A stretch of 57,647 nt of DNA, from the NCBI GenBank assembly GCA_016219275.1, contig JACRBM010000064.1:1-57647 (forward strand), written 5' to 3'. Origin of the DNA: Chloroflexota bacterium. Its GTDB lineage: Bacteria; Chloroflexota; Anaerolineae; UBA4142. Shown piece after piece: positions 1 through 57,647 of this stretch; the stretch's first letter is position 1, and every line of letters begins with the position of its first letter. A program made the position numbers and the translations under genes. The notes beneath the pieces were generated by a model. It made no database searches and was not told the origin of the DNA. It saw nothing but the letters and a program-made list of their open reading frames with translations.

Positions 1-7
1 CGTCAAT

Positions 8-973
8 TCACAGGGATATATCGTCGGCGTCGTATGGTATAATGTCTTTGGGGTTCTCATGCGCTGCTCTTTCTTTGGTAGGATAGAGACAGTGTGCATG
101 AGAACCCTGTTTAGTCAAAAAGTGAGTTTTGCGGTACTGCTTAAATTCCTTCAATTGGTCTTCAGTCAAAGACTGTCCTGCAATTTCGCAATCTCGAATT
201 GATTTAGCGTAGAGAAAAATATAATCGTGGAGCGTTGCCAAAAACTGCTCTGACTGTCTTCCTCTCGGATTGCTTTGAATTGTTATTTTGCCGATGAAAT
301 TTTCTTCTCCAAAAATTTCATCCATCAACAACTTCAAATTTGCTTGCTCGTTATCGTCAATGCTCACAAAAATCACGCCGTCTTCGCGCAGTAAATTCCG
401 TGCCACGTACAAACGCGGATACATCATCGAGAGCCAAACGGAATGAAACTGCCCATTCTCGCGCGAGTTCTTGCGCCACAAATCTTGCTTGTTCAAATAT
501 CCCGCGCTGTCCGTAATTCCCGCGCGCTTTTTGTACTCGTCTTGCCGTTCGGCGTAATCGTCGGGATACACAAAACTATCGTTGCCCGTGTTGTACGGCG
601 GGTCAATGTAAATCATCTTGACCTTGCCAAAGTATGACTTGAGCAATATCCTCAACACCTGAAGATTTTCGCCCTCGATAAAAATATGCTCATGCCGCGA
701 ATTGCGCGAATCTCCGCCAATTTCTGTTTCGCGCAAATTCGTGTCATTCGCGGCTGGAATCAAGGTCGCCGTCGTCTGCTTTTGAATTTCCTTGCGCGCC
801 TCGGCTTTGCCCGCCCAAGACAATTCGTAATGCTCGTTGGGGAACGCGGCAGTTTCCCCCAACACATCTTTCAAGCGCGCAAAATCAATTTTATTTTCCG
901 CAAACACTTCGGGGAAGAGCGCGCGCAGTTGCGCGATTTTTTCAGCGGTTAGGTTGAGCGATTGACCATCCAT
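8..973 (-). CDS. Type III-like adenine-specific DNA methyltransferase, C-terminally shortened
   Basis: N6-adenine methyltransferase of the beta class used by type III restriction systems. The catalytic motif IV (YIDPPYNTGND) is clear near residue 120, and the flanking signatures (NSRENGQFHSVWLSMMYPRL; GVIFVSIDDNE) are typical of the family. ATG at 973 is chosen because AGGA lies 8 nt upstream; the frame stays open to 1048 but has no better site. The product is only about 321 aa, while relatives are usually 500-650 aa. In this class the SAM-binding motif I lies after motif IV, in the missing C-terminal half, so the protein as read should not bind SAM. The last ~30 residues do not look like the family and coincide with an inverted repeat at 51-107, so a frameshift, truncation or assembly error near the window edge is likely. 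No Res subunit is visible. Confidence 0.75.
   Translation of the reverse strand: MDGQSLNLTAEKIAQLRALFPEVFAENKIDFARLKDVLGETAAFPNEHYELSWAGKAEARKEIQKQTTATLIPAANDTNLRETEIGGDSRNSRHEHIFIEGENLQVLRILLKSYFGKVKMIYIDPPYNTGNDSFVYPDDYAERQDEYKKRAGITDSAGYLNKQDLWRKNSRENGQFHSVWLSMMYPRLYVARNLLREDGVIFVSIDDNEQANLKLLMDEIFGEENFIGKITIQSNPRGRQSEQFLATLHDYIFLYAKSIRDCEIAGQSLTEDQLKEFKQYRKTHFLTKQGSHAHCLYPTKERAAHENPKDIIPYDADDISL
51..107. repeat. 12-bp perfect inverted repeat at the edge of the window
   Basis: GGGTTCTCATGC at 51-62 is exactly inverted at 96-107, with 33 nt between. It lies inside the 3' end of the shortened methyltransferase and coincides with loss of family similarity. It may be a snap-back assembly artefact or a real rearrangement point. 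Confidence 0.6.
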
Positions 974-1188
974 AAGCATCATCCTTTTCCAAGACCTGAC
1001 AGGTCTTAAATTCCCGGTGATTCTATCACGACCATTTGAGCGAGTCAAAACTCACCCCAGCCCCCTATTTCGCATAACACTGATCGCTGGCTCGTCAATC
1101 TACCGGCGGAGTGATAACCTACTGATAACCTAGAACCTACCTACATCCTACCTAGCCCTTCCCAGCCACCTCCTAGGTTACACGAAAC

Positions 1189-1214
1189 ACGCCCGCGTCT
1201 TGCGACGCGGGCGT
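1189..1214 (-). terminator. Strong hairpin downstream of the vapBC locus
   Basis: An 11-bp perfect stem (1189-1199 with 1204-1214) and a 4-nt loop lie 20 nt beyond the toxin stop. On the minus strand it is followed by GTTTCG, a weak U-tract. On the plus strand it is followed by TTGTTGTTCT, so it may act in both directions. Confidence 0.65.
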
Positions 1215-1235
1215 TTGTTGTTCTATGCTTTCAGT

Positions 1236-1635
1236 TTACCAAATCGTTGTAATATCAGCCGCGTGAATCTCGTGGTCCTTGGTGACGAGCGGCAGACCCA
1301 GATGCAACGCGGTCGCCGCAATAATGCGGTCAGGCATTTCCGGCACATCGGCGCGTGAAATGTGCCGCAAAGTCTGTGCGAGAGCAAGATCAAGCGGAAC
1401 GAGTACCAAGTTGCTATCCGAGCGTTCCAGTTCAGATACAAGGCGCTCAAATACCGATTCCGGGATGCGTCCTTTTTCAACCAGGTAAACAATCTCAACC
1501 AAGGAAATCGAAGCAATGTAAATGGGTCCGCCGGTCGTGTCGGCATCATCAAGCGCGGCGACCGCCCCGGACGAAAGTTTTTCCGGCGATGCAAGATACC
1601 AAACGATAATGTGCGTGTCGGCAACAACCGCTCAT
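1236..1635 (-). pseudogene. vapC: VapC-type PIN-domain toxin, frameshifted at codon 3
   Basis: A PIN ribonuclease of about 132 residues is readable from 1628 to 1236. The acidic residues expected of VapC are present: Asp in VVADTHIIVWYL, Glu in ISLVEIVYL, Asp in MPDRIIAATA and Asp in TKDHEI. The natural start is ATG at 1635, overlapping the antitoxin stop as ATGA, the usual VapBC arrangement. Read from that ATG, the sequence ATGAGCGG runs into the wrong frame and stops after about 28 codons. Removing one G at 1628/1629 restores MSVVADTHIIV. No other start codon in the PIN frame keeps the first catalytic Asp; the first internal start is TTG at 1502. Either the toxin is inactivated or there is a 1-nt base-calling error. 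Confidence 0.75.
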
Positions 1636-1862
1636 AGTTCAATATCTCGCGGGAAATTTTTCCACATTTCTTTGCGCGCTTGCTTGATGTCCGATTCGGA
1701 CAAGTCAATTTTGAGGTCCGCCCACGATCCTTTGAGACGACGACGCGACGATGCGGGCACAACTTGCTTGTGCGCCAAAAACTCGACGAATTCGAGCACC
1801 TCGCGTTGCTTGTCCTTTGGCAGTACGCGTAATCTCTGAACGACCGATTGTTCAATCGTCAT
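1632..1862 (-). CDS. vapB: DUF2281/VapB-type antitoxin
   Basis: A 76-residue protein with the DUF2281 pattern near its N-terminus (LRVLPKDKQREVLEFVEFL), found in antitoxins paired with PIN toxins. ATG at 1862 is chosen because GGAGG lies 5 nt upstream; the longer ORF start would include the ribosome site. A promoter sits at 1900-1928. The C-terminal half is charged (RRRLKGSWADLKIDLSESD), as expected of a segment that folds onto a toxin. Its stop overlaps the toxin ATG as ATGA, which suggests coupled translation. With the toxin frameshifted, the antitoxin may be a solitary remnant. Confidence 0.8.
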   Translation of the reverse strand: MTIEQSVVQRLRVLPKDKQREVLEFVEFLAHKQVVPASSRRRLKGSWADLKIDLSESDIKQARKEMWKNFPRDIEL

Positions 1863-1899
1863 TTCATCCTCCAAGCCAATCGGCTTTGCTTACGCGCAT

Positions 1900-1928
1900 A
1901 CTTTACCATATCACTTGCAGAGCGTCAA
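1900..1928 (-). promoter_or_regulatory. Promoter of vapBC
   Basis: TTGACG (1923-1928) and TAAAGT (1900-1905) are separated by 17 nt, giving a start near 1893 and a leader of about 30 nt before ATG 1862. There is no other minus-strand gene close upstream except typA, which is closed by its own terminator. Confidence 0.6.
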
Positions 1929-1940
1929 CCGGAAAAAACC

Positions 1941-1972
1941 AACACGCTCGCGTCGAGGGACGCGAGCGTGTT
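1941..1972 (-). terminator. Rho-independent terminator of typA
   Basis: A 14-bp perfect stem (1941-1954 with 1959-1972) with a GAGG-type loop is followed on the minus strand by GGTTTTTTCC. It lies 5 nt after the typA stop. Confidence 0.9.
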
Positions 1973-1977
1973 TTGAT

Positions 1978-3837
1978 TTATGCCTCTTGCGCTTCCGCTT
2001 CGCGCAACCCCGCTTTGTACGCGGCGGACTTGGCTTTGTGGCGCTCTTCGGTGCCCAGAATCTTTTTGCGAATCCGTAAATTCTTGGGCGTCACTTCCAA
2101 AAATTCGTCGTCGGAAATGTACTCGATCGCTTCGTCGAGCGACATGAGGCGCGGCGGTGTGAGCCGCACCGCAATGTCCGAGTTGGAACTGCGAATGTTC
2201 GTGAGATGTTTCAGCTTGCACACGTTCACCGGAATATCGCCCTCACGCGCCTGCTCGCCGATGACCATGCCTTCGTACACTTCGACGCCGGGACCGATGA
2301 ACAAAATGCCGCGCCCCTCCGCGTTGTTCAGTGCGAACGCCGTCGTCGTGCCGGTCTCGAACGCGACGAGCGAACCATGCTCGCGCGTTTCAATGTCGCC
2401 CATCATCGGCTCGTACCCGTGAAAGAGCGCGTGCATAACCCCAGTGCCGCGCGTCGCGGTCAAAAACTTTGAGCGAAAGCCGAGCAAGCCGCGCGTCGGC
2501 ACGAGGTAACGCAAATGCACCGAGCCATCGTCCGCGGTGTGCATCTCTTTCATCTGCGCGCGCCGCGTACCGAGCATCTCCATTACGACACCGAGAAAAT
2601 CGGACGCAACCTCGATGTACACATCCTCGACCGGTTCCAATCTTTCGCCGTCGCGTTCCTGGAAAATCACTTCGGGCTTGCCAATGTGAAACTCGTACCC
2701 CTCGCGGCGCATCGTCTCGATCAAAATCGCGAGGTGCAATTCGCCGCGCCCCGACACGACGAACGTGTCCGACGACCCAGTTTCTTCGACGCGCAAACTG
2801 ACGTTCGATTCGAGTTCCTTGAACAACCGCTCGCGCAATTTGCGCGATGTGCTCCACGTGCCTTCGCGTCCAGCGAACGGCGACGTGTTCACGCCGAACA
2901 TCATCCGCACCGTCGGCGCTTCGACGCGAATCGGCGGCAGCGGTTTCGGATCGAGCGCGTCCGCGACCGTCTCGCCGATGTACACTTCGGGCAAGCCGGT
3001 GATCACGACGATTTCGCCCGCGGCGACTTCCGGAACTGGGATGCGCTCCAGACCTTGATGCACGAACAATTCCGCGATCTTGCCGGGCGTCTGCGATCCA
3101 TCGTGCGCGATGCGAACGACATTTTGCGCGGGGCGAATCGTGCCGGCGAACAAGCGTCCAATCGCGATGCGACCTTTGTAGTCGTCGTACGCGAGCGTCG
3201 TGACGAGCAATTGCATCGGTTGATCCGGCTCGACCTGGGGCGCGGGCAAATAATTCACAATCGTTTCAAAGAGCGGCTGCAAATCAATCCCTGTGTCGCC
3301 GGGCGTGAGCGTTGCCGTCGCGCGAATCGCGTCGGTATAAACGATTGGAAACTCGGCTTGGTCGTCGGTCGCACCCAGGTCAATGAACAGGTCGAAGGTC
3401 GCATTCGCGACGTGATTGAGCCGCGCGTTCGGGCGATCCACTTTGTTGATAACGACAATCGCCTTGTGTCCCAGTTCGAGCGCCTTGCGTAAAACGAAAC
3501 GCGTCTGCGGCATCGGACCATCCACCGCGTCCACGAGCAACAACACGCCGTCCACCATGTTCAACACGCGCTCGACCTCGCCGCCGAAATCGGCGTGCCC
3601 CGGCGTGTCCACGATGTTGATCTTGATGCCGCGATACGTGATCGCGGTGTTCTTTGCCAGAATCGTAATGCCGCGCTCGCGTTCGAGATCGTTCGAGTCC
3701 ATCACACGTTCGGCGACGACCTGGTTGTCGCGAAAGATATGCGATTGCTTGAGCATTCCATCCACGAGCGTCGTTTTGCCGTGGTCCACGTGCGCGATAA
3801 TCGCGATATTGCGGAGATCATTTCGAGTTTGCATCAT
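1978..3837 (-). CDS. typA: Translational GTPase TypA/BipA
   Basis: A ribosome-associated GTPase of the EF-G/LepA superfamily, involved in stress and cold adaptation and in 50S assembly. At 619 aa it is full length. The P-loop is AHVDHGKTT (residues 15-23), followed by the RGITI switch I motif, [12 protein letters not shown] (G3) and NKVDRP (G4). The BipA C-terminal region with [18 protein letters not shown] is intact. Tandem ATGs at 3837/3834 leave the exact start open. The gene is monocistronic: its own promoter (3955-3982), a leader of about 110 nt with hairpins including a terminator-like one, and a strong terminator. Confidence 0.97.
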
Positions 3838-3864
3838 TCCTCACTTGAAGGATGAAAGACAAAG

Positions 3865-3930
3865 GAATGACATTCGTCATTCGTCCTTCATCGCGCCAAT
3901 AAAAACCTCGGCGTCACAAAAAGCCGAGGC
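3865..3930 (-). promoter_or_regulatory. Structured typA leader with terminator-like hairpin (possible attenuator)
   Basis: Inside the transcribed leader, CCTCGGC (3929-3923) pairs with GCCGAGG (3912-3906) and is followed by TTTTTATT, the form of an intrinsic terminator placed before the gene. A second hairpin, GAATGAC/GTCATTC (3865-3882, loop 4), follows and is enclosed by TGAAGGA/TCCTTCA. The arrangement suggests conditional termination, possibly temperature dependent. That function is inference. Confidence 0.5.
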
Positions 3931-3954
3931 ACATCGGTACAACGAACGAGGCGC

Positions 3955-3982
3955 ATTATACGCCGAATATCGCATTTGGCAA
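3955..3982 (-). promoter_or_regulatory. Promoter of typA
   Basis: TTGCCA (3977-3982) and a perfect TATAAT (3955-3960) are separated by 16 nt. The predicted start is near 3948. The rest of 3838-4179 holds the typA leader and, next to the divergent Nudix gene, a repetitive CTATCG/AACTATC tract at about 4125-4167; no further gene is seen there. Confidence 0.75.
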
Positions 3983-4179
3983 GTAGGGGGGCGGCATTGG
4001 CAGAATCGGATTCTTCGAGACAAGCAATTGAGAGCAACGAATCGTCTTCAAGATTCGTCAGTTGACAAATGTCTCGCCCCTACCAATGAACGCGCATTGC
4101 GCGCAAATACCTTTACGGATACAATCCAACTATCGCGCTATTGAACTATCGAACCATCCAACTATGACACGGAGAAAGT

Positions 4180-4692
4180 ATGCCACCGAAATTCTGCGCG
4201 CAGTGCGGTCACGCGCTCGAATTGCGCCCGGTCGAAGATCATCGCGTTCGTCCGGTCTGCCCGGCGTGCGGGCACATCGTCTATCTGAATCCGCTCATCG
4301 CCGCGGGCGTGATCGCCGCGCGCGCAGATGGCAAACTCGCGCTCGTACTGCGCGGCGAAAATCCGGGCAAGGGGTTGTGGGGGTTTCCGACCGGCTTTAT
4401 GGAGATTGACGAAACCGTCGAGCACGCCGCGCGGCGCGAATGTTTGGAAGAGACCGGCTTGCGCGTCGAACTGGGCGACCTGCTCGGCGTGTGGTCGTAC
4501 GTCCACGAATGGAAGCAGAGTTCCGGCGTGTTGGTCTTGTACGCCGCGCGCGTCATCGGCGGCGAACCGCGCGCGGGCAGTGATACGATTGACGTGCAAT
4601 TCTACGCGCCCGATGAAATTACGCCGGCGATGCTCGCGTTTGAAACACACCACGCCGCGTTGGAACTATGGAAACATCGAGCGAGCAAGTAA
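4180..4692 (+). CDS. Zinc-ribbon Nudix hydrolase
   Basis: Nudix pyrophosphohydrolase of 170 aa with an N-terminal zinc ribbon (CAQCG at 6-10, CPACG at 27-31), as in NudC/YjhB-like enzymes that act on NAD(H) or ADP-sugars. The Nudix box is complete around residues 68-90: GFMEIDETVEHAARRECLEE with Gly, Glu, Arg and Glu-Glu in the right spacing. SD GGAG lies 5 nt before the ATG. The gene stands alone, divergent from typA and convergent with the HPt gene. The substrate cannot be read from sequence. Confidence 0.88.
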   Translation: MPPKFCAQCGHALELRPVEDHRVRPVCPACGHIVYLNPLIAAGVIAARADGKLALVLRGENPGKGLWGFPTGFMEIDETVEHAARRECLEETGLRVELGDLLGVWSYVHEWKQSSGVLVLYAARVIGGEPRAGSDTIDVQFYAPDEITPAMLAFETHHAALELWKHRASK

Positions 4693-4725
4693 CCGGAAAC
4701 CAAACGCATTTCCCTGGTCTCCCCC

Positions 4726-5088
4726 CTACTTGACCAGTTGTTGCTCCAGAGCATCGAGCGCGCGAGCGTACTCTTGTTCGACGAGCGCGACCTGGGTCGT
4801 CACATCCTGCAGGTTTCTCATGCGCCCCATCATTTCGATTTCTTTCGCCTGCGCCGCCAACGCCGCCGCGCCAAGCGCCGCGCTGGTGCCCTTGAGACTG
4901 TGCGCGGTTTTGTACAACGCCTCGCTGTCGCCGCGTTCGGCAGCCACGCGCAACTGTTGGAGCAACGGCGGCGCAGTCTTGCGAAACATGTCGAGCAGTT
5001 CGCCGATAATATCGCCCATGCCCTCCGGTTGGAGCGCGCGCAATGTTTCAATCGTTGCTAAATCGAGCGTTGCATCATCCCACATCAT
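4726..5088 (-). CDS. Histidine-phosphotransfer (HPt) domain protein
   Basis: A free-standing HPt protein of 120 aa. The phospho-acceptor is His63 in AHSLKGTSAALG, within the usual four-helix HPt pattern. HPt proteins carry phosphate from the receiver domain of a hybrid kinase to a final response regulator. The gene lies 135 nt downstream of a hybrid kinase with two receivers that lacks an HPt of its own, so the two probably form one relay. The spacer holds a paired CCTTGCGAAGG repeat. The final response regulator is unknown; the REC-TadZ protein upstream (D52) is a candidate. Confidence 0.88.
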   Translation of the reverse strand: MMWDDATLDLATIETLRALQPEGMGDIIGELLDMFRKTAPPLLQQLRVAAERGDSEALYKTAHSLKGTSAALGAAALAAQAKEIEMMGRMRNLQDVTTQVALVEQEYARALDALEQQLVK

Positions 5089-5111
5089 TACCTCCTTGAT
5101 CGTGATTGTTT

Positions 5112-5206
5112 ATCCTTGCGAAGGTTTGAAAGTGAATTCTCTAGAAATCCAATTTGTTGTCGCCGCGCGATTCTTCGGCAAAGCGATTGGCAACCTTCGC
5201 AAGGAT
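5112..5206. repeat. Paired CCTTGCGAAGG element, copy 1
   Basis: ATCCTTGCGAAGGTT at 5112-5126 is perfectly inverted at 5192-5206 with 65 nt between. Each arm is itself near-palindromic (CCTT-GCG-AAGG). Related copies lie at 34682-34737 and 50967-51024. The arms are conserved and the interior is not. Confidence 0.8.
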
Positions 5207-5223
5207 GCGTTGAGCAGATCCCC

Positions 5224-8200
5224 TTAATCATCGGTTGACCATTTCTTGATCACGTTTTCCAAATTTTCGAGTTTGACCGGCTTGCTGATATAATCGTCCA
5301 TCCCCGCGGCGAGACAGCGTTCGCGATCGCCTTCCATCGCGTTGGCGGTCATCGCGATGATCGGCAGATGCCGCCCGCTCGTCAGTTCCGCTTTGCGAAT
5401 CACGCGTGTCGCTTCGAATCCGTCCATCTCCGGCATTTGGCAGTCCATCAACACAAGCGTGTACGCGTCCGGGTCGGCGACGACTGCGCGAATCGCTTCG
5501 CCGCCGCTCTCCACTGTTTGCGCGGCGTAACCCAGTTTCCCCAGTTGTAGAATCGCGACGCGCTGATTGATCGGATTATCTTCCGCGACCAGAATCCGCG
5601 GCGAACACGCGGGCGCAGCGGTCTTGATGTCCGGCGACACGGGTTGCGGGTCGTGGCGCGCCTCGACCGCGTGCGCGAGCGCATCGAACAAATTCGATTG
5701 GCGCACCGGCTTGGTGAGATATGCGGCGAACCCGGACTGGAGCGCCTTTGCGCCGATGCCGCGTTCGTCGAACGCGGTGAGCAAGATCAATCGCGTGGTC
5801 GTCAGCGCCGCATCGCCCTGCACGCGCGCCGCGAGTTGCCAGCCATCCATATCCGGCATCCGCATATCCACGATGGCTACGTGGAACGGCTCGCGCGCGG
5901 CGGTGGCTTGACGCAACGCGGCAAGCGCCTCTACGCCGTTCCCCGCCGCCGCCGCGCGCATCTCCCAGGACGCGAGATAGTGCGCGAGAATATCGCGATG
6001 ACTCTTGAGGTCGTCTGCAATCAACACGCGCAAACCGCGCAAATCTACCTGGCGCGGCGCGACCGGCTCTCCGCGCTCCAAACGCGCGGTGAACCAAAAC
6101 TGCGTGCCCTTGCCTTCCTCACTCTCCACGCCGATTTCGCCGCCCATCAATTCGACCAAGCGTTTGGAGATCGCAAGCCCCAGCCCGGTCCCGCCGTACC
6201 GGCGCGTCGTCGAACCGTCGGCTTGCGTGAACGGTTGGAACAAAAGACGCTGCGCGGCGTCGGGGATGCCGATGCCGGTGTCGCTGACGACAAAGCGCAA
6301 CAGCACATCCTGTTCGCGTTGCTCTTGCAATTCGACGCGCACGGCAACTTCGCCTTGCTCAGTGAATTTCACCGCGTTGCCGATCAGGTTGACGAGGATT
6401 TGGCGCAGTCGTCCTGGGTCGCCGAGCAGGTGACGCGGAATCGCCGGCGACACGAACGCCATCAAACTCAAGTTCTTGGCGCGCGCCTTGGACGCGAGCA
6501 ATTCCACGCTCCCTTCGACCGTGTTGAACAAATCGAACGGCGCGCGGTCCAACACCAAGCGTCCCGCTTCGATCTTGGAAAAATCGAGAATGTCGTTGAT
6601 GATCGTGAGTAACGCGCCGGCGGATTCGTGAAGGATGCCCGCGAGTTCGCGCTGGTTCGGCGTGAGCGTGTCGTCCAGCAACATTTCGCTCATGCCGATG
6701 ATGCTGTTCATCGGCGTGCGAATTTCGTGGCTCATCGTCGCGAGAAATTCAGACTTGAGCCGCGACGCTTCCATCGCTTGATCGCGCGCGCGCGCGAGCG
6801 CCTGCTCATGCTCTTTGCCTTCGGTCATATCGCGCGCCACCGCTTGAAAGCCGGTGATCCGCGCGCCTTCGATCAGCAACTGGACTTTTTGACCGAGCCA
6901 CAACTCGCGACCATCTTTGCAGAGCGCCGGAAATTCGAGATACGTGAGCGGCGTGCGCGCGACCAGTTGTTGGCGATAAAAGCGTTGCGCCGTGCGGCGA
7001 AAACGCGGGTGAATCAAATCCAGATAATGCCAGCCGAGCAATTCGGTTTCGCCATAACCCAAGACCTTGCTCGTCACGGGATTGTAGAACGTAAAGTGAC
7101 CGCGCGCATCGGTGCGATAAATAATATCTTCGGCTTGGTTGATCATCGCGCGGAAACGTTCTTCGCTTGCCTTGAGTTCCGCTTCGACGCGCTTGCGTTG
7201 CTCCAACTCGCGTTCCGCCGCGGCGAACAAGCGCGCGTTGTCGAGCATCTGGCTCACCGCGCCGGCAACGCTCTGCACGAGCGCAATTTCCTCGGCGGTG
7301 AATTCGTGCGGCTCGTAGGTATCTAACGCCAACGAACCGATCATCCGATCGCGCACCAACAATGGCGCGATCAAAATCGAAGCAACGTTCAATCGGCGCA
7401 ACAACTCGCGCGAGACGTCAATCCGCGGATCGGTGTTCACATCTAAAACCGCCAACGGCTGACGATACGCGCGGATGTACTCGGTGCTTGGATTGCCCGC
7501 CGCGGGAATCGTCTTGCCGCACGCAGAAGGCGCGTCGGCGGGACGATGTTCGGCGACGAACGTCAACCTGGTCTGCGCGTCGTTCATCAACGCGGCGCGC
7601 ACTTGCGGCACATCCAAACCGTGCGCCAGTTCGTCGCAGGCGACTTGCAACACCCATGCCGGGTCGTGCGCGGTCGTCGCCGCGGAGATCACGCGGTTGA
7701 GCAACGTCGTTTCGCGCAACCGGCGTTCGAGTTGCGCTTCTTGTTCGTGGCGCGGCGTAATATCGCGCATGACGGCGAGAACCTGATCAGCGCCGCTCAC
7801 ATTCATGCGGATTTCATAATGGCGCGTGCGCCCGCTGGTGGTCAAGGGAAATTCGACGAACTGCATTTCGCCGGTGCGCAATGCCGCGTCAATGCGCTCT
7901 TGCACCGCTTTGCCGACTTGGCGCGGCATCACCTCATCCAGGTTGTGGTTGTGAAATCGTTGCGGCGGGATCAGAAATGCTTCCGGATTTGCCGCGCGAT
8001 AATCGAGACAAACTCCGTCTTTGCTCAAGGTGAGAATCAAATCGGGCATCGCTTCGAGCAGCGCGCGGTGCTTGCTCTCGCTCGCGCGCTGCGCCGCTTC
8101 GGCTTGTTTGCGCGCGGTGATGTCGCGCAAAGTGACGAGTCGTCCGATCGTTTTGCCCTGCCGATTGCCAAGTGGCGACATCTGCAACTCTAAAAGCCGC

Positions 8201-9141
8201 GTCGTTTTCTTTTGTTTCATCGCGATTTCGGCGCTGGCTTTTTCCACGCCGCGATAACGCTCGACGATATCGGAACACTCCCCAAGAACTTGGACGGCAG
8301 GCAAACCGATGATGTCCATCTCCCAGTCGAGCAATTGTTGCGCGGCAGGATTGACCTCGACGATTCGCCCGGCGTTATCCAGCACCATCACTGCATCGCT
8401 CATGCTTTCAATCACGGCATCATGCGCGAGGGGCACCAGGTCGAATAGCCGAAATCGCAAGACGCCGAACCCAAAGATCAACCCGGCGAGCGTAAACGCG
8501 AACGGCGTTAAATCCAGGTTCGCGAGCGGCGTCCATCTGAACAGGTACAGCGCGTTGGCAAGCCACGGCACGAGCGCGACGAGGAACAATGCACGCGCTT
8601 GCGCGCGGTACACATTGCGCGTGCGCGCCGACAGACGAAGGAGGCGAACGCTCGCGATCAACAAGAGCAAGTACGCATACGCGACGTTGAGCCAGAACGC
8701 CGCACCATAACTCACCGCGAGAATCTGAATGTCTCCCAGAGCAACCTGGGTCGTTTGACTCCAAATGAGGTGATGCGCTTCGTTCGTCCAAACCAACACC
8801 AGAATTGCGAATGGCACGCTGGCGAGCGACCATCTAACGCGCCGCGCGAGAGACTGGCGATGATTGGCATACTGCGCAACGAAAATGAACCAGCCGAGCG
8901 GCACGGTGACGATACCGATGTACTCGACTTTTGCCCAAAACACCTGAACAGCAAGATCCGCGCTGGCGAGTTCGAGCGCGTAACCGAGCGACCAAATCGC
9001 GACGCCGAGCATAAAGCCGAGAAATGCCGGCAAGCCGCGCGACGAACGACGTCGCGCGGCGAGTACGGCAAGCCCTACGGCGACCACGGTCGCGAGTAGC
9101 GCGAGCACTGCATAGATCGAAAATTGCCAATTCATACGCAT
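5224..9141 (-). CDS. Membrane hybrid histidine kinase (7TM-PAS-PAS-GAF-PAS-HisKA-HATPase-REC-REC)
   Basis: A sensor kinase of 1305 aa. Residues 1-230 hold seven hydrophobic segments of the histidine-kinase 7TM type. Two PAS domains (about 240-350 and 355-465), a GAF domain (about 480-640) and a third PAS (about 660-775) follow. The H-box is FLATMSHEIRTPMNSIIGM with phospho-His805. The ATPase shows the N-box near 922 (GNAVKFTE), DTGIGIP and GGTGLGL. Two receivers follow with acceptor Asp1092 (VDMRMPDMDG) and Asp1233 (MDCQMPEMDG). There is no HPt domain; the separate HPt gene downstream supplies it. The start is 9 nt after the previous gene, so it belongs to the REC-TadZ operon. The signal is unknown. 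Confidence 0.95.
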   Translation of the reverse strand: MRMNWQFSIYAVLALLATVVAVGLAVLAARRRSSRGLPAFLGFMLGVAIWSLGYALELASADLAVQVFWAKVEYIGIVTVPLGWFIFVAQYANHRQSLARRVRWSLASVPFAILVLVWTNEAHHLIWSQTTQVALGDIQILAVSYGAAFWLNVAYAYLLLLIASVRLLRLSARTRNVYRAQARALFLVALVPWLANALYLFRWTPLANLDLTPFAFTLAGLIFGFGVLRFRLFDLVPLAHDAVIESMSDAVMVLDNAGRIVEVNPAAQQLLDWEMDIIGLPAVQVLGECSDIVERYRGVEKASAEIAMKQKKTTRLLELQMSPLGNRQGKTIGRLVTLRDITARKQAEAAQRASESKHRALLEAMPDLILTLSKDGVCLDYRAANPEAFLIPPQRFHNHNLDEVMPRQVGKAVQERIDAALRTGEMQFVEFPLTTSGRTRHYEIRMNVSGADQVLAVMRDITPRHEQEAQLERRLRETTLLNRVISAATTAHDPAWVLQVACDELAHGLDVPQVRAALMNDAQTRLTFVAEHRPADAPSACGKTIPAAGNPSTEYIRAYRQPLAVLDVNTDPRIDVSRELLRRLNVASILIAPLLVRDRMIGSLALDTYEPHEFTAEEIALVQSVAGAVSQMLDNARLFAAAERELEQRKRVEAELKASEERFRAMINQAEDIIYRTDARGHFTFYNPVTSKVLGYGETELLGWHYLDLIHPRFRRTAQRFYRQQLVARTPLTYLEFPALCKDGRELWLGQKVQLLIEGARITGFQAVARDMTEGKEHEQALARARDQAMEASRLKSEFLATMSHEIRTPMNSIIGMSEMLLDDTLTPNQRELAGILHESAGALLTIINDILDFSKIEAGRLVLDRAPFDLFNTVEGSVELLASKARAKNLSLMAFVSPAIPRHLLGDPGRLRQILVNLIGNAVKFTEQGEVAVRVELQEQREQDVLLRFVVSDTGIGIPDAAQRLLFQPFTQADGSTTRRYGGTGLGLAISKRLVELMGGEIGVESEEGKGTQFWFTARLERGEPVAPRQVDLRGLRVLIADDLKSHRDILAHYLASWEMRAAAAGNGVEALAALRQATAAREPFHVAIVDMRMPDMDGWQLAARVQGDAALTTTRLILLTAFDERGIGAKALQSGFAAYLTKPVRQSNLFDALAHAVEARHDPQPVSPDIKTAAPACSPRILVAEDNPINQRVAILQLGKLGYAAQTVESGGEAIRAVVADPDAYTLVLMDCQMPEMDGFEATRVIRKAELTSGRHLPIIAMTANAMEGDRERCLAAGMDDYISKPVKLENLENVIKKWSTDD

Positions 9142-9149
9142 TACAATCT

Positions 9150-9584
9150 TTATTCGTCGGGCGGCGCGAGGTAGGCGAGCACGCCCACTTCCGTGATCGC
9201 GCCGGAAAGAATATTTACCGGATATTCTTGCCCGATTTCGTTCACCACGACGATCAACACCTGCGCGCCGCTGGGGAGCGCATCCAACGCGAAACGACCA
9301 TCGGCTTGGGTCGTGACCGTTACGTCCGGCGCGGCGACGAGAAACACTTGCGCTTCCGCCAACGGTTGCTCTTGCGCGCCCACGACGACGCCGCGCACCG
9401 CGCCGTCACTGCGCGCCACGCGACTCGCGAGATTCGTGCCCAGCAACGGGTACGCAACGAGCGCAAGCGCGAGCACCATCAACACCACGGTCAGGACGCG
9501 CGCGACCTGACTGCCGCAACCCAGCCGCTCGCGCGGTTTGCCGTCGGTCGTATACTGAACTGCCGGACTATTCACGAAAGACAT
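9150..9584 (-). CDS. Membrane-anchored protein with carboxypeptidase-regulatory-like domain
   Basis: A 144-residue protein. ATG at 9584 is chosen because GGGAG lies 8 nt upstream; the frame is open to 9650 but that would overlap the preceding gene. A Cys-containing stretch (RLGCGSQ) precedes one membrane segment (VARVLTVVLMVLALALVAYP). The outer part (GAVRGVVVGAQEQPLAEAQV, DGRFALDALPSG) is a beta-sandwich of the carboxypeptidase-regulatory-like/CNA-B kind, usual in surface proteins. It sits between the pilin-like protein and the hybrid kinase in the same operon. The function is not known; a surface or sensory accessory role is inferred. Confidence 0.7.
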   Translation of the reverse strand: MSFVNSPAVQYTTDGKPRERLGCGSQVARVLTVVLMVLALALVAYPLLGTNLASRVARSDGAVRGVVVGAQEQPLAEAQVFLVAAPDVTVTTQADGRFALDALPSGAQVLIVVVNEIGQEYPVNILSGAITEVGVLAYLAPPDE

Positions 9585-9601
9585 TTTAGCGACTCCCTGG
9601 C

Positions 9602-10309
9602 TTACGGCGCGGTCACTTTGAAATTGTCGAAACTGGCTTGGCTCGACCACACGCGCAGACCGGCTTGACCCGACGAGTACGTCGCGTCTTTGCCGACGAG
9701 CACCGTCTGCCCGTCAATCTTGGCGGTGAATGTATTTCCTTTCACCGTTAGATCAACGTGCCGTGGCGTATTCGTCCACTGATAATTCGCCGGCGGCTTT
9801 GCCGTCGCGATCGGGGGATACACTTGAGCGCCGTTCACCCACTTTCGCATAATGAATTGTCCCTTGCCAGACCCCGGCTCATACTGAAACGAATAGCCGT
9901 TGATTTTTTTATCGCCCGACGCGCGAAAGAACAGCCCATAACCGCTCCCCTTGTTGAGCAACGCGTCCACCGAAACCGTGTAATCCTTGGCATTGCTGCC
10001 CTTTGCCAGCGCGCGAAATTCACCGCTCGGACCCGCGCACAAACGTCCATCACAGAGCCGCCATTTGCCATTCAAGAAACTCCACCCGGCGGAATCCTTG
10101 CTAAAGTCATCGCTGAAAATCACGCTCGGCGCGAGCGCGCAACCCTTGCCGGCATTCGCGCTGAAAACGCCGACCACCTGACAAAAAACGCCATCGAGGC
10201 GAACACCGACGACCGGCAAAATGAGCATGGACACGACCGCGACCATCACCAAAAGCAAGGCGACTTCGACGTTCGATTGTCCGATTTGCGACCCAGCATC
10301 CTGTTTCAT
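9602..10309 (-). CDS. Pilin-like/TadE-like anchored protein with concanavalin-type domain
   Basis: A protein of 235 aa starting at ATG 10309 (AGGAG 8 nt upstream). The N-terminus MKQDAGSQIGQSNVEVALLL followed by a hydrophobic helix resembles TadE-like/pilin-like pseudopilins (QSNVEVALLL resembles the Glu-containing start of such helices). Residues about 75-235 form a lectin-like jelly roll (FSDDFSKDSAGWSFLNGKW, GYGLFFRASGD, FDNFKV) of the LamG/3-keto-disaccharide-hydrolase type, which often binds glycans. It follows the TadZ-like gene directly, so a surface adhesin displayed through a Tad-like machine is plausible. The other tad genes are not in this window. Confidence 0.72.
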   Translation of the reverse strand: MKQDAGSQIGQSNVEVALLLVMVAVVSMLILPVVGVRLDGVFCQVVGVFSANAGKGCALAPSVIFSDDFSKDSAGWSFLNGKWRLCDGRLCAGPSGEFRALAKGSNAKDYTVSVDALLNKGSGYGLFFRASGDKKINGYSFQYEPGSGKGQFIMRKWVNGAQVYPPIATAKPPANYQWTNTPRHVDLTVKGNTFTAKIDGQTVLVGKDATYSSGQAGLRVWSSQASFDNFKVTAP

Positions 10310-10326
10310 CGGCGCGGCTCCTTCAC

Positions 10327-11556
10327 CTAGCGCGGCGGCGTGGCGGCGGCGGCAAGACGTTTCTTGACGCGCTGCCAACCCAGTTTCGGCGCGGCAGGTG
10401 GAATGGTGAGATGACGTTCTTTGCTGATGCGATACGCGTGATCTTCGATCAGCGCCGCGACCGGTTCATCCGGATGCGTGTGCATCAAGGGCGCGCCGCG
10501 ATTGATCGCAGTGACAATTTGATCGGGCATAAACGGCAAGACGAGGTGAATCGGCAGGCGTAATGCGGCTTCGATATCTTTGCGCGCAAATCCTTGGCGT
10601 TGAAACGTCCAATTCAACACGACGTGGATTTTATCGGCGGGGTATCCTAGCTTGGTGTACGTCTCGACGGCGGCGGAGGCGGAACGAATCGAAGCAAGGT
10701 CGGGCGCGAGGACGAGCAGAACCAGGTCGGCGCTGTCGAGCGCGTGGAGCGCCACCGCGTTGAAATCGTGACTGAGGTCGGCGACGACATAATCGTAGCG
10801 CGGCACGAGCAGTTTCAAGATCGCGTCGATGTGCTCGCCGGTGATGTTCTCGCTATCGGCGGGCGACGTGGGTGCGGCGATCAGGTGCAAGCCACTCGCG
10901 TGTTGACCGATGATCGTCTCGAGCGCTTCCCAGTCGAGCTCATTCGGCGCAATCGCGGCAATGTCCGCCCACGTGCGCCGCAACGGCATATCGAGCATCA
11001 GCGCGTCTTGTCCGCTCGTCGTCACCAAATCGAGCATGGCGGTTTTGCCATCCCACAAGCCGGCGAGCGCGATCGCGGTGTTGACCGCAAGACTGGAACA
11101 ACCGACCCCGCCGCGCAAACTGTGCACCGCGATGAGACGCGCCTGTTCGTCGGTTTTCAAGCCGAGCGATTGCGCGCTCTGCGCGACCTGACCGCGCCGC
11201 AACAATACCGCCAAGCGCGCGGCGAGTTCGCCCGGCTCGAACGGCTTGACGACATAATCGTCCGCGCCGGCTTCGAACGCGCGAATCTTTTCGTCGAGAC
11301 TCGCCTGGCTGGTCAGCACGAGAATCGGCAGATACGCGAACGCCGGATCGCGGCGTAACCGCCGGGTGACTTCGTACCCGTCAATGCCCGGCATCACCAC
11401 GTCGGTGATCACGAGTTCAGGGGACGTGCTCCGCACCATTGCAAGTCCCTGCTCGCCATCCGGCGCGGTAATCACTTGATAGCCGAGCGGGGTCAACGCG
11501 GCGGTAATAATCTTGTGAATGATTGGACTGTCGTCAATCGCGAGGATGCGCGGCAT
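10327..11556 (-). CDS. REC-TadZ/CpaE-like fusion (receiver plus atypical ParA/MinD ATPase)
   Basis: A protein of 409 aa. Residues 1-120 are a receiver with acidic pocket IDD and acceptor Asp52 (ITDVVMPGIDG) and a conserved Lys (VVKPFEPGE). Residues about 140-370 resemble MinD/ParA-type ATPases, but the P-loop reads HSLRGGVGCSSLAVN, lacking the KGGxGKT lysines. CpaE/TadZ proteins commonly have such deviant loops and act in placing Tad pili at the pole. It is the first gene of an operon with a pilin-like protein, an anchored protein and a hybrid kinase, and has its own promoter at 11583-11611. It may be the output of the kinase-HPt relay; that link is inference. Confidence 0.85.
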   Translation of the reverse strand: MPRILAIDDSPIIHKIITAALTPLGYQVITAPDGEQGLAMVRSTSPELVITDVVMPGIDGYEVTRRLRRDPAFAYLPILVLTSQASLDEKIRAFEAGADDYVVKPFEPGELAARLAVLLRRGQVAQSAQSLGLKTDEQARLIAVHSLRGGVGCSSLAVNTAIALAGLWDGKTAMLDLVTTSGQDALMLDMPLRRTWADIAAIAPNELDWEALETIIGQHASGLHLIAAPTSPADSENITGEHIDAILKLLVPRYDYVVADLSHDFNAVALHALDSADLVLLVLAPDLASIRSASAAVETYTKLGYPADKIHVVLNWTFQRQGFARKDIEAALRLPIHLVLPFMPDQIVTAINRGAPLMHTHPDEPVAALIEDHAYRISKERHLTIPPAAPKLGWQRVKKRLAAAATPPR

Positions 11557-11582
11557 AGAGTACCTCTTTGGAATTTGCCCAA

Positions 11583-11611
11583 ATTATATGCCGCGCAGAT
11601 GTGGGGGACAA
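11583..11611 (-). promoter_or_regulatory. Promoter of the REC-TadZ operon
   Basis: TTGTCC (11606-11611) and a perfect TATAAT (11583-11588) have a 17-nt spacer. The start near 11576 gives a 20-nt leader containing AAAGAGG before ATG 11556. Confidence 0.65.
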
Positions 11612-11674
11612 TAGTACGCTTTGTCTGATACGGATGTCCTACTCGCCGGACGCGCATGCGTCCAGCAAATTTGC

Positions 11675-12532
11675 TTACGCGATTTCTGCCGCGACCGGAT
11701 TTTCCAGAACGCCGATGTGTTCAATCGCGATTTTCACGACATCGCCCGCGCGCAAAATTATCGGCGGCGTGTGCGATGCGCCGGTGCCGCTCGGCGTGCC
11801 GGTTGAAATGAGGTCGCCTGGTTCGAGCGTCATCACCGAACTGAGATATGCAACGAGAAACGGCACGGAGAAAATCAGATCGCGCGTGTTGGCATGTTGG
11901 CGCAATTCGCCGTTCACCCACAACGACAAATCGAGAGCGCCGATGTGCGCGATCTCATCGCGCGTGACGAGCGCGGGTCCCAGCGGACCGAACGTATCGA
12001 ATGTTTTGCCCATCGTCCACTGCGATTGGCGCTTTTGAAAATCGCGCGCGCTTACATCGTTGAAAATCGTGTACCCGGCGACGACATCGAGCGCGCGATC
12101 TTCCGGCAAGTTACGCGCGCGTGCGCCGATCACGACCGCGAGTTCGCCTTCATAGTCCACTTGATTCGCGATGCGTGGGAGCAAGATCGGTTGACCCGGC
12201 GCAAGCACGACGTTGTTGAATTTCGCAAAAATATCCGGATACGTTGGCGGCGTCGCGCCGGTGTGACCGTGATAATTGTGCCCGACGCAGATGATTTTGC
12301 CGGGGCGCGGGATAGGCGCAAGCAAGGTTACGTCCGATTGGGGCAACCGGAATTTCGCGTCGGCGCGCTCGACCGTTTCGCGGGTGAGCGCCATCGCCGC
12401 TTCGCCCGCGTCGAGGAACGCGAGCATGTCGGTTGGCAAACTGGGTTGCGCGCGATTCAGGTCGAGCACGAATTCGCCCATCTGCGCGCCGAGGCGCGGC
12501 GCGTGACCTTGGGTAAATGTGACTAGTTTCAT
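11675..12532 (-). CDS. Fumarylacetoacetate hydrolase (FAH) family protein
   Basis: An FAH-fold enzyme of 285 aa. The family acts on 2-oxo or 1,3-dicarbonyl acids by hydrolysis, isomerisation or decarboxylation using a divalent metal. The fold is shown by ICVGHNYHGHTG, the metal-ligand region VDYEGELAVVIG, GYTIFNDVSARDFQ, GKTFDTFGPLGP and ISTGTPSGTG. It is the last gene of the GntR-led operon, 152 nt after the E2 gene. The spacer holds a small palindrome at 12572-12599. The exact substrate cannot be assigned; the neighbouring 2-oxoacid dehydrogenase suggests a ring- or sugar-acid breakdown route. Confidence 0.85.
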   Translation of the reverse strand: MKLVTFTQGHAPRLGAQMGEFVLDLNRAQPSLPTDMLAFLDAGEAAMALTRETVERADAKFRLPQSDVTLLAPIPRPGKIICVGHNYHGHTGATPPTYPDIFAKFNNVVLAPGQPILLPRIANQVDYEGELAVVIGARARNLPEDRALDVVAGYTIFNDVSARDFQKRQSQWTMGKTFDTFGPLGPALVTRDEIAHIGALDLSLWVNGELRQHANTRDLIFSVPFLVAYLSSVMTLEPGDLISTGTPSGTGASHTPPIILRAGDVVKIAIEHIGVLENPVAAEIA

Positions 12533-12571
12533 CGTCGGTGTCTTCTCCTTTTGGGGATGCCTTCGTCAGAA

Positions 12572-12599
12572 TCCAAGTTTCTTCGAGAAACCTGAATTA
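12572..12599. repeat. Small palindrome AATCCAAGTTTCT..GAGAAACCTGAATT, copy 1
   Basis: An imperfect hairpin in the spacer between the E2 and FAH genes. A closely related and better-matched copy lies at 52446-52473 after mutS2, so this is a dispersed unit. Confidence 0.6.
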
Positions 12600-12684
12600 T
12601 TAGTTCCGCTGGCACATTATCACATTTCGCCACGCAGGTAAATGTGCGTTTGGGTCAAAATCATCACGACTGCGAAAATGATGG

Positions 12685-13974
12685 TTACGCGAGGAGCGCC
12701 CAGGGTTCTTCGATCAGATTGGCGAGCGCATCGAGGAATTGCGCCGCGCGCGCGCCGTCCACGACGCGATGATCGCACGATAACGTCAGGGTCATCATCG
12801 GGCGCACGACGGCTTGTCCCTTCACCGCAACCACACGCTCGGCGATGCGACCGACGGCAAGGATCGCGGCTTGCGGCGCGTTGATGATTGCGTTGAACGC
12901 GTCCACGTTGTACATTCCCAGGTTCGTCAGCGTGAACGTACCGCCGGCAATATCCGCCGGTTTCAGTTTGCCCGCGCCCGCGCGTGCAACCATGTCCTTG
13001 CGACGCGTCGCGATGTCGCCCATCGTCAACGTGTCCGCGCGGTGCACAACCGGCACGATCAAGCCGTCTTCAATTGCGGTCGCGATGCCGATGTTGATCT
13101 CGTCGTTGAGTTTGATGTTTCCATCAACCCAGCTTGCGTTGACGCGCGGATGATCGCGCAATGTGTGTGCGATGAGCTTGACGAGCAGATCGGTGTACGT
13201 CGGTTTGACGCCGACGCGTTTCTCGACGAGTGATGCGATACGTCCGCGCAATTCGACGAGCGCGCGCGCGTCCACCTCGCGCACAACGTAAAAGTGCGGC
13301 ACAGTCGTCCAGTTCGTCGTCATCCGTTCCGCCATCACGCGCCAGATAGTGGAAATGGGACGCTTCGCGTGGAGGTTAGAGGTTGGAAGTTGGAAATTGG
13401 ACGTTTCACGTTGGACGTTGGACGTTGGAGCAGTAGGAACATCTGACGCGATAATTGCGCCGTCGGGACCAGAGCCGCGCAGGGTTGCGAGATCAACATT
13501 TCGCTCGCTCGCCAGGCGACGCGCTTGGGGAGACGCGGGAATTTTTGCTCCCCTCACCTGTTCGCCGATTTTGCGAACGGGAGAGGGGCTGGGGGTGAGA
13601 GCAAGATACGCCAGCACATCCGCTTTCTCAACGCGCCCGCCGCCCGGTTTCACACGCGCGAGGTCAACGCCGTGATCCTCCGCGATTTTACGCGCGACCG
13701 GTGACACCGGTAGAGACGTTGCACGCAACGTCTCTACCGAATCAACGATCAGCGCGATCGTTTGCCCAACCGGGATCACATCGCCTTCGCGCGCGGTAAC
13801 ATTCGCGAGCGTGCCGGTCGCAGTCGCTTCGATCTCGACGGTAACTTTGTCCGTCTCAATCTCCATGATCGGCTCGCCTTTTGTCACTGCGTCGCCTTCG
13901 CGCTTGAGCCAGCGTAAAATTTTTCCGGTATCCTGCGCCATTTCGAGCGCGGGCATGATGATGTTTGTGGGCAT
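12685..13974 (-). CDS. Dihydrolipoamide acyltransferase E2 of a 2-oxoacid dehydrogenase complex, with two subunit-binding domains and repeat-derived linkers
   Basis: E2 transfers the acyl group from lipoyl-lysine to CoA. The lipoyl domain is residues 1-78 with Lys43 in EIETDKVTVEI. Two peripheral-subunit-binding domains are visible, VSPVARKIAEDHGVDL (about 90-122) and ASPQARRLASERNVDL (about 144-178). The catalytic core (about 205-429) ends with DHRVVDGARAAQFLDA, His near 402. All three linkers are coded by palindromic repeats: a 14-bp hairpin at 13709-13738 (VETLRATSLP), a CCCTCACC/GGTGAG element at 13546-13602 (LTPSPSPVRKIGEQ) and a TTGGAAGTTGGAAATTGG tract at 13371-13430 (TSNVQRETSNFQLPTSN). 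The gene follows E1 alpha/beta and the M24-like gene. No E3 is in the window. The oxoacid (pyruvate, acetoin or branched-chain) cannot be decided. Confidence 0.93.
   Translation of the reverse strand: MPTNIIMPALEMAQDTGKILRWLKREGDAVTKGEPIMEIETDKVTVEIEATATGTLANVTAREGDVIPVGQTIALIVDSVETLRATSLPVSPVARKIAEDHGVDLARVKPGGGRVEKADVLAYLALTPSPSPVRKIGEQVRGAKIPASPQARRLASERNVDLATLRGSGPDGAIIASDVPTAPTSNVQRETSNFQLPTSNLHAKRPISTIWRVMAERMTTNWTTVPHFYVVREVDARALVELRGRIASLVEKRVGVKPTYTDLLVKLIAHTLRDHPRVNASWVDGNIKLNDEINIGIATAIEDGLIVPVVHRADTLTMGDIATRRKDMVARAGAGKLKPADIAGGTFTLTNLGMYNVDAFNAIINAPQAAILAVGRIAERVVAVKGQAVVRPMMTLTLSCDHRVVDGARAAQFLDALANLIEEPWALLA
13371..13430. repeat. Degenerate TTGGAAGTTGGAAATTGGA tract inside the E2 gene
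   Basis: A tandem of GGTTGGAAGT/TTGGACG-type units, in frame, coding Thr/Ser-Asn-Phe-Gln peptides. It belongs to the same family as 47647-47683 (GT39 gene) and 53968-54081 (mutS2). Confidence 0.85.
13546..13602. repeat. GCTCCCCTCACC...GGTGAGAGC palindrome inside the E2 gene
   Basis: The two arms are complementary with small mismatches around GTTCGCCGATTTTGCGAAC. It is in frame and encodes the linker between the two subunit-binding domains. Related pyrimidine/purine palindromes lie at 22628-22685, 47160-47213 and 52961-53009. Confidence 0.8.
13709..13738. repeat. 14-bp perfect palindrome GGTAGAGACGTTGC inside the E2 gene
   Basis: GGTAGAGACGTTGC (13709-13722) and its inverse (13725-13738) are separated by 2 nt. 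It is in frame and encodes the linker after the lipoyl domain. Confidence 0.85.
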
Positions 13975-14048
13975 TCGACTCTCCGAGTTCCCTGATTTCC
14001 CTCAGTTCCCTGACTTCCCACAAAGGGAACTGAAGGAAGTAACGAAAC

Positions 14049-15374
14049 TTAACCTCTGACCGCCGCGACCATTTTCTTCACATCCTCGTTCGGCTCTGGA
14101 TCGTGCACGCGCGTCGTCGGCAGCGGACCGGTCGCGGTGTAATAGTGATGCCCGGCGACCATCAAATCGTTTGCCGGAAAACGCGTGATGATTTCGTGCC
14201 CGGTTTCCGTGACGACGATTTCTTCTTCGATGCGCGCCGCGCTCCAACCATCGGTCGAGGGCCAGAACGTTTCGAGCGCAAACACCATCCCCGGTTTCAA
14301 CGCGATGGGATGATCGAGCGAGACGAGGCGACTGATGACCGGCTTTTCCCAAATCGCGAGACCGACCCCATGACCGTACTGCAACGCGAACGCGGCTTCT
14401 TCGTTCGGGAAGCCAAACTCGGTGGCTTTAGGCCACACGGACGCAACTTCGCCGGTCGTGCGCCCAGGGCGAATCAGTTCGATTGCCGCGTCGAGATAAT
14501 CGCGGCAACGTTTGTACGCGTCCACCATCGCGCGCGAGGCGTAACCGATAACGAACGTGCGATAATAGCACGTGCGATAACCCATGTACGATTGCAGAAC
14601 GTCGTAGTACACCGGGTCGCCGGGGCGCAACATACGATCCGAGAAAACGTGCGGGTGCGGATTGCAGCGTTCGCCGGAGATCGCGTTCACCGCTTCGACG
14701 TACTCGGAGCCGAGATCGTACAACACTTTGGAAACGATGCCGACCGCTTCGTTCTCGCGCATCCCCGGTTTCATCGCGCGATAGAGTTCGTCATACGCGG
14801 CGTCCACTTGCGCGGCGGCGTGTGTGATGAGCGCGATCTCGTCCTGGGTCTTGATGAGCCGTGCGTCAGACATGAGTTGCTGTCCGTCCACGACCTTCAA
14901 ACCTTTTTTCTGCAACTCAAACAGCACGGGCACTTCGGCAATGTCCACGCCGACCGGCTCTTTTTCCAAGCCGCGCTCTTTCAACTCGACCCAGATTTTG
15001 TGCGCGACATCTTCCGCGCGTCCCATCTCCGGCGACATGGCACCGCGCAAAAGTGAGATGCCGGGACGCGAGCGTTTCTCGCCGAGCCAGGGCGCGTAGA
15101 GTTGATGATGCCGCGCCGCCGAGCCGAAATCCCAGAGAATCGGCTCGTCGTCTTGCGGCAACAACGTAAAGCGATTCATCTTGTCCTGCGCCCACGTGCC
15201 GATGTGCGTCGCGGTGAGATAGCGCACGTTGTTCATGTCGAAGCAAAGCAACGCGCCCATCTCCGATTCCTTCAAAAGTTTCTTGGCGCGCCCAAGTCGT
15301 TCCCGGCGCAATCGCTCAAAGTCAATGCGCTGTTCCCAGTCTACTGCCATCGTGCCGTAGGTTTTGATTGCCAT
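14049..15374 (-). CDS. M24-family (pita-bread fold) protein, Xaa-Pro peptidase/creatinase-like, one metal ligand replaced
   Basis: A protein of 441 aa with an N-terminal creatinase domain (to about 190) and a C-terminal pita-bread domain. M24 peptidases hold two metals with Asp-Asp-His-Glu-Glu. Here the first Asp is in PVYYDVLQ, the second position (11 residues on) is Cys (GYRTCYYRT), and His (YGHGVGLAIW), Glu (VFALETFW) and Glu (ARIEEEIVVTE) are kept. A lost Asp makes ordinary dinuclear peptidase chemistry doubtful; creatinase-like non-metal chemistry or a single-metal hydrolase are options. It sits between E1 beta and E2 in a catabolic operon, so a small-molecule C-N hydrolase or lyase fits better than a housekeeping peptidase. 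MAVDWEQ (residue 9) is an alternative start. Confidence 0.8.
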   Translation of the reverse strand: MAIKTYGTMAVDWEQRIDFERLRRERLGRAKKLLKESEMGALLCFDMNNVRYLTATHIGTWAQDKMNRFTLLPQDDEPILWDFGSAARHHQLYAPWLGEKRSRPGISLLRGAMSPEMGRAEDVAHKIWVELKERGLEKEPVGVDIAEVPVLFELQKKGLKVVDGQQLMSDARLIKTQDEIALITHAAAQVDAAYDELYRAMKPGMRENEAVGIVSKVLYDLGSEYVEAVNAISGERCNPHPHVFSDRMLRPGDPVYYDVLQSYMGYRTCYYRTFVIGYASRAMVDAYKRCRDYLDAAIELIRPGRTTGEVASVWPKATEFGFPNEEAAFALQYGHGVGLAIWEKPVISRLVSLDHPIALKPGMVFALETFWPSTDGWSAARIEEEIVVTETGHEIITRFPANDLMVAGHHYYTATGPLPTTRVHDPEPNEDVKKMVAAVRG

Positions 15375-15388
15375 TGTATCACTCCTTT

Positions 15389-15622
15389 TCGTCCGCGAAT
15401 TACGCGAATCTACGCGAATAAAAATTAGCGCAGATTCGAGACTGTAGCATTGCTACTGCGAATTTGGTATTTACCGCTGAGACGCTGAGAGCGCAGAGTG
15501 CGCGGAGAGAATTCATATCAATAATCTCAGCGTGCTCCGCGTGCTCCGCGCCTCTGCGGTAAAATTTCCGACTCATCAGTAACGGTGCTAAAGTGTCGCA
15601 GATTCGCGTAATTCGCGGATAA
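15389..15622. repeat. Nested palindromic repeats in the E1 beta / M24 spacer
   Basis: The outer pair is CCGCGAATTACGCGAATC (from about 15391) and GATTCGCGTAATTCGCGG (ending about 15620). Inside lies a second pair, CCGCTGAGACGCTGAGAGCGCAGAG (from about 15472; degenerate units) against CTCAGCGTGCTCCGCGTGC..GCGG (to 15563). The spacer is 249 nt and contains no gene. The two pairs look like one repeat inserted into another. Confidence 0.8.
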
Positions 15623-15623
15623 C

Positions 15624-16607
15624 TTATTTCCCGCACAACATCTTCGCCATCTCAAACACACTCTGCTCCGTCGGCACGGTCAGGTCTTCGAGCACCGGCG
15701 AGAAGGGCACCGGCACGTCCAGCGCGCCCATGCGCTTGACCGGCGCATCGAGATAGTAGAACGCGCCATCCGCGATGACCGACGCGATTTCGGCGGTGAC
15801 GCCGTACTGCTCGTACCCTTCGTCAATCACGATGGCGCGCGACGTTTTCTTCGCCGACTCGACGAGCGTGTGCTTGTCGAGCGGCAAGGTCGTCCGCGGA
15901 TCAATCACCTCTGCACGGATGCCGATTTCCTTTAGCATTTCCGCCGCGCCGAGCGCGACCTGCACCATCGAACTCGTCGCGACGAGCGTGATGTCGTCGC
16001 CCGCGCGTTTAATATCCGCGACGCCAAATGGAATCGTGTACTCGTCCGTTGGCACAATGCCTTTGAGTTTGTACATCATCTTGTCTTCAAAAAAGACAAC
16101 CGGGTTTTCATCGCGAATCGCGGTCTTCATTAAACCCTTTGCATCGTACGGCGTCGAAGGAATCGCAACCTTTAATCCTGGGATATGGCTTACCCACGCG
16201 TGAAGTGATTGCGAATGTTGCGCGGCAGAGCGTCGCGTCGCGCCCATCGTCGTGCGAAACACCATCGGGACGCGCAATTTGCCGCCGGACATGTAATGCA
16301 CTTTGGCGGCTTGGTTTGCCACCTGATCCATCACCAAGCCCAGGAAATCGCCGAACATGATGTCCACGACCGGGCGCATTCCGGTCATCGCCGCGCCAAC
16401 GCCGATGCCGGAAAAACCTGGCTCGGAGATCGGCGTGTCAATCACGCGGTCTTTGCCAAATTCTTCAAATAAGCCGGACAGTACTTTGAACGGCGTTCCC
16501 GCTTCGGCGACATCCTCGCCGAGGATGAACACGCGCGGGTCGCGCCGCATTTCTTCCGCCAATGCTTCGCGGATCGCTTCGGCAAACGTGAGTTCGCGGT
16601 CAGGCAT
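15624..16607 (-). CDS. 2-Oxoacid dehydrogenase E1 component, beta subunit
   Basis: The transketolase-like pyrimidine-binding subunit of an alpha2beta2 E1, 327 aa. FILGEDVAEAGTPFKVLSGL (with the Glu that contacts the thiamine pyrimidine), DTPISEPGFSGIGVGAAMTG and RRSAAQHSQSLHAW are characteristic of pyruvate/acetoin/branched-chain E1 beta. ATG at 16607 is chosen with GAGG 6 nt upstream; the longer frame needs TTG. It lies just after E1 alpha, separated by an 82-nt spacer that contains a 20-bp palindrome. Confidence 0.94.
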   Translation of the reverse strand: MPDRELTFAEAIREALAEEMRRDPRVFILGEDVAEAGTPFKVLSGLFEEFGKDRVIDTPISEPGFSGIGVGAAMTGMRPVVDIMFGDFLGLVMDQVANQAAKVHYMSGGKLRVPMVFRTTMGATRRSAAQHSQSLHAWVSHIPGLKVAIPSTPYDAKGLMKTAIRDENPVVFFEDKMMYKLKGIVPTDEYTIPFGVADIKRAGDDITLVATSSMVQVALGAAEMLKEIGIRAEVIDPRTTLPLDKHTLVESAKKTSRAIVIDEGYEQYGVTAEIASVIADGAFYYLDAPVKRMGALDVPVPFSPVLEDLTVPTEQSVFEMAKMLCGK

Positions 16608-16633
16608 TGCATACCTCAAGAACGAGATTTATG

Positions 16634-16694
16634 GGACGCGGATTAACGCGGATGCACGCGGATTTTTTCTTTTTATCCGCGTTAATCCGCGTCC
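16634..16694. repeat. 20-bp perfect palindrome between E1 alpha and E1 beta
   Basis: GGACGCGGATTAACGCGGAT (16634-16653) is inverted exactly at 16675-16694, leaving a 21-nt T-rich loop. It fills most of the E1 alpha/E1 beta spacer. On the minus strand it is not followed by a T-tract, so it looks more like an mRNA-processing or stability element than a terminator. Confidence 0.9.
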
Positions 16695-16701
16695 AAATTT
16701 T

Positions 16702-17673
16702 CTATGCGTAAACATCTTCATCCACTTCGCTCACATCCGGATACGGCGCGTCGAGCGCGAACGCGACGCCAGATTCGACTTCGGCGTTTACATCAGCTTC
16801 GATTCGCTCAAGCACGGATTGATCCGTCAATGAATTACCAATCAACCAATTACCCAAAATTTTCAGCGGATCGCGATTTGTTCGCCATTCGAGTTCTTCC
16901 TCTTTCGAGCGATAGTACGCGCGATTGATGTCGCCGACGTGATGACCGTAATAACGGTACGTGTCGCACTGCAAAAATGCCGGACCTTGTCCGCGTCGCG
17001 CGCGTTCGACCAGACGTTGCATTGCCACATAAACCGCGTGCACGTCTTGCCCATCCACGATTTCCGCGCACATGCCAAACGCACGTGCGCGCGCGCTCAA
17101 CTCGCCGGCAGTCGTTTCGTTGTTATGCGTGTACTCGTTGTATAGATTATTTTCGCACACGTAAATCACCGGCAGTTTCCACAACTGCGCCATGTTCATC
17201 ACTTCGTACAGCAAACCCTGATTCATCGCGCCATCGCCGAAAAAGCAGACCGCGACCTGACCACTGCCGCGCATTTTCGCCGACATTGCCGCGCCGGTCG
17301 CGATGCCCGCGCTCCCGCCGACAATCGCGTTCGCGCCCAGGTTGCCAGAATCCGGATCGGCAATGTGCATCGAGCCGCCCTTGCCGCGACAATACCCGGC
17401 TTCCTTGCCCAGCAATTCCGCGAACATACGATCCACCCGCGCGCCTTTGGCGAGACAGTGCCCGTGCCCACGATGCGTACTCGTGATGTAATCGTCGCGC
17501 TGCAACGCCTCGCACACGCCAACCGCGACCGCTTCCTCGCCAGTGTAGAGATGCGCCAGTCCTGGCATTTTCGCGCCTTTGTAGAGTTCGTTCACCTGTT
17601 CTTCAAACGCGCGAATCTTTGCCATTTGTTGGTACATGTGCAAGGATTGTTCGAGGTCTATGTGGTCGGTCAT
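16702..17673 (-). CDS. 2-Oxoacid dehydrogenase E1 component, alpha subunit
   Basis: The thiamine-diphosphate-binding subunit of E1, 323 aa from ATG 17673 (GGAG 7 nt upstream). The ThDP motif GDGAMNQG...VCENN is present at about residues 155-185. GHGHCLAKGARVDRMFAELLG and GKGGSMHIADP are typical of pyruvate/acetoin E1 alpha, while YRYYGHHVGDI belongs to the phosphorylation-loop region. The gene follows the oxidoreductase with a 48-nt spacer. The subunits resemble the bacterial acetoin/pyruvate type; the substrate is not settled. Confidence 0.93.
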   Translation of the reverse strand: MTDHIDLEQSLHMYQQMAKIRAFEEQVNELYKGAKMPGLAHLYTGEEAVAVGVCEALQRDDYITSTHRGHGHCLAKGARVDRMFAELLGKEAGYCRGKGGSMHIADPDSGNLGANAIVGGSAGIATGAAMSAKMRGSGQVAVCFFGDGAMNQGLLYEVMNMAQLWKLPVIYVCENNLYNEYTHNNETTAGELSARARAFGMCAEIVDGQDVHAVYVAMQRLVERARRGQGPAFLQCDTYRYYGHHVGDINRAYYRSKEEELEWRTNRDPLKILGNWLIGNSLTDQSVLERIEADVNAEVESGVAFALDAPYPDVSEVDEDVYA

Positions 17674-17721
17674 TTGTAAACTCCAAAATGTGATGCGTAA
17701 AACGTTATTACCATTTACCAA

Positions 17722-18603
17722 TTACCCTTTTATCCCCGCCATTTGCGCCAGCGCTTGAAACATCACCGCGAAATCCTCTTTCGCAAATCCCATGCCACGC
17801 GCGGTCGTAAGCATCTCGTTCGTCGCCGCGGTCGTCGGCAGCGGCACGTCAAGTTGGCGACCCAGTTCGAGCGCGAGCAACATATCTTTTTGCATCATGT
17901 TCACGTCGAACCACGCTTCGTCCGGCAATTTCAAAACGAATGGTCCACGATACTTGACCATCGGCGACGCGATCACGCTGTTGAGCAAAACCTCGACGGC
18001 GGTCGCGCGCGGAATGCCGGCTTTTTCCGCGATGAGCACGCCTTCGCTGAAGGCGAGCATCTGCACCGCGAGCGACAGGTTCGTGGCGATTTTCATCGTG
18101 ACCGCGAGTCCGTTCGCGCCAACGTAATTCACTTTCGGACCGATCGCGAGCAGAATCGGTTTGATTGCGTCGAAGGTCGCCTGGTCGCCTGCAACCATCA
18201 ACGATACGTTCCCTTGTTCGAGCGTGATAACGCTCCCCGATACCGGCGAATCGAGCATCTGCGCGCCGCGCGCGGCGACTTGCGCGGCGATCTCGCGCGA
18301 TGCCGCCGGGCTGACCGTGCTCATGTCGACGTACACCTTGCCGCGCGACAAACCGGCAAGAATTCCATCCTCGCCGTTCACGATTGCGCGCAACGCCTCG
18401 GTGTTCGTCACCATCGAGAACACAACATCGCTTGCTTGCGTGACCGCGCGCGGCGAGTCGCCCCACTTCATTCCCGCATCGAGCAACCACTGCGCTTTCG
18501 ATTTCGTGCGATTGTACCCGGCGATGGTGTGTCCCGCGTCAAGTAATCGTTTCGCGATGCGACTGCCCATCACGCCGAGTCCGATGAAACCTAGGTTTGC
18601 CAT
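17722..18603 (-). CDS. Beta-hydroxyacid dehydrogenase (3-hydroxyisobutyrate dehydrogenase family)
   Basis: NAD(P)-dependent oxidoreductase of 293 aa. The Rossmann motif GLGVMGSRIAKRLLDAG is at the start, the substrate signature SPVSGSVITLEQGNVSLMVAGD sits at about 120-140, and the catalytic Lys is in TMKIATNLSLA. The family includes 3-hydroxyisobutyrate, tartronate-semialdehyde and related dehydrogenases. ATG 18603 is used because the upstream 16 codons come from a palindromic spacer repeat. It is the second gene of the GntR operon and may oxidise the hydroxyacid that feeds the E1/E2 complex. Confidence 0.9.
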   Translation of the reverse strand: MANLGFIGLGVMGSRIAKRLLDAGHTIAGYNRTKSKAQWLLDAGMKWGDSPRAVTQASDVVFSMVTNTEALRAIVNGEDGILAGLSRGKVYVDMSTVSPAASREIAAQVAARGAQMLDSPVSGSVITLEQGNVSLMVAGDQATFDAIKPILLAIGPKVNYVGANGLAVTMKIATNLSLAVQMLAFSEGVLIAEKAGIPRATAVEVLLNSVIASPMVKYRGPFVLKLPDEAWFDVNMMQKDMLLALELGRQLDVPLPTTAATNEMLTTARGMGFAKEDFAVMFQALAQMAGIKG

Positions 18604-18612
18604 TGTGCCTCC

Positions 18613-18663
18613 GGGGTTGGTAATTTGTAAATGGTCATTGGCAATGACCATTTACCATTTACT
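18613..18663. repeat. GTAAATGGTCATTG palindrome
   Basis: GTAAATGGTCATTG and CAATGACCATTTAC are paired across two bases between the GntR and dehydrogenase genes; its right edge overlaps the GntR stop. Related GTAAATGG/TTACCAATTACC pieces occur at 17700-17728 and 39019-39043. Confidence 0.75.
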
Positions 18664-19345
18664 TTTCACTATCGCGCCGTACTTGCCTGAGATGCGCGCG
18701 CATCGCCTCGCGCGCGGTTTGGGGATCGTGCGCGCAAATCGCTTTGAGAATTTTCTTGTGATGGGATTGTCCGCGCGGCGCGCCGTTGACGAGGAAAATT
18801 TTCTTGCGATGCTCGCGGAGCAAATCCACGATTGGGTCGAGTAGCGTAGGGATGAACGCGTTCTGGGTTGCGCGCGCGAGCGCGAGGTGAAACGCGAGGT
18901 CGGCTTCGATGAACGCGTCGGCGTCGTCAATGGTGCGATCCATTGTCGCGACAATCGCGTTCAGGTCGGCAAGGTCTTGCCTGGTCGCGCGTTTGGCGGC
19001 GAGCGCGGCGATCTCCGGCTCGAACAATTCGCGCGCCTCGACAAGGTCATCCGCCCGTTCGGTCGTGCCGATCTGCATCATCCGTCCGAGCGAGTCGCGC
19101 GCGGCGCGCGAGGTGCCGTCGGTCACAAACGTGCCGCGCCCCTGCTCGCTACTGACGAGCCCCTTTTCGCGCAGGGTCTTGACTGCCTCACGCACGACCG
19201 TGCGGCTGACGCGAAATTTTTCGGCGAGTTCGCGCTCGTTCGGGAGACGGTCGCCCGGGTGGAATTCGCCGTTCAAAATTTGCGTTTCGATGCGCGCGAC
19301 GACCTGTTCGTAGAGTCGCGCCGCGTGAATTGGCTGGTCTTGCAT
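18659..19345 (-). CDS. FadR/GntR-family regulator with FCD domain
   Basis: A transcription factor of 228 aa. Residues about 10-75 form the GntR winged helix (GDRLPNERELAEKFRVSRTV, EKGLVSSEQGRGTFV). Residues about 90-220 form the FCD ligand domain with the usual metal/acid-binding pattern (DADFIE..FHLALA). It heads the catabolic operon and its own start codon abuts a 9-bp palindrome carrying the -10 box, so it probably represses itself and the operon. The effector is probably an organic acid handled by the enzymes downstream; this is inference from the family. Confidence 0.92.
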   Translation of the reverse strand: MQDQPIHAARLYEQVVARIETQILNGEFHPGDRLPNERELAEKFRVSRTVVREAVKTLREKGLVSSEQGRGTFVTDGTSRAARDSLGRMMQIGTTERADDLVEARELFEPEIAALAAKRATRQDLADLNAIVATMDRTIDDADAFIEADLAFHLALARATQNAFIPTLLDPIVDLLREHRKKIFLVNGAPRGQSHHKKILKAICAHDPQTAREAMRAHLRQVRRDSEK

Positions 19346-19386
19346 AATTGGTATGATGATTATACCAATTTCAGATTTCGCGTCAA
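19346..19386 (-). promoter_or_regulatory. Promoter with overlapping operator of the GntR operon
   Basis: TTGACG (19381-19386) and TATAAT (19359-19364) have a 16-nt spacer. A 9-bp palindrome, AATTGGTAT-N7-ATACCAATT (19346-19370), covers the -10 box and touches the start codon at 19345. The expected start, about 19352, leaves a leader of only about 7 nt. The TTGGT..ACCAA core fits operators of FCD-type GntR proteins. Confidence 0.75.
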
Positions 19387-19524
19387 GCGCGGCAAAAACG
19401 ACGCCGCGCGGGTTCGTTCGCGCCCTTCTTTTTCAGATCGTGGTGACGGTCCGATTTACAAGTTGGTGATGGATAGAAAATAAAACGGGCGACCTGTGCG
19501 GTCGCCCCTGATTTTTCGCTGCGC

Positions 19525-19959
19525 TCAACGCGCGCGTCGCCATTCGAGATAATTGACGACCTGCTCTTCCGCGAGCGTCATCGGCGCAGACATGAGCGTG
19601 AGCAAGTCGCCGGTAAATTCGTAAAATTGTTCGCGATCAATCCCAACCCAGTTCGGATACGTACAGCCCTCGACGTGATGAATCACCATCGGACGCATCG
19701 TATCCACCTCGAACGTGCCCCAGTACGCCATGCACCCTTGAAACGCGGCTTGGATTTCTTCCGGCGTGCCGCGTTGCCAATCGTTCGACGCAAACCTGGG
19801 TCGGTCGGCTTCCATCACCTGCAGCGCCATGTGTCCGTCCGGCTCATAGATCAAAATTCCGCGCACGCCTTCGCCGAACGGATGAATCGAGATGCCGTCC
19901 GCCAAACGAATTTCGTACTTGATGAGTTTCCACACGCCGATGAAGGGATTGTCTTGCAT
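19525..19959 (-). CDS. Lipocalin-like domain protein
   Basis: A small cytoplasmic-looking protein of 144 aa, without signal peptide. FIGVWKLIKYEIR at the start, GILIYEPDGHMALQVM and YWGTFEVD are the pattern of the lipocalin-like (Lipocalin_5) family, a beta-barrel often tied to small-molecule metabolism. The ATG is 3 nt from the stop of the SpoU methyltransferase gene, so the two are co-transcribed. The ligand is unknown. Confidence 0.75.
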   Translation of the reverse strand: MQDNPFIGVWKLIKYEIRLADGISIHPFGEGVRGILIYEPDGHMALQVMEADRPRFASNDWQRGTPEEIQAAFQGCMAYWGTFEVDTMRPMVIHHVEGCTYPNWVGIDREQFYEFTGDLLTLMSAPMTLAEEQVVNYLEWRRAR

Positions 19960-19962
19960 GGT

Positions 19963-20739
19963 TCACCTCGTCGTGAAATGCGCGGCTTGAAACAACAACA
20001 CGGTCGTCGCCATCGCCGCGTTGAGCGATTCCGCGCCGCCGTGCATCGGAATCGCCACGCGCGCGGTCGCGATTGTTTTCGCATCGTCGCCCGCGCCTTC
20101 CGCTTCGCCGCCGACGATCAACGCGACCGGGCGCGACCAATCCGCGCGCGTGTACACGATCTCGCCGCGCGCGTCCGCGAGATAGATGCGCGGCATCATT
20201 TCCATCATTTCCTTAATTTCCGTCCAAGCCCTTACGCGGATCGGGAGATAAAAATGCGCGCCCATCGCCGCGCGCACGACCTTGTCGTTGTACGGATCGG
20301 CGGCGCCGTGCGCGAAGAAGATCGCGTCCACACCCGCCGCGCGCGCCGAACGCAGAATTGCGCCGACATTCCCAGGATCGCGTACCGCGTCGAGAATCAA
20401 AATGAATTGCGGGTGCGCGGGCAATGCGAGTTCGATGAACGGCAGAACCGCGACGATGCCTTGCGGCGTTTCGGTACTCGCGATCTCCTGCATCAGCGCG
20501 TCGCTCACCTCAAGCGTGTCCGGCGTGAGCGCGCGCAAGCGTTCGAGCAACGCGTGTGTGCGCGGCTCACCTTCGATCTTTGCGGTGTAGAGCGCAAACG
20601 CGGGAATGATGTTCGCGTTCACCGCTTCTTCGATGAGGCGCACACCTTCCGCGACGAATTGCTGCGCGGCGTACCGTTCCTTGCGCCGCGCGAGTGCGCG
20701 GACGAGTTTGATTTTGGGGTTGGCGTGGCTGGTGATCAT
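19963..20739 (-). CDS. TrmH/SpoU-family RNA 2'-O-methyltransferase
   Basis: A SPOUT-class methyltransferase of 258 aa. The N-terminal substrate-binding segment (FVAEGVRLIEEAV) precedes the knotted SAM-binding domain with motif 1 (DAVRDPGNVGAILRSARAAG), motif 2 (ALIVGGEAEGAG) and motif 3 (IPMHGGAESLNAAMATTVLLF). Such enzymes methylate rRNA or tRNA ribose. Its ATG overlaps the stop of the small upstream gene (ATGA) and lacks a clear ribosome site, so translation is probably coupled. Confidence 0.93.
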   Translation of the reverse strand: MITSHANPKIKLVRALARRKERYAAQQFVAEGVRLIEEAVNANIIPAFALYTAKIEGEPRTHALLERLRALTPDTLEVSDALMQEIASTETPQGIVAVLPFIELALPAHPQFILILDAVRDPGNVGAILRSARAAGVDAIFFAHGAADPYNDKVVRAAMGAHFYLPIRVRAWTEIKEMMEMMPRIYLADARGEIVYTRADWSRPVALIVGGEAEGAGDDAKTIATARVAIPMHGGAESLNAAMATTVLLFQAAHFTTR

Positions 20740-20963
20740 TTCAATTCATCAGGATCATTCTGAGCGGCATCGTCAAGTTGCCTCTGGTCAAATTCATCAT
20801 ACCGCAATCGTTCGTCGAGTTCTAATGGGTTCATTCGCTTGACTCTTTGCTGTACCTTGTGGTCATATTGACGGTCATTAGGATCCCACCAAGCGTGCTT
20901 CCGTCGGTATTCCTCATAGAATATTCTAATCACTTCGCTAAGACGTTTCTTTCTCTTGTTCAT
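20736..20963 (-). CDS. Small charged hypothetical protein
   Basis: A 75-residue protein, not recognised. It is rich in Lys, Arg, Asp and Glu (NKRKKRLSEVIRIF, DERLRYDEFDQRQLDDAAQN) and has no membrane segment. Its base composition is more AT-rich than the neighbours. It overlaps the SpoU methyltransferase start by ATGA. ATG 20963 is taken; the frame runs to 20990. It could be a recently acquired small gene. Confidence 0.5.
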   Translation of the reverse strand: MNKRKKRLSEVIRIFYEEYRRKHAWWDPNDRQYDHKVQQRVKRMNPLELDERLRYDEFDQRQLDDAAQNDPDELK

Positions 20964-21010
20964 AATGACTCGCTGCCACTTTTCCATCAAGAAATCTTGC
21001 TATCAACGTA

Positions 21011-21050
21011 ACATCGGCTCACGCGCAAGTTCTCACGCATGAGCCGATGT
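21011..21050 (-). terminator. Hairpin after rplT
   Basis: ACATCGGCTCA (21011-21021) pairs with TGAGCCGATGT (21040-21050), and the pairing extends through CGCG/CGCA. It lies 60 nt past the rplT stop. The U-tract is poor, so it may be a 3' stabilising hairpin rather than a strong terminator. Confidence 0.5.
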
Positions 21051-21110
21051 GTATAAGAGAATCGATTCCTCTCCGTCTGACTACTGTCTACTGACGACTG
21101 ACTGCTGGCA

Positions 21111-21458
21111 CTACGCCTTTGCGGTCTCAACCAACTTGGCGAACGCGTTTTCATCGCGGATCGCAATGTCGGCGAGCGCCTTGCGGTCCAGCTCGACGCC
21201 GGCTTTTTTCAAGCCCGCGATCAACTTGCTGTACGTCAATCCCAGCGGTCGCGCGGCGGCGTTGATGCGCGCGATCCACAAGCGGCGAAAATCGTCCTTG
21301 CGTTTCTTGCGCCCGACGGTCGCGTAATACTTGGAATGGAGCAACCCTTCGTTCGCGCGGCGGAACAGCAAACTGCGCGACAGGGCTTGCCCTTTCGTCT
21401 GCTTCAATACTTTTTTGTGGCGCGCGTGTGACGTAACGCCACGTTTCACTCTAGGCAT
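21111..21458 (-). CDS. rplT: 50S ribosomal protein L20
   Basis: L20, 115 aa, an early 23S rRNA-binding assembly protein. [20 protein letters not shown] at the N-terminus and [20 protein letters not shown] in the middle are diagnostic. It is the last gene of infC-rpmI-rplT. The rpmI-rplT spacer (80 nt) contains a palindromic GCAAATGGC/GCCATTTGC repeat, unusual in a place where L20 usually binds its own mRNA. Confidence 0.98.
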
Positions 21459-21470
21459 CGTAATCTCCCA

Positions 21471-21541
21471 TTTAGCAAATCGCGTATAGCAAATGGCTGA
21501 TTGCGGATCGCAATCTGCTATACGCCATTTGCCAATTGCTA
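21471..21541. repeat. Palindromic repeat between rpmI and rplT
   Basis: Units GTATAGCAAATGGC, GATTGCGGATCGCAATC and GCTATACGCCATTTGC form a self-complementary tract filling the spacer between two ribosomal protein genes. Confidence 0.75.
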
Positions 21542-21751
21542 TTTTTGGCGTAGCGTTGGCGCGAGTTGATGAATCTTTTTGGCGCGTTCGTGGCTCTCAA
21601 CTTCCACCCGGCGATCAAATGCGCGCTTGTTGCGTTTGGCTTTGCGGCGGCGCAAGTGCGACTTGCCGACCTTGGTGTGCATCAATTTGCCGGTTGCCGA
21701 CACTTTGAAACGTTTGGCAGTGGCTTTGTGGGTTTTCAGTTTGGGCACCAT
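21539..21751 (-). CDS. rpmI: 50S ribosomal protein L35
   Basis: L35, 70 aa. [20 protein letters not shown] and [17 protein letters not shown] give the family directly; the C-terminus is longer than in many bacteria. A GGAGG-type ribosome site precedes it. The infC-rpmI spacer (173 nt) is filled with degenerate GATTTCAGATTT and AAATCTGCAATCGG units and a GTCGGGG/CCCCGAC hairpin. Confidence 0.97.
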
Positions 21752-21768
21752 ATCCTCCCAGGTGTTAT

Positions 21769-21915
21769 TTCAGATTTATGATTTCAGATTTTAGATTTTG
21801 TATTGATAGCGATTTTCCGCCGGGGCTGGGGGCGAAAATCTGCAATCGGAAATCTGCAATCGGAAATCTACAAGAAACAGTCGGGGCAGAACCCCGACCG
21901 TGACGGTTGTTCGAT
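21769..21915. repeat. Repeat-filled spacer between infC and rpmI
   Basis: TTTCAGATTTATGATTTCAG units at about 21769-21800 face AAATCTGCAATCGGAAATCT units at about 21836-21872. They are followed by a GTCGGGG-CAGAA-CCCCGAC hairpin at about 21880-21899. No coding sequence is seen. Confidence 0.75.
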
Positions 21916-21924
21916 TAGAAAAGC

Positions 21925-22527
21925 TTAGGCAACCGGCGGCTTGACTTCATCCGGCGACTGGACGACGATGCGCGAGTTTTGCACCAACGCCCGTGCGGCA
22001 TCCGGTCCACCCTTCATCGGTCCAGGTATCAGCAACATCATCATACTTTTGCCGTCCATCAACGGGGCTTGCTCGATGGTGGCGGCGTCGGCAAGTTCCG
22101 TCGCGACCTTTTCCAGAATCTCGCGTCCGATACCCAGGTGCGTCATCTCGCGCGCTCGAAAGACCACGCGCACCCGAATTTTGTTGCCGTCTTTCAGAAA
22201 CTCGCGCACGCGTTTGAGCTTGAAACCGGTATGATACCAATTCGTTTTGGGACGAATGCGTAATTCTTTGATCTCGATCTGCTTCTGACCTTTTTTGGCT
22301 TCGCGCTCTTTTTTGGTGCGCTCGTACATGAACTTGCCAAAATCAATTACGCGGCAGACCGGTGGTTGGGCATTGGGCGCAACCTCGACGAGATCGAGAT
22401 CGCGGTCTTGCGCCATGCGTAATGCCTCGAACGTGGGCAGAACACCGACTTGCTTGCCGTCCGCATCAATGACGCGAACTTCTTTGGCGCGAATCTGTCG
22501 GTTGATTCGAAAATCCTTGTCGCTAAT
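21925..22527 (-). CDS. infC: Translation initiation factor IF-3 (ATT start)
   Basis: IF-3, 200 aa, which checks start-codon pairing on the 30S subunit. FRINRQIRAKEVRVIDADGK, VEVAPNAQPPVCRVIDFGK and IKELRIRPKTNWYHTGFK are diagnostic. The start is ATT at 22527, 8 nt after AGGAAGGGG and in the position of the family N-terminus. The ATG at 22560 lies upstream of the transcription start predicted from the promoter at 22560-22588, so it cannot be used. A rare AUU start is the known basis of infC self-control in Escherichia coli. Confidence 0.95.
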   Translation of the reverse strand: MSDKDFRINRQIRAKEVRVIDADGKQVGVLPTFEALRMAQDRDLDLVEVAPNAQPPVCRVIDFGKFMYERTKKEREAKKGQKQIEIKELRIRPKTNWYHTGFKLKRVREFLKDGNKIRVRVVFRAREMTHLGIGREILEKVATELADAATIEQAPLMDGKSMMMLLIPGPMKGGPDAARALVQNSRIVVQSPDEVKPPVA

Positions 22528-22559
22528 TAGTCTCGCCCCTTCCTGAAAAATGTGGCGCA

Positions 22560-22588
22560 ACTATAGCACAAGATATGCCTCAAGTCAA
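22560..22588 (-). promoter_or_regulatory. Promoter of infC-rpmI-rplT
   Basis: TTGACT (22583-22588) and TATAGT (22560-22565) have a 17-nt spacer. The start near 22553 gives a leader of about 25 nt holding the strong SD before the ATT codon. Confidence 0.75.
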
Positions 22589-22627
22589 ATTGCTTTACAA
22601 AAAAGACACGGTTTTTCAAAAGTCATT

Positions 22628-22685
22628 TGCAGACCCATCCCCCTGCCCCCTACCCTTATAGGGAAGGGGTTGGGGGTTAGGTTGG
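22628..22685. repeat. CCCCCTACCC..GGGTTGGGGG palindrome
   Basis: CCCCCTGCCCCCTACCCTTA faces TAGGGAAGGGGTTGGGGGTTAG between the DUF4340 terminator and the infC promoter. It is of the same family as the in-frame repeats in E2, GT39 and mutS2. Confidence 0.75.
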
Positions 22686-22724
22686 CAAGTGAGTCAAGCG
22701 ACTTTAGAAAAGCCGTGACAAAAA

Positions 22725-22757
22725 AGACCCGCAGGGTTTCGTAAACCCTGCGGGTCT
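22725..22757 (-). terminator. Terminator of the GldA/F/G-DUF4340 operon
   Basis: A 15-bp perfect stem (22725-22739 with 22743-22757) with a 3-nt loop is followed by TTTTTTGTC on the minus strand. It lies 5 nt after the DUF4340 stop. Confidence 0.93.
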
Positions 22758-22761
22758 TGGT

Positions 22762-23376
22762 TCATGGCTTGGGTGTGCCGATCGCCGCGGGCGTAGGTGT
22801 CTCGGCTGGAGGCGGTGTCGCCGTCGGTGTGATGAGCGGCGGCGCGTCCAACAACACCTTGGCGCCGTCAATGATCCATGTGCCAACGATAAACACCTTG
22901 TCGGTCGCGCCGGTGTAGATCACATAGTAGTTCGAATCGTCCGGCGTTTTGTCGCCAACGGTGATCGCATACGCCGTGCCATCGTTCGTCACCACGCGAA
23001 TCTCGAGCGCGGCGGCGCTCAAGCCATACGCTTTGAGGTCGCTGACGTTCGCCAACACGCGCGTTGCCTGCAGCGTCGCGACATAGCCGATGGCTTGATC
23101 AATCTTGGGCGCGTCGGCATCCTGGTCGAGCGGCATGATGCGCCAACCCTTGTCCGTGCGCGAGACCGTCACTTCGCGCGCGGCGCGCAGATCGCGCACC
23201 TGGAGCGTTTTCACGTCTGCCGCTTTGAGTTGCAACACATACGGCTGGGTCGCGGCAGTCGGCGTGCCCATCGCTTGATTGATCTGTTCGGTCGTCTTGT
23301 TGATTTCGAAAAAGTAGACGTAGCCGGCTAACAGCGCAAAGACCGCGACCATAATCAGAGTACTGCGCGACTTCAC
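22762..23376 (-). CDS. DUF4340 membrane-anchored protein
   Basis: A 204-residue protein with one N-terminal membrane helix (LIMVAVFALLAGYVYFFEI), then a DUF4340 beta domain (ADVKTLQVRD, SRTDKGWRIMP, VVTNDGTAYAITVGD) and a Pro/Thr-rich tail. DUF4340 proteins commonly follow GldG-like genes. It is the last gene of a four-gene operon; its ATG directly adjoins the stop of the GldG-like gene. Probably a periplasmic or surface partner of the ABC system; the function is not known. Confidence 0.88.
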   Translation of the reverse strand: MKSRSTLIMVAVFALLAGYVYFFEINKTTEQINQAMGTPTAATQPYVLQLKAADVKTLQVRDLRAAREVTVSRTDKGWRIMPLDQDADAPKIDQAIGYVATLQATRVLANVSDLKAYGLSAAALEIRVVTNDGTAYAITVGDKTPDDSNYYVIYTGATDKVFIVGTWIIDGAKVLLDAPPLITPTATPPPAETPTPAAIGTPKP

Positions 23377-24939
23377 TTAACGTCTCCTTATCCAGACCAA
23401 CACGCCGATCAACACGATCACCATCGGCAAGAGCGCCACGCTCGACAATTTCACAAACGCGTCCTGTTCGGCGGTGAGGATGATCGGCTTGGCTTGCGTT
23501 GGGGTTTTGGGCTGAATCGCGATCAAGTTTTCCTGACCGGTCAACCAGTTGATCACGTTGCGGAACAGAATGAGGTTGCCCGCGTCCGCGCTGTTCGCGC
23601 GGAACAGTGCGTCCAGGTTGCCGTTCGCGACGAACGTCGAGTTGCCCATCACCACGACGCGCGCCGCTTTCTCGCCGGCAATCTCGACCGCGTACGCGAT
23701 ATTCAACGGACCGCGCGTGTCCGCGCCAACATCGAGTTGCACCTTTTGATTCTTGAGCGCCTCGAAATCGGTTTCCCCCCAGCTCAGTTCGCTCGTCGCA
23801 AAGAGCGCAGTGGTGGTGCGATTCGGCGCGGCGGCGCTTTCGGCGTTGACCGAGCGCGCGCCGGGGAGAACCACATCAATGCCGACGAGGTCTTTGGTGA
23901 TCGTATGCGGCTGGAAATCATTGACGACCGGAATCTGCGCGCGCCCGAAAAAGCCCAGCTTGGGATCAATCACCATATCGTTCCGTAACACCAGACCCAG
24001 GTTCTTGATCACATCGCCGAAACCGGCTTCCAGTTGCGGATCGAACATCAAGTACACGCGCCCGCCGGCGGTGATGTAATCCTGCACGCGTTTGACTTCT
24101 GCCGGATCGTACGGCTGAACAGGACCGGCGATGACCAGCGCGGACAAATCGGAGGGCAAGGTATCGGTGACGGTTTTCAGATTGATCGTCGCCGTTTTGT
24201 AGTTGAACGCTTCGAGCACCGCGCCGATACGCGCGTAACCATTCTGGTTCGTGTCCGTCAGAGTGTGCTCGCCGTGCCCGGTCACAAAATAAATCACGGA
24301 TTGAGTTTCTTGAGACACTTTGAGCAGTGCGTTCGTCAAACTCGATTCGTCCGTGCCGAACACATTCTCGCGCCGCGTGCCGCGTTCCAGCACGATCACG
24401 CCATCCTGCGGAACCTTAAAGTCCTTCGCCATTGCCGGGTCGGCGTACGGATCAATAAACTTGTACGTGAACTTGGGACCCAGCTGCGTGTAATCGCGCA
24501 AACGATCTTCCGCTTCGCGCCGGTTCGGCGCTTCGGGAGAATAGAACGCCACTGCCGTCACCGGGTCTTTCAAACCCTGGACGATATTCGCGGTCAGCGG
24601 CGACAAGGTATACGCTTGATTCGCCGTCACGTCCCAGCGCACGTTGTAACGGTTGCCCAAATAGTTGAGCAATCCGACGATGCCGACAAACGCGATAATC
24701 GCGATGAGCGTGTTGGCGCCATAACGCACCGTCCGCCCCGTCAGCGCGTCGCGCACTTCGGTGGGCCGCGCGTACACGTACAGCCCAAAGAGCACCGCGC
24801 CGATCACGCCGAGCGCGATCAAACGTTCGTTCGGTTGATTACCGATCAGGTACAAGATTGCCGCCGCCACCCACAAAGCGATGGCGACACCGGCGAAATA
24901 GATCGCCCACGCATTTAATCGTTCTCGCATTAGCGCCAC
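23377..24939 (-). CDS. GldG-like ABC-type auxiliary membrane protein
   Basis: A 520-residue protein. Two to three N-terminal membrane helices (to about 105) precede a large extracytoplasmic domain with the ABC_transp_aux pattern (NQAYTLSPLTANIVQGLKDP, GVIVLERGTRRENV, VIYFVTGHGEHTL). One C-terminal helix follows (VALLPMVIVLIGVLVWIRRR). In Bacteroidota GldG belongs to the gliding ABC complex. In Chloroflexota such clusters occur without known gliding function. It overlaps the permease gene upstream by 10 nt, showing co-translation. Confidence 0.9.
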   Translation of the reverse strand: MALMRERLNAWAIYFAGVAIALWVAAAILYLIGNQPNERLIALGVIGAVLFGLYVYARPTEVRDALTGRTVRYGANTLIAIIAFVGIVGLLNYLGNRYNVRWDVTANQAYTLSPLTANIVQGLKDPVTAVAFYSPEAPNRREAEDRLRDYTQLGPKFTYKFIDPYADPAMAKDFKVPQDGVIVLERGTRRENVFGTDESSLTNALLKVSQETQSVIYFVTGHGEHTLTDTNQNGYARIGAVLEAFNYKTATINLKTVTDTLPSDLSALVIAGPVQPYDPAEVKRVQDYITAGGRVYLMFDPQLEAGFGDVIKNLGLVLRNDMVIDPKLGFFGRAQIPVVNDFQPHTITKDLVGIDVVLPGARSVNAESAAAPNRTTTALFATSELSWGETDFEALKNQKVQLDVGADTRGPLNIAYAVEIAGEKAARVVVMGNSTFVANGNLDALFRANSADAGNLILFRNVINWLTGQENLIAIQPKTPTQAKPIILTAEQDAFVKLSSVALLPMVIVLIGVLVWIRRR

Positions 24940-25646
24940 CTCCGGGATTGCAACAATTGCGTCGTCAAGAATAGGAATACGGCGACGATGCTTAACGGAT
25001 AAAGCACATCCGCTAACTCGACGACGCCGCGCAAAAAGTTTTCATAGTGCCGCGTGATCGCCATATACGAGAACGCATCACGCACTGGACCATACCCCGC
25101 CCAACTTGCCAGCGCGTCCGCAATCCACAGCAAAATCAGAATGGCGAAACCGCCCAACCACGCGATAATCTGATTTTGCGTCAACGAGGAGGTGAACACG
25201 CCAACGGCGAGAAAACTCGCGCCGAGCAAGAACACGCCCAGATAGCCGGTCAGCGTCGGTCCGATTTCGGGTTGCCCAAAGACGCGCAGAATCAAAAAAT
25301 AGTACAGCGTGGGTCCCACAAACATGGTGAGGTACAAAATCAACGCGCCCAGGTATTTGCCGACGACGATTTGCCAATCGTGCACCGGCGCGGTGAACAA
25401 GAGTTCAATCGTGCCCATGCGGCGTTCGTCCGCCAGCACTTTCATCGTCAGCGCCGGCGCGATCAACAACACGATGAACGTGATGTTGCCAAACAACGGA
25501 CGCAGACTCGCATCCGCGCTCGACGTGAGGATCGCGGCGAACAACGCGCCGGTGACCAGCAGAAAGAACGCGCTCGTCAAGTACGCGATCGGCGAAACGA
25601 AAAATGATTTAAGTTCGCGAACAGTGATCGTCCAAACGTTACTCAT
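24930..25646 (-). CDS. ABC-2 type permease (GldF-like)
   Basis: A 238-residue membrane protein with six hydrophobic segments. ELKSFFVSPIAYLTSAFFLL at the N-terminus and DERRMGTIELLFTAPVHDWQ are typical of ABC-2 permeases paired with GldA-type ATPases. It lies between the ATPase (9-nt gap) and the GldG-like gene (overlap). Confidence 0.92.
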   Translation of the reverse strand: MSNVWTITVRELKSFFVSPIAYLTSAFFLLVTGALFAAILTSSADASLRPLFGNITFIVLLIAPALTMKVLADERRMGTIELLFTAPVHDWQIVVGKYLGALILYLTMFVGPTLYYFLILRVFGQPEIGPTLTGYLGVFLLGASFLAVGVFTSSLTQNQIIAWLGGFAILILLWIADALASWAGYGPVRDAFSYMAITRHYENFLRGVVELADVLYPLSIVAVFLFLTTQLLQSRRWR

Positions 25647-25655
25647 CGTGGCTCC

Positions 25656-26615
25656 TTATTGCTCCACCGGTTCTGCGGTCTCTTCGGTCGTCAGTTTCAA
25701 GAACACTTCTTCGAGTGACATACTGACGGGACGCAGTTCGAGGACACCCCAACCGCGCTGCACCGCCATCGCGGCGATGTCGGCGCGCCGATCGGTGCCC
25801 AGGTTGGTTTCGATTTCGTACTCGCCGGTGGCGGGGTCTTTGGCTTGGACGCTCAATACACCCAGGATTTTTTCGAGTTCGGTTGCGATGTCGGGCGTGG
25901 GCTTGGCGACTTGCAAGTGCACATGTTCCGCGCCGCGCACGCGCGCGGTCAATCGTTCGGGCGTGTCCTCCGCGACGATTTTACCTTCGGCGATGATGAG
26001 CACGCGCGAGCAGGTCTGGCTCACTTCGGGCAGAATGTGCGTACTGAGCACGACGGTGTGTTCGCCCGCGAGCGATTTGATCAAATTGCGAATCTCGATG
26101 ATCTGGCGCGGATCCAACCCGATGGTCGGCTCATCGAGGATCAGCACATCGGGATTGTGGACGATAGCTTGCGCGATGCCGACGCGTTGACGGTACCCTT
26201 TCGACAACTTGCCGATCAATTGATTCGCGCGGTCGTCAATGTTCGTCAATTCCATCGCGCGCTCGATTGCGGCATCACGATCTTTGACGCTCCGCAAGCG
26301 CGCCGTGAAATCGAGATAATCCCACACCGTCATTTCGGTGTAGAGCGGCACACTTTCCGGCAAATAGCCGATGCGCTTGCGCGCTTCGATAGATTGCTCG
26401 AACACGTCAAACCCGGCGACGTGCGCGACGCCCGCCGATGCCGGCATATAGCCGGTGACGATCCGCATCGTCGTCGTCTTGCCCGCGCCGTTCGGTCCGA
26501 GAAAACCGAGCACCTCGCCTTTCTGCACGTTGAACGTCACGTCGCGCAATGCCGTGTACGTGCCATACGTTTTGCTCAAGTTCTCGACACTAATCATCAC
26601 ATTGTCATTTGGCAT
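25656..26615 (-). CDS. ABC transporter ATP-binding protein (GldA-like)
   Basis: An ATPase of 319 aa. Walker A GPNGAGKTTTMRIV, signature LSKGYRQRVGIAQA and Walker B VLILDEPTIGLD are all present. The C-terminal ~90 residues form the extension typical of ABC-2/GldA-type ATPases. ATG 26615 (GGGAG 7 nt upstream) is preferred over the TTG at 26621. It is the first gene of the four-gene operon. The substrate is unknown. Confidence 0.94.
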   Translation of the reverse strand: MPNDNVMISVENLSKTYGTYTALRDVTFNVQKGEVLGFLGPNGAGKTTTMRIVTGYMPASAGVAHVAGFDVFEQSIEARKRIGYLPESVPLYTEMTVWDYLDFTARLRSVKDRDAAIERAMELTNIDDRANQLIGKLSKGYRQRVGIAQAIVHNPDVLILDEPTIGLDPRQIIEIRNLIKSLAGEHTVVLSTHILPEVSQTCSRVLIIAEGKIVAEDTPERLTARVRGAEHVHLQVAKPTPDIATELEKILGVLSVQAKDPATGEYEIETNLGTDRRADIAAMAVQRGWGVLELRPVSMSLEEVFLKLTTEETAEPVEQ

Positions 26616-26706
26616 AGACAAACTCCCTGGTGGAATATTCGATCTTCGATTTCTGATTTATGCTTTCACCCCGTGGGTGGCGTGTATCCGGAAAAGAAAC
26701 TTTTCG

Positions 26707-26793
26707 TGTCATGCTGAGGAGCGTTTTTCACGGCGAAGCATCTCGCAACTAGCGAATCGCGATACCCTTCGCTTCGCTCAGGGCGACAATTCA
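26707..26793. repeat. MITE-like GTCATGCTGAG...CTCAGGGCGAC element
   Basis: Imperfect terminal inverted repeats (8 of 11 bp) enclose GGCGAAGCATCTCGC and CTTCGCTTCGC arms. It lies in the 290-nt spacer upstream of the GldA-like gene (26616-26905), which holds no gene. Related units are at 50841-50923 and 47125-47160. Confidence 0.65.
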
Positions 26794-26905
26794 AAAGCGG
26801 AATTCGTGACCGCGCTCAATGTAAATTACGGCAACTAACGCTAACAAGCCACGATGAGATTCAAATTAAGCCCAGATTAAAGGCGTTTAATGCGTTGCCA
26901 TGCCG

Positions 26906-28351
26906 CTATCGAACTAATCCCTCCAACAACATGATCGACCGCGCGATGCGCCGCAGAGTTTTCGCGCGTCCCATCATTTTCATCACGCCCATCAACGGCG
27001 GTGTGACCGTTTTGCCGGTGACCGCGACGCGGAGCGTACCGAAAAATTGCGCGTTCTTTTGTCCCAGTTTTTCCGCGTCTGCGCGTAATTCGGCTTCGAC
27101 TTTTTCTTCGTCGTCGAACGCGGCGTACTTGCCGAGCGTCGCTTCGGCGGCGCGCAACGCGGCAAGCGCGGAGGCGGCGTCGGCTTTGCCGACGAGTAGT
27201 TGCGGATCGTACTCCACATCCTCTTCGAACAAGAAATCCACCATCGCGGCGATCTCGTTCAGTTTTTTGATGCGCGGTTTCACCAGCGGCGCAAGCGCGC
27301 GCAAGGTCGCGAGATCGGCGCGGGGGATAAACGGTTGCAACCGCGCGGCGAGTTCATCGTCCGGCAATTCGCGGATGTAATAGCCGTTCAGCCAATCGAG
27401 TTTGCCGTAATCGAAGATCGCCGGCGCGTGCTCGATCTTGTCGAGCGTAAAGAGTTCGATCAATTGCGCGCGCGAGAACACTTCGCTCTTGTCGTCGTAC
27501 GACCAACCCAGGCGCGCGAGAAAATTGAACATCGCCTCCGGTAAGTACCCTTCATCGCGAAATTGCACAACACTCGTCGAGCCGTGGCGCTTGCCCAGTT
27601 TCTTTTTATCCGGACCCAGGACGAGCGGCACGTGACCGTGCGGCGGAATTTCCCAGCCAAACGCCTGATACAACAAAACGTGTTTCGGGAACGAAGGAAT
27701 CCAATCGTCGCCGCGCATCACGTGCGAAATCTTCATCAGGTGATCGTCCACGACGACGGCGAGGTGGTACGTCGGGAATCCGTCCGACTTTAATAACACC
27801 TGGTCGTCCACGTCCTTGTTCGCAATCGTCAAATCGCCGTGAATGAAATCGGGCAGAGTCGTTTTGCCTTCTTGCGGTACGGCGAGCCGAATGACGTACG
27901 GATCGCCGGCGCGGTCGCGCGCCACGCGTTCCTCTGGCGAAAGAAAGCGACACTTGCCATCGTACCGCGTCGGCAGACCTTTCGCGTGTTGCTCGGCGCG
28001 CATTTGCTCCAAGCGTTCGGACGAACAGTAGCAACGATACGCCGCGCCTTGCGCGACAAGCCAGTCCGCGTGTTCGCGATAAATCGGCAAGCGTTTCGAT
28101 TGTTCGTACGGTCCGTACGCGCCGCCGACATCCGGACCCTCGTCCCACGCGATGCCGAGGTAGCGCAACGAATCGAGAATCAGTGACAAGCCATTTTCGA
28201 CTTCGCGTGCCTGGTCGGTGTCTTCGATGCGGAGAATGAATTTGCCGCCGGTGTGTTGCGCCCACAAATACGAAAACAACGCGGTGCGAATGTTGCCCAC
28301 GTGGGGCGCGCCGGTCGGGCTGGGTGCATAGCGAACGCGAACGTCTGACAT
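26906..28351 (-). CDS. gltX: Glutamyl-tRNA synthetase
   Basis: A class I synthetase of 481 aa. The HIGH-region motif is YAPSPTGAPHVGNIRTALFS and the KMSKS-region reads KKLGKRHGS (Gly in place of the common Ser). ILRIEDTDQAREV is diagnostic. The length fits bacterial GluRS. A GlnRS gene lies 2 kb away, so a separate Gln-charging route exists and GluRS need not mischarge tRNA-Gln. The start is flanked by a palindromic CCACAGAG/CTCTGTGG repeat at 28370-28438. Confidence 0.97.
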   Translation of the reverse strand: MSDVRVRYAPSPTGAPHVGNIRTALFSYLWAQHTGGKFILRIEDTDQAREVENGLSLILDSLRYLGIAWDEGPDVGGAYGPYEQSKRLPIYREHADWLVAQGAAYRCYCSSERLEQMRAEQHAKGLPTRYDGKCRFLSPEERVARDRAGDPYVIRLAVPQEGKTTLPDFIHGDLTIANKDVDDQVLLKSDGFPTYHLAVVVDDHLMKISHVMRGDDWIPSFPKHVLLYQAFGWEIPPHGHVPLVLGPDKKKLGKRHGSTSVVQFRDEGYLPEAMFNFLARLGWSYDDKSEVFSRAQLIELFTLDKIEHAPAIFDYGKLDWLNGYYIRELPDDELAARLQPFIPRADLATLRALAPLVKPRIKKLNEIAAMVDFLFEEDVEYDPQLLVGKADAASALAALRAAEATLGKYAAFDDEEKVEAELRADAEKLGQKNAQFFGTLRVAVTGKTVTPPLMGVMKMMGRAKTLRRIARSIMLLEGLVR

Positions 28352-28369
28352 ACGACCAATCTCTCTACC

Positions 28370-28438
28370 ACAGAGCGCACGGAGAGCACAGAGATAAAAA
28401 ATAAAATCTCTGTGTGCTCTGTGACCTCTGTGGTGAAA
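28370..28438. repeat. CCACAGAG..CTCTGTGG palindrome upstream of gltX
   Basis: CCACAGAGCGCACGGAGAGC with CACAGAG faces CTCTGTG with TGCTCTGTGACCTCTGTGG around an AT-rich loop. It fills the spacer between the M23 peptidase stop and the gltX start. It is related in style to the inner repeat at 15472-15563. Confidence 0.8.
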
Positions 28439-28444
28439 TAAAAA

Positions 28445-29539
28445 TTACTGTCCTAATTCAACAAACGTCAACTTGCCGGCTTCGACGGTGACACGCGCGG
28501 CGTACTGTTGTCCGCTGACGCGCACGACGTAATCGCCGGCGGCGAGATCGGGAAACGCGAAATTCTCGCCGAGTTCATCGTCCGAGTTGACCGGCGGAAA
28601 TTCGTCGCGGCTGTACGATTCAATCGAGTAGATGAATTGTTCCGGATCGGCGCGCCATAATTGAATGATCGCGCCGCGCGTCAGTACGCCTTTTTCCGCG
28701 AAGCGTCCGACGAGAGCGCCGCGCCCGGTCAGCGGCGTGGTCCACAAAATCGGATTGCGCGTGTGCGCGTAATCGTTCACGCCGACGCGAATCTCGAAAT
28801 GCACGTGCGGTCCCACCGCGATGCCGGTCATGCCGATTTCGCCGAGCGGATCGCCTTGCTTGACTTGATCGCCGACGTTGACCGCGATGCGATTCATGTG
28901 TCCGTACAACGCAAAGACGCGCTGATCTTTGTATTGCCGCGCGAGTTGAATCACGACGAGTTTGCCGTAAAAGTTGATATCGCGCCCGCACGTCTTTTTG
29001 TTATCGTCGCCGCACAAGCGCGCGCTCGTATCATCGCCTGCGACGACGACAGCGCCATCGGCGACCGCGAACAGCGGCGTGCCGGTCGGATTCACAAATT
29101 CTTCGCCGTGATGCACGTCATAGTCCCCGCGTGAAGTTGTGCCGTACAGATACGTCAGCGCCGGCACAGTTGCCATCGCGTTCGGCGCGACCGGGCGCGT
29201 GACGTACAAATGCGTGTTCGTGACGATGCGTCCGGAACGAATCGTGATCGGCGTGCGCGCGACGGTTGGCGCGGGTGTGTTATCGGGCGACGGAGTTGGC
29301 GCAGGTGTTGCCGGTTCCGGCGTCGGCACGCGCGTCGAGGTTGGGCGCAACGTGATCGTCGGTTGCGGGCGCGGCAACGTCGCGGTCGGTGTGGGCGTTG
29401 CGGTGGCGAGCATCGCGGCAAGTGTGCCGGATTGGACGAACAATCCGGCAATCGCGACCGCGCCGAAAATGCAACCGAGCACCAGACCCGCGCCAACCGC
29501 TAGAACTATTTGAGCGAGTGTTTCCCGTCTTGCTGTCAC
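28445..29539 (-). CDS. Membrane-anchored M23 peptidase (LytM type)
   Basis: A 364-residue protein: N-terminal membrane helix (LAVGAGLVLGCIFGAVAIAG), a Thr/Pro-rich stalk (about 45-100), then an M23 domain with DVHHGEEF, ALYGHM and GPHVHFEIR. In M23 enzymes the zinc ligands are HxxxD and HxH. Here the first reads HHGEEF, with Glu near the Asp position, so activity should be checked against the family. A C-terminal beta domain (GDYVVRVSGQQYAARVTVEA) follows. Cell-wall remodelling or a scaffold role for another enzyme is expected. Confidence 0.88.
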   Translation of the reverse strand: MTARRETLAQIVLAVGAGLVLGCIFGAVAIAGLFVQSGTLAAMLATATPTPTATLPRPQPTITLRPTSTRVPTPEPATPAPTPSPDNTPAPTVARTPITIRSGRIVTNTHLYVTRPVAPNAMATVPALTYLYGTTSRGDYDVHHGEEFVNPTGTPLFAVADGAVVVAGDDTSARLCGDDNKKTCGRDINFYGKLVVIQLARQYKDQRVFALYGHMNRIAVNVGDQVKQGDPLGEIGMTGIAVGPHVHFEIRVGVNDYAHTRNPILWTTPLTGRGALVGRFAEKGVLTRGAIIQLWRADPEQFIYSIESYSRDEFPPVNSDDELGENFAFPDLAAGDYVVRVSGQQYAARVTVEAGKLTFVELGQ

Positions 29540-29605
29540 GAGCGCCGATTATAGCACAGAAAACCTAAAGCGCAATTCGGCATGCCGTTTTCAATTCAAA
29601 TAAAA

Positions 29606-29634
29606 AAGCGCACTGCTTTGAAAACAGTGCGCTT
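29606..29634 (-). terminator. Terminator after the small coiled-coil gene
   Basis: AAGCGCACTG (29606-29615) pairs with CAGTGCGCTT (29625-29634); on the minus strand TTTTTA follows. It lies 20 nt past the stop at 29654. Confidence 0.88.
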
Positions 29635-29653
29635 GAACGTCAACCATGCGCGG

Positions 29654-29905
29654 TCAATCAATCTCTAACACGTTCAGCCGGTTTTTTAACTCTGCCAAGC
29701 GTGTCTCGGCTTCTTGCAAAGATTGATGAGACATTGGATTGTGTGATTGTGCGCGCAGGGTTGGAATGACGAGGGATTCGAGGACATCAATCTGACTGAG
29801 TAGATTAAGACGGTCTTTGTAGACCGCGAAGGTATGCCGTGACGTGAGAATAGTACGATTGGTGCCCAGATCGGCAGTAATTTGATTCATCATCCCTACT
29901 TTCAT
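29654..29905 (-). CDS. Small coiled-coil hypothetical protein
   Basis: An 83-residue protein, not recognised. The C-terminal half (SLQEAETRLAELKNRLNVLE) is a clear heptad coiled coil; the middle (YKDRLNLLSQIDVLESLVIP) is helical. There is no membrane segment. A good terminator follows, which supports a real transcript. It may start at MMNQI (residue 5). Confidence 0.5.
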   Translation of the reverse strand: MKVGMMNQITADLGTNRTILTSRHTFAVYKDRLNLLSQIDVLESLVIPTLRAQSHNPMSHQSLQEAETRLAELKNRLNVLEID

Positions 29906-29990
29906 TGCAGAGCAACAACTTCGTCATTACCGTTCATGTTAAAGAGAAGGTACCTAGCTGGAAAAATACATTCGCCATTGGACAAAAAAA

Positions 29991-30021
29991 ACGGACGATC
30001 GGTTTGAGACGATACGTCCGT
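29991..30021 (-). terminator. Terminator of the RsbW-STAS-glnS operon
   Basis: ACGGACG (29991-29997) pairs with CGTCCGT (30015-30021) plus an inner CG-rich extension; the minus strand continues with eight T residues. It lies 26 nt past the glnS stop. Confidence 0.9.
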
Positions 30022-30047
30022 GTCCTACATCTACATTTCCGCCAGCC

Positions 30048-31715
30048 CTATCCGGCTTTCTCGATTTTCGCCCACGTATCGCGCAAGGTGACAGTGCGAT
30101 TGAAAACCGGACGACCGGGTTTAGAATCCGGATCAACGCAGAAATAGCCCACGCGTTCAAACTGGATATGCTCGCCGACATGCGCTTGCGCGAGCGCCGG
30201 TTCGATGTAGCAGTTCGTCAACGTTTCGAGCGAGTTGGGATTGATCTGCGCTTTCCAATCTTCGGCTTCGTCCGGTTTGGGCGACAAGAACAAGTTTTCG
30301 TACAAACGCACCTCTGCCGGTACCGCGTGTTGCGCCGAAACCCAATGGATCGTGCCTTTGACTTTGCGATCCGTCGAACCGCCGCGCGTCGCCGGATCGT
30401 ACGTGCAGCGCACCTCGACGACCTCGCCGCGTTCGTTGTGGACGACGCTCGTACACTTGACGATGTACGCGTAGCGCAAACGCACTTCAGCGCCGGGCGC
30501 AAGTCGAAAATATTTTTTCGGCGGGTCTTCACGAAAATCATCCTGGTCAATCCAGAGTTCGCGCGCGAACGGGACCTTGCGCGTGCCCATCGTCGCGTCT
30601 TCGGGATTGTTCACCGCGTCCAACTCTTCGACCTGACCTGCCGGGTAATTTTCGATGACAACTTTGAGCGGATGCAAAACCGCCATCATGCGCGCGGCGC
30701 GCTTGTTCAAGTCCTCGCGGACGCAGTGCTCGAGCAATTCGACTTCGATGAGATTCTGATTCTTCGCCACGCCGATGCGATTGGCAAACTCGCGGATGGA
30801 TTCGGGCGTGAAACCGCGACGACGCAAACCGCACAGGGTCGGCATACGCGGATCATCCCAGCCGGCGACGAGTCCTTCGTTCACGAGTTGCAGCAGTTTG
30901 CGCTTGCTCATCACGGTGTAGGTCATGTTTAAGCGCGCGAATTCGATTTGGCGCGGGTGGTAAATGCCGAGCGTGTCGAGGAACCAATCGTACAGCGGGC
31001 GATGGTCTTCGTACTCCATCGAGCAGAGTGAGTGCGTCACGCCTTCGATAGAATCGGATTGACCGTGCGCCCAATCGTACATCGGATAGATGCACCACGC
31101 ATTGCCGGTACGATGGTGCTCGGCTTGGCGAATGCGGTACATCACGGGGTCGCGCAGGTTCAGGTTGCCAGACGCCATGTCAATTTTCGCGCGCAATACG
31201 CGCGAGCCGTCCGGAAATTCGCCCGCGCGCATCCGCGCGAACAGATCGAGATTCTCCACGACGGAGCGATTGCGGTACGGACTCTCCTTCCCCGGTTCCG
31301 TCAGCGTGCCGCGATACTCGCGAATTTCGTCCGCGCTGAGATCGTCCACGTATGCCTTGCCCGCTTGGATGAGTTGCACCGCCCACTGGTATAGTTGCTC
31401 GAAATAGTCGGACGCATAGTACGGATGATCGCCCCAGGTAAAGCCAAGCCAGCGAATGTCTTCCATGATCGCGTCCACGTACTCGGTCTCTTCCTTCGTC
31501 GGGTTCGTATCGTCGAAGCGCAAGTTGCAGTGTCCGCCGAAATCCTGGGGAACGCCAAAGTCAAGACAAAGCGCCTTGGCGTGACCGATGTGCAAATAGC
31601 CGTTCGGTTCGGGTGGAAAGCGCGTCACCACTTTGCCGCCCCACTTGCCGTTCGCGAGTTCTTCCGCGACAATCGCGCGGATAAAATCTACGGGTTTGGA
31701 TTCGGATTCAGGCAT
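30048..31715 (-). CDS. glnS: Glutaminyl-tRNA synthetase
   Basis: A class I synthetase of 555 aa. [21 protein letters not shown] carries the HIGH motif and [13 protein letters not shown] the KMSKS motif. The C-terminal anticodon-binding beta-barrels ([29 protein letters not shown]) are intact. Most bacteria lack GlnRS, so this gene was probably acquired by an ancestor of the lineage. It is preceded by an RsbW-like/STAS pair in the same direction and ends at a strong terminator. Confidence 0.97.
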
Positions 31716-31792
31716 AAGGCAATCTCCAATGACAGATTATTTCTCGTCGCAAATTTTTACGGAGCGATTTTGTGGTTCATCAATTGGACGCG

Positions 31793-32113
31793 TTAATCTG
31801 TAAACGATTTTGTCGCGCGGCTGCTATTTTCGTATATTTCAAACACGCGGTCAAAGCCCGCCATCTCGAAAATTTCGATGAGGCGCGGCGTGAGGCAACA
31901 CAACTTGAGCGCGCCGCCATGCTTGCGCGATTCTTTAAGCGCGGCAAGCAGAACGCGCAACCCGTTCGAACTGATATAGCGCGTCTCTTTGAGGTCCACG
32001 ATGAAGCACGCATGTCCGGCGGCGATATGCTGTTTGATTTCGTGCTCTAACGGACGCGCCCCCGCCGCGTCGAGCCGCCCCGCTGGAGTCAGCACGATGA
32101 TTTCTTGAGTCAT
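31793..32113 (-). CDS. STAS-domain anti-sigma factor antagonist
   Basis: A STAS protein of 106 aa, like SpoIIAA/RsbV. The phosphorylatable Ser lies in TRYISSNGLRVLLAALK, and GRLDAAGARPLEHEI gives the N-terminal strand. In partner switching, the unphosphorylated protein binds the anti-sigma kinase and frees a sigma factor. ATG 32113 is chosen over the upstream GTG-rich start. The matching kinase lies just upstream. No sigma factor is in the window. Confidence 0.88.
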   Translation of the reverse strand: MTQEIIVLTPAGRLDAAGARPLEHEIKQHIAAGHACFIVDLKETRYISSNGLRVLLAALKESRKHGGALKLCCLTPRLIEIFEMAGFDRVFEIYENSSRATKSFTD

Positions 32114-32135
32114 ACCACGCACCACGTTTTGCAGT

Positions 32136-32558
32136 TCACTTTTTAATTTTCTTGACCATCGTCAGCGTGTTCCCTTGCTCTTCAGAAAACTGAAACTCGA
32201 CCTTGTTCATCAGTTTCTTCATAAAAAACAAACCCAGCCCGCCGATGTTGCGCTCCGACAGCCCTGCGCGCGTTTTGGGTTGCGCGACCTGCTTCGGATC
32301 GAACCTCTCGCCGTGATCGCGAATCGTAACGACGAAATCGCCGCCGCGTTTCGCGCACTCGATGTGGATTTCGCCATCGGGCTTGGCGCGATACGCGTGC
32401 TCGATGACATTCGTCACCGCTTCGTCAATCGCCATCTGAACATCGTACAGTTGATCGTCGTTCAAGCCGCACGCGCGCGCCGCGCGTTCGACAAATTCGG
32501 CAACCTCGCCGAGACGGTTCACGTCACTGTCTATCGTCATTAAAAATGTTTGCGCCAT
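32136..32558 (-). CDS. Anti-sigma regulatory factor, RsbW/SpoIIAB-like serine kinase
   Basis: A GHKL ATPase of 140 aa. DVQMAIDEAVTNVIEHAY is the N-box and RDHGERFDP the G1 region; GGLGLFFMKKLMNKVEF closes the ATP site. Such kinases hold a sigma factor and phosphorylate the STAS partner, here the next gene 22 nt downstream. The upstream spacer carries a GCAATACGCAATAC/GTATTGCGTAATG palindrome (32569-32641). Confidence 0.9.
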   Translation of the reverse strand: MAQTFLMTIDSDVNRLGEVAEFVERAARACGLNDDQLYDVQMAIDEAVTNVIEHAYRAKPDGEIHIECAKRGGDFVVTIRDHGERFDPKQVAQPKTRAGLSERNIGGLGLFFMKKLMNKVEFQFSEEQGNTLTMVKKIKK

Positions 32559-32568
32559 GAGTCATCTA

Positions 32569-32641
32569 CGCAATACGCAATACAGAATACAGAATACGGA
32601 ATACGGGCAGGTACTGCGTATTGCGTAATGTGTATTCCGTT
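32569..32641. repeat. GCAATACGCAATACAGAATAC..GTATTGCGTAATG palindrome
   Basis: Tandem AATACAGAATAC-type units face their inverse around GGGCAGGTAC. It fills the spacer between the large lipoprotein gene and the RsbW-like gene. Confidence 0.75.
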
Positions 32642-32644
32642 GCC

Positions 32645-34600
32645 TTACTCGCGCCGGAAAGTTACATTCCCAGTTCGTCCGCGCGAGTCTTTGAACGTAC
32701 AAGTCAAGGTCGTGGCATTCGTATCCGCGCCACAATCGAAATCAATTCCGGAAATCACCGGCGTTGTCGTGGTGATCGTCGTCGTCCCAGTTATCGGCGT
32801 ACTCGGCGCGACGGTTGCCGCTGGAGTAAAATCTACGTGGAACGTAACGCGATCCGCTTTGAGCGCGCCGGATGTGATACGTCCATCCGTATCCGGCGCG
32901 CCGGGCAAAACGAGTCTGAATTCACCGCGAATCGCAGTCCCGCTCTGGCGCAACATCGCGCTGTACTGACCGGTCGCCGCGGATGCATTCCACCGTCCGG
33001 AAAACGTGATCGGCGTGGGCGACGGGAGCGGCAACGCGGGCGCACTTATGTAACCGGAAACCGTCGCCGATTTGCCGGTCTGCCGATACATGTCCACGGC
33101 TTGCGCGAACAACGTCCACGTCCCCGCGCTCGGCGGCGACCAATCGCACTGCGCGGTCTTGTTCGTCGTCGCGTGCGCGTCGAGCGTACAAATCACTTGC
33201 GGATTCGGCTGACCCAGAGCATACCCCCACAATTCAATCCGGTCAAGTTCCGCATTGCCATTGCCGGCAAAGGTCACGCGCAACGGCATCGGCGCGTTAA
33301 AGTTGTCTTTCGGTTGAATCAGTTCCGCGCTCGGTGCGGGCGGCGGCTGCGGACGCGCGGTCGCAGTCGGGCGCGGCGTGCGCGTGCGCGTGGGCGTCGC
33401 GGTTGACGCGGGCAAAGGCGTCGCTTGCCCGGTTCGCAAAATGCTGACGATTTGCGCGGGCGATTCTTTCGCTACGTTGCCCGCGTTGATCGCGCGCGCG
33501 CTGAGTGAATAATCGCCGGGATTCGCGTTCTGCCACACAACCTGGGTTGTCAATGTAGTTTGCTTTGCCGGATTCCCGCTCGGACTCGCGGCGACCACCT
33601 CTTTGCCGTTGAGCAATTCGACGCGCTGGATGCCGCTCGCATCCAGCGCGGTGATCGTCACGGTGATCGGCTCGCCGACCGGCGCGTTCGTGCGCTCGAA
33701 CGAAACGTGGAGCGCGGGTGTGTGAGTGTTCGCGACAAAAATTTTGAGCGGCGCGGAATCGGTCGTTTGTTCTTGCGCGTCGCGCGCGCGGATGAACAAG
33801 GTGTGCGTGCCGGGCACGAGCGCGTTCCACGCGAATACGGTGGAGAATTGGGGCGGCGCCGCGTTCGTCGGCACGACGTACGTGTAAATTTGATTGTCCA
33901 CCCACAGATCAAGTTGCGTCACCCCCGCTTCATCCGCTGCGGCGGCGTAAATGGAAACGATCTCGCCCAGTTCGACCTGGGGCGTACCGACCGGAAATAC
34001 GATCACCGCGCTCGGCTTGCGCGCATCGGCGACGACGTTGACGGTGGCTTCATCTGCACTGCTCACGCGATTCGTCGCGTCGTACGCGAGCGCGCGCAAC
34101 ACGTACGCGCCGGTTTGCGTCGGCGTCCACGGTACGATCACGGAAAACACCGGCAGTTTGACGGTTGGCGTTTCGGAACGCACAAGTGCGCCATCCACAT
34201 AAAGCTCGAGGCGCGCCACACCTTGATCGTCTGCCGCGTACACGACGACGTTGATCACCTGGTTGACACTGACCTGGGTGTTGTTCTGCGGCGAAACCAA
34301 TTGGACGACGGGCGCGGTCGTCGCGATATGCGCGGACACTTGCGCGTCCGGTGTAACAGGCGCGGCAGTCGGCGAGGGCATCACCGTTGGAAACGCAATG
34401 ACCGTTGGCACGCCACTCGTCGCGGTCGGCGCGGGACGCGTGGCGGTTGGAGTAATCTCGGTCGGGAGCACATTCGGTAACGCTTCGCATGAAGTCGCGA
34501 TCAACGCGACGATCAATCCCAACAGCGCGCGGCGCAGGACAAACAACGAGTGACGCACCTCTTGCCGCGCGCCACTCGTCTGGTTCGGACGGGTAAACAT
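32645..34600 (-). CDS. Lipoprotein with three Ig-like domains and a Thr/Pro stalk
   Basis: A secreted protein of 651 aa. ATG 34600 follows a perfect TATAAT by 7 nt, so the mRNA seems leaderless; ATG 34609 overlaps the -10 box. The signal peptide (ALLGLIVALIATSCEAL) ends with a lipobox ATSC. Three Ig-like beta-sandwich modules follow, with repeated APVVQLVSPQNNTQV / VARLELYVDGALV, VTQLDLWVDN and IQRVELLNGK units (about 95-385). A Thr/Pro stalk (about 395-430), another Ig-like unit (LDRIELWGYALGQ) and a C-terminal beta domain (TFSGRWNASAATGQYSAML) follow. Surface binding or scaffolding is expected; the ligand is unknown. Confidence 0.85.
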   Translation of the reverse strand: MFTRPNQTSGARQEVRHSLFVLRRALLGLIVALIATSCEALPNVLPTEITPTATRPAPTATSGVPTVIAFPTVMPSPTAAPVTPDAQVSAHIATTAPVVQLVSPQNNTQVSVNQVINVVVYAADDQGVARLELYVDGALVRSETPTVKLPVFSVIVPWTPTQTGAYVLRALAYDATNRVSSADEATVNVVADARKPSAVIVFPVGTPQVELGEIVSIYAAAADEAGVTQLDLWVDNQIYTYVVPTNAAPPQFSTVFAWNALVPGTHTLFIRARDAQEQTTDSAPLKIFVANTHTPALHVSFERTNAPVGEPITVTITALDASGIQRVELLNGKEVVAASPSGNPAKQTTLTTQVVWQNANPGDYSLSARAINAGNVAKESPAQIVSILRTGQATPLPASTATPTRTRTPRPTATARPQPPPAPSAELIQPKDNFNAPMPLRVTFAGNGNAELDRIELWGYALGQPNPQVICTLDAHATTNKTAQCDWSPPSAGTWTLFAQAVDMYRQTGKSATVSGYISAPALPLPSPTPITFSGRWNASAATGQYSAMLRQSGTAIRGEFRLVLPGAPDTDGRITSGALKADRVTFHVDFTPAATVAPSTPITGTTTITTTTPVISGIDFDCGADTNATTLTCTFKDSRGRTGNVTFRRE

Positions 34601-34607
34601 TGCGGGC

Positions 34608-34635
34608 ATTATAATCCAATTTGAATGTGCGTCAA
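34608..34635 (-). promoter_or_regulatory. Promoter giving a leaderless lipoprotein mRNA
   Basis: TTGACG (34630-34635) and TATAAT (34608-34613) have a 16-nt spacer, the same hexamers and spacing as the GntR promoter. The expected start coincides with ATG 34600. Confidence 0.7.
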
Positions 34636-34681
34636 AACGCTGTCGCCGTACGGGTGTCCGTCAAAATTTTGGAACACTCAA

Positions 34682-34737
34682 CCTGGCGAAGGTTTTGACG
34701 ACAAATCAAATATGATTGCCGTTCAACCTTCGCAAGG
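34682..34737. repeat. Paired CCTTGCGAAGG element, copy 2
   Basis: CCTGGCGAAGGTT (34682-34694, one mismatch) and AACCTTCGCAAGG (34725-34737) face each other. It lies in the 400-nt divergent spacer 34601-35000. The remainder of that spacer holds two promoters, a GGCGAAGGTG half-unit near 34871 and no gene. Confidence 0.75.
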
Positions 34738-34929
34738 TTTTTTCACCACCCAAAACTTTGACGCAATCCCTCGCCGGACTTTCTTTTTGCGATCAATACC
34801 TTCGCCAATCAAAAACTGAATGCAAAATCGTGGGGCAATTTTCCAAAATTGCCAAACAGAATCCGCGTTTGGCGAAGGTGTTGTGCGATAACACACCTTA
34901 AATGAGACGCTCTCCTAGTTCAACACACA

Positions 34930-34958
34930 TTGACAAATCTGTCCGATACTAGTATGAT
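34930..34958 (+). promoter_or_regulatory. Promoter of the zinc-ribbon MerR gene
   Basis: TTGACA (34930-34935) and TATGAT (34953-34958) have an ideal 17-nt spacer. The predicted start is near 34965, 36 nt before ATG 35001. Confidence 0.8.
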
Positions 34959-35000
34959 TGCGCCCAATAGTACAGTCTAATTCATCTCGCACTCATTCGT

Positions 35001-35897
35001 ATGCTAGCACAGCGACGTGTTAGCAAGACAAGGGAGCCATTTGGTTTTATGCTAAACTGTGCTCAATGTGGAACGTTGAATGCTGATGACAGTCATTACT
35101 GTCGCGCGTGCGGCACGCGTCTCGCCGCACAGACCTTCTCGCCTTGTCGGCATTGCGGCGCAACCAATCCCTCCGAAAGTCTGTACTGCAGTCACTGCGG
35201 CGGAACGCTTCTCTCACCCAGTCCGCTGATCGCGCGCCCCAAATTTACGTTCCCGCAACCCGATTCCGACCCGCCCACTGCCGCGCCCTCCGCGCCCGAA
35301 GCGCTCCCGGCGCGCGACACCAAGCCGATCCGCGAACCAGCCGCGCCCAGCCAGGGCTTGATTCCAACGCACGAATTACTGCGCATGGCAAACGCGATCG
35401 GGATTGACATTGACTATAGCACTCTGCGCTTTTGGCAAAAACGCGGCTTGGTCTCGCGACCATTGCGCGGTCCGGTCGAGAGCGGTCGCGGCACACGCGG
35501 CTATTACGATGCGAGTCTGATCGAACGCTTGGGTTTCATTCGCGAGATTCAAAAAACCTACTCGTTAGGTCTGGATGCGATTCGCGATGAATTGCAAAAG
35601 ATAGATCAAGATATCGCCATCGCCGGCGACGCCTCGCGCGTCTATCGCGAACGGCTCACCGTTCTGCAATCGCACCGCGAGACTGAATCGAAACGCACAC
35701 TGCTCGGCGTACTCGCGCGCGTGCTGAACATTCCCGCCGATGAAATCGCCATCGTCAGCGTACGAAAAAAAGACGGACAAAGCGTTCGCGTGTTCACGGA
35801 TCGTTCACTGCGCGAACCCGGTCCGGAGATGACGCACGCAGACTTGGCGCGTTTGCTCGACGAAGAAAAAGAAAAGACGGTCAAGAAAACGAATTGA
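35001..35897 (+). CDS. Double zinc-ribbon MerR-family regulator
   Basis: A 298-residue protein (282 if it starts at ATG 35049). Two zinc ribbons stand at about 20-72 (CAQCG..CRACG and CRHCG..CSHCG). A Pro-rich linker leads to a MerR-like helix-turn-helix at about 128-200 (YSTLRFWQKRGLV, GRGTRGYYDASLIERLGFI, YSLGLDAIRDEL). A helical dimerisation segment and a C-terminal alpha/beta piece follow. In normal MerR proteins the DNA-binding domain is N-terminal; here it follows the zinc ribbons, so an interaction role for the ribbons is likely. Its stop codon overlaps the -35 box of the T-box promoter. Confidence 0.85.
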   Translation: MLAQRRVSKTREPFGFMLNCAQCGTLNADDSHYCRACGTRLAAQTFSPCRHCGATNPSESLYCSHCGGTLLSPSPLIARPKFTFPQPDSDPPTAAPSAPEALPARDTKPIREPAAPSQGLIPTHELLRMANAIGIDIDYSTLRFWQKRGLVSRPLRGPVESGRGTRGYYDASLIERLGFIREIQKTYSLGLDAIRDELQKIDQDIAIAGDASRVYRERLTVLQSHRETESKRTLLGVLARVLNIPADEIAIVSVRKKDGQSVRVFTDRSLREPGPEMTHADLARLLDEEKEKTVKKTN

Positions 35898-35921
35898 CAA
35901 AATCGTCGTTCCGGCGATAAT
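35894..35921 (+). promoter_or_regulatory. Promoter of the T-box leader
   Basis: TTGACA (35894-35899) and GATAAT (35916-35921) have a 16-nt spacer. The -35 box overlaps the stop codon of the MerR-like gene. The start is expected near 35928. Confidence 0.8.
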
Positions 35922-35927
35922 CGCCAT

Positions 35928-36257
35928 CACAGGCAACGACGGAGACAAGTACCCGTTTCACATCCGCCAGAGAGAAAGACACTCGGTGCAAGTCTTTTCG
36001 GATCACGACGGCGAAATTCCCTCCCGAGCCGCGCACGCGAAATCGAAATTTGAAACTAGTGCGCGCCGCGTATCTCGCGTTACCGAGAAAGCCGATGTTG
36101 GTCGGCAAGAGTGAGTGCTATAGTGAGATAGTGCAATAGTGAGATGGTAGATTTGCAATCCTACTATCGCACTAACCCACTACCGCACTATTGAACTAAC
36201 CAGGGTGGTACCGCGAGACGTAAACGCTCTCGTCCCTTTGGGGGCGGGAGTTTTTTA
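35928..36257 (+). promoter_or_regulatory. T-box riboswitch (tRNA-sensing transcription attenuator)
   Basis: Stem I: GGAG (35941-35944) pairs CTCC (36021-36024); AGTA (35948-35951) faces GAA (36013-36015) as the loop-E motif; CCGT pairs ACGG; ATCCG (35962-35966) pairs CGGAT (35999-36003) beside the AG-bulge AGAGAG; AAAGAC/GTCTTT closes the apical loop with GGTG. A long middle stem uses TAGTGC/GCACTA units (36115-36190). The conserved T-box AGGGTGGTACCGCG is at 36202-36215. The terminator CTCTCGTCCC-TTTG-GGGGCGGGAG (36227-36250) is followed by six T. The specifier triplet after GAA is ATT (Ile) if read directly, or TTC (Phe) one base later. The TGGT bulge expects a tRNA with discriminator A, which fits both. 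Downstream are DinB, DUF952-MFS and Nudix genes, with pheS/pheT 2.8 kb further. Confidence 0.93.
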
Positions 36258-36274
36258 TTGAATCGGAGGCAGGC

Positions 36275-36781
36275 GTGAAACCAATCTTGAGCGCGCTGGC
36301 GGAGCACTGTGCAAATGCCAATTTGGAATTGCTCAACACTGCTTCCCAGTTGAGTGAATCTGATTTGCGCGCGGCGACAAGCCCGAGCCGCGATTCTGTG
36401 TTTCGCTTGATCCAGCACCTCGTTGCAGGCGAAGCGTATTTTCTCGCGCGCTGCCAGGGCAAACATATCAAAATTGATCAGCAAGCCATCGCGACCATGG
36501 AATCACTCAAGACATTCGCCAACGCGGTAAGCGCAGAGATGCGAGCATTTATCGCAAACCTGGACGATGCACAGGCGCAACGCGTGATGGACACGCAAAT
36601 CATGGATCGTTCGTTCCGATTTCCGATTTGGCAAATGCTCGTGCAAGCGTTCATGCACTCGGCGCAACATCGCGGCGAGCTTTCGATCCTGCTCAGTTCC
36701 CTGGGTCATCCCTTGCCAACCTCGGACATTATCGTCCAATTTATTCAGCAAAGTGGACAGGAATGGTTTCCGAGAAAGTAA
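36275..36781 (+). CDS. DinB-family putative metal-dependent enzyme
   Basis: A four-helix DinB/YfiT-like protein of 168 aa. The three metal His positions are seen: His48 (IQHLVAGE) and the HSAQHRGEL pair near 128 and 132. DinB proteins include thiol S-transferases and DNA-damage-induced proteins of unknown role. It begins 18 nt after the T-box terminator with SD GGAGG, so it is the first gene controlled by the T-box. Why tRNA charging should control it is not known. Confidence 0.88.
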   Translation: MKPILSALAEHCANANLELLNTASQLSESDLRAATSPSRDSVFRLIQHLVAGEAYFLARCQGKHIKIDQQAIATMESLKTFANAVSAEMRAFIANLDDAQAQRVMDTQIMDRSFRFPIWQMLVQAFMHSAQHRGELSILLSSLGHPLPTSDIIVQFIQQSGQEWFPRK

Positions 36782-38337
36782 ACATCACGTTTCATCTTGT
36801 CCCGCTCGCGTACTGGGATTCGCTCGACCCGCGCGCCGATTACACCCCGGAACCGTTCGCGCGCGAAGGATTCATCCATTGTACCGACGGCGCGGACGAA
36901 ATGGCGCGCACGGCGAATCGTTACTATCGCGATAATCCCGCGCCGCATGTGTATCTTTACATTGACCAGTCACGCGTGCGCGCGCCGATGCGGTACGACG
37001 CCGAGCCGCGCATCTACCCGCACATTTACGGCGCGCTGAATCGCGACGCGATTGTCGCGGTGCGCCCGGCGCGGCGCGCGAGCGACGGCGCGTTTCTGCC
37101 GCCGGAGGAATTGAGTGCGCCGAAAGAATCATCTCTCATCGCGCTCAAACTCTATCGCGATTTTCGTTTACTCTGGACGGGACAAGTCATTTCGTCCATC
37201 GGCAACCAAATGCAGATGGTCGCGATCAACTGGCACATTTACAACCTGACGCACTCGCCGGTGATGCTGGGTTTGACCGGGTTGATGCGCGTGGTGCCCA
37301 TCGTAATTTTCTCGCTGTTCGGCGGCGTCGTCGCGGACGCGCATGACCGGCGTCGTTTGATGATCATCACGCAAACTTTGATGATGATCTTTGCCGCGAT
37401 CCTGGGTCTCACGACGAACCTGGACCTGATCTCGGCGTACGTCATCTACGCGATGGCGGCGACAACTGCGGCGACAACCGCGTTCGACAGCCCGGCGCGT
37501 CAGGCGCTCGCACCGAACCTCGTGAAAAAGGAACATTTGACGAACGCGTTGTCGTTGAACAATATCAACATGCAGGTCGCTTCGATCACTGGACCCATGC
37601 TCGCCGGGTTTGTGATTGCCGGGCTAGGCGTCGGTGCGGTATATTGGATCAACGCGCTATCGTTTCTCGCGGTGATTATCGCGCTCGTCGCGATGAAGAC
37701 GCCGACGCAAAAAAACCTGGGTGTCGCCAAGGTGAATCTCGATTCGCTCACCGAAGGCATCCGCTATGTGTTCAACGCCAAGATTATCCGCGCGACGATG
37801 TTGCTCGATTTTATCGCGACGTTCTTTTCGTCCGCGTCCGCGCTCTTGCCGATTTTCGCGCAGGACATTTTGAAAGTCGGTCCCGAAGGGCTGGGCGTTT
37901 TGTACGGCGCGGAAGCGGTTGGCGCGGTGATTGCCGGCATTTTGGTGGCGCGCGCGGGCAATATCAAACGTCAGGGCGCGATCTTGTTGGCGGCAGTGGC
38001 GTCGTACGGACTCGCGACTGCGTTTTACGGCGTATCGCAATTGTTTGCGCTCTCGTTCTTTTTTCTCGCGCTCGTCGGCGCGTCCGACACAGTCAGCACG
38101 ATCATTCGCAACACGATTCGCCAACTCGCGACGCCAGATCATTTGCGCGGGCGGATGACATCGGTCAACATGATTTTCTTTATGGGCGGACCGCAACTCG
38201 GCAACCTCGAAGCGGGACTCGTCGCCGCGGCATTCGGTGCGCCGTTCGCGGTCGTCAGCGGCGGCGTCGCGACTGTCATCGCGGTGGGTGTGACGGCGTG
38301 GCTCGCACCGCAGTTGCGAAAGTACAGTGGGCAGTGA
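36763..38337 (+). CDS. DUF952-MFS transporter fusion
   Basis: A 524-residue protein whose ATG overlaps the DinB stop by 19 nt. Residues 1-110 are a DUF952 domain (ITFHLVPLAYWDSL, FAREGFIHCTDG, HVYLYIDQSRV, YPHIYGALNRDAI). Residues about 125-520 are a 12-helix major-facilitator exporter of the EntS/MFS_3 group (LWTGQVISSIGNQMQMVAIN, GGVVADAHDRRRLM). Both domains are normally separate proteins. The joint (PPEELSAPKESSLIALKLYR) is short and in frame, so the fusion looks genuine rather than two overlapping genes. Substrate and DUF952 role are unknown; a regulatory or modifying cytosolic domain is inferred. Confidence 0.85.
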   Translation: MVSEKVNITFHLVPLAYWDSLDPRADYTPEPFAREGFIHCTDGADEMARTANRYYRDNPAPHVYLYIDQSRVRAPMRYDAEPRIYPHIYGALNRDAIVAVRPARRASDGAFLPPEELSAPKESSLIALKLYRDFRLLWTGQVISSIGNQMQMVAINWHIYNLTHSPVMLGLTGLMRVVPIVIFSLFGGVVADAHDRRRLMIITQTLMMIFAAILGLTTNLDLISAYVIYAMAATTAATTAFDSPARQALAPNLVKKEHLTNALSLNNINMQVASITGPMLAGFVIAGLGVGAVYWINALSFLAVIIALVAMKTPTQKNLGVAKVNLDSLTEGIRYVFNAKIIRATMLLDFIATFFSSASALLPIFAQDILKVGPEGLGVLYGAEAVGAVIAGILVARAGNIKRQGAILLAAVASYGLATAFYGVSQLFALSFFFLALVGASDTVSTIIRNTIRQLATPDHLRGRMTSVNMIFFMGGPQLGNLEAGLVAAAFGAPFAVVSGGVATVIAVGVTAWLAPQLRKYSGQ

Positions 38338-38376
38338 GCGGTAAACAGTGAACAGTATTCAGTATTCATTACACCG

Positions 38377-38901
38377 ATGACCGAAGGAAATAAACTCAAC
38401 CAAATCGTCGCGGGCATCATTCGACGCGGCGATGAAATTTTGCTTGTCGAACAACAAGGTCGCGATGATCCCGCGTCGGCGTGGGCGTTGCCCGGTGGTC
38501 GCGTCGAGCCGGGCGAATTGCTGACCGAGGCGCTCGCGCGCGAGATTCGCGAGGAAACCGGGTTGGCGATGCGCGGCATCACGCGATTGGCGTACCTCGC
38601 CCAGCACAACAACGCGAATCCCTGGCAAAATCTCGACGACGTGATTACCGTGTTCGTGTTCGAAATCGCGGGCTGGGATGGCGAAATTCGCGTGAACGAC
38701 CCGGACAGATTTATTTTGCAAGCGCGCTTTGTGCCGGTGAGTGAGGCGCTTCGTCTGCTTGAAACAACCTTGCTATGGCGCACGATGCGCGAGCCACCCA
38801 TCGCGTACCTGCGCGGCGAAGTGAATGCGGGCACAATGTGGTTTTATCGAAGACAGGAAAACGGCGAAGACGCGTTGGTGGCACGAATCGCCGCCGATTA
38901 G
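38377..38901 (+). CDS. Nudix hydrolase
   Basis: A 174-residue pyrophosphohydrolase. The Nudix box is perfect at about 42-64 ([20 protein letters not shown] followed by ETGL). There is no zinc ribbon, unlike the Nudix protein at 4180. It is 39 nt behind the MFS gene, and the spacer carries GTAAACAGTGAACAGT repeat units. Three hairpins follow (38901-38945, 38957-38974, 38991-39004). The substrate is not predictable; it may repair oxidised or modified nucleotides. Confidence 0.88.
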
Positions 38902-39004
38902 CAATCGGCGTCTAACCAAGCGGAAAATCGGCTGACGCCGATTGCGTGTTTTCATCAGCCCGATGAATCGGGCTTGACCTTCGCTAGACGTGCGATAAAT
39001 CGCA
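38901..39004 (+). terminator. Three hairpins between Nudix and pheS
   Basis: GCAATCGGCGT/ACGCCGATTGC (38901-38911 with 38935-38945) is followed by GTGTTTTC, a possible terminator. AGCCCGAT/ATCGGGCT (38957-38974) and TGCGAT/ATCGCA (38991-39004) follow. If the first one terminates, pheST would need its own promoter and would not be under the T-box. Confidence 0.5.
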
Positions 39005-39064
39005 CGGCGTTGGTGTCAAGAATTACCAATTACCATTTACCTATCATAAGAACTGGAGGTTGCA

Positions 39065-40108
39065 ATGCTCGACGAACTAAATAAACTCCGCGATGACGCA
39101 CTCGCGCAACTGTCCCCGATTTGGGACGATGCCGCGCTCGAAGCATGGCGCGTCAAGTTTATTGGACGCAATGGCGCGCTCGCAAGCGCGATGACGAAAC
39201 TGGGCGCGCTCGCCAAAGAGGAACGCCCCGCCGCCGGGAAACTCGCGAACGAAGTCAAGACCGCGCTCGAATCGGCATTCGAAGCGAAGGTCGGCGCGAT
39301 GAAACAACGCGGACTCTCCGAGTCGCTCGAAGCCGCGCCGCTCGACGTGACCTTGCCCGGTCGCCCGGTCAAGCGCGGACGATTGCACCCCGCAACCGCG
39401 AATCTGCGCGAACTGTATCGCATCTGGGGCGACATGGGTTTCCAGGTGTTCTTGTCGCGCGAAGTCGAATCGGACGAAGTGAACTTTCAGTATCTCAATA
39501 TTCCGCCGCATCACCCAGCACGCGACAATTGGAGCACGTTCTACATCGCCGACACCGATCATCGCGTTTTGCTTCGCCCGCACACCTCACCCGGTCAAAT
39601 CCGCGCGATGCGCCAGTTAGGACACGCTTCGCGTGGCACGCAGCCGATTCGTGTCATTCTGCCGGGCATGTGTTTTCGATACGAGCAGGCAAGCGTGCGG
39701 TATGATATTCAATTCAACCAACTCGAAGGACTCGCGGTCGGACGCAACATCACGTTCGCGGATCTCAAAGGCACGCTCACCGAATTCGCGCGGCGCATGT
39801 ACGGCGACCGCCCAGTGCGATTCTACGGCGATCACTTTCCGTTCACCGAGCCGAGCGCGCAGATGGACGTGCAGTGTGTCATTTGTGACGGCAAAGGTTG
39901 CGCGATCTGCAAACACACCGGCTTTCTTGAAATCCTGGGTTCGGGCATGGTGCATCCGACCGTCCTTCGCAACGGCGGTTACGATCCCGCCGAGTGGAGC
40001 GGCTTCGCTTTCGGCATGGGCACCGAACGCATCGCAATGTTAAAGCACGGCATCGAGGACATTCGGTACTTTTGGGGCAATGATCTGCGATTCTTGGAGC
40101 AGTTCTAA
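39065..40108 (+). CDS. pheS: Phenylalanyl-tRNA synthetase alpha subunit
   Basis: The catalytic subunit of PheRS, 347 aa. Class II motif 2 (FRYEQASVRYDIQFNQLEG) and motif 3 (FGMGTERIAMLKHGI) are present. The N-terminal coiled coil (1-100) binds tRNA. A Cys quartet, CVICDGKGCAIC, is inserted before LEILGSGMVHP, as in some PheRS alpha subunits that may bind zinc. SD GGAGG lies 5 nt upstream. Confidence 0.97.
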   Translation: MLDELNKLRDDALAQLSPIWDDAALEAWRVKFIGRNGALASAMTKLGALAKEERPAAGKLANEVKTALESAFEAKVGAMKQRGLSESLEAAPLDVTLPGRPVKRGRLHPATANLRELYRIWGDMGFQVFLSREVESDEVNFQYLNIPPHHPARDNWSTFYIADTDHRVLLRPHTSPGQIRAMRQLGHASRGTQPIRVILPGMCFRYEQASVRYDIQFNQLEGLAVGRNITFADLKGTLTEFARRMYGDRPVRFYGDHFPFTEPSAQMDVQCVICDGKGCAICKHTGFLEILGSGMVHPTVLRNGGYDPAEWSGFAFGMGTERIAMLKHGIEDIRYFWGNDLRFLEQF

Positions 40109-40109
40109 A

Positions 40110-40163
40110 ATTTTCGATTTTTGATTTTCGATTTGCGATTTGCCAATCGAAAATCGAAAATGG
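40110..40163. repeat. TTTTCGATTTTTGATTTTCGATTTGCG / AATCGAAAATCGAAAAT spacer repeat
   Basis: Degenerate GATTTTCG units and their inverse fill the 62-nt pheS-pheT spacer. The family includes 21769-21872, 26637-26660, 45372-45404, 49904-49990 and 52490-52516. Confidence 0.75.
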
Positions 40164-40170
40164 AGCCACG

Positions 40171-42729
40171 ATGAAACTACCACTTTCTTGGATACGCGAT
40201 TACGTTGACATCACCATTTCGCCGGAAGCACTCGCGGAGAAACTGACCTTTGCAAATTTGGAAGTCGAGCAGATCGAGTACATCGGCGTGCCCGCGCCGG
40301 CGAATACGGTGATCAGCGACCGTCCCGCGCTCGCCTGGGATCGCGAGAAAATTTTCGTCGGCGAGATTTTGTCCGTCGAGCAACACCCAAACGCAGACCG
40401 CCTGACGCTCGTGAACGTCGCTTACGGCGCGGCAGAGCCGATCAAGATGGTGACTGGCGCGCCGAACATCGAGGTCGGCAAGCGCGGCTACAAGGTCGCA
40501 CTCGCGCTCGAAGGCACGCGCCTGTTCGATGGGCACGCCGAGGGCTGGAAGTTGATGACGCTGAAGAAATCGAAAATTCGCGGCATCGAATCCGGCTCGA
40601 TGGTCTGCTCGGAAAAAGAACTGGGCATGAGCGAAGAACACGAGGGCATCATTCTGTTGCCGGACGATGCGCCGGTCGGCACGCCGCTCGTGGATTATCT
40701 CGGCGACGTGGTGTTCGACATCAAGATCAATCCAAACATGGCGCGCTGCGCGTCCGTCATCGGCATCGCGCGCGAAGTTGCCGCACTCACCAATCAACCT
40801 CTGCGTCCGATTCCGCAAAACGTCGTCGCGACCGGCACACCGATTGCGGATCAAGTCCGCATCGTCATCAACGAGCCGTCGCTCAATCCGCGATTCACGC
40901 TCGCGCTGTTGAAAAACACCGCGATCAAACCCTCGCCATTTTGGATGCAACGCCGATTGTTGATGGCAGGGATGCGCCCGATCAGCAACATCGTGGACGT
41001 GACGAATTACGTGATGCTCGAAACCGGTCAACCGCTTCACGCGTTCGATTACGATAAACTTGTTGCGCGAGCACAAGGCATCGCCCCTACGATTATTACG
41101 CGACTCGCAACCCAGGATGAAGAACTCGAAACACTCGACGGCGTGAAACGCAAACTCGATCCGTTCACGATTCTCGTGTGCGATACGCGCGGTTCGCTTT
41201 CGATTGGCGGCATCATGGGCGGCGCGGAATCCGAAGTGGACGCGCACACCAAAAATGTTTTGCTCGAAGCCGCGGCGTGGGAGTTTATCAACATTCGCCG
41301 GACGATGGCGTCGCAACGCTTGTCGTCCGAAGCCGGGTATCGTTTCAGTCGCGGCGTGCATCCCGCGCAAGCGAAAACCGGATTGTTGCGCGCGATTGAG
41401 TTGATGCGCGAACTAGGCGACGGCGCAATCGCACAAGGCATCATTGACGAGTACCCTGGCAAACCGGCGGACATTGTCATCGAATTACCGGTCGCCGAAG
41501 TGAAACGGCAGTTGGGCGTCGCGATTCCGGCAGAACAGATCGTGAAATACTTGGAGAGTCTGGAATTTCAAGTCGCCAGTCAACAGTCAACAGTTAACAG
41601 TCTCCGCGTCACAGTACCGGATCACCGCCTCGACGTAGACGGCACCGACGACCTCATCGAAGAAATCGCGCGGATGTACGGTTACGACAATCTGCCGATT
41701 TCGCGGATGGACGACGAACTGCCGCCGCAAGCCGCGAACGTGGATCTCGAACAAGAAGAACGCGTGCGCGATATTTTGATTGACGCGGGCTTGCAGGATG
41801 TGATCACGTATCGCATGACGACGCCGGAACGCGAAGCAGCGTTCCTCGCGTCGCCGCGCGAGTACGTTCGCATCGAAAACGCGATCAATCCCGACTGCAC
41901 GGCGCTCCGTCAAACTCTGGTCGCTAATCTCTTGGCGTTGACCGCCGCGAATTTGCGTTATCGCGCGCGTGTCGCCTTGTTCGAAGTCGGTCCAGTGTTT
42001 TGGCATCGCGGCGCGGACGATGCGCTGCTGCCGCGCGAACGCGCGACCGAATTACCGGAAGACCAGGGCATTCGCCTGCCGTTCGAACGCCGCCGGCTCG
42101 GCATCGTGATGACTGGTCCGCGCGATGACATTTCGTGGCAGAGCGCGGACACGTCGCCAATGGATTTCTTCGACCTCAAAGGCGTCGTCGAAGCACTGCT
42201 CGCCGATTTGCATCTCGCCGGCGCGACGTTCACACCAGTGACACACGCGGCGTTTCATCTCGGACGTACCGCGCAACTCGCGTTCGGCGATCAAGTAATT
42301 GGCGTGATCGGCGAACTGAATCCGTTCGTGCGCGACGCGGAGCGACTCGATCTGCCGAATCAACCCGTCCTCGTCGGTGAATTCGATCTCGACGCGTTGC
42401 TCGCACGCGTGACCTCGGATTATCGCGTTGCCGCGCTGTCGCGCTATCCCGCCATCGCGCAAGACCTTGCGCTCGTCGTGGACGAGAGCGTCCCGGCGGA
42501 TCGTGTCCAAGGATTGATCGCGCAGACTGGCGGCGCACTGTTGCAACGCGTCGCGTTGTTCGACGTGTATCGCGGCGACCAGATTCCCGCCGGAAAAAAA
42601 TCGCTCGCCTACGCGCTCACGTTCCAAGCGATGGACCGCACGCTGTCCGATGCGGACGCGAGCAAGGTGCGCGAGAAAATCATCGCGCGGCTCAAACGCG
42701 AACTCGGCGCGGACGTGCGCGGAAAATAA
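40171..42729 (+). CDS. pheT: Phenylalanyl-tRNA synthetase beta subunit
   Basis: 852 aa with the full PheT order: B1, EMAP-type tRNA-binding domain (about 40-155, VEQHPNADRLTLVNV), B3/B4 editing region, B5 (about 400-480), core, and the FDX-ACB anticodon domain (about 760-850). Two pieces are unusual and coded by repeat-like DNA. LVARAQGIAPTIITRL (41066-41090, CAAGGCATCGCCCCTAC) sits where relatives have a short hairpin. VASQQSTVNSLRV (41574-41601, AGTCAACAGTCAACAGTTAACAGT) sits in the B5 region. The gene ends at a strong terminator. Confidence 0.97.
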   Translation: MKLPLSWIRDYVDITISPEALAEKLTFANLEVEQIEYIGVPAPANTVISDRPALAWDREKIFVGEILSVEQHPNADRLTLVNVAYGAAEPIKMVTGAPNIEVGKRGYKVALALEGTRLFDGHAEGWKLMTLKKSKIRGIESGSMVCSEKELGMSEEHEGIILLPDDAPVGTPLVDYLGDVVFDIKINPNMARCASVIGIAREVAALTNQPLRPIPQNVVATGTPIADQVRIVINEPSLNPRFTLALLKNTAIKPSPFWMQRRLLMAGMRPISNIVDVTNYVMLETGQPLHAFDYDKLVARAQGIAPTIITRLATQDEELETLDGVKRKLDPFTILVCDTRGSLSIGGIMGGAESEVDAHTKNVLLEAAAWEFINIRRTMASQRLSSEAGYRFSRGVHPAQAKTGLLRAIELMRELGDGAIAQGIIDEYPGKPADIVIELPVAEVKRQLGVAIPAEQIVKYLESLEFQVASQQSTVNSLRVTVPDHRLDVDGTDDLIEEIARMYGYDNLPISRMDDELPPQAANVDLEQEERVRDILIDAGLQDVITYRMTTPEREAAFLASPREYVRIENAINPDCTALRQTLVANLLALTAANLRYRARVALFEVGPVFWHRGADDALLPRERATELPEDQGIRLPFERRRLGIVMTGPRDDISWQSADTSPMDFFDLKGVVEALLADLHLAGATFTPVTHAAFHLGRTAQLAFGDQVIGVIGELNPFVRDAERLDLPNQPVLVGEFDLDALLARVTSDYRVAALSRYPAIAQDLALVVDESVPADRVQGLIAQTGGALLQRVALFDVYRGDQIPAGKKSLAYALTFQAMDRTLSDADASKVREKIIARLKRELGADVRGK
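41574..41601. repeat. CAGTCAACAGTCAACAGTTAACAGT tandem inside pheT
   Basis: Four degenerate AGTCAAC units in frame. Spacer relatives are at 38325-38370 (GTAAACAGTGAACAGT) and 21070-21110 (CTGACTACTGTCTACTG). Confidence 0.75.
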
Positions 42730-42734
42730 AATTC

Positions 42735-42768
42735 AGACGGAGGACCGTCATCGGTCTTCCGTCTTTTT
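42735..42768 (+). terminator. Terminator of pheST
   Basis: AGACGGAGGACCG (42735-42747) pairs CGGTCTTCCGTCT (42752-42764) with one G-T pair, then TTTTTAA. It starts 6 nt past the pheT stop. Confidence 0.92.
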
Positions 42769-42789
42769 AACAAGGTCATCCAAACAAAC

Positions 42790-42853
42790 CACAGATAAAC
42801 ACAGATGCACACAGATTGTTCTTATCCGCGTTTATCTGTGTTCATCTGTGGCT
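42790..42853. repeat. CCACAGATAAACACAGATG..CATCTGTGG palindrome
   Basis: CACAGATAAACACAGATGCACACAG units face TATCTGTGTTCATCTGTGG around a TTCTTATCCGCG loop in the 157-nt spacer between pheT and the UxaA-type gene. Confidence 0.8.
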
Positions 42854-42886
42854 CATTATCCAACCTTTGATTGGGGTGTCTATAAA

Positions 42887-44407
42887 ATGCCAGAATCTTT
42901 TCAACGACTCGCGATTCAACTGCACGCGCGCGATAACGTCGCGATTGCCAAGCAGGACATCGCGCCGCAAACGATACTGACGATGCCGGACAATCGCGCG
43001 CTGACCCTGAGCGAAAAAATTCCGGCGGGACACAAATTCGCGTTGCGCGCGATTGCGCTCGGCGAAGCGGTGTCGCGTTACGGTCATTCGATTGGCATCG
43101 CGAGCCAGCCCATCGCGCCGGGGGCGTGGGTGCATTCGCACAACTTGCAGGTCGGCGAAATCAGCAAGGCATATTCGTACCAGGTCGTCGCGGCGCGACC
43201 GCTGCAAAGCGCGCCGCAAACATTTCTCGGTTATGCGCGCGCGGATGGACGCGTCGGCACGCGTAATTACATCGCGGTGATTTCAAGCGTGAATTGTTCC
43301 GCGCACGTCACGACGAATATCGCGCGCGCGTTCACGCGCGAACGACTGTCCGCATTTCCGAATGTGGATGGCGTGATTCCGATCACGCACCAAACTGGCT
43401 GCGGCATTCCGCTCGGCGACTCGGCGTACGATGTGCTGCAACGCGCGCTCGCGAACGTCGCGATCAATCCAAACATCGGCGCGTACGTGCTCGTCGGTCT
43501 GGGCTGCGAGATCAATCAAGCGGACGCGTGTTGTCAACGCATCGCGTCGCCCGCGCGCACGCACATCAACATTCAAGTCGAGGGCGGTTATCACAAAACC
43601 GTCGCGGCAGGCATCGCGATAGTCGAGCGATTGTTGCCCCAGGTCAACGCGGTCGCGCGCACACCACAACCGATTTCAGAATTAACGCTCGCGCTCCAAT
43701 GCGGCGGCAGCGATGGTTGGTCGGGCATCACCGCGAATCCGCTTGTCGGTTTGGTCGCGGATCGAATTGTCGCGCAAGGCGGCACGGCGGTCTTGTCCGA
43801 AACACCGGAAATTTTCGGCGCGGAAGATTTGTTGTTGCGCCGAGTCGTCAGTTCCCAGGTCGGCGCGCAGTTGATCGCGCGATTCGATTGGTGGAACACG
43901 CAAGCGAAATTGCTGGGATTTAGCGTGGACAATAATCCTGGTCCCGGCAACAAAGCCGGCGGACTGACGACGATATTCGAAAAATCCTTGGGCGCGGCAG
44001 CCAAGGGCGGCAGTTCGCCGTTGACCGCGGTGTACGAGTACGGCGAACGCGTGACGCAACGCGGCTTGGTGTTTATGGATACGCCGGGGTACGATCCCGT
44101 GTCCGTGACGGGGCAACTCGCCGGCGGATGCAACTTGATCGTGTTCACGACCGGGCGCGGTTCGATCTTTCAAAGCAACGTCGCGCCGTGCGTCAAGGTC
44201 GCGAGCAACGCCGCGCTGTACGCGCGTATGCGCGACGACATGGATTTCGACGCGAGCGTCGTGCTGAACGATACGCCGATGGAACGCGCGGCGGATCAAT
44301 TGTTCGAGTACGTGATCGCGACGGCGTCGGGACAACGGACGCGCGGCGAGCAACACGGCTTACCCGAAAACGAATTCGTGCCGTGGCATCTCGGCGCGGT
44401 GTTGTAG
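42887..44407 (+). CDS. UxaA-family (altronate/galactarate) dehydratase
   Basis: A 506-residue enzyme with an N-terminal SAF domain (about 1-105) joined to the UxaA core (YARADGRVGTRNYIAVISSV, HQTGCGIPLGDS, LQCGGSDGWSGITANP, GLVFMDTPGYDPVSVTGQLA). The family removes water from sugar acids such as altronate, using iron or another metal held by Cys residues. ATG 42887 is taken; the frame extends upstream only through the palindromic spacer. It stands alone, followed by a hairpin at 44409-44445. The substrate is unresolved. Confidence 0.9.
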   Translation: MPESFQRLAIQLHARDNVAIAKQDIAPQTILTMPDNRALTLSEKIPAGHKFALRAIALGEAVSRYGHSIGIASQPIAPGAWVHSHNLQVGEISKAYSYQVVAARPLQSAPQTFLGYARADGRVGTRNYIAVISSVNCSAHVTTNIARAFTRERLSAFPNVDGVIPITHQTGCGIPLGDSAYDVLQRALANVAINPNIGAYVLVGLGCEINQADACCQRIASPARTHINIQVEGGYHKTVAAGIAIVERLLPQVNAVARTPQPISELTLALQCGGSDGWSGITANPLVGLVADRIVAQGGTAVLSETPEIFGAEDLLLRRVVSSQVGAQLIARFDWWNTQAKLLGFSVDNNPGPGNKAGGLTTIFEKSLGAAAKGGSSPLTAVYEYGERVTQRGLVFMDTPGYDPVSVTGQLAGGCNLIVFTTGRGSIFQSNVAPCVKVASNAALYARMRDDMDFDASVVLNDTPMERAADQLFEYVIATASGQRTRGEQHGLPENEFVPWHLGAVL

Positions 44408-44408
44408 A

Positions 44409-44445
44409 GGCGAAGCATTTTTTCAAGTGCGAAAAATGCTTCGCC
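44409..44445 (+). terminator. GGCGAAGCATTTTT hairpin after the UxaA-type gene
   Basis: A 14-bp perfect stem (44409-44422 with 44432-44445). It lacks a T-tract, and GCGAAGCAT is also seen at 26733, so it is probably a dispersed repeat working as a 3' end. Confidence 0.55.
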
Positions 44446-44511
44446 ATCACGTGCTTGGAGAAAACCGCGTTCTAAATTATAATCACCCCACTTGACGCGA
44501 GGTCAATCCAC

Positions 44512-45348
44512 ATGCAGATTGTAATTACCGGCGGGCTAGGACAGTTGGGACGCACACTGACGCGCGTGCTGAGCGATAAACATTCGATCACCGTGCTCGA
44601 TTTGCCCGAGTGCGATATTACCCAGGCAAGCGAGATTGATCGCGTTGCCGCGCTGAAACCGGATTTGATCATTCACGCGGCGGCGATGACGGACGTGGAC
44701 GGCTGCGCGCGCGATCCAATCGCGGCGTACCGCGCGAACGCGCTCGGCACGCAGAACGTCGCGCTCGCGTGTCAACGCGCGGACGCGGCGATGCTCTACA
44801 TCAGCACGAACGAAGTGTTCGACGGTACGAAGAGTACGCCGTACCTCGAACTCGACGAACCGCGCGCGATCAATCCGTACGGCGCGTCGAAACTCGCCGG
44901 CGAACAGTTCGCGCAAATGCTCCTGCAAAAATTCTACATCGTGCGAATCGCGTGGTTGTTCGCGCCGGGCGGCAACAACTTTCCGAAAAAGATGGTGGAA
45001 CTCGCGAAACAAAAAGGGCAAGTCGCGGTCGTCACCGACGAAATCGCGAATCCGACATACGCGCCCGACCTGGCGCGCGCGATTGAAGGATTGATCGAGA
45101 CGCGACATTATGGCATTGTCCATTTGACGAACGAGGGGATCGCCTCGCGTTTCGATTTCACCGCGCAAATTCTCAAACTCGCCGGGCTGGGACATATCCC
45201 GCTCACACCGATTCACCTTGCGGATTTTCACCGCGCATCCACGCCGCCGCGCTACGCGCCGCTCGCGAACGTGATTGCCGCCGATGTGCTCGGCATTCGC
45301 CTGCGCCCCTGGCAAGACGCGCTGGAAGACTACTTCAAATCCCAATGA
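44512..45348 (+). CDS. dTDP-4-dehydrorhamnose reductase family protein (RmlD-like)
   Basis: A 278-residue NAD(P)H-dependent short-chain enzyme. GGLGQLGRTLTRVL is the Rossmann start. STNEVFDG..YLELDEP and the catalytic YGASKLAGEQ (Tyr, Lys) match RmlD. RmlD makes dTDP-L-rhamnose for surface glycans. It leads a run of glycan genes (GT2, methyltransferase, GT39, DPG-synthase-like), so that role fits. RmlA, B and C are not in the window, so a related reductase is possible. Confidence 0.88.
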   Translation: MQIVITGGLGQLGRTLTRVLSDKHSITVLDLPECDITQASEIDRVAALKPDLIIHAAAMTDVDGCARDPIAAYRANALGTQNVALACQRADAAMLYISTNEVFDGTKSTPYLELDEPRAINPYGASKLAGEQFAQMLLQKFYIVRIAWLFAPGGNNFPKKMVELAKQKGQVAVVTDEIANPTYAPDLARAIEGLIETRHYGIVHLTNEGIASRFDFTAQILKLAGLGHIPLTPIHLADFHRASTPPRYAPLANVIAADVLGIRLRPWQDALEDYFKSQ

Positions 45349-45403
45349 GCCAATATGCCAGCTGTCTTTCCTAAAATCATAAATCTGAAATCTGAAATCT
45401 GAA

Positions 45404-46333
45404 ATGTTCTCCGTCGTCATTCCGAACTGGAACGGTCTGCGCTTTCTCCCCACGTGCTTGAACGCACTTCGCGATCAAACGTATCGCGATTTTGAAACGA
45501 TTGTCGTGGACGACGCTTCCACCGATGGCTCGCGCGCGCTCATCAAAAACGATTATCCCGAAGTGCGTGTGATCGCGCTCGAAAAAAATCGCGGGTTTGC
45601 GCACGCGGTCAACGCCGGCATTCGCGCGGCACGAGGTGACATCGTTGTTCTGCTCAACAACGACACCGAAGCCGATCCAAACTGGCTCGCCGAAATCGCG
45701 TGCGCGCTCGACGCGAATCCGCGCGCGGGAATCGTCGCGTGCAAATTGAAATTGTTCGACCAACGCAATCACATTCACAGCGCCGGCGATTTCTATCGCG
45801 TGGACGGCGTCCCCGGCAATCGCGGCGTATGGCAAAAGGATGAAGGACAGTACGATGATGCGCGAGGTGTGTTCGGCGCGTGCGGCGGCGCGGCGGCATA
45901 CCGTCAAACGATGCTCGCGGAGATTGGATTATTCGATGAAGAACTCGTCGCGAATCTGGAAGATGTGGACCTGAATTGGCGCGCGCGTTGGGCGGGCTAT
46001 GCGATTGCCTACGCGCCGCGCGCGATTGTCTACCATCACATCAGCGCGACCGGCGGCGGCGCGTACGGCAGTTTCTACGTCGGACGCAATTTTATTTTCG
46101 TGCTCGCAAAAAATTTTCCGGCGTCGCTTTGGAAAAAATACTGGACGCGAATCGTACAAGCCCAATTACAAATTACCAGGGATGCTCTTTTGAACATTCG
46201 CGGCGCGGCGGCGCGCGCACGCTTGCGCGGACAAATCGCCGGCGTGCTCGGTTTGCGCCACTGGCTCGCGCGGCGCGGCGAGGTGATTCGGCGCGTGAGT
46301 GATGCGGAAATCGAAGCGGCGCTTATAAAGTGA
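45404..46333 (+). CDS. Family 2 glycosyltransferase (rhamnosyltransferase-like)
   Basis: A GT-A enzyme of 309 aa. FSVVIPNWNGLRFLPTCLNA, VDDASTDGSR and VLLNNDTEAD give the nucleotide- and metal-binding parts; FDEELVANLEDVDLNWRARW carries the acceptor-site ED. The pattern is common in rhamnosyltransferases and polysaccharide GT2 enzymes. Its ribosome site is a GAAATCTGAAATCTGAAATG repeat (45372-45404) that runs into the start codon. Confidence 0.9.
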   Translation: MFSVVIPNWNGLRFLPTCLNALRDQTYRDFETIVVDDASTDGSRALIKNDYPEVRVIALEKNRGFAHAVNAGIRAARGDIVVLLNNDTEADPNWLAEIACALDANPRAGIVACKLKLFDQRNHIHSAGDFYRVDGVPGNRGVWQKDEGQYDDARGVFGACGGAAAYRQTMLAEIGLFDEELVANLEDVDLNWRARWAGYAIAYAPRAIVYHHISATGGGAYGSFYVGRNFIFVLAKNFPASLWKKYWTRIVQAQLQITRDALLNIRGAAARARLRGQIAGVLGLRHWLARRGEVIRRVSDAEIEAALIK

Positions 46334-46399
46334 ATTTTCCACGAAGGGCGCTAACATCACAAAGACAAATTCATGTCCCTTCGTGTCTTCTGTGGACAA

Positions 46400-47089
46400 A
46401 TGAAATTATCGGTCATCGAAAACACAACCGACCAACGCGACGACACGCGCGATCTGCGCTCGCGCATCATCGCGGCGTACTCGGGCGTCATTCGTGCGTA
46501 CGCGTTCATTCGCTTCAAAATCATTCACCTGCGCTTTCTCGAAGAGATCGAACAGTACCTGCCCGATCACGGCACGATTCTCGACCTGGGTTGCGGATTC
46601 GGCTTGTTCTCGCTCTACATCGCCGCGCGCAAACCGCACGCGCACATCGTCGGCGTGGATGTGAACCCGACGCGTTTACAGATCGCGCGCGCGGCGGCGC
46701 AGAAACTCGGCATCGTGAATGTGACGTACGAGCATCGCGATTTGCGCGCGTGGCGACCACACGCCGCGATTGCCGGTGCGTACTCGCTTGACGTGTTCCA
46801 TCACATCCCCGTCGCGAGCGGCGACGCGCTCTTGCGCGAGTTGTTCGTGCGGCTTGAACCGGGTGGACGGTTTTTGCTCAAGGACATTGACACTCAGCCG
46901 CGTGCGATGTTGTGGTTCACGTACTGGCTTGACGTGCTCATGTCGCCGCGCGACGATTTCTTTTATCGTTCGGCAAGCGTGTGGCAACAGGAAATTGGCG
47001 GCATTGGCTTTGCGCCGGTGCGCGTGCACTATTTGTGGGATATCCTCCCATACCCACATATCTTGGTAATTTGCGACAAACCAAATTGA
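46400..47089 (+). CDS. Class I SAM-dependent methyltransferase
   Basis: A 229-residue methyltransferase. Motif I is ILDLGCGFGLFSLYIA (residues about 60-75), then VGVDVNPTRLQIAR (post-I) and YSLDVFHHIP (motif IV region). No metal or specific-substrate signature is seen; it is probably a sugar or lipid O-methyltransferase in the glycan cluster. ATG 46400 is taken; the upstream nine codons come from a CACGAAGGG/CCCTTCGTG palindrome (46340-46385). Confidence 0.88.
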   Translation: MKLSVIENTTDQRDDTRDLRSRIIAAYSGVIRAYAFIRFKIIHLRFLEEIEQYLPDHGTILDLGCGFGLFSLYIAARKPHAHIVGVDVNPTRLQIARAAAQKLGIVNVTYEHRDLRAWRPHAAIAGAYSLDVFHHIPVASGDALLRELFVRLEPGGRFLLKDIDTQPRAMLWFTYWLDVLMSPRDDFFYRSASVWQQEIGGIGFAPVRVHYLWDILPYPHILVICDKPN

Positions 47090-47090
47090 G

Positions 47091-49865
47091 ATGCGGATGA
47101 ACGCGGATAAGAATAACGAATTGTCATTGCGAGGAGCCGCAACGCGGCGACGAAGCAATCCCCGACCCCTCCCAACCCTCCCCTTGGCAAGGGGAGGGCT
47201 AGGGAGGGATGGATTACTCCTTGCCATTCTCCTCCTCGCCTTCGCGCTGCGCGTGTGGAACGCCGGCTCATTGCTCATGTGGGGCGATGAAGGATTCAGC
47301 GTCTATTCCGCCAATCACAGTTTGTATACGATTACGTTTGAAGGCAAGGATGTTGATCCGCACCCGCCGCTGTACTATTACCTCTTGCATTTCTGGCTTC
47401 CGCTCGGCGGCTATTCCGAATTCTCCGTGCGATTTTTTTCCGTGTTCTTTGGTACCGCGACTGTCGCGCTCGCGTTCGCGCTCGGCAAGCGATTGTTTGA
47501 TGCGCGCGTTGGCTTGCTCGCGTCCGCGTTGATGGCGATTGCACCGTTCGCGATTCACTATTCGCAAGAAGTGCGAATGTACGCGCTCGTCATCTTTCTC
47601 GCCGCGCTCGCCCTCTGGTTTTTCGTCCGACTCGTTCGAGTACACACTTCCAACTTCCAACCTCCAACCTCCAATTTCCAACTCTGGCTTGGCTTCTGGG
47701 TCGCGATGTTCCTGACCCAGTACTCGCTATACCAATCCGCATTCCTCTTCGTCGCGCAAGGACTGACGCTGTTGCCACTGCTCAAATCGCACTTTTGGTT
47801 TGTCGCGCGCTGGCTCGCCGCGTCGGTGAGCATCGTCGTGTTGTTCCTGCCCTGGCTCGCGTTGCATTCATCATCCGCGTTCGAAGATGTGAAAGGCGTC
47901 GCGGGCGATACGCGCCCGATGGACATCGCGACATTCCTGGGACGCGGTTTTGCCGGCTTGCTTCTCGACCCGACGACGCCACTTGCTAGTTCGCAGTTGC
48001 CTGCCGCGTTGTTTGCACTCGTCATCGCGGTCGGACTCGGCATCGCGATTTTCACGCGCACCGCGAAACTCGCGGACGGAATGCTCGCGTGGTCCGTCGC
48101 GATTCCGATGCTCGCGATGTATCCGCTCTACATCCTCTTGCCGCTGTATCGCGGACGCTTGTTCGCGCTCGCGCTCGTACCGTTGATGTTGCTCGTCGCG
48201 CGCGCGTTCGGCTTGCTCGCACAACGTACGCGATGGTTGTCCGTGCCAGTCGCGCTGGCAATGCTCGCGGCAATGGCGTTTGGGCTGAATCAGTACTATT
48301 TTCGCTACAATCGCTACAGCGCGGTCGTGGATGATTACATCCCGGCGATTCGCGCGATTGAGAAGATCGCGCAGCCGGGCGATGTGGTTTTATTTCACGC
48401 GTACTGGCAGGAAGGATATTTCCTCAGCCACCACACGGGTGCGCCATTGACGTATGGCAGTTTGGAAAAGCAAACCGATTTGCAGAACGCCGTCGCGCAA
48501 CCGCGCAACGTGTGGGCAATCGTCCAAGCGATCCCGCATCACGCCGCCGAAGATTGGCTCGCGCAAAATGCGTTCGCGCTCGCCGAGACCCAGTTCGGGC
48601 AGATGCGCGTGATTCAATATCGCGCCGATCCGCAACCGGCGGTCGCGTTGCCAACGCCGATTGTTTTCAACAACGGCATCACGCTCAACGGCGCGCGCAT
48701 CGAATCGAACGACACGCGCGCATCGGTACGGCTTGATTGGCAAGCCGCGCAAAAACCAGCGCGCGATTTCACGGTGAGCGTGCGCGTGACCGATGCGCGC
48801 GACGAAAATGTGATTTGGGCGCAAGCGGACGAGCAACCGGCGAATGGCACGCTTGCCACGTCGTCCTGGGAAGCATCCCAGGTTGTCGCGGATCGGCACA
48901 CGATTGCGATTCCAGCCGGGATGCCGCCGGGCGAGTACGCCGTGCGCGTGATGCTGTACGATTCGCAAACCGGTGCGCCGGCATTCATCGTTGCGCCGGA
49001 CAACGCGCGCGGACAAGTGGCGTTGATTGGTGCGATGACGATTCAACGCGGCGCGCCGCTCGCCAACGCGCCCCAGGTTTTGCGCGATATGTCCTGGGGC
49101 GATCTTGCGCTCATTGAAGCCAAAGTCGGCGCAAGCGACATCGTGCCGGGTGATGCCTTGCCGTTGACGCTCGTCTGGCGCACGCTCCAAACGCCGACGC
49201 GCGATGTGACGACAACTATCGAGATCGTTGACGCGTCCGGCAAAATTCGCGCGACGCGAATGTATCGTCCGGCGAATGATTCGTTTACGACGCGCGCGTG
49301 GCGCGCCGGCGAAACCTGGCTCGACGCGATGCGTTTGAACGTGGAGGCGGAATCGGCAAGTGGTCAAGCGACGGTACGCGTGAGCGTGGACGGACGCGCG
49401 TTCGTGGTTGCGCGCGTGATGATCCACGCGCGCCCACATCGTTTCGATTTGCCGACACCATGGTTTGCCAAGCGCGCGACGCTCGGCGACAGGATCCAAT
49501 TGCTGGGATACGATCTCCCGGAGAATCCGCTTCAAGTCAATGCGACGATTCCGCTCATACTCTACTGGCAAGCGTCGGACAAAATCGAAACGCGCTACAA
49601 AGAGTTCGCGCATCTGCTCGACGCGCAAGGCAACATCGTCGCGCAACGCGACAGCGAGCCGGATGCCGGCAACGCGCCGACGACGAGTTGGCTCAAAGGC
49701 GAAGTGATTGCGGATACACTCAATCTGGTCGTGCCGGAAAAATTCGCGCCGGGCGAATACACCTTGATCGTCGGCATGTACTCGGCGAGTACCGGGCAAC
49801 GTTTGCCAGTGGTCAACACGAATGCCGACCACCTTGTGTTGGCAAAATTCCGGCTGGGACAATGA
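47091..49865 (+). CDS. GT39/PMT-like multi-membrane glycosyltransferase with repeat-coded N-terminus
   Basis: A 924-residue membrane protein. Residues about 42-415 contain 10-12 helices. The first outer loop carries WGDEGFSVYSANHS with the Asp-Glu pair of GT39/PMT lipid-linked-sugar transferases. Residues about 520-920 hold two to three beta-rich extracytoplasmic domains (TVSVRVTDARDENV, GEYAVRVMLYDSQT, ITL-type strands). Residues 1-41 are coded wholly by spacer-type repeats: GCGGATGAACGCGGAT, GTCATTGCGAGGAG..GACGAAGCAATC and CCCTCCCC/GGGGAGGG. TSNFQPPTSNFQ (186-198) is a third. No other good start with an SD exists downstream, so the repeats seem to provide the N-terminus. It begins 2 nt after the methyltransferase. 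Confidence 0.85.
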   Translation: MRMNADKNNELSLRGAATRRRSNPRPLPTLPLARGGLGRDGLLLAILLLAFALRVWNAGSLLMWGDEGFSVYSANHSLYTITFEGKDVDPHPPLYYYLLHFWLPLGGYSEFSVRFFSVFFGTATVALAFALGKRLFDARVGLLASALMAIAPFAIHYSQEVRMYALVIFLAALALWFFVRLVRVHTSNFQPPTSNFQLWLGFWVAMFLTQYSLYQSAFLFVAQGLTLLPLLKSHFWFVARWLAASVSIVVLFLPWLALHSSSAFEDVKGVAGDTRPMDIATFLGRGFAGLLLDPTTPLASSQLPAALFALVIAVGLGIAIFTRTAKLADGMLAWSVAIPMLAMYPLYILLPLYRGRLFALALVPLMLLVARAFGLLAQRTRWLSVPVALAMLAAMAFGLNQYYFRYNRYSAVVDDYIPAIRAIEKIAQPGDVVLFHAYWQEGYFLSHHTGAPLTYGSLEKQTDLQNAVAQPRNVWAIVQAIPHHAAEDWLAQNAFALAETQFGQMRVIQYRADPQPAVALPTPIVFNNGITLNGARIESNDTRASVRLDWQAAQKPARDFTVSVRVTDARDENVIWAQADEQPANGTLATSSWEASQVVADRHTIAIPAGMPPGEYAVRVMLYDSQTGAPAFIVAPDNARGQVALIGAMTIQRGAPLANAPQVLRDMSWGDLALIEAKVGASDIVPGDALPLTLVWRTLQTPTRDVTTTIEIVDASGKIRATRMYRPANDSFTTRAWRAGETWLDAMRLNVEAESASGQATVRVSVDGRAFVVARVMIHARPHRFDLPTPWFAKRATLGDRIQLLGYDLPENPLQVNATIPLILYWQASDKIETRYKEFAHLLDAQGNIVAQRDSEPDAGNAPTTSWLKGEVIADTLNLVVPEKFAPGEYTLIVGMYSASTGQRLPVVNTNADHLVLAKFRLGQ
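47125..47213. repeat. Repeat pair at the start of the GT39 gene
   Basis: TGTCATTGCGAGGAGC..GCGACGAAGCAATC (47125-47160) is followed by CCCTCCCAACCCTCCCCTT / AAGGGGAGGGCTAGGGAGGG (47165-47210). Both families have other copies in spacers. Confidence 0.8.
47647..47683. repeat. CTTCCAACTTCCAACCTCCAA tract inside the GT39 gene
   Basis: Inverted orientation of the TTGGAAGTTGG family, in frame, between two membrane helices. Confidence 0.85.
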
Positions 49866-49903
49866 CGTTTGTGTTTTTGATTGTTTCGGATAGAATAGTG
49901 GGC

Positions 49904-49990
49904 GATTTAGGATTTCGGATTTATGATTTAGGATTTGCGCGACCGCGTCCCTTGAAATCATAAATCGAAAATCATAAATCATAAATCGGT
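49904..49990. repeat. GATTTAGGATTTCGGATTTATGATTT / AAATCATAAATCG repeat
   Basis: Degenerate units and their inverse around GCGACCGCGTCCCTTG in the spacer before the DPG-synthase-like gene; its right edge approaches that gene's SD. Confidence 0.8.
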
Positions 49991-50005
49991 TTCTGGAGAT
50001 TTGAC

Positions 50006-50779
50006 ATTAGCACCATACCACCGCGTCCGTTCTTGTCTGTCGTCGTGCCGGCGTACAACGAAGAGCGACGCTTGCCGCAAACACTCGAACAAATTACCAG
50101 CTATCTCACGCGCCAAACGTACACGAGCGAGTTGATCGTCGTTGACGACGGCAGTGCGGACCAGACCGCGTCGGTTGCCGAGTCGTTCTGCGCGGCGCAT
50201 CCCGATGTGCGCGTGATTCGCAACGATCATCGCGGCAAAGGGTACACCGTTCGCACGGGAATGCTCGCCGCGCGTGGACACATCGTTTTATTTTCCGATG
50301 CGGACCTGAGCACGCCCATCGAAGAAATCGCGAATCTCTTGCCCTGGTTCGAACGTGGCTACGGCATTGTCATCGGCTCGCGCGAGGGGACGGGCGCGAA
50401 ACGCATCAAGGAGCCGTTCTATCGGCATTGGATGGGGCGCGTGTTCAACTTTATCGTGCGCGCGCTGACCGTGCGCGGAATTCAAGACACCCAGTGCGGC
50501 TTTAAGGCGTTTCGCGATGACGTCGCGCGCGACGTGTTTGGTCGAATGCAATTGTACGGCGACGACGCCAAACGCATCACGGGGAGTATGGTCACCGGCT
50601 TTGACGTCGAAGTGTTGTTCATCGGCGCAAAAGCCGGCGTCAAGATCAAAGAGGTGCCGGTCGAGTGGCGCTACGGCACCGAGACCAAGGTGAATCCGAT
50701 CAAGGATTCGTGGCGCAATCTGCGCGATGTGTTGCGCGTGCGGCTGAACGATTGGCGCGGGCTATACGACAAAAAGTGA
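50006..50779 (+). CDS. Dolichyl-phosphate beta-glucosyltransferase-like GT2 enzyme, probable ATT start
   Basis: A GT2 enzyme of 257 aa (248 if it starts at TTG 50033). FLSVVVPAYNEERRLPQTLE, VDDGSADQTAS and the DxD motif FSDADLSTP are intact, and TQCGFKAFRDDVAR is typical of DPG/DPM synthases that put glucose or mannose on polyprenyl phosphate. That product is the usual donor for GT39-like enzymes such as its neighbour. The family start (PPRPFLSVVVP) lies upstream of TTG 50033. The only codon with a proper SD (GGAG, 7 nt) is ATT at 50006. The upstream frame is closed by TAA. A strong terminator follows. Confidence 0.85.
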   Translation: MSTIPPRPFLSVVVPAYNEERRLPQTLEQITSYLTRQTYTSELIVVDDGSADQTASVAESFCAAHPDVRVIRNDHRGKGYTVRTGMLAARGHIVLFSDADLSTPIEEIANLLPWFERGYGIVIGSREGTGAKRIKEPFYRHWMGRVFNFIVRALTVRGIQDTQCGFKAFRDDVARDVFGRMQLYGDDAKRITGSMVTGFDVEVLFIGAKAGVKIKEVPVEWRYGTETKVNPIKDSWRNLRDVLRVRLNDWRGLYDKK

Positions 50780-50810
50780 AACTCCGAAGGACTTTTCCTT
50801 CGGAGTTTTT
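50780..50810 (+). terminator. Terminator of the glycan operon
   Basis: AACTCCGAAGGA (50780-50791) pairs TCCTTCGGAGTT (50796-50807) with a 4-nt loop, followed by TTTGTT. It begins right after the stop codon at 50779. Confidence 0.92.
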
Positions 50811-50840
50811 GTTACACATTGTATGCAATGTGCGACCTGT

Positions 50841-50923
50841 TTGTCATTTCGAGCGTAGCGAGAAATCTCTTGTGCGCGCCTGGCGAGATTTCTCGTCGCG
50901 AAACCCGCTCCTCGAAATGACAA
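50841..50923. repeat. MITE-like element with 13-bp terminal inverted repeats
   Basis: TTGTCATTTCGAG (50841-50853) is exactly inverted at 50911-50923, enclosing inner arms GAGAAATCTC/GAGATTTCTC. It is 83 bp with no coding capacity. The outer GCAATGTGC/GCACATT bases extend the symmetry. Confidence 0.85.
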
Positions 50924-50966
50924 TTTGGATGTTGCACATTAGGTACATTGTATCTGCTCAGCCAAT

Positions 50967-51024
50967 CCTTGCGAAGGTTACGAATTTCTTTGACCAAGAA
51001 TCGCGCTTTCTAACCTTCGCAAGG
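50967..51024. repeat. Paired CCTTGCGAAGG element, copy 3
   Basis: CCTTGCGAAGGTTA (50967-50980) and its exact inverse (51011-51024) just after the HD-GYP gene. The interior differs from copies 1 and 2. Confidence 0.8.
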
Positions 51025-51035
51025 TTGAGCAACTA

Positions 51036-52187
51036 TTACGTGCTGATTGTTTGCGTCGCATAGTTACGCGTCAGTTCGCCTTCGCCCGACTCGCGTTTGC
51101 GTTGGAGATTGCCGGCTTGAACCAGCTTGACGAACATCTCGGCGAGGCGTTGCTCGAATTGTCTGCCGCCGCGATCGAGAATGTGCGCGATCACTTTTTC
51201 CTCGGGCCATGATTGGCGGTATGGTCGCGCGGAACGCAACGCGTCCCACACATCCACGACTGCAAAGAGCCGGGCTTCGAGCGGAATCTCTTCGCCTTTC
51301 AATCCGCGCGGATATCCGGTGCCGTCCCATTTTTCGTGATGGCAGTACGGAATCGCGAGCGCGAGACGCAATGGTTCAATCGGCGCGAGCATCGTGTATC
51401 CAATCGTCGGATGCTGACGCATTTGATTCCACTCGTCTTCGGTCAACGCTTCGGGTTTGAGCAAAACACTTTCGGGCACGCCCATCTTGCCGATGTCGTG
51501 CAACAGCGCGCCGCGCCGCACGTTGACGAGATGCGCCTCTTGGAAATTGAGCGCGCGCGCGAATTGTACCGTCATTTCGGCGACGCGCGCGGTATGTCCT
51601 TCCGATTCTTGCTCGCGCATTTCGAGCGCGCTGACCATCGCCGTAATCGTCGCGTCAATCGTGTGCGCGAGTTCCTGATTCTCGAATTGCAGTTTGCGAA
51701 TCTCCATCGCGCGATGCACTGCCAGCCCGCTCTGCGCGACGACGCGTTCGAGCAATTTCAATTCCTCGTTGCCCATCTGCCATTCCGCGCGACAAAACAA
51801 CTCGATGACGCCTTCGAGTTGTCCGTTGACGACGAGCGGCACGCCGATGTACGACACGAATCCTTCGCGCGCCAGTTCGGTCCCGTTCAATTGACCGATG
51901 AGATTTTTGAGATTGCGGATGAGCGCCGTGTGTTCATCGCGCACGACCTGCCCGGCGAGCGCCGTCACGCGCGCCGGCGCGCGGTCAAAGTTTTGCGTAT
52001 AAAAACCCCGCCCCGCAACAAAGCGCAGTGTGCGCGTCGGCGTGTCGTACAGAATGAAATCTACCGCGTGCACGCCAAAGTGCAGAATCACGTATCCAAA
52101 GATCGCTTGGAGGGTCTCGTACAAATCGCCGGCGACCTTGATCAAGTCGGTGCTAATTTCGTACAGCGCAAGGTCTTGTTTGAGCAT
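51036..52187 (-). CDS. GAF/HD-GYP cyclic-di-GMP phosphodiesterase-like protein
   Basis: A 383-residue signalling protein. A GAF domain fills about 10-165 (VHAVDFILYD, YIGVPLVVNGQLEGVIELF), a coiled linker follows (FENQELAHTIDATITAMVSA), then an HD-GYP domain (about 190-350) with EGHTARVAEM, GALLHDIGKMGVP and HHEKWDGTGYPRGL. The catalytic His-Asp and GYP motifs are present, so hydrolysis of c-di-GMP is expected. ATG 52187 has AAGGA 8 nt upstream. No receiver domain is present; the GAF domain is the likely sensor. Confidence 0.93.
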   Translation of the reverse strand: MLKQDLALYEISTDLIKVAGDLYETLQAIFGYVILHFGVHAVDFILYDTPTRTLRFVAGRGFYTQNFDRAPARVTALAGQVVRDEHTALIRNLKNLIGQLNGTELAREGFVSYIGVPLVVNGQLEGVIELFCRAEWQMGNEELKLLERVVAQSGLAVHRAMEIRKLQFENQELAHTIDATITAMVSALEMREQESEGHTARVAEMTVQFARALNFQEAHLVNVRRGALLHDIGKMGVPESVLLKPEALTEDEWNQMRQHPTIGYTMLAPIEPLRLALAIPYCHHEKWDGTGYPRGLKGEEIPLEARLFAVVDVWDALRSARPYRQSWPEEKVIAHILDRGGRQFEQRLAEMFVKLVQAGNLQRKRESGEGELTRNYATQTIST

Positions 52188-52307
52188 AACCAAAATCCTT
52201 TCGGGCGCAGTATAAATCTGGCGCTTGCCGCGTGTCCATCACCCAAAAGGTATAGCGAAACAAAAACCCGTTTCCTATGTGCAATATCTTCGCCAAAATC
52301 ATAAATT

Positions 52308-52516
52308 GATCCGCGAATCACGCGAATCACGCGAATAAAAAACAAAATTAGCGAAGATTCGCGAGATTCGCGGATGAAGGAATAAATTGGCGAAGGTATT
52401 GTATGTGCAATATCTTCGCAAAGGTTGTGTGAGCCGGGAAAAAAATCCAGGTTTCTGCGAGAAACCTGGATTCTGAGTAGATGGTCAATCCAAAATCAGA
52501 AATCAGAAATCGAGAA
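52308..52516. repeat. Cluster of spacer repeats after mutS2
   Basis: It contains CGCGAATCACGCGAATC with the inverse GATTCGCGAGATTCGCGG (about 52308-52377), GCAATATCTTCGC units, the hairpin AATCCAGGTTTCT-GCG-AGAAACCTGGATT (52446-52473) and AATCAGAAATCAGAAATC (about 52490-52516). The spacer 52188-52520 holds no gene; the HD-GYP promoter must lie here, but no clear box stands out. Confidence 0.75.
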
Positions 52517-52520
52517 TTCC

Positions 52521-54956
52521 CTACCGACTAATCAATTTCGCAATCGTCACGCCTTCGCCGCCTTCGTGCGCTTCGGCTTCGCGAATTTGCGCGACGAGCG
52601 GATGCCCGCGCAACAAATCGCGTGCGAGTTTGCGAAGCGTGCCGGTGCCTTTGCCGTGCACAATGCGCACGTACGGCAAGCCGGCAAGATACGCGCGGTC
52701 TAGATATTTTTCGAGCGTGTCGAGCGCGTCATCCGCGCGCATCCCGCGCAAACTGATCTCGACGCCGGGATTCTCCGCCTCCGGCAATTTCACTTCACTT
52801 GTTTTCGGCACAAACGCGCTCATCGGCGGCGCAACCTTGTCGCCCAGTTCATTCGCTTTGAGCCGCACGCGAAAATTGCCGACCTGCACGTCCGCCCCGT
52901 TCGCATCGAGTGCGATGACCTGACCGGCTTGCTGCAGGCGCGCGACCCACACGTGATCGCCGACCCCCGCCCTACCCTCCCCCTTGAAGGGGGAGGGCAA
53001 GGGAGGAGGTTCGGTCGTCGGTAATTCTTTCGCGAGGTTTTCCAGTTTGGCTTGCTCACCAGCGACAAAATCGCGCGCCACTGAAACTGCGCGCCACTCT
53101 TGCCGCAGCCGATTCAGTTCTTCGCGCGCGAGCGCGATTTCGGCTTGCGCCTCCGCGTGCGCGCGATCCAGAATTTTAGCGCGGGCTTGCTCGGTTTCGA
53201 ATGAAAGGCGACGTGCTTCGGCGGCGCGTTGTTCCGCGTCGCGTTGCGCGATCTCCGCGTGCGCCTGCGCCGAGATCGCATCCTGCCGCGCGCGTTTGAT
53301 TTCCGCGAGCATTTTTTCGAGTTCGACATCCGCACCCGACAGCGATTCTTGCGCGCGCGCGATGATCGCGCGATCCAACCCGAGCCGCGTCGCAATCGCA
53401 AACGCGTTCGATTTGCCGGGCAAGCCCATCACCAAATGGTACGTCGGCGAAAGCGTTTCGACGTCGAACTCGACCGACGCGTTCTGCACGCCGGGCGTCG
53501 TTTGCGCGAACGCTTTCAACTCGGCGTAGTGTGTGGCGACGAGCGCCGGCACGCGCCGCGCAAGCAAGTCATCGAGTATCGCGCGCGCGAGCGCCGACCC
53601 TTCGACCGGATCGGTACCTGCGCCCAGTTCGTCGAGCAGGACGAGCGAGTGCGCATCCGCATCGCGCAAAATTTCGATGATGTTTTTGAGATGACCGGAA
53701 AACGTCGAGAGCGATTGCTCGATGGATTGCTCGTCGCCGATGTCGGCAAAGATGCCGGAAAAAATCGGCAAGCGCGACCCTGGGTTTGCCGGAATGTGCA
53801 AGCCGCACTGCGCCATCAACGCGAGCAAACCAATCGTCTTGAGTGTAACGGTCTTGCCGCCAGTGTTCGGTCCGGTGATGACCAGAATCGAAAACGCGCC
53901 GCCGAGTTCGAGCGATACCGGCACGACCTGGGTTGGGTCGAGCAAGGGATGACGCGCGGCAAGCAAATGGAGGTTGGAGGTTAGAGGTTGGAAGTTGGAA
54001 ATTGGCGGTTGGGGATTGGAGCGCGTTGCACCTTCCAATTTCCAATCTCCAACGTCGAACGTCCAATTTCCAACTTCCAATTGCGGCTCGACTCCGCGAA
54101 TCTCGACTGAGTACTTGGCTTTGGCGAACGCGAGGTCGAGTTCGGCGAGCGTCGCGACGGTCGCGTCGAGTGCATCAGCGTGCGCGGCGATGAGGTCGGT
54201 CAGCTCGCGCAGAATGCGTTCGATCTCGCGCGTCTCTTCGCGTTCAAGTTCGCGCACGCGGTTGCCCATCTCGACGGTCGAGAGCGGCTCGATGAACAAG
54301 GTCGCGCCGCTCGCGCTTGTGTCGTGCGTGATCCCAGGAATGCGCCCCTTGGATTCAGCGCGAATCGGAATCACATAACGTCCATCGCGCTCGGTGATGA
54401 TCGCTTCCTGGATGTATTTTGCGTTCGCGGCGGACGCGATGAGACGCTGCAATTTGTCCATCAGTCGTCCGCGCACGACGTTGAGTTCGCCGCGAATGCG
54501 CGCGAGCGCGGGCGATGCGCTGTTCACGATCTCGCCGCGATCATTCACCGCGCGCCCGATCGCGTCCACGACGGTCGGTAATTCTTCGAGCAACGCGGCG
54601 CGCGCGGCAAGGCGCGGGTACAGTTCGCCAAAGCGTCCAAGCGAACGGCGCAAGGTGCGCGCGGCGATGAGCGTTTGCCGTACTTCGAGCAGATCGGTCG
54701 GGGCGAGGATCGCGCCGATGCGTGCGGCGCGCGCGAGCGGTCGCACATCGCGCGCGCCGCCGACGCTCGTTTCGGGATGTTGATCGAGGAGTGCGACGGC
54801 TTCGGTCGTTTCGCCTTGCCGCCGCGCCAGTTCGTCCGGGTCGGTGAGCGGGGCGAGCGCGCGCGCGAGTTGTTCGCTCGCGGCAAACGCGGTGTGCGCG
54901 GCAAGGCGCGCGAGAATTTTGTCGAGTTCGAGAGCGCGTAAATAACGTGAGTTCAT
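52521..54956 (-). CDS. mutS2: MutS2 endonuclease/ribosome-rescue ATPase with two repeat-coded inserts
   Basis: 811 aa from ATG 54956. The lever/clamp region spans about 1-290. The ATPase has Walker A VITGPNTGGKTVTLKT, the DELGAGTDPVEGSA Walker B and THYAELKAFA. A long coiled coil follows (about 515-645), then a KOW-like segment, and the C-terminal Smr nuclease domain (ISLRGMRADDAL, VRIVHGKGTG). Two inserts are coded by repeats: residues about 292-330 by a TTGGAGGTT.. / ..AACTTCC palindrome (53968-54081) just before the ATPase (LHLLAARHPLLDP), and about 649-665 by CCCTCCCCC/GGGGGAGGG (52961-53009). Both keep the frame. MutS2 suppresses recombination or splits collided ribosomes. Confidence 0.95.
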   Translation of the reverse strand: MNSRYLRALELDKILARLAAHTAFAASEQLARALAPLTDPDELARRQGETTEAVALLDQHPETSVGGARDVRPLARAARIGAILAPTDLLEVRQTLIAARTLRRSLGRFGELYPRLAARAALLEELPTVVDAIGRAVNDRGEIVNSASPALARIRGELNVVRGRLMDKLQRLIASAANAKYIQEAIITERDGRYVIPIRAESKGRIPGITHDTSASGATLFIEPLSTVEMGNRVRELEREETREIERILRELTDLIAAHADALDATVATLAELDLAFAKAKYSVEIRGVEPQLEVGNWTFDVGDWKLEGATRSNPQPPISNFQPLTSNLHLLAARHPLLDPTQVVPVSLELGGAFSILVITGPNTGGKTVTLKTIGLLALMAQCGLHIPANPGSRLPIFSGIFADIGDEQSIEQSLSTFSGHLKNIIEILRDADAHSLVLLDELGAGTDPVEGSALARAILDDLLARRVPALVATHYAELKAFAQTTPGVQNASVEFDVETLSPTYHLVMGLPGKSNAFAIATRLGLDRAIIARAQESLSGADVELEKMLAEIKRARQDAISAQAHAEIAQRDAEQRAAEARRLSFETEQARAKILDRAHAEAQAEIALAREELNRLRQEWRAVSVARDFVAGEQAKLENLAKELPTTEPPPLPSPFKGEGRAGVGDHVWVARLQQAGQVIALDANGADVQVGNFRVRLKANELGDKVAPPMSAFVPKTSEVKLPEAENPGVEISLRGMRADDALDTLEKYLDRAYLAGLPYVRIVHGKGTGTLRKLARDLLRGHPLVAQIREAEAHEGGEGVTIAKLISR
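52961..53009. repeat. CCCTCCCCCTTGAAGGGGGAGGG palindrome region inside mutS2
   Basis: A 10-bp perfect arm with a 3-nt loop at 52975-52997, with degenerate flanks. In frame, coding PPPLPSPFKGEGRAG. Confidence 0.85.
53968..54081. repeat. TTGGAGGTTAGAGGTTGG..CCAACTTCCAA palindrome inside mutS2
   Basis: Arms of TTGGAAGTTGGAAATTGG units face their inverse around GAGCGCGTTGCACC, 114 bp, in frame. Reading the minus strand gives TSDFQ-like and NFQPLTSN peptides. Confidence 0.85.
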
Positions 54957-54970
54957 TCGTTTGACACAGA

Positions 54971-54997
54971 ACACGCAACACAAGGTGTGTTGCGTGT
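54971..54997 (-). promoter_or_regulatory. Leader hairpin upstream of mutS2
   Basis: ACACGCAACAC (54971-54981) pairs GTGTTGCGTGT (54987-54997) with a 5-nt loop, between cvpA and mutS2. A TATACT box (55014-55019, minus) could give mutS2 a second promoter; its -35 is weak. Confidence 0.45.
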
Positions 54998-55036
54998 GAT
55001 ACTTGTCGGTAAAAGTATAACTTTACACCGGTTCGG

Positions 55037-55594
55037 TTATTGCGCGAGTAACGCGGGGATGCCACCGGGCAGCCACGGACTGAGCGCGCTGAGCACCGCG
55101 GGTTTGAGACTTGCGAAAAATGGGATCAGTTGCGCGACCTGCATTTCGTCGCGCGCCAAGACGCGCCACTGGTCGTTGTACGGCATCGGCTCGGCGAGCG
55201 TGAACGTGATGACCGGCAACAAGAGACTGATGAGAATAACCATCGTCGCCAAACCGAGCACACTGCCGCCAAAGTAATCGAGCAAGGGAAACACGCGCAA
55301 GCGCGTCGAGCGGTACACGTCGTACGCCATGATGTTGAGCACGGTCGCGACGATAAAGACGATCAGCAAGAACGCGACGCCGTTCAAAAAGCGATTCGTC
55401 ACCCCGGAACGAAACACCGCGAGCAACCACCCGGTGACCACGCCAAAGTATTGCATCCCGATTACCGCGGCAACGTAGAGCGTGCCCAGCGCAATCACTT
55501 GCCGGAGCAATCCTTGCGTGAACCCCAAGACCAACCCAGTGATACAGAGCACAATGAGGATCAGGTCAACGGAATGAACTCCCATTAGCGACAT
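55037..55594 (-). CDS. CvpA-family membrane protein
   Basis: A 185-residue protein with four hydrophobic helices (LILIVLCITGLVLGFTQGLL, LYVAAVIGMQYFGVVTGWL, FLNGVAFLLIVFIVATVLN, DYFGGSVLGLATMVILISLL), the CvpA pattern tied to colicin V production and, in several bacteria, to division or biofilm. SD GGAG lies 6 nt upstream. It is 23 nt behind the 31-residue membrane peptide and is followed by mutS2, a common neighbour. Confidence 0.88.
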   Translation of the reverse strand: MSLMGVHSVDLILIVLCITGLVLGFTQGLLRQVIALGTLYVAAVIGMQYFGVVTGWLLAVFRSGVTNRFLNGVAFLLIVFIVATVLNIMAYDVYRSTRLRVFPLLDYFGGSVLGLATMVILISLLLPVITFTLAEPMPYNDQWRVLARDEMQVAQLIPFFASLKPAVLSALSPWLPGGIPALLAQ

Positions 55595-55617
55595 GCTTCA
55601 CTCCATTCTCACTACGG

Positions 55618-55713
55618 TTACGGCGAAACGAAAAATACAAATCGCCCCAACAGAATCAAAAGAATACACAACGCGAGAATGATAAGCGTCATCTGTGCGC
55701 GCGTGATTTTCAT
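55618..55713 (-). CDS. 31-residue single-span membrane peptide
   Basis: Too short for usual gene calling. It reads MKITRAQMTLIILALCILLI and continues LLGRFVFFVSP: a positive N-terminus, one hydrophobic helix and a short tail. It has the best ribosome site in the region (AGGAGG, 6 nt before ATG). An extended -10 TGGTATACT (55732-55737) lies upstream. It leads cvpA by 23 nt. Not recognised; it may regulate or assist CvpA in the membrane. Confidence 0.65.
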   Translation of the reverse strand: MKITRAQMTLIILALCILLILLGRFVFFVSP

Positions 55714-55731
55714 CGTGCGCCTCCTGGCAAG

Positions 55732-55760
55732 AGTATACCACAAAATGAAGGAAAGACGAA
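55732..55760 (-). promoter_or_regulatory. Extended -10 promoter of the small peptide-cvpA operon
   Basis: TATACT (55732-55737) with a TG one base before it, and a weak TTCGTC (55755-55760) at 17 nt. The predicted start is near 55725. Confidence 0.5.
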
Positions 55761-55776
55761 ACAAGCGGAATAAAAT

Positions 55777-55805
55777 TTGCCAAGAAATAGCAGTTGTGTT
55801 ATTAT
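55777..55805 (+). promoter_or_regulatory. Promoter of tRNA-Lys
   Basis: TTGCCA (55777-55782) and TATTAT (55800-55805) have an ideal 17-nt spacer, placing the start about 7 nt before the tRNA. Confidence 0.8.
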
Positions 55806-55818
55806 CTGCGCCGCACGC

Positions 55819-55891
55819 GGGCCGCTAGCTCAACTGGCAGAGCAAATGACTCTTAATCATTAGGTTCAGGGTTCAAATCCCTGGCGGCTCA
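55819..55891 (+). tRNA. tRNA-Lys (CTT)
   Basis: 73 nt. Acceptor GGGCCGC pairs GCGGCTC with one G-T pair; the D-arm is GCTC..GAGC; the anticodon stem is AATGA/TCATT with loop CTCTTAA (anticodon CTT); T-arm CAGGG/CCCTG with TTCAAAT; discriminator A. CCA is not encoded. A hairpin AAGCGTCCC/GGGACGCTT follows at 55893-55913 without a T-tract. Confidence 0.97.
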
Positions 55892-55945
55892 CAAGCGTCC
55901 CCCTGGGACGCTTACACGGACGTTTCGGTTGTTAAAGAGCGTTCG

Positions 55946-56205
55946 TGCAGGCAATCAGAAACCAACGCCGACCCAACCATAACCTGGCAGATCATAGTTG
56001 GTGACTGATTGTGCATTGTGAGGGATGCGCTCGACTTGCTTGCCGGCTGGCGAGCGCATCCCTTACTTTGAATAAAACAAAATGGGGCTAGCAAGCCCCA
56101 AGGAATCCTGGTAAAATGGTACTGCAACTGCTTGAAGTGAGGCTTTGACACTTAAGCAGTAGGCGAGGTTGGGTGCTAGCACACCCGCCTCGCTTTCATT
56201 TTTTC
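55946..56205 (+). ncRNA. Candidate structured ncRNA downstream of tRNA-Lys
   Basis: Five hairpins follow one another with no coding frame. (1) CAATCAG/CTGATTG with ACCAAC/GTTGGT (55952-55966 with 55997-56011). (2) 13-bp perfect AGGGATGCGCTCG (56021-56033 with 56051-56063). (3) TGGGGCT/AGCCCCA (56083-56100). (4) ACTGCTT-AAGTG/CACTT-AAGCAGT (56127-56160). (5) GCGAGG..GGGTG/CACCC..CCTCGC (56163-56193) followed by TTTCATTTTTTCTC, a plus-strand terminator. It does not fit tmRNA, RNase P, SRP or 6S by their conserved pieces. It could be made from the tRNA promoter by processing, or be a cluster of palindromic repeats. Its end overlaps the 3' end of the convergent XRE gene. Confidence 0.5.
56083..56100 (-). 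terminator. Terminator of the XRE gene
   Basis: On the minus strand TGGGGCT-TGCT-AGCCCCA is followed by TTTTGTTTTATT. It lies 96 nt past the XRE stop, so it also forms hairpin 3 of the ncRNA candidate on the other strand. Confidence 0.7.
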
Positions 56206-56399
56206 TCTTCTTTTCGCACGTAGCCGACTACGCGACGCAACCCAAGTCCATCAAGGATCTTTTCACCGGGAGAGCGTTTGCCATGGAGTACATCGCTAAT
56301 GTATGCTTCGGTCACACCGAATTCTCTAGCGATGGCTACCTGCGTACCCGCTTTCTCGACCTTCCTTTTGAGCAATTGAACCACATCATCGCGTGTCAT
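56196..56399 (-). CDS. Small XRE/Cro-type helix-turn-helix protein
   Basis: A 67-residue single-domain regulator. AGTQVAIAREFGVTEAYISDVL is the helix-turn-helix with the recognition helix TEAYISDVLHG. The C-terminus is basic (VVGYVRKEEKK). ATG 56399 is used; a TTG lies one codon earlier. Its promoter places the start of transcription at or one to two bases before the ATG, so the mRNA is leaderless. Such proteins often belong to phages or small mobile elements; no integrase or att repeat is seen near the tRNA. Confidence 0.82.
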   Translation of the reverse strand: MTRDDVVQLLKRKVEKAGTQVAIAREFGVTEAYISDVLHGKRSPGEKILDGLGLRRVVGYVRKEEKK

Positions 56400-56407
56400 C
56401 AAGTCGC

Positions 56408-56436
56408 ATCCTAAGGCAAGTAGTTAAGATTGTCAA
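56408..56436 (-). promoter_or_regulatory. Promoter of the XRE gene
   Basis: TTGACA (56431-56436) and TAGGAT (56408-56413) with a 17-nt spacer; the expected start is near 56401, next to ATG 56399. Confidence 0.7.
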
Positions 56437-56488
56437 ATCCTGTTCGATACCGACAGTCAGATGAGAGCATATCCGAATATCGAAACAC

Positions 56489-56529
56489 AACCGCCGCGCG
56501 CTACTGTCTGTAGCGCGCGGCGGTTTTTT
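56489..56529 (+). terminator. Strong terminator-like hairpin
   Basis: A 15-bp perfect stem, AACCGCCGCGCGCTA (56489-56503) with 56511-56525, followed by TTTT on the plus strand. No plus-strand gene precedes it closely. The rest of 56400-56936 (leader of the Thr-rich protein, AT-rich to 56700) shows no gene. Confidence 0.75.
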
Positions 56530-56936
56530 CGTGCCGATAAAAGTAAAGAAAATTTATCCTTTCTCGGCTCAATTTGCCCAAACTCGTTGGCACAAAAATC
56601 AAATCCTCATGATATAATGCACCCAGTTTCCACATGTGCGCTCGTTCGAGCACATTTTCTTTCGCTCCACCAGTTCTTCTCGGTTTGACCCTGTAGTAAA
56701 GATTTACCGCACGCTCAGCACGTCGAAATTCAGCTCGTTGTGAAGGTGCGCGTTGCATTGCCGTATTCTAGACCCAGGGTTCCTCGGTTTGTTCGACTGT
56801 TTCTGTACCTAACCATCCCTACGGTTTCCCGGTCCTGATCCAATTCATCATACCACAATCGTGGTCTGCTTGTTTGCGTTTGTCGTTTTTGGTGCACTGA
56901 ATCACGATCGCTTACTTTTTCGGTGGGGGAACATCC

Positions 56937-57575
56937 ATGAAACACAATCATCTGACGCAATTCACACGCGCGCTGCACGTCATTCTCCTCGTCACACTCG
57001 TGGCGAACCCATTTCTCAACGTGGGGCAAGCCATCGCCGCAAGCGAACGGCTCCACGTGGGGCAAACCAACCCAGGTATTGTTCCTCCGAATATGGACTC
57101 GCTCGGTCTGCCAGCCGCGCTTGCGCCGATTGCGGCAACCGCGACGTTGACTCCGACACTAACCGCGACGCGCACGACGGTGCCACTTGCCGCGGCGACG
57201 GCAACCGCGACACGCACGAGCGCGCCCATCGCGACGCTCAGCCCCACCGCTTCTCGAACAGCGCCGCCCGCCGCCACGGCGACGCAAACGCGCACCTTTA
57301 CCGTTGTTCCTGCCGTGACACAAACGCGTACCCCCACCCGCATTCCCACCGCGCTTCCTACCGCGACGCAAACGCGTACGCCAACTCGCGCGGCAACCGC
57401 GTCCAGTACTGCAACCTTGACCCGGACGCTCACGACAACGAACACCCCTGCATTGTCCCGCACGGCTACCATCTCAAAAACCGCAACGCTGACACGTACC
57501 CCTACTACTGGGCTGATGAACGAATGCTCAAGTAGTTGCGGGAAGTTGATCCCGTTTTTGTTCCGCAATCTTTAA
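56937..57575 (+). CDS. Secreted Thr/Pro-rich stalk protein, possibly truncated
   Basis: A 212-residue protein. The signal peptide (TRALHVILLVTLVANPFLNV, GQAIAAS) is followed by a low-complexity region (about 65-190) of TATxTRTPT-type units. It ends abruptly with NECSSSCGKLIPFLFRNL. In Anaerolineae such stalks normally precede a large domain, so a frameshift or early stop may have removed it; the window ends 72 nt later. Thr-rich stalks are often O-glycosylated, and GT39/DPG-synthase-like genes sit 7 kb upstream; this link is inference. Confidence 0.65.
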   Translation: MKHNHLTQFTRALHVILLVTLVANPFLNVGQAIAASERLHVGQTNPGIVPPNMDSLGLPAALAPIAATATLTPTLTATRTTVPLAAATATATRTSAPIATLSPTASRTAPPAATATQTRTFTVVPAVTQTRTPTRIPTALPTATQTRTPTRAATASSTATLTRTLTTTNTPALSRTATISKTATLTRTPTTGLMNECSSSCGKLIPFLFRNL

Positions 57576-57647
57576 CAATTTTATCCGCTGGCGTCGTTGG
57601 GCTTGCACCGACTTGCCGAGTTTTTCCTGACACCACGCCCGAACGTC

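Follow-up and report, generated by a model that had tools for sequence, protein, structure and literature searches.

An E2 gene of the dihydrolipoamide acyltransferase type, located in the window (the whole stretch of 57,647 nucleotides analyzed here), has three inter-domain linkers, each of which contains one dispersed DNA repeat. All three repeats are in frame and mutually unrelated. In-frame palindromic repeats are already known from Rickettsia (PMC10969869) and intragenic REPs from many bacteria (PMC3733652); the present case adds a core enzyme in which all linkers are made of repeats from several families, turning over between genera and paralogues. Multi-linker proteins of uncultured Chloroflexota thereby join the carriers of in-frame palindromic repeats.

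The E2 gene and its three linker repeats

The gene occupies positions 12685–13974 on the minus strand and encodes 429 aa (Pfam and orthologue alignment). Pfam identified the lipoyl, E3-binding and catalytic domains of a 2-oxoacid dehydrogenase E2, in the order lipoyl domain (residues 6–76), two E3-binding stretches and catalytic core (residues 204–428). The reading frame is open, and the signatures of the lipoyl lysine (ETDK) and the active site (DHRVVDG) are unbroken, in agreement with a preceding sequence-only reading, which had held that the repeats keep the frame and leave the domains intact. E1-type genes adjoin E2 at positions 16702–17721 and 15624–16619 (names taken from the sequence, without a domain scan). 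The spacer upstream of E2 (positions 13985–14045) contains TTTCCCTCA-type inverted repeats, which are likewise found upstream of the E2 start in L002, from a second genus.

Each linker was characterized by codon reading, folding and genome search. Linker 1 (positions 13708–13739, minus strand) consists of the family A palindrome CGGTAGAGACGTTGCGTGCAACGTCTCTACCG and encodes SVETLRATSLP (residues 79–89); read in codons as GTAGAGACGTTGCGTGCAACGTCTCTAC, it is a near-perfect 28-nt palindrome with a single-strand DNA fold z-score of −8.2. Linker 2 (positions 13545–13604, minus strand; residues 126–143, peptide LTPSPSPVRKIGEQVRGA) is an imperfect hairpin of family B (CTCACCCC-CCCCTCTCCC type) with the arms CTCACCCCCAGCCCCTCTCCCGTTCGC..GCGAACAGGTGAGGGGAG, which read in codons as CTCACCCCCAGCCCCTCTCCC..GGTGAGGGGAG (z = −3.8). 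Linker 3 (positions 13372–13429, minus strand; residues 182–201, peptide APTSNVQRETSNFQLPTSNL) is built of TCCAANN heptamers with a period of 7, which encode a repeated seven-residue peptide. Because its fold z-score is only −1.9, we regard it as a tandem array and not as a palindrome. The proposal of three unrelated families, one per inter-domain linker, was thus confirmed by codon reading and genome searches, while the further proposal that all three are palindromic holds for linker 1, in imperfect form for linker 2, and fails for linker 3. In an AlphaFold prediction, the stretches with pLDDT <50 (residues 78–86, 127–142 and 182–224) coincide with the three repeats; the model was built from six homologues and reached a modest mean pLDDT of 66, so that low values are a mere indication of disorder.

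The simplest alternative is ordinary linker evolution, in which Pro/Ser/Ala-rich linkers of a GC-rich genome become repetitive by chance. E2 linkers are indeed free to vary, and the orthologue alignment shows them differing freely in both sequence and length. Such hairpins, however, almost never arise in synonymous shuffles: linker 1 has a hairpin score of 15, a score ≥12 was reached in 0 of 500 shuffles of this E2 gene, and shuffles of seven E2 genes gave 10 hairpins in 3500. The same DNA units also occur at other loci, and relatives do not share the same linker residues in unrelated codons, the pattern expected of ordinary linker evolution. Chance repetitiveness is therefore extremely improbable.

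Linker repeats in related genera and paralogues

Three other genera of the taxonomic family have E2 orthologues whose corresponding linkers also hold palindromes or arrays, frequently from other families. In the E2 gene of G001, linkers 1 and 2 share a GACCCGAAGGGTTT..AAACCCTTCGGGTC palindrome family, and linker 3 carries a different one, the CCTTCGACT..GCTCAGG repeat. In G002, linker 1 holds a family A copy whose loop differs, linker 2 has a 105-nt hairpin (−83.5 kcal/mol), and the CCAACC repeat of linker 3 forms no hairpin. In G012, linker 2 is occupied by a heptamer array and linker 3 by a palindrome. Linker repeats are likewise found in paralogous E2 genes of G011, G000 and G001.

Orthologues from other genera thus appear to have acquired insertions at these linkers independently or to have exchanged earlier ones. 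In a tree of E2 domain residues, our gene is sister to that of G001 (91/88), with several deeper forks open, and the repeat families differ. The family A copies of our gene and G002 have identical 11-nt arms at only 58% identity of four-fold sites, which points to recent insertion on separate occasions; judged from these sequences, independent insertion or later replacement is the best explanation for the presence of family A in both. Different selfish repeats have rewritten a well-studied and mechanically important linker across related genera, and this natural series makes the old question of whether in-frame repeats are tolerated or functional testable on a single enzyme.

The position of the hairpins is far from random. 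In seven E2 genes picked for holding a strong hairpin, all 11 strong hairpins lie in linkers, which make up 13–25% of the protein (P about 3e-9 under random placement). When the family's full set of 19 E2 genes is considered, the 3.8 kb of linker sequence contain 10 or 11 strong hairpins and the 19.9 kb of domain sequence no more than one, depending on a single L228 hairpin that pairwise alignment assigns to a domain and multiple alignment, together with its position just before VIPLSPMRKAIAEH, to a linker.

Such a concentration could reflect selection for the hairpins or peptides themselves, either as mRNA structures that delay translation from one domain to the next or as peptides tuned for swinging-arm motion. 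Strong hairpins are denser in the linkers of the 19 E2 genes (261 per 100 kb) than in intergenic DNA (58 per 100 kb), and the same linkers have been occupied repeatedly in several genera. We nevertheless consider selection of this kind very unlikely: linker 3 forms no hairpin in our own gene or in G002, the linkers of 12 of the family's 19 E2 genes lack strong short-loop hairpins, no hairpin as strong with a short loop was found in E2s outside the family, and different families encoding different peptides are interchangeable. The repeats are probably retained by neutral tolerance rather than by benefit. A related idea, in which E2 linkers are standing acceptor sites where mobile palindromes are turned over as ready-made linkers, their mRNA hairpins possibly punctuating the co-translational folding of domains, appears distinctly unlikely.

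Dispersal in the genome and survival within genes

The sequence-only reading had expected kin of the repeats in spacers and in other genes, and the genome searches bore this out, with further copies present for each linker repeat. The family A palindrome was found at 15 places in the 6.16 Mb genome, compared to 0 for the reversed pattern, and the heptamer pattern gave 477 matches versus 34 in controls. For the linker 2 family, 23 loose matches were obtained versus 2 in controls, and a related form, CCCTCTCCT..AGGAGAGGG, is present in 21 copies versus 0 in controls. Most other genomes of the taxonomic family also contain these repeat families, which are rare or absent in the sampled wider class.

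Ten of the 15 family A copies are intergenic, three lie inside genes and two overlap gene ends. All three intragenic copies are read in the same frame, giving VETL(R/H)ATSLP, while one other frame would read TAG; in the two gene-end copies (L202 2506–2539 and L205 2486–2519), the stop codon is the TAG within GTAG. In 858 kb of the genome, using rough gene calls made for this analysis, hairpins occur at 3.8 per 100 kb of coding and 117 per 100 kb of non-coding DNA, making them ~31 times rarer in coding DNA. The same 858 kb contain 95 period-7 arrays, compared to 0 in a Markov control, with 29 of the 95 located in genes and many unrelated unit sequences among them.

Since the repeats are mostly intergenic, spread combined with a selective sieve is the likeliest account, and we consider it probable: REP-like palindromes and arrays spread, and copies are kept where they are in frame, free of stops and tolerated by a flexible linker. 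Several short repeat families, comprising REP-like palindromes of ~28–60 nt and period-7 tandem arrays, would have spread across this Chloroflexota family, with most copies arriving in intergenic DNA. Those landing in genes would survive only if the frame is kept, no stop is introduced and the extra residues are harmless. The three E2 linkers fit these conditions unusually well, so that different families would have entered them, disappeared and given way to others in different genera until DNA elements came to encode most of the E2 linker.

Beyond E2, repeats are located between Pfam domains in MutS, MutS2-like, Mfd, GH3, NRPS and other proteins, and the repair genes that carry them are MutS, MutS2-like, MutL and Mfd. 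The heptamers of linker 3 form inverted pairs elsewhere, for example in the MutS2-like gene of the window (positions 52521–54956), where such a pair lies between MutS domains III and V (positions 53968–54080, minus strand). The heptamer family also occurs in frame in the gene for a mannosyltransferase-like membrane protein (positions 47253–49865; array at 47646–47681, plus strand); both were located by array search and Pfam. Counter to a linker-only distribution, repeats are also found inside the folded domains of CrtC, ABC, PALP and UroD proteins, where residue counts exceed the profile length.

Overall, 25 of 38 insertions lie outside Pfam domains versus 16.8 expected (P = 0.0017), with domain fractions set by hand from best-stretch coordinates and in part estimated. 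The excess persists without E2 (22 of 35 versus 16.4 expected, P = 0.02) and is no longer significant once the best other cases are also left out, which weakens any general targeting of linkers. The suggested preference for flexible linkers is thus striking in E2 and only moderate elsewhere, and for this reason tolerance explains it better than targeting. In three NRPS genes, different heptamer arrays (L139, aa 2137–2150 and 823–835 of two genes; L141, aa 832–842) seem to occupy the same loop between the AMP-binding domain and its C-terminal domain.

Hairpin maintenance, a candidate mover and known repeats

For 22 distinct family B copies in G011, selected solely by their outer arms, pairing at the five inner positions reaches 97% and includes 46 double changes, values far exceeding those of shuffles and slid controls. 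Family A exhibits the same maintenance of pairing on two pairs. Inner pairs kept through double changes indicate that the hairpin itself is kept or remade while its sequence changes.

This covariation could also come from arm-to-arm correction, as postulated by a local origin of the repeats, in which slippage generates heptamer arrays, template switching at hairpins gives rise to palindromes or makes existing ones perfect, and the linkers are merely tolerant, with no mobile element involved. The many unrelated sequences of the period-7 arrays suit slippage, and the heptamer arrays may indeed have grown in place instead of being inserted. The outer arms of families A, B and D, however, are fixed across many loci and genera, which is not expected from local creation, and reversed-control matches are absent for A and D and almost absent for B. 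We therefore regard a local origin of the repeats as a whole as unlikely and infer arrival by insertion rather than growth in place.

Dispersed REP-type repeats have been linked to REP-associated transposases (PMC3116915, PMC6006769), and Y1 transposase genes occur in six of the seven genomes of the family searched, with only a single one in our own genome. In G012, two identical, perfect 28-nt GTAG..CTAC palindromes with family A architecture closely border one Y1 ORF (L181 1148–1841), and in G011 one Y1 gene has AGACC..GGTCT palindromes with family D architecture on both flanks. A Y1 transposase of the REP-associated type acting on single-stranded hairpins is thus the putative mover of such palindromes. 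Its role remains inferred because none of the searched genomes showed family A beside a Y1 gene, and family D did not appear beside one among the matches listed for them. Three further Y1 ORFs (L189 1462–2088, L185 1193–1735 and L192 1438–2067) each have, inside the ORF, a palindrome of the same family that flanks them. As in REPIN/RAYT systems (PMC3116915, PMC6006769), dispersed hairpins are present and look-alike palindromes flank Y1 genes in two sister genera (G012 and G011); in contrast, the E2 repeat families themselves were not found beside a Y1 gene.

In their workings, the E2 linker repeats appear to resemble both Rickettsia palindromic elements and intragenic REPs. Rickettsia palindromic elements are ~150 bp long, with known copies largely within ORFs, and are translated in frame within unrelated genes (PMC10969869). 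The sequence-only reading had likened the linker repeats to them, and the likeness holds in that in-frame repeats occur in unrelated genes, here as open frames through the repeats. They are set apart by description: ours are 28–60 nt long and mostly intergenic (family A, 10 of 15). With regard to the palindromic unit of the Rickettsia elements, the linkers vary, linker 1 being a palindrome, linker 2 imperfect and linker 3 non-palindromic. Intragenic GTAG/CGTC-tagged REPs are mostly intergenic, with some in frame in genes and repair genes prominent, and flexible linkers or loops have already been suggested as their tolerant sites (PMC3733652). Our palindromes share with the GTAG REP superfamily a length of 20–60 nt, multiple copies and a mainly extragenic location, and repair genes carry repeats in both. 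The unpaired GTAG end tag of that superfamily is absent, however, as the GTAG of family A pairs with CTAC in a near-perfect palindrome. A further difference is that several families plus heptamer arrays fill all linkers of one gene here, with turnover between genera. In the literature searched, we found nothing on repeats in E2 linkers and no description of repeated repeat turnover at the same enzyme linkers; the two arm sequences of family A appear there only in unrelated papers.

The period-7 arrays recall the heptanucleotide short tandem repeats of Beggiatoaceae and cyanobacteria, where TAACTGA arrays have been described (PMC4679880). Both share a seven-base unit and many dispersed arrays, far above chance in our case (95 versus 0), whereas the arrays reported here have degenerate units (TTGGANN and others), often form inverted pairs and are open in frame within genes. 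The window additionally contains a second heptamer family, AAATCNN, as arrays and inverted pairs (positions 21767–21881, 45360–45405 and 49898–50000), and a further palindromic family around CCTTGCGAAGG (positions 5106–5219 and 50952–51032), which is also found in a GH3 gene of the genome.
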